A stretch of DNA of 38,238 nucleotides from Methanobrevibacter sp. (GTDB taxonomy: Archaea; Methanobacteriota; Methanobacteria; Methanobacteriales; Methanobacteriaceae). Below, piece after piece: positions 1 to 38,238 of this stretch. The stretch lies in the NCBI RefSeq assembly GCF_017447225.1, contig NZ_JAFSNZ010000099.1, forward strand, positions 1-38,238, written 5' to 3'. Each line of letters opens with the position of its first letter. Within the stretch, counting starts at the first letter, position 1. The notes below the pieces were generated by a model, which had not been told where the DNA came from, did not search any database, and was given only the letters and a program-made list of their open reading frames with translations. The position numbers and the translations under genes were made by a program.

Positions 1-178
1 ATAGAAGTGTTCAATCAAAATAAGAATCCTGTTTTCAAATTATAACTGGATTTTTTACTTTCTTTTTTATTAAAAATTTTTTAATTTATTATTATTTTAT
101 TTTTTTAAAAATAAAATAAGTAACTATTTTAATATTAAAAAATATAGTTAACATATTAAACAATTATTGGGAGATTGT

Positions 179-1720
179 ATGTTAATTAAAGTTAATGGCA
201 AAGAGATTGATGTAGCAGAGGGTTCTACAATTCAGGATGTAATTGATGAAACCAATGCTCCATATACTCCTGGTAGTATTATTTGTCTAATTAAAGGTAA
301 AAAAGAACTGGAAAAGAATATTACTAAGTATAAAATTAAAACTACCAAAGGTTCTATTATTATTGAATTAGTCGAAGATGAAGAGGCAAAACCAATCATT
401 GATGTTTGGAAAAATCAGTATGAGGATTTTGCCGACTTGTCAGTTCGCTGGTCAACTTCAAATGAAGTGGCAATCGGGCCTGTAGTAACTGATCTGGAAC
501 CTACTTCAGATGAGTTCAAATATTATGACGGCGATGTGGTTTTAAGTTTATCTAGTTTCAGTAACGAGTCCACTCACCTGATTCTTCTTAAAGAGAACAC
601 CACCAACGTGTACAGCGTACCTCCGTTCAACAAGGGTATTTTTGCACATATTATCGGTGGTAAGAAAACTTTAAACGAATTGACTGATGATGATGTGGTA
701 ACTGCTGTCGAGCCTATTATTGAAAGAAGCACAACTACCGACAGTGCGGCCACTTCAGACTTGAGCACTATATTGGAAGAGGGAAATGAAATGTTCACCT
801 ACATTGATTTTGAAATCGATGAGGAATCTCCAATTTGTGTGGAACACTTGTTTTCAATAATCAAGGACAACAGGATTAAGGTCAATTTCGACTCAAATTC
901 CTTTGTGGGAATTTATGGATTGGAAGGAATCGACAAGCCTGAAGAGAATACTACTCAGAGAGTGAGAGGCACAATTACCATCAGAAATGAAGGTAATGGT
1001 GTAGGTAGAATGTATATTTATCGTGAAAACAGAGTTTTAACGCCAAACCACACTACTGTCGGTAAGATCACTACCGGAATGGAAATCATAGATATAGCTA
1101 AAAAAGATGATTTCATAACTGTCAAAACAGAACAGCAAAGACTGCTCTTGCTCGGTAAATCACAATCAGAAGCCAGCGAAATGTTGGCGCAGGCCGGTGT
1201 TGAGCATGTCCGTGAAGGAGTCACAGGTGATGAAGGAGTGATTGTTGAGCAATCTCCTAGACACACAATCGATATCCTGAATGAGGGAAAAGTTGTAACG
1301 AAAGCGATTAATCCGGATGAATTATGTGAAATCGAATTTGTTGACAATGCTCCAAGATCAGTCAAATACTTTAAATTGATTTCTGGTCTTTTAGAAAACC
1401 CTGTCGGCAAAATCAAAATTCACTTTGCAGTTCCTGGAATGCACATTACAATCTTTGAAGGAGACAAAAAATTGGCTAAAGGTCTTGTTCCGGAAAACAA
1501 TCCTGTTGACATTGTAAATGAATGTGAAATAGGCATTACAAACATGTCTGCAAAAACTGCCGGTCTGATTGGTGTAAGATTTGAGCCTAACCGTGATTTT
1601 GGTCCGACTGCAGAATCATTTAATGCAACAAATATCATCGGTAAAATGGTTAAGAATACCGAAGGTTTAGAAGATTTAAAAGAAGGAGTTGAAGTATATG
1701 TCAGAGAATCTATGTCCTAA
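179..1720 (+). CDS. mmp3: Methanogenesis marker protein 3 (Mmp3, UPF0288 family)
   Basis: Soluble 513-residue protein that I recognise as methanogenesis marker 3. The first ~60 residues ([11 protein letters not shown], then a GST turn) look like a ThiS/MoaD-type beta-grasp domain. The rest is a long beta-rich region of the UPF0288 type with no obvious catalytic motif. I chose ATG 179 because GGGAG (169-173) lies 5 bases upstream; the in-frame TTG at 167 would place that motif inside the gene. The stop overlaps the mmp6 start region. From memory of the literature, Mmp3 co-purifies with McrC, Mmp7, Mmp17 and component A2 in the complex that reductively activates methyl-CoM reductase; that role is known for the family and not visible here. 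Confidence 0.9.
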
Positions 1721-2171
1721 AGTTACAATGAGTAGTGAAGATTGGGATCCAGAAGTAATTACTCGTATGATTATTCTCGGACCGGGAGCTCGTGTAAGTG
1801 AAAGCCAGATTGTAGGTGAATTCCACATGCTGGGTCTTCCATTAACAATCAAAAACACCTGTTACGGGTCTATGATTAGTGGAAAAAAGGACGATGTCAT
1901 GAAAGCCATTGAGGAAATCAGAAAACTTGACCCTGCCCATATATTCACTAAAGAAAGAGGCTTTGCTCCGGGTGACCCTAGAAGATGCAGAGGTCATAGG
2001 TTCGGACCTAGGGAAGGATTCCATCAGATGGAAAAGGAATATACAATACTCGGTTATGTTGCTGAAGCTTTAGAAAATCCTAAAGAAGTGACTATTGAAG
2101 AGAAAAAACCGGTTAAAGTTGATGATTTTAAAGAAATTATGAATGAATGTTTAGAAAACAATAAGAAATAG
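1698..2171 (+). CDS. mmp6: Methanogenesis marker protein 6 (Mmp6)
   Basis: 157-residue soluble protein of the marker 6 family. It is highly charged, with an Arg/Gly-rich stretch near residues 95-110 ([17 protein letters not shown]) and no transmembrane segment. ATG 1698 is preferred: GGAG at 1684-1687 is about 10 bases upstream, whereas it would be only 1 base from the in-frame TTG at 1689. The start lies inside the last codons of mmp3, a 23-base overlap that suggests translational coupling. Its biochemical function is unknown to me; restriction to methanogens and its place between mmp3 and mmp5 link it to methyl-CoM reductase maturation by inference. Confidence 0.85.
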
Positions 2172-2179
2172 GTGAAAAT

Positions 2180-2635
2180 ATGGTGAAAGTAGCTATTTAT
2201 CCTCCAAATTCATTAATCTTAGCAGATTTAATTGAAAGGAAAGGTCATACTCCTTTAGTTCTTCAAAAACAAATTAGACAAAAAATTAAAGATCCGGAGA
2301 TTGATTCTCCACCAATGAACATAACAGAAGAGGACCCAATAAAAGGTCTTAAATATGCGGCTATTGAGGTTCCGTCAGGTGTGCGTGGAAGAATGTCAAT
2401 TATCGGGCCGTTAATTGATGACGCTGAAGCAGCAATTATCGTTGACGGCGCACCGTTCGGTTTCGGTTGTATCGGATGTGCAAGAACAAACGAACTGTCA
2501 ATATTCCTGCTGAGGAACCGTGACATTCCGGTGCTGGAAGTAACTTATCCTACTAATCAGGACGAAACTTACCTTATGGTAAATGAAATCAATGACTTTA
2601 TTGATTCACTTGAAGAAAAATCAGAGGAGGAATAG
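2180..2635 (+). CDS. mmp5: Methanogenesis marker protein 5 (Mmp5)
   Basis: 151-residue soluble protein that I recognise as marker 5. A C-x2-C pair in [12 protein letters not shown] (about residues 93-104) is the only possible metal or redox site. The GGTGA ribosome site directly follows the mmp6 stop, with ATG 2180 five bases later, so the two are tightly coupled. The next gene, mmp15, starts 2 bases after its stop. The function is unknown; the Cys pair and the neighbours fit a role in handling Fe-S or cofactor intermediates, but that is inference. Confidence 0.85.
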
Positions 2636-2637
2636 AT

Positions 2638-3879
2638 ATGGTTAAAATTGCTTTAGTTTCATGCGGAACTGAATATAGTGGAATTCAAAAGGAAATTGAA
2701 AAAGCAGCTAACAAATTCGGTGCAGAAATTATTCTTCCGGAAATTGATTTGGATTACATTGATGAAGCTTATGAGAAATTCGGTTTTTCCGCTCAAAGTT
2801 CAAGTTTAAAATTAATGATTGCAAGAGCCATGGCTATTGTTGAAGGCAAATCCAAACCTGATGCAGTATTCATCGCTACATGTTTCAGATGTGCTGAAGC
2901 GGCACTTGTAAGAAATGAAGTAAGACGTTTCATTCAGAACAATACCCGTATTCCTGTAGTTACCTATTCATTCACTGAAAGGACAAAAGCTGATGAACTG
3001 TTCATCCGTATGGAAGCGCTGGCTACTACTGTAACCCGCAGAAGCATTCTTGCCCGTGAAAAACAGGAAGGACTCACTCTTGGTCTGGACTCAGGTTCAA
3101 CCACTACAAAAGCAGTGCTGATGGAGAACAATAAGGTTATCGGAACAGGTTGGACTTCAACCAAAGACATTATTGAATCCGCAAAAACTGCGGCTGCAGA
3201 AGCATTCTCTCAGACTGACTATGACTGGGATGATTTGGACGGAATCGGAACCACAGGATACGGTAGGTTCACGATGGGTCAGGAATTTGGTGCTGAACTT
3301 ATTCAGGAAGAATTGTCAGTCAATGCAAAAGGTGCAGTATATCTGGCGGACTGTCAGAAAGGAGAAGCTACCGTATTGGATATTGGCGGTATGGACAACA
3401 AGGTTATTACAGTTAACAACGGTATTCCGGATAACTTTACCATGGGTGGTATCTGTGCAGGTGCATCCGGAAGATTTTTAGATATGACATCACGCAGACT
3501 GGATGTTGACATTACAGAACTCGGTCCATTGGCTGTACAGGGTGACTGGAGAAAAGCAATGCTGAACTCATACTGTATCGTATTCGGTATTCAGGATCTT
3601 GTTACCACTCTTGCGGCAGGAGGATCCAAAGCGGATGTTGCTGCAGCTGCATGTCACTCAGTATCAGAACAGGTTTACGAACAGCAGCTTCAGGAAATTG
3701 ACATCCGTGAACCGCTGATACAGGTAGGTGGAACAAGTCTGATTTCTGGTCTTGTTGAAGCTGTAAGTGAAACTTTAGGTGGAATTGAAGTCATTGTCCC
3801 AGAATATTCCCAACACATCGGTGCTGTAGGTGCAGCTCTTCTCGTATCCGGAATGGGACACAGACAAGATGATAAATAA
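2638..3879 (+). CDS. mmp15: Methanogenesis marker protein 15, BadF/HgdC-type ATPase (Mmp15)
   Basis: 413-residue activase-type ATPase. Residues 1-140 form an N-terminal domain with a C82-F-R-C85 motif. Residues 146-405 are an ASKHA/BadF ATPase core with the phosphate-1 loop DSGSTTTK (151-158) and a second loop VLDIGGMDN (246-254). Cys273 ([11 protein letters not shown]) and Cys313 (NSYCIVFG) sit where HgdC-type activases bind a [4Fe-4S] cluster between two subunits. Such proteins use ATP hydrolysis to fire low-potential electrons at a metal cofactor, which fits a need to reduce Ni in F430, although the partner of Mmp15 is not established here. The strong GAGGAGG site at 2624-2630 suggests it is well translated. 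Confidence 0.92.
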
Positions 3880-3893
3880 GAAGAGTTGGTTTG

Positions 3894-4454
3894 ATGTTAG
3901 TTGAATGCTATGATAAGAAAGGTGCAGAAGTATATGAAATCATCATAAAGCAGATCTTTCAGGATTTGGTTTTAGGTGCAGCAGTTGATGATTTGAAAGC
4001 TTTTGTCAATCCTGACGATCCTGTATTTATATTAGCTATTAAAATGAAAAAGACTTCCACTGTCATTGAATTCAAGGATATTGCTGATTTTACTTATGAT
4101 AAGGCTGATGACGTGACTCATATATTCATTGAAGATGAAAACTATCTTCCAAACATCCTTAAAAGATTATGGATGAGATTTTCAAGAGAGGAAATCTATC
4201 AGCCGACCAGATACAATATTGATTTGGATGGTAATCAGATGGATTTGGAAACTCTGGTCATTGATGACCCTCATTCCAATCTTCAAAGAAGAATTTACGA
4301 TGCAATTTTCAGAATCTTGCCTGAAGGCTTTAAGATTATCAAGGACGTTTCTACAGAAGACATTGTTGCTGTTGTAGCTACTGACGAGCTGATTATGGAT
4401 TCTTGGATTGAAAAGGCTAATGAATATATAGCTGAATTGAACAATGGCATGTAG
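3894..4454 (+). CDS. mmp17: Methanogenesis marker protein 17 (Mmp17)
   Basis: 186-residue soluble protein of the marker 17 family, last of the five-marker run. It has no transmembrane segment and contains few cysteines. ATG 3894 is preferred over TTG 3891, directly before it; the ribosome site is weak (AAGAG/GGT). As I recall it, Mmp17 is a subunit of the purified methyl-CoM reductase activation complex of Methanococcus maripaludis. The gap to mmp15 is 14 bases, so it is very likely cotranscribed. Confidence 0.87.
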   Translation: MLVECYDKKGAEVYEIIIKQIFQDLVLGAAVDDLKAFVNPDDPVFILAIKMKKTSTVIEFKDIADFTYDKADDVTHIFIEDENYLPNILKRLWMRFSREEIYQPTRYNIDLDGNQMDLETLVIDDPHSNLQRRIYDAIFRILPEGFKIIKDVSTEDIVAVVATDELIMDSWIEKANEYIAELNNGM

Positions 4455-4500
4455 AAAAGTATATATAACCCCTGTTATATAATTACTATAAATAATCGGA
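4455..4500 (+). promoter_or_regulatory. Possible internal promoter ahead of nifB
   Basis: The short gap between mmp17 and nifB contains two TATA-like stretches (GTATATATAACC near 4459-4470 and GTTATATAATTAC near 4474-4486). Either could give nifB its own start in addition to read-through from the mmp operon. This is a sequence match only. Confidence 0.4.
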
Positions 4501-4514
4501 GAGAAGTGGTTTAT

Positions 4515-5381
4515 ATGAACGAACATAAAGGTTCAAGATTTGCACATATAACTAAAGCACATCCTTGCTTTAATGAAAAAATGCATGATAAAGTTGGAAG
4601 AGCTCATGTGCCAGTTGCACCAAAATGTAATATCTTCTGTAACTTCTGTACTCGTGACATTAACAATGAGGAAGACAGGCCTGGTGTAACTAGTTGTATA
4701 ATGAAACCTGATGATGCAATAGCTCACATTGATGAGGTGACTGCAGACGGCCCAATTTCAGTTGTTGGAGTTGCAGGTCCAGGTGATTCACTTGCAAATG
4801 AAGAAACATTTGAGTTCTTTGAAAAAATGGCTGAAAAACATCCTGATTTAATCAAATGTATGAGTACTAACGGACTTTTACTTCCAAAATATGCAGACAG
4901 GCTTGCAGAGCTTGGAGTAAATTCAGTTACCGTAACAATCAATGCAATCGACCCTGACATTGCAGTTGATATTTATTCATTCATCAAATATGAAGGAAAA
5001 ATCTACAAGGATTATGATGCTGTAAAAATACTCATCAAAAATCAGCTTGACGGTGTTGAAAAGGCAGCAGCAAACGGCATGGTTGTTAAAGTAAATTCAG
5101 TATTGATTCCAGGATTGAACGACGAACACATTGTTGAAATTGCAAAAGAAGTCAAAAAACGTGGAGCTTCATTAATGAACATTTTGCCGTTAATTCCATT
5201 AGCTAAGATGAAACATTATTCACGTCCTGACTGTTCAATGATGGAAAGCGTTCGTGAGCAGGTAGAAGAAATTATTCCAGTATTCAGGGCATGTACCCAA
5301 TGCAGGGCAGATGCTTATGGAATTCCTGGTAAGAAAAGCGAAGATCATCATTTAGGAATGACTCCTCAAAGTCATTACTAA
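4515..5381 (+). CDS. nifB: NifB-type radical SAM cluster-maturation protein
   Basis: 288-residue radical SAM enzyme. It has the NifB N-terminal HPCFN motif (His16-Cys18), the SAM-cluster motif C38-x3-C42-x2-C45, the RPGVTS block (55-60), Cys115 in KCMSTNG, and the C-terminal C260-x2-C263 pair that binds auxiliary clusters in NifB. It lacks the fused NifX-like domain of many bacterial NifBs, which is normal for methanogens. NifB turns two [4Fe-4S] clusters into the 8Fe-9S-C L-cluster. No nitrogenase genes are visible and the gene follows five mmp genes, so I infer a link to methyl-CoM reductase activation. ATG 4515 gives the usual start; an in-frame GTG at 4506 is less likely. Confidence 0.88.
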   Translation: MNEHKGSRFAHITKAHPCFNEKMHDKVGRAHVPVAPKCNIFCNFCTRDINNEEDRPGVTSCIMKPDDAIAHIDEVTADGPISVVGVAGPGDSLANEETFEFFEKMAEKHPDLIKCMSTNGLLLPKYADRLAELGVNSVTVTINAIDPDIAVDIYSFIKYEGKIYKDYDAVKILIKNQLDGVEKAAANGMVVKVNSVLIPGLNDEHIVEIAKEVKKRGASLMNILPLIPLAKMKHYSRPDCSMMESVREQVEEIIPVFRACTQCRADAYGIPGKKSEDHHLGMTPQSHY

Positions 5382-5385
5382 ATCT

Positions 5386-5400
5386 ATTTTTTTATTTTTT
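5386..5400 (+). terminator. T-rich terminator after nifB
   Basis: TTTTTTTATTTTTT follows the nifB stop by 4 bases, between convergent genes. Archaeal termination commonly uses such oligo-T tracts without a hairpin. Confidence 0.5.
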
Positions 5401-5407
5401 CCGACAT

Positions 5408-5980
5408 TCAAATACCTAATGTTGGATTATTGATGTTGACAGAATTAAGCATTTCAATCATTGTGTCTTGATTTCGTCCAATAATGCTTACTTCATAATC
5501 TCCAATCTGTCTTTCCATATAATACATATTTTCTCCGCTGCCGTCTTTGTAGATTACGATATCTCCTTCAGTCCTATCGAGAACAACCTGTGCTGGGGCA
5601 TGCCCTCCCCGTATGGTTGAAAACATTATATTACATATTTCATAGTAATATTCACCGCCATTAGTAAACATAACATATCCTCCGATAGTACCATAACTAG
5701 GTAGTGAATCCGTTTCAACAAAATTCGAGCCTTCGGGCACTAACATTGTTATCCCACCAAAATCCTGATTTTCAAGAGGAATGCTGTTAAATCCTGAAAA
5801 AATTACTATTCCAATAACCAATATTGCAATAATGATGAGCAATAGTCCAATAATTTTTTTATAATCAGAATTTGAACTGGATTGTGTGGCTGTTTCCTCT
5901 TCAAGTCTTTTTCCGCAATTTGAACAGAATTTCGATGAATCCTCTATCATGCTTCCGCAATGTATGCAGTATTTGTCCAT
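5408..5980 (-). CDS. Zinc-ribbon, single-pass membrane protein
   Basis: 190-residue protein of unknown function. Cys5-x2-Cys8 and Cys19-x2-Cys22 form a short zinc ribbon, followed by a Ser/Thr/Gln linker, one hydrophobic helix (about 44-64) and a ~120-residue C-terminal domain. With the ribbon inside the cell, the C-terminal domain would lie outside. That domain, beginning with a GGITMLVPEG-type strand, loosely resembles the small PsbP/DUF1795-like fold seen in the genes at 15246 and 24316; this is a weak impression. It is convergent with nifB and separate from modC. Confidence 0.7.
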   Translation of the reverse strand: MDKYCIHCGSMIEDSSKFCSNCGKRLEEETATQSSSNSDYKKIIGLLLIIIAILVIGIVIFSGFNSIPLENQDFGGITMLVPEGSNFVETDSLPSYGTIGGYVMFTNGGEYYYEICNIMFSTIRGGHAPAQVVLDRTEGDIVIYKDGSGENMYYMERQIGDYEVSIIGRNQDTMIEMLNSVNINNPTLGI

Positions 5981-6189
5981 TGTTTCACCAATTAATTATA
6001 TTGGCTTATGATAATATATTTCTTTCTAAATTATAATTGTCTTTAAAATAATTTTACCATAAAAAATTCAATATATTTGATATTAAAGTATTATTTTAAT
6101 TTAATACTTCTTTAATTATTTTTATCTTTAACATGTCCATATGAAAAAACTAATGTAATATGTACATGATTTAAATGGATATTGGGTAT

Positions 6190-6227
6190 TTAATAAAAAA
6201 AGTTCAAAAGTAATTATAAAAATTACT
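6190..6227 (-). terminator. Terminator of the modABC operon
   Basis: Read on the - strand, AGTAATT and AATTACT pair over a 5-base loop that includes the modC stop codon. An oligo-T tract follows about 8 bases later (A-run on the + strand at 6195-6200). Confidence 0.5.
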
Positions 6228-7260
6228 CTTCCAATAGGATTATGTTTTTAGGGTCTACTTTCAGATACTTAGGAATCTCAAAGTCATGTTCGTAGATTTC
6301 CTTATCGTATTTCCACCATAATCCGTTTGACAATGTAACTTCCCATTCGAAAGGCATTTCAAATTTTGTAGCATTTTCAGTATCTACAACATTAACATCC
6401 TCTTTTTCGGCAGCAATAAAGTCATGTGCCCTTATTCCTATATGGGTAATGTTCGGTGAAATCTTTTTGGATACTTCAAATGTAACTCCCCAATCCAGGG
6501 ATTTGAGATGATAATCGTCTATAATTTCAATTTTGGAAATATTTTTACATCCTGTAAGTCTTGCAACTTCGACTCTTCCAGGATTTTCAAATATGTCATA
6601 AGTATCTCCTTTAGCTATGATTTTTCCCTGATCCAATACTATAAGCTCATCACAGAACTGGAATGCTTCGTCACGGTCGTGGGTAACCATGATTGAAAAT
6701 CCGTCAAAACCTTTTAGCATATTACTGAGTTCAATACGCAACTGTTCTTTGAGGAAAGTATCCATAGCACTGAACGGCTCATCAAGCAAAATCACATCAG
6801 GACTGTATGCTAATATTCTGGCTAAAGCTACTCTTTGCTGCTGACCTCCGGATAACTGTCTAGGGTATCTTTTTTCCAGTCCTTCAAGATGGAAACGTTT
6901 AATCATGTCTGATACGCTTTTTTCACTATCGTCTTTGGATAAACCGATTGCAATATTTTCTTCAACAGTCATATTAGGAAACAAAGCATAATTCTGAAAT
7001 AGGTAACCTACATTTCTTTTTTGAGGTTTTATGTTGATTTTATTGTCAGAATCAAAATAGGTGATTTCTTCATTTGTAGTTAAGCTTATAATACCTTCAT
7101 CTGGATTGACAATACCTGCAATGGATTTCAATGTCATACTTTTACCGCAACCGGAAGGACCAAGAATACCCAAACGTTTGTTTTTCAATTCAAATTTAAC
7201 ATCTAAATCAAATTCCTTAAGTTCCTTTTGGATATTTACTTTTAACAGTTTGTCGCTCAT
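6223..7260 (-). CDS. modC: Molybdate ABC transporter ATP-binding protein
   Basis: 345-residue ATPase that powers molybdate (or tungstate) import. Walker A is GPSGCGKS (34-41), the Q-loop Gln is near 89, the signature LSGGQ spans 136-140, Walker B is VILLDEP (156-162) and the switch His is 194. The ~100 residues after the ATPase domain are a regulatory/TOBE-like tail. ATG 7260 is chosen because GAGGG lies 6 bases upstream; an in-frame upstream ATG at 7272 would swallow that site. It is third in the modA-modB-modC operon, 39 bases after modB. Molybdenum or tungsten serves formylmethanofuran dehydrogenase in methanogens. Confidence 0.9.
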   Translation of the reverse strand: MSDKLLKVNIQKELKEFDLDVKFELKNKRLGILGPSGCGKSMTLKSIAGIVNPDEGIISLTTNEEITYFDSDNKINIKPQKRNVGYLFQNYALFPNMTVEENIAIGLSKDDSEKSVSDMIKRFHLEGLEKRYPRQLSGGQQQRVALARILAYSPDVILLDEPFSAMDTFLKEQLRIELSNMLKGFDGFSIMVTHDRDEAFQFCDELIVLDQGKIIAKGDTYDIFENPGRVEVARLTGCKNISKIEIIDDYHLKSLDWGVTFEVSKKISPNITHIGIRAHDFIAAEKEDVNVVDTENATKFEMPFEWEVTLSNGLWWKYDKEIYEHDFEIPKYLKVDPKNIILLEE

Positions 7261-7299
7261 AATTTCCCTCATGACATATTAAAAATAAGAATGTTTAAA

Positions 7300-7977
7300 T
7301 TAGTATTTCCATTGTTTTTCCTTGCGTATAGAAACATAATCCATAATAAAAATAACTATAAATGATATAACAACAATGACTATTACATAATTGAAAGCTT
7401 CTCCCATATTACCTGCAGCTACTTCAGAATAAACTGCCATAGGGAGAGTTCTGGTTTGTCCGGCAATATTACCTGCAAGCATAGCTGTAGCACCGAATTC
7501 TCCTAAGCCTCTAGCGAAAGCAAGAATTCCACCACTGATAATTCCAGGCAATGCATTTGCAAATAAAATTTTCCAGAAAATTTTCCATTCGGACATACCT
7601 AATGTACGTCCAGCATCTAATAAGTTAGAATCTACCTGTTCGTATGCGCCCCTTGCGGAACGATACATTAAAGGAAAAGACATGACTACTGCAGCAATAA
7701 CTGTTGCAGGCCATGAAAATGCGATTTTTATAGCAAAGAATTCTATAAAAAAGTGACCAATCGGTCCCCTAACACCAAAAGTGTACAGTAAGAAGAACCC
7801 TACTACTGTAGGAGGCAATACTAGAGGAAGTGTAAAAATTCCGTCAAGTATAATTTTTACTGTGTCATTTTTGGTCTTAACAATTCCCCAAGCAACAATT
7901 AAACCTACAAAGAAGGTTATGAATATTGATAAGCTTGCTGTTTTCATTGAAATGAAAATTGGGGACCAATCCATCAT
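7300..7977 (-). CDS. modB: Molybdate ABC transporter permease
   Basis: 225-residue inner-membrane permease with about five hydrophobic helices. The EAA loop that docks to ModC is visible around residues 117-150 (AGRTLGMSEWKIFWK, then ALPGI, then GEFGATAML). The length is typical of ModB. Two consecutive ATG codons (7977 and 7974) are both possible; GGAG lies 9 bases upstream of the first. It follows modA by 48 bases on the same strand. Confidence 0.93.
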   Translation of the reverse strand: MMDWSPIFISMKTASLSIFITFFVGLIVAWGIVKTKNDTVKIILDGIFTLPLVLPPTVVGFFLLYTFGVRGPIGHFFIEFFAIKIAFSWPATVIAAVVMSFPLMYRSARGAYEQVDSNLLDAGRTLGMSEWKIFWKILFANALPGIISGGILAFARGLGEFGATAMLAGNIAGQTRTLPMAVYSEVAAGNMGEAFNYVIVIVVISFIVIFIMDYVSIRKEKQWKY

Positions 7978-8025
7978 GTCTTTTTTCTCCTTTAATTATT
8001 TATTAATTTTTTTACTTGAATATGC

Positions 8026-8838
8026 TTATTCGTGGATAGCAAATCCGTATTCTACAAATACATCTTTAGCTTCTTTGGTTTGTAAGAAGTCAAGGAATGC
8101 TTGTGCAGCTTCAGGATTTTTGGAATCTTTGAGCATAGCTACTGGGTAGATAACAGAAGTGTTTAAAGATCCTTCTGGAGCTTCACAGACGATTTTTACA
8201 TCATCAGTGGATTTAGCATCAGTGGAGTATACAATACCACAATCTGCAGATCCTTGAGCTACTTGGTTTAATACTGCAGTTACATCAGTACCTAAAGATA
8301 ATTTGGATTCAACAGCATCCCAAATACCTAAATTGGTTAATGCTTCTTTAGCGTATTGTCCAGCAGGTACAGATTCTGGGTCACCGATAGCGATAGTACC
8401 GTTAACATCTTTTAAGTCTTCGAATGAAGAGATGGTGGAATTGGAGTCAGCAGGTACGATTAAAACAACTTTGTTTTCTAAGAATTGAACGTTGGTTGCA
8501 TTGTCAACTAAACCTTCTTCTGCTAACTTGTTCATCTGTTTGTTAGCTGCAGACATGAATACATCTGCTCCTAATCCGCCTTCAATTTGGGTTTGTAAGT
8601 CACCACTTGAAGCGTAGGTAGGTGTAACTTTTACACCAGGGTATTTTTCTTCAAACATTGGGATTAATTTTTCATCATAAACGTTTTTTAAACTAGCTGC
8701 AGCAGCTAAGTTTACTTCTTGTCCGTCTAAGTTAGGGCCGCCTAAGAAGTCGAATAAACCTGCGCTAACTACGGAACTTGCACCAACGAGCACTACTAAT
8801 GCTACGATTGCAACTGCAAATATCTTTTTATTATTCAT
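8026..8838 (-). CDS. modA: Molybdate-binding protein, secreted
   Basis: 270-residue substrate-binding protein. A signal peptide covers about residues 1-26 (hydrophobic core AVAIVALVVLVG, then VVSAG). The mature part has the ModA signatures AAASLK and YASSGDLQTQIEGG, whose Ser residues bind the oxyanion, and GADVFMSAA. The length matches ModA better than the longer WtpA tungstate binders, although anion preference cannot be read from sequence. GGAGG sits 5 bases before ATG 8838. It is first in the operon, so the repeats upstream probably control all three genes. Confidence 0.92.
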   Translation of the reverse strand: MNNKKIFAVAIVALVVLVGASSVVSAGLFDFLGGPNLDGQEVNLAAAASLKNVYDEKLIPMFEEKYPGVKVTPTYASSGDLQTQIEGGLGADVFMSAANKQMNKLAEEGLVDNATNVQFLENKVVLIVPADSNSTISSFEDLKDVNGTIAIGDPESVPAGQYAKEALTNLGIWDAVESKLSLGTDVTAVLNQVAQGSADCGIVYSTDAKSTDDVKIVCEAPEGSLNTSVIYPVAMLKDSKNPEAAQAFLDFLQTKEAKDVFVEYGFAIHE

Positions 8839-9224
8839 AGTATCCTCCTCTTTATAGAAAATATCACTATCAGATATAAAAATTATAATTCAATCAGAAA
8901 AATTCTCTACGAATAAATTTCTTATTCATATTGAATGAATATGGTGTCTTATTATTATTCAATCAGATGTTGTAATCTGTGATGAACAATAATATAACAA
9001 TCAAAAATAAATGAAATTATTTATTCAATTTCTATTATTTTTAATAACCATTTCTAATATAGATTATAATTTAATTATCATGATTAGTAATTATAGATTT
9101 AGTTATATGGATATATAAATATTTTCTTAACGTTTTTGAAAACTGCAAAAATTGTGTATTATTTGCCTTTCAGTTGAATAAAATATATGTAAAAATGTAA
9201 CTTTTTGTGTATTTCTGCAAGTCC
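8839..9224. other. Long AT-rich upstream region of modA
   Basis: 386 bases without a gene. On the - strand it holds the modA leader, a TATA-like stretch near 8870-8888, two copies of ATTCAATCAGA (8888-8898 and 8957-8967) and an inverted repeat at 8923-8941. The distal part (about 9000-9224) is simple AT-rich sequence in which I see no gene. Confidence 0.6.
8923..8941. promoter_or_regulatory. Inverted repeat, candidate operator of modABC
   Basis: TATTCAT and ATGAATA are perfect 7-base arms around a 5-base spacer. It lies about 85-100 bases upstream of modA and is flanked on both sides by ATTCAATCAGA direct repeats. It does not match the bacterial ModE site. Its binding protein is unknown. Confidence 0.45.
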
Positions 9225-9662
9225 CTACACTTCATAATAGGTTATGTTTTCCCTAATGAATTCAACATCTTTGACATATAAAACATCTTTATAGGGCTCA
9301 GTTCCCAATGTGTGGTTTTCAACAATTCTGCATGAAAAAATGTCTTCAATATACACATCAGTAGCATCTTCCGTGCGTAATTTGCTTGCATCGGAGTAAT
9401 CCATTATGATGATTTCATTAAGTGAAATGTAAACATATTTAGAACCCAAGGACTTCATCCATTTCACTGTTTCATTGTCATAGCCTTCAAAATATGGATC
9501 AGTTTCTATCTCTTCTATCACTTTTGAAAGCTCAAGTGGGCTTCCTGAAACATTTAATGTAATTCTGTTCGTATCATCAGGTGCTTCGTTTCCCAAATAT
9601 ACCAGATATGTTCCAAAAATGACTATAAGAATAATTATAATGCCGATAATTATCTTTTTCAT
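9225..9662 (-). CDS. Membrane-anchored protein of unknown function
   Basis: 145 residues: an N-terminal hydrophobic helix (about 4-26, Ile-rich, after MKK) then an acidic ~115-residue domain that should lie outside the cell. It could be an uncleaved anchor or a signal peptide. I recognise no family. It starts 10 bases after the stop of the gene at 9673-10323, so the two form an operon. Confidence 0.7.
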   Translation of the reverse strand: MKKIIIGIIIILIVIFGTYLVYLGNEAPDDTNRITLNVSGSPLELSKVIEEIETDPYFEGYDNETVKWMKSLGSKYVYISLNEIIIMDYSDASKLRTEDATDVYIEDIFSCRIVENHTLGTEPYKDVLYVKDVEFIRENITYYEV

Positions 9663-9672
9663 AAAAATCCCT

Positions 9673-10323
9673 TCAGTAAAGTTTTTCGCCGGTGTATTCG
9701 TTTTCCTCTGTGTAAATTCTTATTAGGGTGTCTACGGTATCATCATACATTAGTCTGTATCCGATGGCTCCGCCGTTATCTGTTTCCACATTGTTTAATC
9801 TGCGGTCACTGAACTCTCCGCAGTTATTGATGATATACCACATTCCATGAGGAGTGTAAATGAACAGTGTTCCCTCACCCATTTCATTCCCTTTTTTGAA
9901 GCTGTCGTCGGGATCATAAATTTTCGTTGAATGTATCGCCAGACGGCTCAAGTCCTGTTTCGGTGATGTTCCTCCTTTTCTGAATAGGGTGTTCAGCCAG
10001 TTGTATGCTTTATCCTTAAGGTTAACCTTTTGTATAGGGTCTTCGAATGCCTTTTTGATTTTGTTCTGTCTTTTTTCTAAGGTATTTTCAATGCCTAAAA
10101 TTTCTTCTACTTTAGCGACATCCTTTTCAAGGCATCTGTAGCCTTCAGGCCTTCCGGTAACCTTGATAATTCCGTCCATAAAGTCTTTTCTTCTGAAGTT
10201 TCTCATATATGGCTTTACTTTTTCAAATTCCTCATCGGGAATTTTCTTGTTCAGTCCGTATAAGTAGCCGTATTCGTTAGCGTCATAGCATTTTGTTTCA
10301 AGTTTCAAATCTTTGTCTGCCAT
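9673..10323 (-). CDS. Soluble protein of unknown function
   Basis: 216 residues, charged, no signal peptide or membrane helix. A Lys/Glu-rich helical middle (about 80-115) separates two more globular parts; the C-terminal part contains a GEGTLFIYTPHGMWYIINN segment of beta character. I do not recognise the family. GGAAGTG lies just upstream of the start. It is divergent from xseA with 103 bases between them and is the first gene of the two-gene operon ending at 9225. Confidence 0.7.
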   Translation of the reverse strand: MADKDLKLETKCYDANEYGYLYGLNKKIPDEEFEKVKPYMRNFRRKDFMDGIIKVTGRPEGYRCLEKDVAKVEEILGIENTLEKRQNKIKKAFEDPIQKVNLKDKAYNWLNTLFRKGGTSPKQDLSRLAIHSTKIYDPDDSFKKGNEMGEGTLFIYTPHGMWYIINNCGEFSDRRLNNVETDNGGAIGYRLMYDDTVDTLIRIYTEENEYTGEKLY

Positions 10324-10426
10324 ACAAACACTTCCTTTGTTATTAGATTATTTTTGTTCAATTTAAAATTTTTCATCGAAAGATTATTTACTTCATATTA
10401 TCAATATTATAATAAGGAGAAATTTT

Positions 10427-11947
10427 ATGAATGAGGAATATATTACTGTTTCCAAGGTCACGGATTACATAGGTGAACTTTTTCGCAGTGATTTGAATTT
10501 AAGGCATGTTCGCATAAAAGGAGAACTGTCAAATGTCAAACTGTATCCCAGCGGACATTTATATTTCACTTTAAAGGATGAGGAAAGTCAAATCAAAGGT
10601 GTAATGTTTGCTGCCAGATATAAACTCAGATTCCGGCCTAAACATGGGATGAAAGTACTTATTGAAGGTAAAATTGAAGTCTATAATAAGCACGGTAATT
10701 ATCAGTTGTATGCTGATAAGATTTCCAAGGATGGTGTCGGTGATTTACACAGGCGTTTTGAGGAGCTGAAGGAAAAATTAAACAAGGAAGGACTTTTCGA
10801 TGAATCCCACAAAAAAGATATTCCCAGTTTTCCTAAAAGAATCGGAGTCATTACAGCCCCTAACGGTGCGGCTATCAGGGACATTATAACTACAATCAAC
10901 AGACGGTGGCCGATATGTCAGGTGATATTGTTCCCGTCACTCGTTCAGGGGGATAAAGCCGCTGAAAACATAGTATATCAAATCAGAATGTCTCAGAAAT
11001 TTAATTTGGACACGTTAATTGTTGGAAGGGGTGGAGGAAGTATTGAAGATTTATGGTCATTTAACGAAGAAATTGTTGCAAGAGCCATTTATGAGTGTGA
11101 AACTCCCGTAATAAGTGCTGTTGGTCATGAAATTGATTTTACAATTTCGGATTTTGTTGCCGATTTAAGGGCACCGACTCCAACGGCCGCTGCAGAAATT
11201 GCAGTTCCACCTTATGCTGAGATTAAAAATGCCATAAATCAGCTTAGCGATAGAGCAAATATGGCAATCAATAAGAAATTGGATGAAAATAAAATTAAAT
11301 TGGATAATATTACCTCTAAAAAGATTTTCACGAATCCTTATGAAATTTATGCTCCTAAAGAGATGATGCTTGACCAGATTATCAGTCGTTTGGATTTCTC
11401 TTCAAAATCATTGCTGATGAGGAATAAATCCAGACTGGATTTGGTTAAAAGTTCCAGTGTCTTTAAAAATCCGCATGAACTTTTCACTTCTCAAAGAATT
11501 GTTTTGGATAATCTTGTCGGTCGTTTGGACTATTCGTCCAGTTCATTAATTAAAGACAATCAGAATAAACTGGCAATGATTAAAAATTCCAATGTCTTTA
11601 AAAATCCTGATAAAATGTTTGATTCACAAAAGACAGTTTTGGATGGTCTTGTCAATCGTCTGGATTATTCTTCCAACAGATTGATATCAGCCAATAGGAA
11701 CAGATTGGACATGGTAAAAAATTCCTCATTATTCAGAAATCCTGAAATGATTGTTAATAGCAAAAAAGAGCAATACTTACTGCAGTTTTCAAAACTGGAA
11801 ATTTTAAATCCTCTAAATACATTAAAAAGAGGTTATACTTTAGCTAAAAGTGATGATAAAGTGGTCTCATCTGTCAGGGATGTAAAATCCGGTGATGAGC
11901 TGGAAGTTGAGTTTAAGGACGGTAGTGTTAATACGAAGGTGATTTAG
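10427..11947 (+). CDS. xseA: Exonuclease VII large subunit with tandem stalk repeats
   Basis: 506-residue catalytic subunit of exonuclease VII, which degrades single-stranded DNA. An OB-fold N-domain (about 5-100) is followed by the catalytic domain with KRIGVITAPNGAAIRD (137-152), GRGGGSIEDLW (200-210), AVGHEID (231-237) and DLRAPTPTAAAE (246-257). Residues 300-434 are three tandem 45-residue repeats (each F-x-NP-x-E/K-x-hydrophobic, then RLD-F/Y-S-S), plus the start of a fourth. Residues 458-506 hold the conserved LNTLKRGY tail. It is longer than the E. coli protein (about 456). ATG 10427 has GGAG about 8 bases upstream. ExoVII is mainly bacterial, so an ancient transfer is likely. Confidence 0.93.
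   Translation: MNEEYITVSKVTDYIGELFRSDLNLRHVRIKGELSNVKLYPSGHLYFTLKDEESQIKGVMFAARYKLRFRPKHGMKVLIEGKIEVYNKHGNYQLYADKISKDGVGDLHRRFEELKEKLNKEGLFDESHKKDIPSFPKRIGVITAPNGAAIRDIITTINRRWPICQVILFPSLVQGDKAAENIVYQIRMSQKFNLDTLIVGRGGGSIEDLWSFNEEIVARAIYECETPVISAVGHEIDFTISDFVADLRAPTPTAAAEIAVPPYAEIKNAINQLSDRANMAINKKLDENKIKLDNITSKKIFTNPYEIYAPKEMMLDQIISRLDFSSKSLLMRNKSRLDLVKSSSVFKNPHELFTSQRIVLDNLVGRLDYSSSSLIKDNQNKLAMIKNSNVFKNPDKMFDSQKTVLDGLVNRLDYSSNRLISANRNRLDMVKNSSLFRNPEMIVNSKKEQYLLQFSKLEILNPLNTLKRGYTLAKSDDKVVSSVRDVKSGDELEVEFKDGSVNTKVI
11324..11775 (+). repeat. Three and a third in-frame 135-base repeats in xseA
   Basis: Units at 11324-11458, 11459-11593 and 11594-11728, with a partial fourth to about 11775. 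Each encodes 45 residues with the shared pattern F-x-NP, V/M-LD-x-L/I-V/I-x-RLD-F/Y-SS, then NRLDMVK-like. Nucleotide identity is imperfect, so the duplication is not recent. Confidence 0.85.
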
Positions 11948-11948
11948 T

Positions 11949-12170
11949 ATGGTCGAAGAAAATATGAGTTTTGAAGATAACTTGAAAGAGTTGGAAGAAA
12001 TTGTTGCAAATCTGGAGAAAGGTGATGTTTCACTGGATAATGCAATTGAAGAATTTAAAAAAGCTATGGATCTGGTCAAGGCCTGTGACGACAAACTTAA
12101 GGATGCGCAGGATACAATTGCCAAAATAGTCAAGGACAATGGGGAAATCACTGATTTCAATGTGGAATAA
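11949..12170 (+). CDS. xseB: Exonuclease VII small subunit
   Basis: 73-residue helical protein with the XseB pattern: SFEDNLKELEEIVANLEKG, then SLDNAIEEFKKAM, then a third helix. Many copies bind along the XseA stalk. The start is 1 base after the xseA stop, with GGTGAT (11938-11943) inside the end of xseA, so translation is coupled. ATG 11964 is an alternative start but lies farther from the site. Confidence 0.92.
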   Translation: MVEENMSFEDNLKELEEIVANLEKGDVSLDNAIEEFKKAMDLVKACDDKLKDAQDTIAKIVKDNGEITDFNVE

Positions 12171-12171
12171 A

Positions 12172-12609
12172 ATGGATGCAGGTACATTAACTTTAATATT
12201 TCCAATGATACTGGTCATTCTGGCCAATACGATGTATAATATCTGTGCAAAGTCAACTCCGGGGGATGTTGATCCTTTTGCAACGCTGATTGTTACCTAT
12301 TTCATTGCAATGATAGTTACAATCATATTGTTTTTTGTAATTGCAAGACCTGAAAATGCATTATTGGAGCTTTCAAAAATTAATTGGACATCAATAGTTT
12401 TGGGAGTGGCTATTGTGGGGTTGGAAACCGGTTATATTCTGATTTATCGTGCAGGATGGAATGTCAGTAATGCTTCTGTTGTAGCCAATATCTGTCTTGC
12501 CGGCACACTGCTTGTTGTAGGTTATGTTGTCTATAAGGAAAACATCTCCTTAACGCAAATTTTGGGTATTGTTGTCTGTATAATCGGGCTGATTTTAGTC
12601 ACAAAATGA
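12172..12609 (+). CDS. EamA-like four-helix membrane protein
   Basis: 145-residue protein with about four to five hydrophobic helices, resembling half of an EamA/DMT-superfamily permease (final segment LTQILGIVVCIIGLILVTK is typical of the last helix). Half-size members usually work as dimers; substrate unknown. ATG 12172 is chosen because GTGGA lies 5 bases upstream and it begins 1 base after the xseB stop; in-frame ATGs at 12139 and 12160 would overlap xseB. It is probably cotranscribed with xseAB, with no evident functional link. Confidence 0.75.
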   Translation: MDAGTLTLIFPMILVILANTMYNICAKSTPGDVDPFATLIVTYFIAMIVTIILFFVIARPENALLELSKINWTSIVLGVAIVGLETGYILIYRAGWNVSNASVVANICLAGTLLVVGYVVYKENISLTQILGIVVCIIGLILVTK

Positions 12610-12613
12610 ACTC

Positions 12614-12624
12614 TTTATATATAA
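12614..12624 (+). promoter_or_regulatory. TATA box of mptG
   Basis: TTTATATATAA, about 50-60 bases before the mptG ATG. It predicts a start near 12642-12645 and a ~30-base leader containing AGGTG. Confidence 0.5.
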
Positions 12625-12673
12625 TAAGTTAAATAAAATAATAATGTATTAATAAAATTAAGGTGTATTAGAC

Positions 12674-13663
12674 ATGAAAATTAGAACTCCTGCCAGAATT
12701 CATATTACATTATTGGATTTGAATGGTTCATACGGCAGGATTGATGGAGGAATCGGATTTTCACTGCAAAACCCTCAGTTTGTTTTAGAGAGTACTCAGA
12801 CTGAAAGCGGAGTTAATGTAGAATTCGATGAAAGTATTACTGACAGTGAAGTAATTGAAGAATGTGATTTAAAGATTAGACAGGCTTATGAAGATATTTG
12901 TAATCATTTTGATATAGATTCAGGTTTTGATTTTAAGGTTCACAGTGCATTTTCAGCACATTCAGGATTTGGATCAGGTACTCAAATCGCTCTTGCAGCA
13001 GCAAAATTAATCTGTGAAACCGTAGGCATTGACAAGTCATCTGTCGAATTGTCATCAATCGTCGGAAGGGGAGGAACTTCCGGAATCGGAACCTATGGTT
13101 TTGAAGATGGAGGATTCATTGCTGACGGAGGACACAGCTTAAAGGAAAAGGCTACATTTTTACCTTCCTCCGCATCAAGCGCATGTCCGCCACCACTCAT
13201 CGGAAGATATGAGTTTCCTCAGGAATGGGATGTGCTGGTTGCAGTTCCGCCATACGGACTGTCAATTCACGATGGTGAGGAAGTCAATCTCTTCCAAAGA
13301 TTCTGTCCGCTCCCCCAAAGGGAAGTTGAACAGTTATCTCACATTGTATTCATGAATATGATTCCTGCAATGCTTGAAAAAGACATTGAAGAGTTTGGAA
13401 AATGTATCGATGAGATACACAAAAGGGGATTCCAGAAAGCTGAATTGACACTTTATGATGAAAGAATGCATAATCTGATGCAGCATTTGCGTGACAACGG
13501 TGCATATGGTGTTGGAATGAGTTCATTCGGACCTACAATATATTCAGTTGTCGATGACAACAACCGTGAAAGTGTCTTGAAGGCAACCCGTGAATTTTTA
13601 GGAGAAGACGCTCCTATATTTATAACTAAAGGTCAAAACAGTGGTTATGTTCTTGAAAAATAA
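12674..13663 (+). CDS. mptG: Beta-ribofuranosyl-phenol/aminobenzene 5'-phosphate synthase
   Basis: 329-residue GHMP-kinase-fold enzyme of the TIGR00144 family. It joins phosphoribosyl pyrophosphate to 4-hydroxybenzoate or p-aminobenzoate with loss of CO2, an early step of tetrahydromethanopterin synthesis. Visible features are the N-terminal RTPARIHITLLDLNG, the Gly/Ser nucleotide loop HSGFGSGTQIALA (about 96-108) and GRGGTSGIGTYGFEDGG (about 135-151). Length and start are usual for the family. AGGTG lies 8 bases before ATG 12674. It has its own TATA box and ends convergently with the nuclease gene at 13686. Confidence 0.88.
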   Translation: MKIRTPARIHITLLDLNGSYGRIDGGIGFSLQNPQFVLESTQTESGVNVEFDESITDSEVIEECDLKIRQAYEDICNHFDIDSGFDFKVHSAFSAHSGFGSGTQIALAAAKLICETVGIDKSSVELSSIVGRGGTSGIGTYGFEDGGFIADGGHSLKEKATFLPSSASSACPPPLIGRYEFPQEWDVLVAVPPYGLSIHDGEEVNLFQRFCPLPQREVEQLSHIVFMNMIPAMLEKDIEEFGKCIDEIHKRGFQKAELTLYDERMHNLMQHLRDNGAYGVGMSSFGPTIYSVVDDNNRESVLKATREFLGEDAPIFITKGQNSGYVLEK

Positions 13664-13668
13664 TCACT

Positions 13669-13687
13669 TTTTTTAATTTCTTTTTTT
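13669..13687 (+). terminator. T-rich terminator after mptG
   Basis: Two T7 runs follow the mptG stop and run up to the end of the convergent nuclease gene. Confidence 0.4.
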
Positions 13688-14402
13688 AGTCAAAATCCTT
13701 AAAGCAGATGTCTGCATAAGTGCAGAATCTACATACATATTGCTCGTTTTTAGGAAATTTTTCCTGATTGACTTTTTTTCTAACGTCATATAATGTGTCG
13801 AGGCCTTCCTCAAGCTCTTCCTGCATCATGAATTTCCGTTTGTTCGGATTTTCCTCAAAATGAAGCAGTCTTAACTTATTGTTTTTGGTGAAAAATATTC
13901 CTGCGGCCACCACATTTTTATCCTCATAATTGTTTTCAACAAGCATCTTGTAATATCCAAGCTCGCGCCTGCATTTGCTGAATGAGGATGATGATCCTGT
14001 TTTATAGTCGATTACTACTAAATCTCCTTCAGGATTTTCCAAAACGATATCTGTGATTCCTGTGATGTTGTGGGTTTCATCAGTCAGATACTCTTCCTGG
14101 CTGAAGAGCTTATAGTCATTTTCAACAAATGCCCTTTCAAAAAAAGAGGCCAGACTATCCAAATGAACCTCGATCTCATCAGTATCCAGATTTAAGCTTT
14201 CAGCTATTAAATCAAGAGAATATCTGATGTCCATTTGTGGTTTATCGCCATACCTTACAACATAGTCCTCAGCTACTTTGTGAACGTCACTTCCCAGCGC
14301 CATATATTCATTAGGGGGCATTTCAATCTCATCAATGTATCTGTATTTGAATTCACGGGGACATTTAAGATATGTGTTGATTTTTGATTTGGATAATCTC
14401 AT
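13686..14402 (-). CDS. PD-(D/E)XK nuclease with probable Fe-S cluster (RecB/Cas4-like)
   Basis: 238-residue RecB-family nuclease. Order of motifs: SKSKINTYLKCPREFKY with Cys14; GSDVHKVAED (His and following acids); VLENPEGDLVVIDYKTG, the D...DYK catalytic core near residue 130; and a C-terminal C224-x2-C227-x5-C233. Cys14 plus the three C-terminal cysteines is the AddB/Dna2/Cas4 arrangement that holds a [4Fe-4S] cluster. There is no helicase domain and no CRISPR array or cas gene nearby, so a free-standing repair nuclease is likelier than Cas4. Convergent with mptG, divergent from the channel-like gene at 14433. Confidence 0.82.
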   Translation of the reverse strand: MRLSKSKINTYLKCPREFKYRYIDEIEMPPNEYMALGSDVHKVAEDYVVRYGDKPQMDIRYSLDLIAESLNLDTDEIEVHLDSLASFFERAFVENDYKLFSQEEYLTDETHNITGITDIVLENPEGDLVVIDYKTGSSSSFSKCRRELGYYKMLVENNYEDKNVVAAGIFFTKNNKLRLLHFEENPNKRKFMMQEELEEGLDTLYDVRKKVNQEKFPKNEQYVCRFCTYADICFKDFD

Positions 14403-14432
14403 TATATAATAATTATATTTTTAATTATTTAT

Positions 14433-15236
14433 ATGTCTTCAAATAAAGTTAATAATATGGATTTGAATACTTTCTTATTCGACTCAGTTGTCGGATTTTT
14501 TGTTATATTGATAACATTTTTATTAATTTATCTACTGATTAATAGGCTCTATTTAAAAATCAGGGATAAAACAATTTTTGATATGAGGCAGTACTTTCCT
14601 GAAGACGAAATACATACTCTAAGACAAGTTGTGTTCTTATTTATGATGGCAGGATGTTTTACAAATGTTGTCCTGGCATTGGTTTTTGCTAATGTGGATA
14701 TGTGGTATCTTGCAACATTTGATTTTGTTATATCTTTAATCTGTTTTATAGACTTGGACAAAAGCACAATTAAAAATAAAATTTTGGCATTTTTATTAAT
14801 ACCATTCGCTACTGTTTCTTTTTTAATATCAGATATTACTATTTTATCCTTATTTGAATTTGCTCATTTGATAGTCATGCTATATATGATTAAAGTATAT
14901 TATGCTAAATTCAATGAATACACTAAATATCATGGGTTAGGAATTGCAATAATACTTCTGTTTGCAATAGTCTTTTTCAGCATGTATCTAACGGCTTTTG
15001 CAGAAAATGTGGACTTGTTTGATGCATTAGTCATGACTTCCAACGCTTTTACAAGTAACGGATATGCAATTTTGGGAAATTCCATTATAGGAAAAATGGA
15101 TGCTATACTCCTTGTATGGGGAGGATATATTATATCAGGGGTAAGTACAGCTACATTAACAGCAGCTATTTTGACGAGGCATTTCAATAAGAAATTTGAT
15201 GATTTGGAAAAATTAATTAAGGAAAATAAAAAATGA
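14433..15236 (+). CDS. Membrane protein with K+-channel-like pore module
   Basis: 267 residues, about seven hydrophobic helices (roughly 14-38, 64-87, 91-107, 115-133, 136-156, 168-190, 223-247). Residues 168-248 look like the two-helix pore domain of K+ channels: helix, re-entrant loop ALVMTSNAFTSNGYAILG (198-215), helix ending STATLTAAIL. The filter position reads TSNGYAI in place of TVGYGD. A short charged cytosolic tail follows. ATG 14433 gives the longest form; ATG 14457 (MDLNTFLF) is equally plausible, and neither has a ribosome site. The next gene begins 9 bases after its stop. It could be an ion channel of other selectivity or a non-conducting relative. Confidence 0.7.
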   Translation: MSSNKVNNMDLNTFLFDSVVGFFVILITFLLIYLLINRLYLKIRDKTIFDMRQYFPEDEIHTLRQVVFLFMMAGCFTNVVLALVFANVDMWYLATFDFVISLICFIDLDKSTIKNKILAFLLIPFATVSFLISDITILSLFEFAHLIVMLYMIKVYYAKFNEYTKYHGLGIAIILLFAIVFFSMYLTAFAENVDLFDALVMTSNAFTSNGYAILGNSIIGKMDAILLVWGGYIISGVSTATLTAAILTRHFNKKFDDLEKLIKENKK

Positions 15237-15245
15237 GGTGTTTGG

Positions 15246-15692
15246 ATGAAATGTAAATCAGTGATTTTAGCTTTTGTGCTAATTTTAATATGTGCGGTTT
15301 CTGCTGTTGCAGCAAGTGATGCAACAATTGACGGCCATAAATTCACCATTCCTGACGGATATTCACTGTATAATTCTTCAGATGATACAGTCAGTCTTGA
15401 AAAGGATGATTATCATACAATAACCATAATTTTGGGTGATGCGCAAAACCTGGATGATGCAAGGGATAATCTGGAGAATATGGGATATAATTATTCCGGC
15501 TCAAATTCCTATAAATACGGTGATTTTGATGTTGTCCAGCAGAATTATGAACTTGATGGCATCGTAATATATGCCTATGTATGCATGTCAGATAAGGTCA
15601 ATCTGATAATTACTCTGACTGCACCTAAAAGCGAACCTGCCCTTGAAGGTACAGACAATCCTGTAACAACAATTTTAGACACAATTAACTAG
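15246..15692 (+). CDS. Secreted small protein, PsbP/DUF1795-like in outline
   Basis: 148 residues. A clear signal peptide covers 1-23 (hydrophobic core VILAFVLILICAV, cleavage near SAVAA). The mature part opens with a DGHKFTIPDGYSLY strand and ends with a TTILDTIN helix, the outline of small PsbP-like domains; I would not assign a family. GAGGTG overlaps the stop of the preceding gene, which implies translational coupling to the channel-like protein. Confidence 0.72.
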   Translation: MKCKSVILAFVLILICAVSAVAASDATIDGHKFTIPDGYSLYNSSDDTVSLEKDDYHTITIILGDAQNLDDARDNLENMGYNYSGSNSYKYGDFDVVQQNYELDGIVIYAYVCMSDKVNLIITLTAPKSEPALEGTDNPVTTILDTIN

Positions 15693-15699
15693 TGATAAC

Positions 15700-16521
15700 A
15701 TGGATGAATTGCTTAAAAAAACAGTAGAGATAGTATTGGAAAAACTGGATGATGAAATCGATGATATTACAGTGGAACGTGCAGTATTCGGATTATTCTT
15801 CTCCGGTGTTAAGCTCTCAACAGGTCATGGAGGGTTGTGCTTCACGCCGGTTAAGGAAATGCCCGAAGCGGTATGCTGTCCAAGCTCAGCAGCCATAATG
15901 CCGCTTTCCGGGAAACTTTCAGGCGTTCCGGTTAAACAGTATCTTGACGACATATTCTGTGACAATGTCTTGAGAAGAACGCTTGGAATAGCTGCCTTAA
16001 ATGCATTAAGCAATATCATATGGGAAAAAGGGGGTTGCGAATACAAACCTGTAATGCCCCGTGATGCCTTTGATGAAATTGATGTGACCAAATACGAAAA
16101 GACGGTTGTTGTCGGTGCACTGATACCAATGCTTAAAAAGCTTATTGCAGCAGGAAATGATTTCAAAATATTGGAACAGGATCCAAGAACTCTAAAGGAA
16201 CGTGAAATGCCATTCTACGCACCTGCCGAAGATGCTCACAAATATGTTCCCGATGCGGATTTGCTTGTGATAACAGGCGTCACCGTATTGAACGGCACAT
16301 TGTCCCATTTGCTTGAACTAGCAAAACCAGATGCAAAAATACTTGTCACAGGACCGACCGCTAGTATGATTCCGGATGTATTCTTTGAAAATGGAGTTAC
16401 CATGACTGGAGGTATAGTCGTAACAAAAGCAGATGAACTGCTGGATATAATCTCCGAAGCAGGTTCTGGATATCATTTTTTTGGCCAATCAGCAGAACGT
16501 GCGGTTATTCGCAGAGTCTAA
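15700..16521 (+). CDS. DUF364/DUF4213 protein (putative heavy-metal chelation family)
   Basis: 273-residue soluble protein with the two-domain layout of the DUF4213-DUF364 family: a short N-terminal half with GHGGLCFTP and CCPSSAA, then a Rossmann-like half with VVVGALIPMLKKL and LVTGPTASMIPDVFF. Family members have been suggested to chelate metals or take part in pterin/molybdenum metabolism, without firm biochemistry. GTGAT overlaps the previous stop, with ATG 15700 four bases later, so it belongs to the 14433-16521 operon. Confidence 0.8.
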   Translation: MDELLKKTVEIVLEKLDDEIDDITVERAVFGLFFSGVKLSTGHGGLCFTPVKEMPEAVCCPSSAAIMPLSGKLSGVPVKQYLDDIFCDNVLRRTLGIAALNALSNIIWEKGGCEYKPVMPRDAFDEIDVTKYEKTVVVGALIPMLKKLIAAGNDFKILEQDPRTLKEREMPFYAPAEDAHKYVPDADLLVITGVTVLNGTLSHLLELAKPDAKILVTGPTASMIPDVFFENGVTMTGGIVVTKADELLDIISEAGSGYHFFGQSAERAVIRRV

Positions 16522-16526
16522 TACAA

Positions 16527-16540
16527 ATTTTTATATCATC
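16527..16540 (+). promoter_or_regulatory. TATA box giving a leaderless mtnA transcript
   Basis: TTTTTATATCATC is centred about 26 bases before ATG 16561. There is no ribosome site before that ATG, so transcription probably starts at or next to the start codon. Confidence 0.5.
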
Positions 16541-16560
16541 TCAAAATAATATTAATAATC

Positions 16561-17490
16561 ATGAGAACTATTGAATGGGAAGACAACAAATTAAAATTAA
16601 TAGACCAGACTAAGCTTCCGGACGAATTAACTTATGTTTACTGTGAAAATTACCAGGAAGTCATTGTAGCAATCAAGGACATGATTGTGCGCGGTGCACC
16701 AGCTATTGGCGTAGCTGCAGGCTTTGGTATGGCTCTTGCCTATCTGAATGGTGAGGATTTGGAAAAAGCTGCTGATGAAATCAAAGCAGCAAGACCAACA
16801 GCCATTAATCTCTTCTGGGCAGTTGACAGAGTACTGAATAGCGATGATCCTTTAGAAGAAGCATTAAAAATGTATCAGGAAGATATCGATACCAATATGG
16901 CTATTGGAAAATACGGTTGCGAAGTCATTGATGATGGAGATACTATTTTAACTCACTGTAATGCAGGAGCACTTGCATGTGTTGATTACGGTACTGCTTT
17001 AGGTGTTATCAGAGCAGCTTTTTATGAAGGCAAAGACATTAATGTGATTTGTGATGAAACCAGGCCTCGCGGTCAGGGAGCCAGCCTGAGCGTTTGGGAA
17101 ATGCAGCAGGAAAACATTCCTGTAAAACTGATTCCTGATGTGGCTTCAGGATTTTTGATGTCACAGGGCAAAATCGATAAGGTCGTCATAGGTGCGGACA
17201 GGATAGCAAAAGGCGGTGTTGTTAATAAAATCGGTTCATTCATGGTTGCAATGGCTGCAAAACAGCATGATGTTCCATTTTATGTGGCAGCTCCATTGTC
17301 CACTTTTGATTTTGAAGCATCCATCTTCGATACTGTTATTGAAGAAAGGGATGGTGATGAAGTAAGATATTATGGCGGTGCCAGAATTTGTCCTGAAGGC
17401 ACAGAAGTGATAAATCCTGCTTTTGATATAACTCCAAAAGAATTCATTACTGGTATTATCACTGAAAATGGAATTATTGATCCGATTTAG
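16561..17490 (+). CDS. mtnA: MtnA-type isomerase (methylthioribose-1-phosphate / ribose-1,5-bisphosphate isomerase family)
   Basis: 309-residue sugar-phosphate isomerase related to eIF2B. The start RTIEWEDNKLKLIDQTKLP is typical of MtnA. RGAPAIGVAAGFG lies at 44-56; the catalytic Cys133 sits in THCNAGALAC and the catalytic Asp212 in IGADRIAKGG. NKIGSFMVA follows. Most MtnA proteins are about 340-370 residues, so this is a compact form. In methanogens the family probably serves methylthioadenosine salvage; ribose-1,5-bisphosphate isomerase is a less likely alternative. It appears to be a leaderless single gene. Confidence 0.85.
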   Translation: MRTIEWEDNKLKLIDQTKLPDELTYVYCENYQEVIVAIKDMIVRGAPAIGVAAGFGMALAYLNGEDLEKAADEIKAARPTAINLFWAVDRVLNSDDPLEEALKMYQEDIDTNMAIGKYGCEVIDDGDTILTHCNAGALACVDYGTALGVIRAAFYEGKDINVICDETRPRGQGASLSVWEMQQENIPVKLIPDVASGFLMSQGKIDKVVIGADRIAKGGVVNKIGSFMVAMAAKQHDVPFYVAAPLSTFDFEASIFDTVIEERDGDEVRYYGGARICPEGTEVINPAFDITPKEFITGIITENGIIDPI

Positions 17491-17877
17491 GTGTAATTTA
17501 CATTTGAATCATGATTTTAAAATTTGATTGGGGATTGTATAGTTAACGTATATGATTCTTAATTTCTTTTATTTTGTGGAAATATAATCATATTTAGTTA
17601 TAAAAGTACATCATTGAAATCAAATAAAATAATCATTCATACCATTTCATATCAATCAATATATTGAAGAAGTCTACTCTAATGGGTAATTAATCTTTTA
17701 AGAATAATTAATTACTCATTTGATTTTAGTCAATTTTTTCAACGGAATTTCTAAATAATATTGTTGAAGAGAGTTTTTATTCGGATGTTTTACTCAAAAT
17801 AATGATGATTATGCATATCATGTATTTATATATTTTGTGTAATAAATTTATTACCAACAAAGTAAGGAGGTTTTAAT
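17491..17877. other. Intergenic region with a hairpin and a promoter
   Basis: 387 bases without a gene. It contains an imperfect hairpin at 17684-17717 and, near its end, a TATA-like TTTATATATT (17825-17834) predicting a start close to 17855 for the gene at 17878. Nothing else was recognised. Confidence 0.6.
17684..17717. promoter_or_regulatory. AT-rich inverted repeat
   Basis: GGGTAATTAAT and ATTAATTACTC pair over 11 positions with one G-T pair, across a 12-base spacer containing a further TCTT/AAGA match. It lies about 160 bases upstream of the next start. Confidence 0.35.
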
Positions 17878-18213
17878 TTGAAAAAAATATTTTTTGTTTT
17901 GGTAGTGTTGTCTGTTATTCTTTGTGGTTTTGTTTTTGCTACATCGGATACTGTTCAGGTGGATAATTCTACTGTGAATGAAATAAATGATTTGATTAGT
18001 AAAAATGCTGTTGCGACTATATGGGTTGAGTATGATGAGAATGATGATAGTGTTATGACTGTATATGGTGGATATCCTACTGAGAGTTATAGTAGTTCTG
18101 CTTCAGTTAATACTCCTTCTCAAGATTCATCTGCATCTGTTTCAGATTATGAACCTAGGGATGTTAGTGAGTTTCCTGCAGGCACATTGAGATCTTGTGC
18201 AAATGCAGCATAA
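17878..18213 (+). CDS. Small secreted protein of unknown function
   Basis: 111 residues. A signal peptide occupies about 1-22 (KKIFFVLVVLSVILCGFVF, then ATS). The mature part is acidic, with a Ser-rich stretch (about 75-95) and a C-terminal segment ending RSCANAA. TTG 17878 is the start: the strong GGAGG at 17866-17870 is 7 bases upstream and there is no better in-frame codon. Codons are rich in GTT and AGT compared with the neighbouring enzymes, as often seen in surface proteins. I recognise no family. Confidence 0.7.
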   Translation: MKKIFFVLVVLSVILCGFVFATSDTVQVDNSTVNEINDLISKNAVATIWVEYDENDDSVMTVYGGYPTESYSSSASVNTPSQDSSASVSDYEPRDVSEFPAGTLRSCANAA

Positions 18214-18235
18214 TTAATTGAATTTTCATTAAACT

Positions 18236-18272
18236 ACCTTTTTATTTTTTTTAATTCTTTTTTATTTTTTGG
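18236..18272 (+). terminator. Oligo-T terminator tract
   Basis: Three T-rich runs separated by short A-containing gaps, 25-60 bases after the stop of the small secreted gene. Confidence 0.4.
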
Positions 18273-18454
18273 TTATTACTTTGTGGTCACTGTTATCATG
18301 TAATTATTAGTTATTTATTAATCAATGCCACAATACCTGCAGTTATTAATTTTATTATACATATCATCACTGAAATGGAATAATTAATCCGATTTAAATT
18401 TAATTAGTTGATGAATTTATCATCATATTTTTTAAAAAAGAAAAAATTAGCACT

Positions 18455-19090
18455 CTAGAATGTTTGAGTGCCGCTTGTAGGTGATAAACTAACTGAAACT
18501 GTATCCAATAGTTTATTGCCTGAACTATCATACAGATTTACTGTTGCAAAATCAGGAAATTTGCTGTAAGCATCAGCACTGCTGATACTGATGTAACCTG
18601 ATGAATCAACATGGGCAGGAACCATATTTCCATTATTTAATGTTGCACCGTCTCTTGAATACCATATTTGCACAGTCACTTGTTCACCTGCATGCTGTGA
18701 ACCAACATAGATTTCAGCATAAGTCTTATCAGATAACTCTGATCCTGTTGAAAAGCTTCCTCCAAGAATGCTCATGGATGTAGGGCTGGAACTTGGTGTA
18801 GAAGCCGTTGGAGTTGAAGCAGGTTGTGCAGTCTGGTTTTGAGGAGCATTATTAACAGCACTTTGCTGGTCATCTGTATTAAATATTCCTGAAGAATAGA
18901 CAAATATTCCTGCTAAAGCGATTATTATAATAATTAAAGCGATGACAATGATTTTGCTATTGTCGCTTTTATTAGTTTTATCATTTAATGTATTTCCAAT
19001 ATTGTTGGTTTTAAATGGATTTCCGCATTTTTTACAATATTGTGCATTATTTTTGTTTTCATATCCACATTGTGAACAGAATTTTGTCAT
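18455..19090 (-). CDS. Zinc-ribbon, single-pass membrane protein with secreted C-domain
   Basis: 211 residues. Cys5-x2-Cys8 and Cys19-x2-Cys22 form an N-terminal zinc ribbon. One hydrophobic helix (about 47-68) follows, then a Pro/Ser/Thr/Gln-rich linker (about 70-105) and a ~100-residue domain with alternating beta-strand character that could be Ig-like. The architecture matches the protein at 5408-5980 but the C-domain differs. GGAGGTGTC lies just before ATG 19090, the same leader motif as the gene at 19132-19698, 41 bases upstream, so the two are probably one operon. Function unknown. Confidence 0.72.
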   Translation of the reverse strand: MTKFCSQCGYENKNNAQYCKKCGNPFKTNNIGNTLNDKTNKSDNSKIIVIALIIIIIALAGIFVYSSGIFNTDDQQSAVNNAPQNQTAQPASTPTASTPSSSPTSMSILGGSFSTGSELSDKTYAEIYVGSQHAGEQVTVQIWYSRDGATLNNGNMVPAHVDSSGYISISSADAYSKFPDFATVNLYDSSGNKLLDTVSVSLSPTSGTQTF

Positions 19091-19131
19091 AAGACACCTC
19101 CAAACATATATTTATTTTCATGTCTTAAAAA

Positions 19132-19698
19132 TTAATTTAATTTTGTCCCACAATTTTCACAAAATTCCGCATCAGTGTCTACTTCAGATCCGCAATTGTT
19201 ACAAATATTTTCAGATATTTCAAATTCAAAACCACATTTTTCACAGAATTTTGCGTCTTTTTTTATTTTAGTTCCACATTCTGGACAATTTTTAACTGCA
19301 GTTGAGATTTCATTGAGTTTATTCTGTACATTTGTCTGAACATTTAAATCATCACCTGATCCTTGTTTAATAAAATATAATTTAATAAAACTTATTACTG
19401 CAGCAATAACTGCTGAAATACAAGCCCACATTAAAATATCCGCTGCTATTAATGAAGCGAAAGGAATGAAAACATACATAGCAATAAAAGTAGATATAAA
19501 AGCATAAATTGCTGCAGTTAATGCTTCATCAAACTTATCAAATAATCCTAAACCATTACTGAGAAAACCAATTATTAATGAAGAAATAATAATGGATACC
19601 CACATCTCTTCTGCTGCATAAAATATTGCAACAAATGATACTACACCTAAAAATATACACAATACCAAATTTTTTATATTTTTTTCATTAATTTCCAT
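19132..19698 (-). CDS. Four-helix membrane protein with double zinc ribbon
   Basis: 188 residues. About four hydrophobic helices fill residues 8-125. The C-terminal 55 residues hold two zinc ribbons in series: CPECG...CEKCG and CNNCG...CENCG, eight cysteines in all, presumably cytosolic. GAGGTGTC precedes ATG 19698. Similar proteins are common in Methanobrevibacter; function unknown. It pairs with the downstream single-pass zinc-ribbon protein. Confidence 0.72.
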   Translation of the reverse strand: MEINEKNIKNLVLCIFLGVVSFVAIFYAAEEMWVSIIISSLIIGFLSNGLGLFDKFDEALTAAIYAFISTFIAMYVFIPFASLIAADILMWACISAVIAAVISFIKLYFIKQGSGDDLNVQTNVQNKLNEISTAVKNCPECGTKIKKDAKFCEKCGFEFEISENICNNCGSEVDTDAEFCENCGTKLN

Positions 19699-19996
19699 AA
19701 TGACACCTCGTTATTTCAAGAAAACATCAGATAATTGTTTTATCTTGTTTTGTTGTGTCTCTTTGAAGCTATAAAGTAAAATTTATCGATATATATATAT
19801 TTTGATTTAATTTTGTGTATAAAAGAAATGTTTGTTTTTTTTTAAGTTTAATAAGCAGTTTCGTTGATTTAAAATGAATTGTTCAATGGAAAAATTTAAA
19901 ATTATTTGAATATTAAATTTTCAGAACCATAAATTAGAAGCGTTATATATATCTTTTGATAAAATTTCGATTATCTATTTATAAGGAGGTAAAATT

Positions 19997-20350
19997 ATGA
20001 ATAATAAAACAAGAGCAATAATTGGAATTATATTCTTAATAATTGGTTTAGTGCTATGTTTCATTTATATGGGTTTTAGTTCTTCAAGTTTCTATTCTGG
20101 AATTGGTTCTGCTGCTTTGATTTATACAATATTATTAATTATTCCACCAGTTATCTTGATATTCTCCAATAACTTGTCTATTACTAATACAGTTAAGATT
20201 GCAATGTTTGTATATGTAATATTAGTGTTGCTTTTAAGTATTTTAAGAGGAGTTGCATTTTCTGACTTACCTGGCGCACCATTAATTATTGTTTATGCAA
20301 TTCTTTCATTAATTTCAGTATATTTGCTTGAAACTAAATCAAAAGAATAA
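19997..20350 (+). CDS. Small four-helix membrane protein of unknown function
   Basis: 117 residues with about four hydrophobic helices (roughly 7-25, 35-57, 64-84, 90-110) and short loops. It has no conserved motif that I can name. GGAGG lies 8 bases before ATG 19997. It is monocistronic and convergent with trm5. The 298 bases upstream hold only AT-rich promoter-like sequence. Confidence 0.68.
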   Translation: MNNKTRAIIGIIFLIIGLVLCFIYMGFSSSSFYSGIGSAALIYTILLIIPPVILIFSNNLSITNTVKIAMFVYVILVLLLSILRGVAFSDLPGAPLIIVYAILSLISVYLLETKSKE

Positions 20351-20393
20351 ATGGTTTCTAGATTAGAAATGAAGTATAATTTATATGTGGAAA

Positions 20394-21398
20394 TTAATCA
20401 TTTGATTTAATTTTGGCATCTATAGCCACATGCCATTCTCCTGGAGATGTGGACTTGACTTTTCTGGTGTTGATGATTTCCACATTTTTATTTTCTTTTA
20501 AAGCAGCATCAATTAACCTTTTTGCCCCCTGTTCATACCCATTTGAGAACTCATAATAATTGATTATACCATCATCTTCAATTAACTGCATTGCAACATC
20601 AAGGAAATCATAGGCAAGACCTGGAAGGTTCATGATTATTCTATCAAATTTACTTTTAAACGATTTGGATATTTCTCTTGCATCTGCGCAGATGGCTTCA
20701 ACATTTTTCACCTTGTTGAGGCGGATGTTTTCGGTGAAATATTTTATGGCATTATCGTTAATGTCAACTCCTGTAATGTTAACATCATTGTTTTTAGCTA
20801 TCACAATAGGAAAGGGTCCTATTCCACAAAACATATCTAAAATGTTTTCCCCATCATTAACGCTGTCGCTTACACGTTTTCTTTCGGTTGCAAGTCTTGG
20901 GGAAAAGTAAACTTCCTTGACGTTCAGCTTTAATCTGGCACCATGCTCCTTGTGTATTGTAATAGGTTCATCTTCACCTGCAATAAGCTCCAGATCACGG
21001 ATTCTGATTGTTCCGTGAACGGCACTCTTTTTCATGTAGATAGCTTTTCTTTTGGTAAAGTCAAGTGTGGCTTTGCCGATGATTTTTTTCTTGGATTCCA
21101 GTTGATCGGGAATTTCTAGAATAACAACATCTCCGATTGTATCGAATGATGTTCTCAAGTCTTCAATTTCTTCATTGCTAAGCTCTCCTTCAAGCAGCTC
21201 TGCAAAGTTGTGCGGGCGTGTATTCAGCGGTTCCAGGTCAATATCAACAATTTCATATCCTTCAACATCTTCATTTATCGGAATATAACCGTAATCTCTT
21301 TCGGCTTTAATCCGATAATCCATTCTCATCAGTTCTTTTTCCATCAATTCCTTTCTGACATCATTAAGCTTTTTTAATGGAACCTTAACACATTTCAT
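20394..21398 (-). CDS. trm5: tRNA (guanine37-N1)-methyltransferase Trm5
   Basis: 334-residue class I methyltransferase that makes m1G37 in tRNA, preventing frameshifts. An N-terminal D1/D2 tRNA-recognition part (1-170) leads to the hallmark SPRLATERKRV, the SAM loop LDMFCGIGPFPIVIAK, GVDINDNAI and the catalytic MNLPGLA motif, with a C-terminal GEWHVAIDAKI. Length fits archaeal Trm5b. It has no ribosome site; the shared 38-base gap with dphB contains TATA-like sequence that would make its mRNA nearly leaderless. Confidence 0.93.
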   Translation of the reverse strand: MKCVKVPLKKLNDVRKELMEKELMRMDYRIKAERDYGYIPINEDVEGYEIVDIDLEPLNTRPHNFAELLEGELSNEEIEDLRTSFDTIGDVVILEIPDQLESKKKIIGKATLDFTKRKAIYMKKSAVHGTIRIRDLELIAGEDEPITIHKEHGARLKLNVKEVYFSPRLATERKRVSDSVNDGENILDMFCGIGPFPIVIAKNNDVNITGVDINDNAIKYFTENIRLNKVKNVEAICADAREISKSFKSKFDRIIMNLPGLAYDFLDVAMQLIEDDGIINYYEFSNGYEQGAKRLIDAALKENKNVEIINTRKVKSTSPGEWHVAIDAKIKSND

Positions 21399-21436
21399 AA
21401 TAACTTTTTTATGTTTTATTCAATATATAGTATTAC

Positions 21437-22228
21437 ATGTTTTATTTAGTAGGATTAGGTTTATTTGATGAAAAGGATATTTCATTAAAAGGTTTGGAAT
21501 GTTTAAAAAATGTAGATAAGATTTATGCTGAATTTTTCACTTCACGATTATTCGGCTCAAGCTTCGACAAAATCGAAGAGCTTATCGGCAAGGAGATTGA
21601 AGTTCTGGTAAGGGGTGAAGTCGAAGAGGAGCACAAGTTCATTGAAGAGGCCAAAGACCTGGATGTTGCACTGATTACCGGAGGAGATCCTCTGATTGCA
21701 ACCACCCACAGCGACTTTCTGGTTCAGTGTGCGAAAAAGGGCATCGCTTATGAAGTAATTCATGGATCATCAATATTGTCTTCAGCACCGGCAATTTCCG
21801 GCCTTCAGGGATATAAGTTCGGTAAGGTAACCACCATTCCTTTTCCGGATTATAACTTCTATCCCAAATCTCCATATGAGGCAATTGAAGAGAACCTGAA
21901 ATCAAATTTGCACACTCTCGTATTACTTGACATTCAGGCCCATAAAGACAGATACATGACTGTAAATCAGGGTTTGGAATATCTTATGAACATTAAGGAC
22001 TCCATTGACTATGAAGGACGGATTACAGAAGATACTTTGGCAATGGGTATTGCAAGAGTCGGATCAAGTGATGTAATCGTCAAAGCGGGCAAAATTGCCG
22101 ATTTAATCGATTATGATTTTGGCGGACCGCTTCACTGCATCGTTATACCGGCAAAATTACATATCGTTGAGGCAGAATATCTTGTAGAAATCGCTGGGGC
22201 TGATTCAAGCATTCTGGATGATGTTTAA
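21437..22228 (+). CDS. dphB: Diphthine synthase
   Basis: 263-residue SAM-dependent methyltransferase of the tetrapyrrole-methylase fold. It methylates the modified histidine of elongation factor aEF2 during diphthamide synthesis. The start MFYLVGLGLFDEKDISLKGLE, the VALITGGDPLIATTH loop (about 77-91) and HGSSILSSAPAISGLQ are typical, as is the length. ATG 21437 has no ribosome site. Divergent from trm5; the stop is about 6 bases from the 3' end of the first small RNA on the other strand. Confidence 0.93.
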   Translation: MFYLVGLGLFDEKDISLKGLECLKNVDKIYAEFFTSRLFGSSFDKIEELIGKEIEVLVRGEVEEEHKFIEEAKDLDVALITGGDPLIATTHSDFLVQCAKKGIAYEVIHGSSILSSAPAISGLQGYKFGKVTTIPFPDYNFYPKSPYEAIEENLKSNLHTLVLLDIQAHKDRYMTVNQGLEYLMNIKDSIDYEGRITEDTLAMGIARVGSSDVIVKAGKIADLIDYDFGGPLHCIVIPAKLHIVEAEYLVEIAGADSSILDDV

Positions 22229-22233
22229 GTTAT

Positions 22234-22353
22234 AAAAAGGGGAGAAGTAGATTGGTTGTTATCTACTTCGTGTTGTATGTATAATGAACAATCTTTGGAG
22301 ATTATAAAATGATTGAGGTATGTTCATCATAGATATGAATGTTATATCACATC
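22234..22353 (-). ncRNA. Candidate small RNA, copy 1
   Basis: About 120 bases, read on the - strand. TATA box at 22377-22384, 21 bases, then ACGATGTGA (22355-22347) where transcription should start. Hairpin A pairs ATGAACA with TGTTCAT (22321-22327 with 22284-22290) around a loop that includes the 19-base element conserved with copy 2 (22293-22311). The 3' end is a perfect 9-base-pair hairpin (22261-22269 with 22244-22252) followed by TCCCCTTTTT, a classic terminator shape. No known RNA family is recognised. Confidence 0.6.
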
Positions 22354-22376
22354 GTATAATATGTTGTTTTTCATAT

Positions 22377-22384
22377 TATATAAA
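22377..22384 (-). promoter_or_regulatory. TATA box of small RNA copy 1
   Basis: TTTATATA on the - strand, preceded by an A-rich BRE-like stretch. It is exactly 21 bases from ACGATGTGA, the same as in copy 2. Confidence 0.6.
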
Positions 22385-22497
22385 TTTTTTTAAAATTTTT
22401 TTAGAATTATCATGAAAAATGAGAAATCAGTGCTTTTTTTATATATTTTTTATATATGATTAAGAATTCATATTAAAATTAAAAAATTATGGTGTTT

Positions 22498-22626
22498 AAA
22501 AATAGGGGAGGGGGGAAGTAGAATTTATAATGTCTACTTCTTGTTTTTAAGTGCAATGAACTAACTTTGGAGATTATAAAATGGTTGACTGATGTTCATT
22601 GAAAGACATGAATTTTTCTTCACATC
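22498..22626 (-). ncRNA. Candidate small RNA, copy 2
   Basis: About 129 bases, read on the - strand and arranged like copy 1. TATA box, 21 bases, ACGATGTGA (22628-22620). Hairpin A is 8 perfect pairs (CAATGAAC 22594-22601 with GTTCATTG 22554-22561); its loop holds the 19-base conserved element (22565-22583). The terminal hairpin is 8 perfect pairs (22533-22540 with 22515-22522) and is followed by a C/T run and ATTTTT. The outside of hairpin A and the terminal loop have diverged from copy 1 while pairing is kept. Confidence 0.6.
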
Positions 22627-22649
22627 GTTTAATACATTAGTCTTTATAA

Positions 22650-22657
22650 TATATAAA
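22650..22657 (-). promoter_or_regulatory. TATA box of small RNA copy 2
   Basis: TTTATATA on the - strand with an A/G-rich upstream stretch, 21 bases from ACGATGTGA. Confidence 0.6.
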
Positions 22658-23009
22658 TCTTTTTCTTTTTTTCTTTTCCTGGGGTATTGAAAAATTGTAT
22701 TCGGAAGGTAAATACGGAATCTGTCAGAAATTATATGTGATCAGGGTGATGATTTTTGAAATATTCCTTTGCCTGAGTTAATTGTACTATGTGCTTATGA
22801 TAATTTTGTGAATCCAATACTGATTTGAAAAATTTTGATTTGGATGATATGTCATATTCATTTTCTTATTTTTGCATTTTAAATCCATAACAATACGTTC
22901 TAATTGAGCTTAATTTTACTCTTTCAGGTAATTATTATCATTAATGTGTAAAAATAAGGATGAAAAATACTGATTAGTTTATTTACTAGAAGAATACTAA
23001 TAGTTATTC
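22658..23009. other. AT-rich intergenic stretch
   Basis: About 350 bases between the small RNAs and the tiny gene at 23010. I see no ORF of useful length, no repeat and no RNA structure here. Confidence 0.5.
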
Positions 23010-23168
23010 ATGACTAAAAATAGAAGAGTTACTATTAAGGTCAATAATGACCTGGACATGTATTTTCGTAAATTAGCCTCTTCTAAGTTATTGTTCACTA
23101 AGGGTTGGTATTCAAAAGCTATTGAAGAAGCTATGAAGTTGTGGATTGAAAATGAGGAGAAGTATTGA
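23010..23168 (+). CDS. Tiny ribbon-helix-helix-like protein
   Basis: 52 residues: MTKNRRVTIKVNNDLDMYF, then RKLASSKLLFTKGWYSKAI, then EEAMKLWIENEEKY. A basic start leads into a short beta-strand with alternating residues (RVTIKV), then helix 1 (NDLDMYFRKLAS) and helix 2 (WYSKAIEEAMKLWIENE). That order and length match the CopG/Arc-type ribbon-helix-helix fold, whose dimers bind DNA or act as antitoxins. No strong ribosome site or toxin partner is visible. Composition (Lys, Glu, Asn and a clear helix periodicity) suggests it is real, but it is unproven. Confidence 0.55.
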   Translation: MTKNRRVTIKVNNDLDMYFRKLASSKLLFTKGWYSKAIEEAMKLWIENEEKY

Positions 23169-23408
23169 CATTTGTAATACCTCCTCAATTATAATATTTT
23201 AACTACTAATTTTTCCTAAAATAATATATAACATCTTATGATGTTGGAGGCATAGTTAAGCCTTTGTTTGTATTTTGAATGAGGATGCGTCAAAATTTGT
23301 CAATACGAATTTATCCTTATTCACTTTTTCTATTATTAATTTAACATTTTTTTAGATAAACTATTTAAATTATAAATAATGTAGATATAATTAAGTAGGT
23401 GATTAGTA

Positions 23409-24323
23409 ATGGAAAATGAGGAATTTAGAACTGTTCGGGTATATACCAAAAAATATACGAGCAAAGATAAGGACGGCAACTCAGTAGAAAAGGAATCCAA
23501 ACAGAAACAGGTAAGCCTTAAAAAAGAGGATCCTTTTGAAGACAATGATTTGGTTAAGGTCATTCCTAAAGAGGAGTATGAAAAACTAATCGAAAATACA
23601 TCTTCCGAAGCTGTTGATGAGGATATCATTGCTGAAAAGGACGCTCAGATTCAGGAGCTTCAAGATCAGTTGGATGCTTTGAAAAGTTCATTTTTCGATG
23701 ATGTGGGTTCACTTAAAGACCAATTGTCAGATAAGGAAGAGTTAATCAAGGCCAAGGATGAGATTTATGAGCTGAACAAAAAGCTTGTCAGTGTTGATGA
23801 GGAACGGGTTGCCATTTTCAAGGAACTGGACTATAAAAATAAGATGATTCTTGCTTATAATGTTGAATTAAACAAATCTATTTTAAACGCCATTAATGTT
23901 GTCATTGATGAGGCCAGAGACAATATCAACAAAAGAAACGCTGATTTGATTGAAGGTCTGGAAAAGTCAATATCAAAATCCAAACATGATGTAAATGAGA
24001 AGAATAAGGCTATAGCATACGAGATAAACAGCACAATTGCTGACATGAATGAGCAAATAAGAAACACAAGCACTCTTAAAATGATACTCAACAAGAAAAA
24101 AATCAATTTGAGAGTACCTACAGACGATTTGCTTAAACCATTTGAGTTTGACTTTGATGTTGAACAGCTGCTTTCAGGCCAGGCATTGGAATTGGATGCT
24201 TCAGAGATATTGAAAGAAGTAATGCCTAAGCTCCCCGAACCGTTTTCCAAATATATTGATACTTTAGAGGAAGCGCCTGAAACCATTGATATAAAATCAG
24301 CAAAAGAGGATGAGGATGAATAA
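23409..24323 (+). CDS. Coiled-coil protein of unknown function
   Basis: 304-residue soluble, acidic protein. Residues 1-70 are charged and disordered in look; residues about 75-215 are a long heptad-rich coiled coil (IAEKDAQIQELQDQLDALKS, then SVDEERVAIFKELDYKNKM and onward); the rest is a short globular tail. GGTGAT lies 5 bases before ATG 23409. Its last codons overlap the start of the next gene, so the two proteins are made together. Confidence 0.75.
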   Translation: MENEEFRTVRVYTKKYTSKDKDGNSVEKESKQKQVSLKKEDPFEDNDLVKVIPKEEYEKLIENTSSEAVDEDIIAEKDAQIQELQDQLDALKSSFFDDVGSLKDQLSDKEELIKAKDEIYELNKKLVSVDEERVAIFKELDYKNKMILAYNVELNKSILNAINVVIDEARDNINKRNADLIEGLEKSISKSKHDVNEKNKAIAYEINSTIADMNEQIRNTSTLKMILNKKKINLRVPTDDLLKPFEFDFDVEQLLSGQALELDASEILKEVMPKLPEPFSKYIDTLEEAPETIDIKSAKEDEDE

Positions 24324-24741
24324 GAATATTTTCCAGTCAGGCAATGTCAGTTTCCAGTATCCTGAAACATGGACTGTTGAGGATGCGGACACTTTCAACA
24401 ATCCGGACTGCATTGCGACTCTATCCAAAGGGGAAAGCAATCTTTTGAATATTGTGGCATTTCCCACACCTACAGATTTGAATAGCTATAAGGAATTCAT
24501 GGAAAACACCATATGCGATGATGGCGGGGTGATTTTAGAATCAGATTTTGTCCAGATAGCTAATATGGATGCAATAAGGCTCCATGGAAACATCAGGACT
24601 CCGGACATTACTTTTGATATCCATACATATGTCTTCATCGAAGAGGGTAATATCTATATTTTCGAGTTAAGAACTGCGGACTATTCATCAAAAACAATAA
24701 AAGAATATGATGAAATAGTTTCATCATTAAAATTAGAATAA
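24316..24741 (+). CDS. PsbP/DUF1795-like small protein
   Basis: 141-residue protein without a signal peptide. It opens with SGNVSFQYPETWTVEDAD, a hallmark-type start of the PsbP/DUF1795-like fold, and ends with a helix IKEYDEIVSSLKLE. ATG 24316 is chosen because GAGG at 24306-24309 is 6 bases upstream; ATG 24310 would be too close. The start lies within the previous gene (8-base overlap). Its end overlaps the convergent gene by 9 bases. Function unknown. Confidence 0.72.
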   Translation: MNKNIFQSGNVSFQYPETWTVEDADTFNNPDCIATLSKGESNLLNIVAFPTPTDLNSYKEFMENTICDDGGVILESDFVQIANMDAIRLHGNIRTPDITFDIHTYVFIEEGNIYIFELRTADYSSKTIKEYDEIVSSLKLE

Positions 24742-25476
24742 CTGACTGTATTCCAGGATAAAGTCCATATAGGTTTTATCCAGAATTTTCAGTGTGGATA
24801 TGTTTTGGGGAGCAGTTCCTGAACGTTCCTCAACAAGATTTCTTAATGAACTGTTTTCCATATGTGTTTGTATTTCACGTATTACAAACTCCAGACACTC
24901 TATATTCTTCTTTTCAAGCTCTTCTCGGGTAATGTCTTTATATATTTTATATGTGTTCAGATCATATGCTTTTGTAGGGGTTTGCAGTACATTCATGTGG
25001 CTGTAATAATTGCTTGCATCAGTTAAAAATCCGTCTATTCCCATGTAAGTCAGTATTGGCATAAAAGAGCTTTCTGCAAATGTGAAAATCAGCATTGTTG
25101 ACGGATGGGCATTTTTCCTCAGGTTTACTACAATGTCAACCAGTTCCCTGGGGTTTGTCAAAAGCTCGTCCCCGTTTGCTATAATAAATATATTATATCC
25201 GATATTTTCCAGTTCTTTCATGCATTCAATTCTCAAGTCAATGTATTTGGATCCCTGAATTACTGCAGCATCATAGGTATCAACATTTTCACGTGCAAGT
25301 CTTAATGTCTCATTCACGTTAAATTGAGCTATTTCCTTGTCAATATTATATGCTGAACCTTCTGATGGGCAAATTTTCAAATCATTTTCATAAAATAGTA
25401 TTGGGGTCTTTTCACCATCAATTTTTCCGATTCTTCCGGGTCCGTCATGGGATTTGATTTCGAATTTTTTAATCAT
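24733..25476 (-). CDS. TGT-superfamily-like protein (archaeosine pathway related)
   Basis: 247 residues. The N-terminus FEIKSHDGPGRIGKIDGEKTP resembles the opening strand block of tRNA-guanine transglycosylases and of archaeosine synthase ArcS, and IDGFLTDASNYYSH resembles the later GVDG-LTDSG-type motif. The barrel is short, the usual catalytic Asp motifs are not clear, and the PUA tail is missing. It may be the N-terminal half of a split ArcS or a degenerate relative. It is divergent from hdrC, with inverted repeats between. Confidence 0.5.
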   Translation of the reverse strand: MIKKFEIKSHDGPGRIGKIDGEKTPILFYENDLKICPSEGSAYNIDKEIAQFNVNETLRLARENVDTYDAAVIQGSKYIDLRIECMKELENIGYNIFIIANGDELLTNPRELVDIVVNLRKNAHPSTMLIFTFAESSFMPILTYMGIDGFLTDASNYYSHMNVLQTPTKAYDLNTYKIYKDITREELEKKNIECLEFVIREIQTHMENSSLRNLVEERSGTAPQNISTLKILDKTYMDFILEYSQLF

Positions 25477-25537
25477 TTGATTCTTCCTTTTTTCTGTTGG
25501 TTATCATTTTGTATATTATTGTTTATTAATCTTTAAA

Positions 25538-25557
25538 ATTTTAGGTTATCCTAAAAT
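25538..25557. promoter_or_regulatory. Perfect inverted repeat upstream of hdrC
   Basis: ATTTTAGG and CCTAAAAT, 8-base arms around TTAT. It lies between the divergent TGT-like gene and hdrC, about 50 bases before the hdrC TATA box. Confidence 0.45.
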
Positions 25558-25566
25558 ATATTTTAA

Positions 25567-25587
25567 GTGTAACCTTTTTGATTACAC
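25567..25587. promoter_or_regulatory. Second inverted repeat upstream of hdrC
   Basis: GTGTAA and TTACAC, 6-base perfect arms around 9 bases. It ends about 20 bases before the hdrC TATA box, a usual place for an archaeal activator or repressor. Confidence 0.4.
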
Positions 25588-25606
25588 CTTTCAAAAATTT
25601 AGTAAG

Positions 25607-25620
25607 CTTTATATATGATT
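25607..25620 (+). promoter_or_regulatory. TATA box of hdrC-hdrB
   Basis: CTTTATATATGATT with an A-rich stretch upstream; predicted start near 25640. Confidence 0.6.
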
Positions 25621-25686
25621 TTCAGATAAATTATAATTAAGGATTGGAGGATAGATATTCCTATGAAAATCCGAGGTGTGTTTTCA

Positions 25687-26745
25687 ATGTCTATTATAAA
25701 TCGTCTTAAATCCTTGTTTTCCGAGGATAAAGATAAGGAAGAAAAAAACGTCGCAGATGAAAAATCTGATGATGTCGGAGCAAAACCATCCAATTTGGAT
25801 GATGCTATTGTATCTGGAACAAAAACATCAGTTCCTATTTCTGATGTTCTTAAAAAAGATGAAGATGCAGCTAGCGAAGTAACATTCAAAAAAGATTTAA
25901 GCTCCATCGAAGAACAACGTGTTGAAGAAGATCTTCCTATAATAGAAGAAGATGAACCTTCTAATGATGAAGAAATTCCTAAAGTAGAGGAAGAAGAATC
26001 TGAAGTAGAAGAAGTTCAAGAAGTTGAAACTTCAGAAATTGAAGAAGAAGTTCCTGTGGAAGAATCTTTAGATGTTGAAGAAAATACTTCTTCAGATGAG
26101 GAAGATGTTAACACTGATGATGAAGAGGAATCAGCTGAGAAAGCTGATGACGAAGAAAAACAAAATGAAGATAAAAAGAGAGATAATATGACTTTATTGA
26201 CTGATAAAGAATTATTAACAGATGCAAATCGTGACCCAGAATTTACTGCTGAGTTTATTGATGCTGGAATTGAAACTGTTAAACATTGTTTCCAATGTGG
26301 TACCTGTGGTGGAGGATGTCCTTCAGGAAGAAGAACTCCTTATAAAGTAAGACAAATTGTCAGAAAATGTTTACTCGGATTAAAAGAAGAAGTAATCACT
26401 GACGACGCATTATGGATGTGTACTACCTGTTACACTTGCCAAGAAAGATGTCCTAGAAGCGTAAAAATTGTGGAAATTATTAAAAAAGCACGTAACATTG
26501 CTGCTCACGCTGGATACATGGCAAAACCACACAAAATGACTGGTGTATTCGTAATCAACACAGGTCACGGTGTACCAATCAACGATGCAACTAAAGCATT
26601 AAGAACCAAAATTGGTCTTTCTGAAGTACCTGCAACCACTCACGCAGACGCTGCAGCTTTAGAAGAAGTACAAAAATTATGTAAACTTACCGCATTTGAT
26701 GAATTAATCGGTTACGATGAAGCAACCGGCGGATTAAAAGAATAA
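25687..26745 (+). CDS. hdrC: Heterodisulfide reductase subunit C with acidic N-terminal extension
   Basis: 352 residues. Residues 168-352 (MTLLTDKELL to the end, 185 residues) are a complete HdrC with two ferredoxin-type clusters, CFQCGTCGGGCP and CTTCYTCQERCP. It passes electrons to HdrB for reduction of CoM-S-S-CoB. Residues 1-167 are an extra part: MSIINRLKSLFSE, an amphipathic helix, then about 150 residues rich in Glu/Asp. ATG 25687 is favoured by GAGGTG 8 bases upstream; the in-frame ATG 25663 is 12 bases from GGAGG. An internal start at 26188 would give a standard HdrC but lacks a strong ribosome site. Confidence 0.9.
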   Translation: MSIINRLKSLFSEDKDKEEKNVADEKSDDVGAKPSNLDDAIVSGTKTSVPISDVLKKDEDAASEVTFKKDLSSIEEQRVEEDLPIIEEDEPSNDEEIPKVEEEESEVEEVQEVETSEIEEEVPVEESLDVEENTSSDEEDVNTDDEEESAEKADDEEKQNEDKKRDNMTLLTDKELLTDANRDPEFTAEFIDAGIETVKHCFQCGTCGGGCPSGRRTPYKVRQIVRKCLLGLKEEVITDDALWMCTTCYTCQERCPRSVKIVEIIKKARNIAAHAGYMAKPHKMTGVFVINTGHGVPINDATKALRTKIGLSEVPATTHADAAALEEVQKLCKLTAFDELIGYDEATGGLKE

Positions 26746-26766
26746 TTTGATTAGGAGAGTATTATT

Positions 26767-27663
<897 letters not shown>

Positions 27664-27667
27664 GTTT

Positions 27668-27700
27668 AAGGATTTTATCCTTATCCTTTTTTTATTTTTT
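27668..27700 (+). terminator. Hairpin terminator after hdrB
   Basis: AAGGAT and ATCCTT form a 6-base-pair stem over TTT, followed by T7 and T6 runs, 5 bases after the hdrB stop. Confidence 0.65.
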
Positions 27701-27800
27701 AGGCATTGAAAACACATTTCGGATTATTATTGTTACATTTGTAACAATTTTTTTTCAAATTTCATTTTTGTTTGATGAGTTACGAATGATTTTCAATTAA

Positions 27801-27811
27801 TTTTATATATT
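27801..27811 (+). promoter_or_regulatory. TATA box of the DUF749 operon
   Basis: TTTTATATATT, predicting a start near 27832 and a ~28-base leader that includes GAGAGGT. Confidence 0.5.
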
Positions 27812-27859
27812 AATTATTATAAAATTTAAATTGTTATAAAAAATATGAGAGGTATTAAA

Positions 27860-28126
27860 ATGTTTGTAGCAACATTAGATGGTATATTTAAATACGAAGA
27901 CCTTCCAGAAGAATATGAACCTTACGTTCAATTTAAAGCAACTATTGACAAAAGAGAACTTAAAGCAGATGATGAATTGGCTATTTTAAACATTGCCGGA
28001 ACTTCTACTCATCATGTATTATTCTTAGATTCATATAAAAATACTAGAGAAATCGAAAAAGAATTAAAAGAAGCTGACGCTAAAATAAATCATACTACTT
28101 TAAAAATTATAGGTGGACATTTATGA
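27860..28126 (+). CDS. DUF749 family small protein
   Basis: 88-residue acidic protein that resembles the methanogen-specific DUF749 family; from memory MTH1880 of Methanothermobacter, described as calcium-binding, belongs here and lies beside hdrC-hdrB there as well. ATG 27860 is chosen because GAGAGGT lies 7 bases upstream; ATG 27845 precedes that motif. Its last bases (ATGA) overlap the start of the DUF2096 gene. The role is unknown; the conserved linkage with hdrCB is suggestive only. Confidence 0.72.
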   Translation: MFVATLDGIFKYEDLPEEYEPYVQFKATIDKRELKADDELAILNIAGTSTHHVLFLDSYKNTREIEKELKEADAKINHTTLKIIGGHL

Positions 28127-28650
28127 GCTTACCCTCTGAACAGACTTGGTTAGTTCTCAATAATCTGATTTCAGATTTAACTCAAAAGGGATATGAAATC
28201 CCTGGCGGAATTAACCCCGAGATGGGATTGATCAGATCTTCTATCAGTTCATATAAAAGAGATCCATCTCATCCTGATTTGATTAATGGTTTAGCAAAAG
28301 CAGAAATGTCTTTAAGTAGTGTCCAGGGAACAGTCTTGTCTCTCGCAGAAGATGAAGGCGAAGAGTATGTTGAACATTGGATGGATTTATTTAAAAGGGC
28401 AATGAGGGGAGAAGAACTCTTTGAATTTCCAAAGTCTCGTTCAACATTTTTAGTTAACACTCCTCCAGGTTTAACCACTGGAAGAATTAATTTGAGAGTT
28501 CCTTTGGCTGAAGAAAGGGTTCAGGAAATTGCTGAATGGCATGGTCTTATCATCGAATTCGATGATGATGTTACTGTGGCTATTCATGGAGATAAACCGG
28601 ATTTACAGATTGGTTTGAAAGAAATGGGTTCTTTCTTTTTAGAAGAATAA
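28123..28650 (+). CDS. DUF2096 family protein
   Basis: 175-residue soluble protein of a family confined to methanogens and relatives. Features are a helical N-terminal half (residues 1-95) and a C-terminal part with PPGLTTGRINLRVPLAEERVQEIAEWHG. It overlaps the DUF749 gene by 4 bases and the phosphoesterase start region by 1, so the three are translated as a unit. GGTGG lies 6 bases before the ATG. Function unknown. Confidence 0.75.
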   Translation: MSLPSEQTWLVLNNLISDLTQKGYEIPGGINPEMGLIRSSISSYKRDPSHPDLINGLAKAEMSLSSVQGTVLSLAEDEGEEYVEHWMDLFKRAMRGEELFEFPKSRSTFLVNTPPGLTTGRINLRVPLAEERVQEIAEWHGLIIEFDDDVTVAIHGDKPDLQIGLKEMGSFFLEE

Positions 28651-28661
28651 TGGGCGATAAT

Positions 28662-29351
28662 ATGAAAATATTAGCTATTAGTGATGTTCACGGCGAAGAA
28701 AATGAAAATTTATATAAATATCTGGAAAATAATGATATTGATTTAGTATTAATAACTGGAGATATTACAGATTTCGGACCTTTGGAGTTCGTAGGTGAAT
28801 TCATCGGAAAAATATTTGATTATGACTGTGATGTTATAGCAATTCCGGGAAATTGCGATCCTGCAGGAATCTGTAAAGCAATAGGTGAGTCAGGTGCATT
28901 CTGCCTGCATAATGAAATCATAGGATATGGCGATGCAATTTTATTCGGATATGGCGGATCCAATCCTACTCCGTTCGATACTCCTGGAGAAATTGACGAC
29001 TTAAAAATCTATGGTGATGTATACGAATTGATGGCTAACTATGACTATGTCTACAATAAGGATGTTCCTAAAGTCAGAATTCTTGTAACGCATGCTCCAC
29101 CGTTCAATACCGATGCGGATTTAACTGAAGGCGGTGATCATGTAGGCAGTTCAGGAATCTTAAAATCAATTCATGAGTTTGAACCTGAAATTAATATCTG
29201 CGGTCATATCCATGAGGCTAAATCTCTCAGTAAAATTGGTATAACTACAGATGTTGCTAATCCTGGAATGTTAAAAAATAACGGTGCTGTTTTAATTGAC
29301 ATTACAGACGGTTCAACATATGATATTAGCATTATTCAATTAGACGAATAA
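28662..29351 (+). CDS. Calcineurin-like metallophosphoesterase (YfcE-like)
   Basis: 229-residue binuclear metal phosphoesterase. The metal ligands stand out: AISDVHG (D-x-H), ITGDITD (GD), PGNCD (GN), THAPP (H) and GHIHEAK (GHxH). These fit a phosphodiesterase of the YfcE/MJ0936 type; the substrate is unknown. ATG 28662 gives the usual family start MKILAISDVHG with GGGCGAT upstream; ATG 28650, overlapping the previous stop, would add four residues. Last gene of the DUF749 operon. Confidence 0.85.
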   Translation: MKILAISDVHGEENENLYKYLENNDIDLVLITGDITDFGPLEFVGEFIGKIFDYDCDVIAIPGNCDPAGICKAIGESGAFCLHNEIIGYGDAILFGYGGSNPTPFDTPGEIDDLKIYGDVYELMANYDYVYNKDVPKVRILVTHAPPFNTDADLTEGGDHVGSSGILKSIHEFEPEINICGHIHEAKSLSKIGITTDVANPGMLKNNGAVLIDITDGSTYDISIIQLDE

Positions 29352-29448
29352 TTCTAATTACTTTTTTTCTTTTTCAGAATCAAATAACAAATTTTATTTA
29401 TCATTATTTTAAAATATTTTTTTAGTGAAATAATTCTTAAGTGATATT

Positions 29449-30375
29449 ATGATTTGGGTTGTCGGTAATGTTGATGGAAATGACTATAAAGAACCATTTT
29501 CCAAAGGTATTTTAGCTCGTTCATTACGTGTATCAAGACTGGGTCTTGACGAAGCATATGAAATTGCCACTGAAATTGAAAATTCACTTATTGAAGCCAA
29601 TATTACTGAAATAACTGTCAATGATTTGGCCAAATATATTGCAGATTATCTTAATAAGTTTGATGAAGAAATTTCCTTAAAATATAGCAAATGGAGAGAA
29701 GTTAGAAAATCTGATGAGCCTTTAATCATATTGATAGGAGGTTCTTCAGGTGTTGGAACATCTTCAATGGCATTTGAACTTGCTAATCGTTTGGGATTGA
29801 AAAACCTGATAAGCACAGATATGGTACGTGAAGTAATGCGTAAAATTGTTTCTAAAGAACTGAATCCGGTTATCCATAAATCAAGTTTTGATGCTTATGA
29901 AAGCATAAGGACTCCTGCAATACGTGTTGATGCGGTCATTGAGGGATTCATCAGCCATGTTGATGTTGTCAATGTTGGAATAGAGGCAATCATTGAAAGA
30001 TCATTAAAAGAGGGAATAAGCATAATCGTCGAAGGAGTTCATGTGGTTCCGGGGTTCATCCGTGAGGATCTGCTTAAAAAGGGTAATGTTATAATGTTCA
30101 CGTTAACTGTTGAGGATGAAGAGATGCACAAGCAAAGATTCTATACTCGATGCAGACAGCCTTGGGTAAAACGGTCTTTGGAACATTATATGGAGAATTT
30201 TTCAACTATCCGTAAAACTCAGGAATTTTTAATAGAACAGGCAAAAATCCATGATGTTCATGTTATCAATAATGTGGATATGAGAAACACTATTGATTTG
30301 ATGGTAAATGATATTATTGAAGAATTTGGAGGTGAAAATAATGCTAACGAAGAAAGTATCACAGATAATGACTAG
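29449..30375 (+). CDS. pgk2: 2-phosphoglycerate kinase
   Basis: 308 residues. The N-terminal ~90 residues form an ATP-cone-like regulatory domain. The kinase domain starts with the P-loop GGSSGVGTSS (97-106) and continues with STDMVREVMRK, VEGVHVVPG and RQPWVKRS. The enzyme phosphorylates 2-phosphoglycerate for cyclic 2,3-diphosphoglycerate, a solute of Methanobacteriales. The cyclising synthetase is not in view. AAGTGAT precedes ATG 29449. Its end overlaps the CBS gene by 35 bases. Confidence 0.87.
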   Translation: MIWVVGNVDGNDYKEPFSKGILARSLRVSRLGLDEAYEIATEIENSLIEANITEITVNDLAKYIADYLNKFDEEISLKYSKWREVRKSDEPLIILIGGSSGVGTSSMAFELANRLGLKNLISTDMVREVMRKIVSKELNPVIHKSSFDAYESIRTPAIRVDAVIEGFISHVDVVNVGIEAIIERSLKEGISIIVEGVHVVPGFIREDLLKKGNVIMFTLTVEDEEMHKQRFYTRCRQPWVKRSLEHYMENFSTIRKTQEFLIEQAKIHDVHVINNVDMRNTIDLMVNDIIEEFGGENNANEESITDND

Positions 30376-30730
30376 TGATGTGATTACCACAACTCCTGAA
30401 ATAGATGTGGTTTATGCTTTTGAAAAATTGATGGAGTTCAAAATCAGTTCTCTTCCTGTTGTGGAAGATGATAAGTTGGTGGGCATAATCACTGCAACGG
30501 ATGTTGGTCATAATTTGATATTGGACAAATATGAATTGGGAACAAATGTTGAGGAAATCATGATTAAAGATGTTGTTACAATTTCTCCGGAAGATACGTT
30601 GGAAACAGCTATAAATGTCATGAAAGATGCAAATCCTGGTTCTGGTATTTTAAATCAGTTGCCTGTAATTGAAGATGGTAAATTAGTTGGTATTATTTCT
30701 GACGGTGATATTATCCAAGAGGTTTTCTAA
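30341..30730 (+). CDS. Two-CBS-domain protein
   Basis: 129-residue protein made of two CBS domains (about 8-60 and 68-127; each with the ITTTP or TISPEDT start and LVGIIT/LVGIISDGDI end). Paired CBS domains bind adenine nucleotides. ATG 30341 is certain because the perfect GGAGGTGA (30328-30335) is 5 bases upstream. That site lies inside pgk2, and the genes overlap by 35 bases in different frames. It may sense ATP/AMP for its partner, by inference. Confidence 0.85.
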   Translation: MLTKKVSQIMTSDVITTTPEIDVVYAFEKLMEFKISSLPVVEDDKLVGIITATDVGHNLILDKYELGTNVEEIMIKDVVTISPEDTLETAINVMKDANPGSGILNQLPVIEDGKLVGIISDGDIIQEVF

Positions 30731-31000
30731 ACTAAATATTTTTAATTATTTTACGCTGATTTTAATCATTTTTTTCAAGTTACTGGAATTTTATTTTTTT
30801 CCAGTAATAAATTTTAACATTTTTTATATTTTTTTTCAATATTTTTAATTTTAAATTTAGCTAAATCATGCCCTTTATTTTTTGTTAATTTTTGTTAAAA
30901 TCCACTTTTTTTAATGTTATCATTAGTTTTATTTTTAGTTCTATTTTTAGGCAATATTTTTTGATTTACTAGAAATATTATTTTTTCTGAAATTGTTAAC
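30731..31000. other. T-rich intergenic region between the CBS gene and SRP RNA
   Basis: About 270 bases of very AT-rich sequence with oligo-T tracts, one hairpin (30780-30807) and no ORF worth reporting. Confidence 0.5.
30780..30807 (+). terminator. Hairpin in the T-rich region after the CBS gene
   Basis: TTACTGGAA and TTCCAGTAA pair perfectly (9 base pairs) over a 10-base T-rich loop, 50 bases after the stop. T-tracts lie before and after. Confidence 0.45.
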
Positions 31001-31012
31001 ATTTATATAATA
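31001..31012 (+). promoter_or_regulatory. TATA box of SRP RNA
   Basis: ATTTATATAATA, centred about 25 bases before 31031 where the conserved RNA begins. Confidence 0.65.
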
Positions 31013-31030
31013 TTAATGATATAAAATAAT

Positions 31031-31335
31031 AGTGGCTAGACTGGAGGGTTAGGGGTCCTCTGTAAGCACACACCCCCTTTGGTGCAGTCGAAGTTCAGAA
31101 GGCGGCTTTTCAAGGGAATATAAGCCTGGATTGACAACATAGAAACTTCGTCCTACAGGATTAATGGTGATGGAGTCTTTACTGGAGGGTAAAGAAGAAT
31201 CATCTTCGATATAGGAACGTGTCAGGCCCGGAAGGGAGCAGCTCTACTATTAACAATTGATGCTTGTAGTATCCCGGGGTGGAGTTGGATTTTCAGATCA
31301 CTTATATTTTTGAGATTAGTCCACTTCTGAACGTG
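31031..31335 (+). ncRNA. ffs: Signal recognition particle RNA (7S RNA)
   Basis: About 300 bases. The 5' end AGTGGCTAGAC can pair with AGTCCACT near 31318-31325 as helix 1. The Alu domain has the UGUNR motif (TGTAAG, 31061-31066). The S domain shows the helix 8 signature GTCAGGCCCGGAAGGGAGCAG (about 31221-31241), with a GGAA tetraloop and the A-C-containing SRP54-binding loop. The RNA works with SRP19 and SRP54 to target membrane and secreted proteins. The 3' end is uncertain by about 10 bases. Confidence 0.9.
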
Positions 31336-31405
31336 CCATTTATATAGAAATAAATAAGTTTATAAAGTACTTTTAACATATAATGGTATATCTTGTTTTG
31401 TTTAT

Positions 31406-31489
31406 GTCGGGATGGCCCAGCCTGGTACGGCGTCGGACTGCTAATCCGATGATCATATGATCACCCGGGTTCAAATCCCGGTCCCGGCG
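31406..31489 (+). tRNA. tRNA-Ser (GCT anticodon)
   Basis: 84-base class II tRNA that reads AGC/AGT. The acceptor GTCGGGA pairs with TCCCGGC (one G-U). The anticodon stem TCGGA/TCCGA encloses CTGCTAA. The long variable arm is TGATCATATGATCA, a perfect palindrome. The T arm is CCGGG-TTCAAAT-CCCGG. CCA is not encoded. It lies ~75 bases after the SRP RNA, the same linkage that I recall from Methanothermus fervidus. Confidence 0.95.
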
Positions 31490-31496
31490 TTTTAAT

Positions 31497-32405
31497 TTAT
31501 TTTTTGTCTATTTCTTGTTCATGCTCATAGTCCAGGCCTAAAGGACATGCATGTACAGAAACAGATTTTACGGTAGGTATTTTTTTAAGAATGTTTTCTT
31601 CTACAGTATGGACAATCTTATGAGACTCGTCAACACTCATCTTCCCGTCCACTTTAACGTGCAGATTTACAATAACATATGATCCGTAGTTGTCTACTTT
31701 TATATTATGTGCTTCGTAGGCATTTGGTGTTTTATTGGCTATTCTTTCTATCTTTCTTATTAATTTGTCATCAGGAACTTTTCCCATAATATTGTCCAGG
31801 TTTTCCTTACCTATGGTGTATGCAGTTTTTAAGATTAAAAGACCAATTATTAATCCTACAATCGGGTCTAAAATTGGATATCCCATATTTGACACGACAA
31901 TACCTACTAGAATAGCTACTGAAGAGTATATGTCAGTTCTCTGGTGCTGTCCGTCAGCCACAATGGCGGGACTGTTAATCTCTTTGCCAATGTTAATAAT
32001 ATATCTGCTGATTGCCAAATTTATAAATATTCCAAATACGGCCATTAATGCTGCATAAATGGTAGGTACAGTAATTAAACTCGGATCAAGGAGCTTGTCT
32101 TTAGCGGTATCTATGATTTCATATCCTACCATTGTTAAAAACAGAACTATCACAAGTCCGCTTATGGATTCAGCACGACCATGTCCGCGCGGATGGTCAT
32201 CATCTGCTGGTCTTTGTCCTATTTTAAATCCTATAAATGCGATTACTGATGTTGCAACGTCGGATAATGTATGAATTCCTTCTGCAACCAATGCATAACT
32301 TCCACACATCAATCCTACTGCAATATTTAAAATAGTCAAAAAACAATTTGAAGTTATTGCGACTGTCGCTGCTTTTTTACCGCCTTTTTCTCTAGTTTCA
32401 TCCAT
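31497..32405 (-). CDS. Cation diffusion facilitator transporter
   Basis: 302-residue CDF-family metal/proton antiporter with six predicted helices and a cytosolic ferredoxin-like tail (about 210-290). The transport site pairs His45-x3-Asp49 (GIHTLSDV) in helix 2 with H-x3-D (GQHQRTD) in helix 5. An HD-HD site of this kind is usual for zinc-type members, compared with DD-HD in FieF/YiiP. A His-rich loop (DDDHPRGHGRAES) follows helix 2. It starts inside the last codons of the aminotransferase gene (8-base overlap), so the two are one operon. Metal preference is inferred only. Confidence 0.88.
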   Translation of the reverse strand: MDETREKGGKKAATVAITSNCFLTILNIAVGLMCGSYALVAEGIHTLSDVATSVIAFIGFKIGQRPADDDHPRGHGRAESISGLVIVLFLTMVGYEIIDTAKDKLLDPSLITVPTIYAALMAVFGIFINLAISRYIINIGKEINSPAIVADGQHQRTDIYSSVAILVGIVVSNMGYPILDPIVGLIIGLLILKTAYTIGKENLDNIMGKVPDDKLIRKIERIANKTPNAYEAHNIKVDNYGSYVIVNLHVKVDGKMSVDESHKIVHTVEENILKKIPTVKSVSVHACPLGLDYEHEQEIDKK

Positions 32406-33516
32406 TTACTATTTTCTCCTCAAGTATGTTCATTGCCTTTTCGATATTTTCATAGGAGTTTGCATAAGACATTCTCACATGTCCTTCACCGTTAGAACCG
32501 AATGCTGCACCAGGTACGGTTATCACGCCGGCCTGTGCTGCTTTTTGAACAAAGTCATTATCTTCAATTTTTGGAAATACGTAAAATGCTCCTTCAGCAT
32601 TCACTGTTTCATAACCCATTTCATTAAGTCTTCTAACAATCAGATTCCTTCTTCTTTTGAATTCATCAACCATTTTCACTACTTCATCCTGTGGTCCTCT
32701 TAAAGCTTCAAGTGCTCCTTTTTGGGATGTTGAATTGGCACATGCAATATTATACTGATGTATTTTGAGAAGCTCTTCACATAAATCCTCATTGGCAGTT
32801 AAGTAACCTATTCTCAATCCGGTCATTGCATATGTTTTTGAAAAACCGTTTAATGTAACTACATTATCACTCCATTTCGCTGGAGAATAGTGTTTTTTGT
32901 CATAGATGATTTTTTCATAGATTTCATCTGAAATTATTAGGAAATTATTATCCATTGATAAATCTGCAATTGCTTTTATGTCTTCTTTTTCCATCACTGC
33001 TCCTGTAGGGTTGGATGGTGAATTTAGGATTATTGCTTTAGTATTTTCGTTTATTTTTTCTTCAACATCGCTTGCCTGCAGCTTGAATTCATTTTCCATG
33101 CTGCATTCAACAGGTGTTATTTTCCCGTCAGCTAACTTTACACATGCTTCATATGATAAAAAGCTGGGATTAGGTAATAAAACTTCATCCTCCTTTTCAA
33201 TAAATGCCTGTGCACACATATAAAGGGCTTCGCTTGCTCCAACGGTCACTATGATATTATCAGGGTTTGTTTTAATATCATTGTCTTTTTTAAATTTTTT
33301 CACAATTTCTTCTCTTAATTCAATATGGCCTTTATTCGGTGAGTAATGAGTATCATTTTCATTAATTGATTCTATCATTGCCTGTTTGATATTTTCAGGA
33401 ACATTGAAATCAGGTTCACCGATTCCCAAGTTAATAGCGCCGGGATTTGTAACTTCAAACATTTTTCTTATTTGTGATAATTCGATTGTTTTTGTTCTGT
33501 TTGCAGGATTAATCAT
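32398..33516 (-). CDS. Class I/II aminotransferase (aspartate-type)
   Basis: 372-residue PLP enzyme of fold type I. Visible motifs: NLGIGEPDF substrate loop, VTVGASEAL, NSPSNPTGAV, DEIYEKIIYD, the PLP lysine in GFSKTYAMTGLRIGY, and a C-terminal HVRMSYANS arginine that binds carboxylate. It is the type often annotated as aspartate or alanine aminotransferase; the exact amino acid cannot be told. AGAGGAA precedes ATG 33516. First gene of the operon with the CDF transporter. Confidence 0.87.
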   Translation of the reverse strand: MINPANRTKTIELSQIRKMFEVTNPGAINLGIGEPDFNVPENIKQAMIESINENDTHYSPNKGHIELREEIVKKFKKDNDIKTNPDNIIVTVGASEALYMCAQAFIEKEDEVLLPNPSFLSYEACVKLADGKITPVECSMENEFKLQASDVEEKINENTKAIILNSPSNPTGAVMEKEDIKAIADLSMDNNFLIISDEIYEKIIYDKKHYSPAKWSDNVVTLNGFSKTYAMTGLRIGYLTANEDLCEELLKIHQYNIACANSTSQKGALEALRGPQDEVVKMVDEFKRRRNLIVRRLNEMGYETVNAEGAFYVFPKIEDNDFVQKAAQAGVITVPGAAFGSNGEGHVRMSYANSYENIEKAMNILEEKIVNG

Positions 33517-33556
33517 AACAATTCCTCTTATATTATTATATTATTATTTTGTAATA

Positions 33557-35104
33557 TTAATCTTCACATGCACCGCAGTTATAGCATGGAGATTCATCGC
33601 ACCATGGTGTTTGCTTTTTGGAGCTTAATCTTTTGTATTCTATTTTCAGGAATTCCTTTTTAACTCCAGTGTCAATTTTGTCCCATGGCAACTCGTCATC
33701 AATTTCATAATGGGGCAGGTACTCCATCCATTCATGCATGTTCACATTTTTTGTCAGTGATTTTTCAATAATTGCAGAAACATCACTATTTCCACAGGAG
33801 AGTATATATTGGATAAGTGCTTTTTTAGGACTTTCAATCTTGATGTTATATTTCCGCAATTTCTTTTTAATATATTTGCTTTTTCGTTTGATGTCTTTAA
33901 AATTATAACTCATCCATTGTAAAGGAGTGTGTGGTTTTGGAACAACTGGATTTATGCTGAATTTGATCTTATGTCTTGACGTATGCATGTTCGCAATTTT
34001 TTCAATATATTCACACAGACTTTCAATATCATCCATTGTTTCATATGGAAGTCCGATTAAGAAATATAATTTTATGTTGAAGTCAAGTTTCACTGCATCT
34101 TGAATAACTGAAAAAATTTTTTCATCAGGAATATTTTTATTGATTCTTTTTCTGAGTTCATAAATTGATTCGGGTGCTAATGTAATAGTTTTCAGACCGC
34201 TTTTCTTAAGAAGTTTCAGACTTTCATATGTTATTGATTCAATTCTCAGTGATGGTGTTGAAATCTGGAATTTCTTTTCTTCGAGTCGTTTAATCAAAAG
34301 TTCAATGTCTGAATAGTCACTGACCGCAGCACCAATTAAAGTAATTTTATTCAAACCTGTGTTTTTCCGGGTCTCTTCTGCAATATCCACCAATATGTCA
34401 ATATTTGTTTCACGCATCGGCCTATAAAGATAGCTTGACATGCAGAATCTGCATCCTCGGGCACACCCTCTGGAAACGTTCAGCATGATTGAATCGCTGA
34501 AAACAGTTTTATATTCATCATCATCTGTCCTGCTGATTATCGGCTTGGTGATATGGTATGCATCATCCATATCCTTAACAAGGGTTATTTTTGCATTATT
34601 GTCAAATTTTGGAATATAAATTCCTTCAAGGTCTAAAAAATTGTCCAAACGTCTATTTTCAAGAAATCTGTCAAGGAAATTATCCATTATTTCTTCGCCT
34701 TCACCTACAATGAAAATATCTATGTAGTCTGACATAGGCATGGGATTTGCGCTTGCACATGGCCCGCCGGCAATTATGAGTGGATCGCTTTCAGTTCTAT
34801 TCTCTCTTTTCAATGGAATTTCTGCCTGTTTAAGCATTTCCACCACATTAAAGTAATCCTCTTCAAACTGCAGTGTGAAACTGATTATGTCAAAGTTTTT
34901 AAGAGGAGTATTTGATTCGATTGAATTAACATTCGGATATATTATTCTCTCGCACCATGTATCATCCCTTTCATTTATGAAATTATAGAGGATATTATAT
35001 CCTAATGATGACATGGCAGTCCTGTAAATATTTGGATATGCCAAGGCTAAGCGTATGTCCACTTTTTTAAAATCCTTCCTGAAAATATTGTCTTCAAATA
35101 TCAT
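33557..35104 (-). CDS. Radical SAM protein of the TIGR03960-like family
   Basis: 515 residues. An N-terminal Rossmann/B12-binding-like half (1-190) contains LALAYPNIYRTAMSSLGYNI and IAGGPCASANPMP. The radical SAM half has C-x3-C-x2-C in SRGCARGCRFCMSS (about residue 213), LAPES and VPKPHTPLQWM. The tail has LPWDKIDTGV and a Cys-rich end (CDESPCYNCGACED), typical of the TIGR03960 group. Bacterial members are linked or fused to a DUF2344 protein; none is here. The reaction is unknown. Weak ribosome site; a shared TATA region lies between it and the adhesin-like gene. Confidence 0.8.
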   Translation of the reverse strand: MIFEDNIFRKDFKKVDIRLALAYPNIYRTAMSSLGYNILYNFINERDDTWCERIIYPNVNSIESNTPLKNFDIISFTLQFEEDYFNVVEMLKQAEIPLKRENRTESDPLIIAGGPCASANPMPMSDYIDIFIVGEGEEIMDNFLDRFLENRRLDNFLDLEGIYIPKFDNNAKITLVKDMDDAYHITKPIISRTDDDEYKTVFSDSIMLNVSRGCARGCRFCMSSYLYRPMRETNIDILVDIAEETRKNTGLNKITLIGAAVSDYSDIELLIKRLEEKKFQISTPSLRIESITYESLKLLKKSGLKTITLAPESIYELRKRINKNIPDEKIFSVIQDAVKLDFNIKLYFLIGLPYETMDDIESLCEYIEKIANMHTSRHKIKFSINPVVPKPHTPLQWMSYNFKDIKRKSKYIKKKLRKYNIKIESPKKALIQYILSCGNSDVSAIIEKSLTKNVNMHEWMEYLPHYEIDDELPWDKIDTGVKKEFLKIEYKRLSSKKQTPWCDESPCYNCGACED

Positions 35105-35148
35105 TTTTTATCTGTTTGTGATTAATTCTTCAATTTTACTTTTTAACA

Positions 35149-35163
35149 ATATTTATATATTGC
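35149..35163. promoter_or_regulatory. TATA-like region between divergent genes
   Basis: CAATATTTATATATT could serve either the radical SAM gene (- strand, start near 35127) or the adhesin-like gene (+ strand). A second + strand TATA-like element, ATTATATATCATATT, lies at about 35191-35205. Confidence 0.4.
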
Positions 35164-35217
35164 CAAGAAATATACATAAATTTACTTATCTTATTATATA
35201 TCATATTTCTATTAAAA

Positions 35218-35231
35218 TTTTCGTACGAAAA
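35218..35231. promoter_or_regulatory. Perfect palindrome before the adhesin-like gene
   Basis: TTTTCGTACGAAAA, 14 bases, fully self-complementary. It sits where transcription from the TATA element at 35191-35205 should begin and 3 bases before the ribosome site GGGGTGG. Confidence 0.45.
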
Positions 35232-35266
35232 CAAGGGGTGGAAAAATTTCTAATATAAATAAAGCA

Positions 35267-38017
35267 GTGCTTTTATGCTTTGCATGCATTATGTTTCTTT
35301 TTCTTTCATCAGTTTCCGCAGCTGATGATTCCAGTTTATTAAATGATTCCGTCTCATTGATGAGCTCTTATGATGATGTGCAATATTATTCTAATGAAGA
35401 TAATATACAAACTGTTCTTTCCGGAAATGATACTGAATTATATTATAAGAATGGAACTTCATTTAAAGTTGTTTTATCCGATTATAATGGTTCTTTATTG
35501 GCTAATCAAAATATAATTTTTACAATAAATGATATTAACTATACTAGGGTTACAGATAGTGATGGTATTGCATCTATTACAATAAATCTACAGCCAGGAA
35601 TCTATAACATTTCCTCTTTTTATGTGGGTAATGGGAATTACTCTTCTTTTTCAACGGTAAATACTGTAAAAGTGTTCTCCACAATCAGCGGAAATGATAT
35701 TGGGAAATTATATAAAAACGATACTCAGTATTATGCAACTTTTATCAACGGCGTTGGAACTCCTTTAACTGATACTATGGTTACTTTCAACATTAATGGT
35801 GTTTTCTATCAGAGAAGAACTAATGAAAACGGTATTGCAAAGCTAAATATTAATTTAAACCCTGGAAAATATGTATTAACAGCCACTAATCCAAATAATG
35901 GTGAAATGCATTCCAATATTATAACTGTATTGTCTACAATTAATGGATCAGATATTGTAAAATATTATATGAATGGCACACAATATCATGTAAATCTCCT
36001 TGATGGTGCAGGCAATCCCTTGATAAATGCCAATGTGTCATTCAATATTAATGGAGTGTTTTATACACGCATAACTGATGGAAATGGTGTTGCGAAATTA
36101 AATATTAACTTAGGTCCTGGAAAATATATTATCACAGCCCTAAATTCTCTCAATAATGAATTGCATTCCAATAATATTGAAGTTTTACCTACCATTTCTG
36201 CAGATAACTTAATCATGAATTATAGGGATGGAAGTAGATTCGCCGCTAAGGTTCTTGATGATGAGGGAAATCCATTAGCTGGCAGTGATGTCACATTCAA
36301 CATTAATGGAGTTTTCTATACTCGCGTAACTGATGGCGATGGAAACGCTCATTTAAACATCAACCTCAATGTAGGTAAATATGTTATTACTGCCGTCAAT
36401 TATAAAGGATTGGCTGTTTCCAATAGTATAGATATTTTCAAATGTAATTCCACAATCTCAGATTCAAATGTTCATATTATAGCGGGACATGATAGAAATT
36501 ATCGGGTAGTATTGCTTGGATTGAATAATAAGACAATTCCTTTTGCACCAATCAGTTTCAAGTATAACGGAAATTCCATAACTGCTGTTACTGATGAGAA
36601 TGGTGAAGCGTCAATTCTTATTTCAAATCCTAACGAAGGGAAATATTCCGTAGAATATGAATTTGGGGGCAATATTAATTATTATCCTTACAAATCATCC
36701 AATACCGTGACTGTTGCCAATTCAACTACTGTGTTAACCGGAAAAGATTTGAAAATGATTTACAGTGACGGGTCTGCATTTAATGTTACATTAACAAATT
36801 CAAGTTCACTTCCTATAGCAAATGAAACAGTAACATTTAATGTCTGCGGCAAATCATATAATCGCAACACCGATGAAAAGGGAGTTGCAGGCCTAAACAT
36901 TAACTTATATCCCGGCACTTATGAAATCTCATACAGCTATTGCGATATCAATTCTCCGGATTACAGTGAAGGGTCAAATACTATTGTAGTTTCAAAGATT
37001 CCTGCTTATTTATCCACTTCCGATTTGATCTTTGTTTATGGTGATGCAAAAGCATTTACTGCAACATTAACAAATGCCAGTAAAAGTCCTTTGGAAGGAA
37101 TTGACGTTACTTTCAATATTGCAGGAAAATCATATATCCGAACCACCAATGCTTCAGGTGTTGCCAAATTAAATATTAATCTGGGAGTGGGCTATTATGA
37201 TATTGTCACATCAGTTGATAGTGCAGTTTACTCCGCAGGCTCCAAATCCAATCATGTTTTAGTCGATGGCTCCATTTTAGTTGCTTATGACATAACAGTC
37301 TATCCCGGATTATCCAGAGACTTTTTGGTAACTGTATTGGATGCTTACAACAACCCTATTGTGGATGCAGACATTGAATTCATATTTAATGGAGTATCCA
37401 GTCATGTCCTTACTGATAATGATGGAGTAGCAACTTTCACTATTGGAGGTTTATCCAAAGGAGATTATGTGATTGTTTATAAGTATGCTGAGAGAAATAA
37501 TGCCGGCCAATCATACATTTTCGCATCAGAAAAGATATTGAATTCTAAAAATACCGTCTCTGATTTAACCCAATACTTATCAGATTCCCAAAACTGTCAG
37601 GTTTCAGACCCTGAAATCGTTGCCCTTGCAAAACAACTGACCGGAAAGTACACAAATCCTTTAGATAAGGCTAAAGCAATATTCAATTATGTGAGGGATA
37701 CCATACGTTACGGTTATTATTATGATACTCATTATGGTGCTGTAGGCACACTGCATTCAAAAACAGGAAACTGCGTTGACCAGTCTCATTTATCAATCGC
37801 TTTGTACAGGGCATGCGGCCTTCCTGCCAGATATGTGCATGGAACCTGCGTATTCAATAGCGGAAATTCCTATGGTCATGTATGGACTCAGGTGTTGATA
37901 GGCGATACATGGATTGCCAGCGATACAATTAATGCCGGAAACTCATTGGGCAGTGTTTTAAACTGGAATAACTATAATTACAAACTTCACGGATATTTTC
38001 CATATATAGTATTTTGA
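35267..38017 (+). CDS. Secreted adhesin-like protein with Ig-like repeats and transglutaminase-like domain
   Basis: 916 residues from GTG 35267. A signal-peptide core spans 1-19. Eight Ig-like (Big_1-type) repeats of 84-93 residues follow (about 49-758), with VTFNINGVFYTRVTD and a later LNINL-x-x-GKY strand as the best-kept elements. Residues 760-916 hold a transglutaminase-like domain with Cys836 (GNCVDQ), His871 (YGHVWTQV) and Asp886 (IASDTIN). It resembles the peptidase domain of pseudomurein endoisopeptidases, so it may act on cell-wall peptides. There is no C-terminal membrane anchor. GGGGTGG (35235-35241) fits an unusual ATT start at 35246 better than the GTG. Confidence 0.87.
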   Translation: MLLCFACIMFLFLSSVSAADDSSLLNDSVSLMSSYDDVQYYSNEDNIQTVLSGNDTELYYKNGTSFKVVLSDYNGSLLANQNIIFTINDINYTRVTDSDGIASITINLQPGIYNISSFYVGNGNYSSFSTVNTVKVFSTISGNDIGKLYKNDTQYYATFINGVGTPLTDTMVTFNINGVFYQRRTNENGIAKLNINLNPGKYVLTATNPNNGEMHSNIITVLSTINGSDIVKYYMNGTQYHVNLLDGAGNPLINANVSFNINGVFYTRITDGNGVAKLNINLGPGKYIITALNSLNNELHSNNIEVLPTISADNLIMNYRDGSRFAAKVLDDEGNPLAGSDVTFNINGVFYTRVTDGDGNAHLNINLNVGKYVITAVNYKGLAVSNSIDIFKCNSTISDSNVHIIAGHDRNYRVVLLGLNNKTIPFAPISFKYNGNSITAVTDENGEASILISNPNEGKYSVEYEFGGNINYYPYKSSNTVTVANSTTVLTGKDLKMIYSDGSAFNVTLTNSSSLPIANETVTFNVCGKSYNRNTDEKGVAGLNINLYPGTYEISYSYCDINSPDYSEGSNTIVVSKIPAYLSTSDLIFVYGDAKAFTATLTNASKSPLEGIDVTFNIAGKSYIRTTNASGVAKLNINLGVGYYDIVTSVDSAVYSAGSKSNHVLVDGSILVAYDITVYPGLSRDFLVTVLDAYNNPIVDADIEFIFNGVSSHVLTDNDGVATFTIGGLSKGDYVIVYKYAERNNAGQSYIFASEKILNSKNTVSDLTQYLSDSQNCQVSDPEIVALAKQLTGKYTNPLDKAKAIFNYVRDTIRYGYYYDTHYGAVGTLHSKTGNCVDQSHLSIALYRACGLPARYVHGTCVFNSGNSYGHVWTQVLIGDTWIASDTINAGNSLGSVLNWNNYNYKLHGYFPYIVF
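35410..37540 (+). repeat. Eight diverged in-frame Ig-like repeats
   Basis: Units of about 255-280 bases begin near residues 49, 138, 223, 308, 392, 485, 577 and 667. Units 2-4 are the closest to each other and share runs such as AATATTAATGG and TATAC-CG at the same place. Confidence 0.8.
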
Positions 38018-38238
38018 ATGTTATTTAATTCTTGTACTAATATTTATATATTCTATAAAAATAAACATTAATTTACTATATTATTCTAATTTTTTTGTAT
38101 AGTCTTTTACTTAATATTTGTACCATTTTTGTAAAATTATTCTTGGGCAGTTAATACCTGTGTATTAAGATTTACCAAGCTATCTCCCATTGACTTATGG
38201 GTTCAGTGAAAAAATATTTTTTTTCACGCTGTTGTATG
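38018..38238. other. Window-end region with three consecutive hairpins
   Basis: No gene. Hairpin 1 is TTAATAC-CTGT-GTATTAA (38151-38168); hairpin 2 is CCCAT-TGACTT-ATGGG (38186-38201); hairpin 3 is GTGAAAAA paired with TTTTTCAC (38206-38227). A TATA-like ATATTTATATATT lies near 38040-38052. It could be a small RNA, a terminator region or the edge of an element cut by the window. Confidence 0.4.

Follow-up and report, generated by a model that had tools for sequence, protein, structure and literature searches.

A tandem small RNA gene of Methanobrevibacter with a loop complementary to the translation start of the formate dehydrogenase gene fdhA

The window, a stretch of 38,238 nucleotides from contig NZ_JAFSNZ010000099.1 of Methanobrevibacter sp., carries two related small RNA genes on its minus strand, placed between the 3′ end of dph5 and a small open reading frame. 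The dph5 gene (dphB, diphthine synthase) occupies positions 21437-22228 of the plus strand, with the RNA pair downstream of it. The copy distal to dph5 (copy A, 22498-22628) is ~131 nt long, reaching from ACGATGTGA to a T run, and scored 122 bits (E 3.4e-21) with the covariance model described below; the proximal copy (copy B, 22234-22355) is ~122 nt long and scored 92 bits (E 5.2e-15). The two copies are 76% identical, copy A being found from copy B with an E value of 2.6e-22. Upstream of the pair, the small open reading frame (MTKNRRVTIKVNNDLDMYFRKLASSK..., 23010-23168, plus strand) encodes 52 amino acids and appears ribbon-helix-helix-like by eye. Its homologue holds the equivalent position in G063, a genome of another genus (L392, 997-1155), which argues that the order dph5, sRNA, small ORF predates the genus. 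Elsewhere in the window, the region 31029-31490 on the plus strand contains the archaeal SRP RNA followed by tRNA-Ser(GCT), both ordinary.

Both copies are built from the same elements, all on the minus strand. The TATA box TTTATATA is located at 22650-22657 for copy A, with an A-rich BRE-like stretch just 5′ of it, and at 22377-22384 for copy B; its position is kept across homologues, 88 of which were compared. Hairpin 1 follows at 22605-22626 in copy A (GATGTGAA/TTCATGTC) and at 22332-22353 in copy B, in both cases predicted by RNAfold and backed by double changes in the family. A middle stem-loop, also predicted by RNAfold, spans 22554-22601 in copy A (CAATGAAC ... GTTCATTG), where it presents the loop with the antisense core discussed below, and 22281-22330 in copy B (ATGATGAAC/GTTCATTAT). 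The genes end with a terminator hairpin, at 22498-22541 in copy A (3′ arm TTCTACTTCC, complementary to the fdhB ribosome-binding site) and at 22234-22270 in copy B (3′ arm AATCTACTTC). The terminator scan recognised the hairpin and T run of copy B, and copy A ends in this hairpin too, with C/T and T runs behind it. Lying in an intergenic region with its own promoter and terminator, the RNA gene fulfils one of the criteria for a trans-encoded antisense sRNA.

A first-pass annotation had described the locus as a tandem pair of an undescribed small RNA gene under selection, with two minus-strand copies sharing TTTATATA, exactly 21 bases and ACGATGTGA, then a hairpin of 7-8 base pairs and finally a hairpin of 8-9 base pairs followed by C/T and T runs. 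All of these elements were confirmed in the sequence and the alignment, hairpin 1 comprising eight pairs in copy A and seven in copy B. It had further proposed that one copy lost an inner pair of hairpin 1 and gained an outer one; the inner-pair loss is real (copy B), but the outer-pair gain was not confirmed. The annotation gave both outer hairpins and omitted the middle stem, inside which conservation of the RNA is highest. It offered no function, and the pairing with the fdhA start described below was not seen.

To define the RNA family, a covariance model was built on 32 members and searched against 151 genomes of the order. Homologues scoring at least 55 bits were detected in 55 of the 67 species genomes of the GTDB genus Methanobrevibacter, M. 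millerae and M. thaueri included, and about 30 of these 55 carrier genomes possess two copies. Three distant relatives were found in sister genera, and blastn matched most congeneric genomes while yielding essentially no homologues in other families of the order. Scanning 84,980 species for the 5′ motif together with the core returned 34 stretches, 33 of them in Methanobrevibacter; the single non-archaeal match (a Clostridia MAG, L196) is a stretch without the sRNA promoter and was taken as chance. Likewise discarded were a match in G028 (C170), which lies inside a coding region, and the covariance-model matches on the opposite strand of fdhA loci (E about 1e-4 to 0.1), which represent the target seen from behind and not additional sRNAs. 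In Rfam 15, archaeal sRNAs included, nothing reached the gathering threshold, the best permissive matches being C/D-box RNAs at chance level (E 1.2 and 1.6).

Covariation in the stems was evaluated using 91 aligned matches, an alignment that was fitted to the model and takes in a few fdhA-strand or unrelated weak matches. For hairpin 1 and the terminator, 12 of the 13 modelled pairs show double changes, a value reached by none of 500 shuffles, and pairing is kept in 97.9% of cells. The middle stem around the core is stronger than in shuffled sequence, and in the predicted fold (RNAfold) the core is single-stranded with a probability of 0.90 in copy A, 0.82 in copy B and 0.63 on average over 49 sequences. 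The promoters of the 88 homologues share an A-rich BRE-like stretch (-36 to -32), a TATA box (-29 to -22) and, around -6, a TAATA-like element, and the TATA box lies 22 nt ahead of the first modelled RNA base in 68 of 83 scored. With homologues in so many congeneric genomes and double changes in nearly all modelled pairs, the observation is far beyond chance. The first-pass annotation had suggested a covariance-model search and predicted many intergenic homologues with covarying stems, which is what the search returned; its statements that the promoter spacing is kept and that no archaeal family matches also held, the latter as far as Rfam is concerned, and its view of an undescribed small RNA gene under selection is supported by the homologues, the covarying stems, the promoter spacing and the absence of an Rfam family.

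Almost all genomes contain a second, single unlinked match to the most conserved stretch of the RNA, TCAACCATTTTATAATCTCC, and this match falls on the fdhA start in opposite orientation. The loop UCAACCAUUUUAUAAUCUCCAAA, held open by the middle stem, is a perfect antisense of the Shine-Dalgarno sequence and start codon of fdhA, with CTCC opposite GGAG and CAT opposite AUG. In copy A the antisense core (TCAACCATTTTATAATCTCCAAA, 22566-22588) is the exact reverse complement of the fdhA start from -14 to +8, and in copy B (TCAATCATTTTATAATCTCCAAA, 22294-22316) it forms one G-U pair with fdhA, corresponding to one mismatch as DNA. In most species one more base matches beyond the -14 to +8 stretch. 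The fdhA gene matches TIGR01591 (formate dehydrogenase alpha) with 914 bits and is flanked by the formate transporter gene fdhC (PF01226) and by fdhB (PF04432/PF04422). The putative target is encoded elsewhere, with fdhA on another contig and, in the one-contig genome G034, with the two loci at 761,802 and 1,429,025.

This complementarity is nearly unique in the genome. The 17-mer TTGGAGATTATAAAATG occurs at exactly four sites in the 2.16-Mb genome; two are the sRNA copies, and the others are the starts of fdhA and of a single gene for a membrane protein. Over the 67 congeneric genomes, the listed exact copies of the 22-mer TTGGAGATTATAAAATGGTTGA are nearly all at sRNA genes or fdhA starts, and a reversed-pattern control gave 0-1 sites per genome, even allowing three mismatches; in G034 the 22-mer, which takes in the second codon, matches exactly at the sRNA and at fdhA and nowhere else. 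Among 360 gene starts sampled from 426 kb of the own genome, fdhA ranked first for each copy, with duplex energies of -42.4 kcal/mol (copy A) and -41.0 kcal/mol (copy B) compared to -37.9 and -32.0 kcal/mol for the respective runners-up, and reversed sRNAs yielded nothing below -33.3 kcal/mol against the same starts. In other species, the own fdhA was first or second for nearly every sRNA with an intact core that was tested, G028 being the exception. The possibility that GGAGATTATAAAATG is merely a common ribosome-binding-site consensus was rejected, as it was present in only three of the 360 sampled starts and the 17-mer has only the four exact sites.

The membrane-protein gene (G000, C76:4598-5370; L282) encodes 253 amino acids, is present in 59 of the 67 genus genomes, and its start often carries the GGAGATTATAAAATG leader of fdhA; the protein had no Pfam or NCBIfam match. 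It was rejected as the main target, its leader not being conserved. Proximal copies in several species are without the fdhA core, and the dph5-proximal copies of G004 and G010 (L032, L015) have AATCARYCTCTTTTAATCACT-like loops complementary to the fdhC leader AAAGAGGTTGAT.

Comparison of 48 distinct fdhA leaders, which had been selected for matching with no more than one mismatch, revealed a near-invariant block from -16 to +8 that coincides with the antisense footprint, with free variation upstream of -17 and at the synonymous sites +9, +12 and +21 but not at the synonymous site +6. Leader conservation was rejected as sole proof, since at least one control leader, that of the unrelated hdrC gene, is equally conserved. 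Stronger evidence comes from G063, in which the sRNA is likewise located beside dph5. Here the fdhA leader reads GGAGATTATATA|ATGG and the sRNA CCATTATATAATCTCC, the canonical counterparts being GGAGATTATAAA|ATGG and CCATTTTATAATCTCC; both partners depart from the canonical sequence at the partnered base, a compensatory change which is seen in this one genome only. Outside G063, both the sRNA core and the fdhA leader are nearly invariant. Divergence of the leader was found in G008, where the RNA is diverged as well, and in G005, G021 and G030, in which no sRNA was found.

Nevertheless, the association between RNA and leader has clear limits. Six congeneric genomes without a detected sRNA (G022, G025, G032, G103, G104 and G109; 75-94% complete) retain the fdhA leader, and in the sister genus g23 (M. 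ruminantium group) a similar leader occurs in about 12 genomes and the sRNA was detected in only one. The leader may therefore be conserved for translation itself too, and because of the six genomes the sRNA and a matching leader are no more than moderately associated (45/4 against 6/4, Fisher p = 0.022, uncorrected for phylogeny). G028 and G116 retain an intact sRNA core together with an fdhA leader that has ceased to match it, and in these genomes the RNA may act on a different target or be a relic.

An inverted repeat AAGAAGC...GCTTCTT followed by T-rich sequence was observed between fdhC and fdhA (G000, contig C107; L280 about 6432-6511). It is terminator- or attenuator-like, lies just 5′ of the fdhA ribosome-binding site and is found in the same place in many species. 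In G005, G008, G013, G028 and G116, fdhA seems instead to lie directly behind the upstream reading frame.

The sequence thus shows a conserved RNA gene with its structure and promoter, a complementarity that is nearly unique in the genome, and one compensatory change. We consider it likely that the locus represents two copies of a trans-acting antisense RNA which blocks fdhA translation, although its transcription, its pairing with the mRNA in vivo, the repression and the trigger are inferred. Each copy would be transcribed as an RNA of ~120-130 nt from its own TATA/BRE promoter and end at the hairpin with its T run, and the stem would keep a loop of ~30 nt open. The 22-24 nt core of this loop is predicted to pair with fdhA from the Shine-Dalgarno sequence through the spacer and start codon to the second codon; fdhA, which belongs to the unlinked operon fdhC-fdhA-fdhB, encodes the catalytic subunit of the F420-dependent formate dehydrogenase. 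Because pairing would bury these elements, the effect is most likely repression of translation; with the ribosome-binding site and AUG covered, FdhA synthesis would be repressed and formate use probably lowered while the RNA is being made, for example when H2 is plentiful. H2 is a plausible signal, because H2 limitation raises fdh transcripts in Methanococcus maripaludis (PMC3600222) and fdhAB transcripts of M. ruminantium are up in co-culture with a producer of H2 and formate (PMC10658910).

Several other readings were weighed against this one. The RNA might act as a two-domain regulator of the whole fdhAB message, an extension of the main reading in which two starts are masked, that of fdhA by the loop and that of fdhB, GGGAGTAG, by the 3′ arm of the terminator, CTACTTCC, so that both subunits would be turned off together. 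In favour, the terminator arm is oddly constant, with GAAGTA invariant in 32 sequences, and the hairpin GAAGTAG...CTACTTC, absent from the rest of the sampled 426 kb, hardly varies within the family. When the arm alone was compared with the 360 starts, fdhB ranked first for both copies; across species 16 of 27 copies placed fdhB among the top three, with fdhA below rank 230, and sRNA162 of Methanosarcina mazei likewise uses two domains (PMC3510493). However, the complementarity between arm and fdhB was spotted after the fact, is limited to 8-11 bp, one G-U pair among them, lies hidden within the stem of the terminator and shows no compensatory change, and paralogues without the fdhA core keep the arm too, so that we lean slightly against this extension. 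It also remains possible that the RNA is a broader RBS-masking regulator with several targets, of which fdhA is the strongest, the others being the 253-aa membrane protein (C76:4612) and, for retargeted proximal copies, fdhC. The membrane-protein leader carries the exact 17-mer in the own genome and several other species, and the proximal copy of G004 pairs with the fdhC leader at rank 7 of 357; on the other hand, conservation of the membrane-protein leader does not extend across the genus, and the fdhC pairing in G010 reached only rank 130.

That the RNA binds the fdhA leader and stabilises or activates the message instead of repressing it finds a precedent in sRNA154 of M. mazei, which stabilises some targets and represses others (PMC5867862), but appears unlikely, as a duplex over the Shine-Dalgarno sequence, spacer, AUG and second codon should exclude the ribosome. 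We give least credit to a housekeeping role or to a guide RNA such as a C/D-box sRNA, with the fdhA match being coincidental or a relic of a duplicated fdhA leader. The weak Rfam snoRNA matches and an ATGATGA motif in copy B would point in this direction; yet the former are far under the gathering scores, and a C/D-box guide, which should have a C box (RUGAUGA) and a D box (CUGA) in each copy, was rejected since the boxes are not kept, the C-box-like ATGATGA being found only in copy B with CAATGAA in its place in copy A. The match, moreover, runs antisense over 22 nt, persists in dozens of species and changes in step in G063. A bolder version of the repression model is conceivable, in which the locus is a duplicating antisense module for one catabolic operon, its loop masking fdhA, its terminator arm fdhB, and its drifting tandem paralogues being retargetable to fdhC. 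If this were true, the RNA genes would together set H2 versus formate use across gut methanogens.

Returning to the preferred reading, repression of fdhA by antisense masking, the closest known counterparts are sRNAs of M. mazei. As is proposed for the present RNA, sRNA162 (Jager 2012, PMC3510493), an intergenic methanogen sRNA, pairs in trans through an unstructured region, masks a ribosome-binding site and governs the choice of methanogenic substrate; it uses two domains, as the present RNA would under the extended reading. It belongs to another order, has no known sequence match and targets a regulator of methanol and methylamine use, whereas the RNA described here would be directed at the enzyme gene fdhA by 22-24 nt of perfect antisense and its gene is often in tandem. 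The sRNA41 (PMC5867862) also masks ribosome-binding sites within a polycistronic mRNA, thereby repressing catabolic enzyme genes, but its target is the ACDS operon and it is tied to nitrogen supply. Like the present RNA, sRNA154 (PMC5867862) has an anti-RBS loop, which in its case blocks glnA2 translation, and is conserved within its own genus; it differs in stabilising other targets too and in belonging to the nitrogen-fixation regulon. By sequence, the present RNA represents a new family, of a known functional kind (RBS-masking antisense sRNA) if the inferred mode of action is correct. No description of a small regulatory RNA in Methanobrevibacter was found in the open-access literature searched, subscription papers being outside the scope.

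In the human gut as well as in the rumen, Methanobrevibacter is the dominant methanogen. Methanogenesis from formate in the rumen has been reviewed as largely untapped; fdh genes are present in the genomes, yet rumen samples were reported to lack fdh transcripts (PMC10658910). With formate dehydrogenase as its target, a conserved RNA would provide a specific and testable switch for formate versus H2 use, and would extend the reach of RBS-masking sRNAs beyond Methanosarcina to the order Methanobacteriales.
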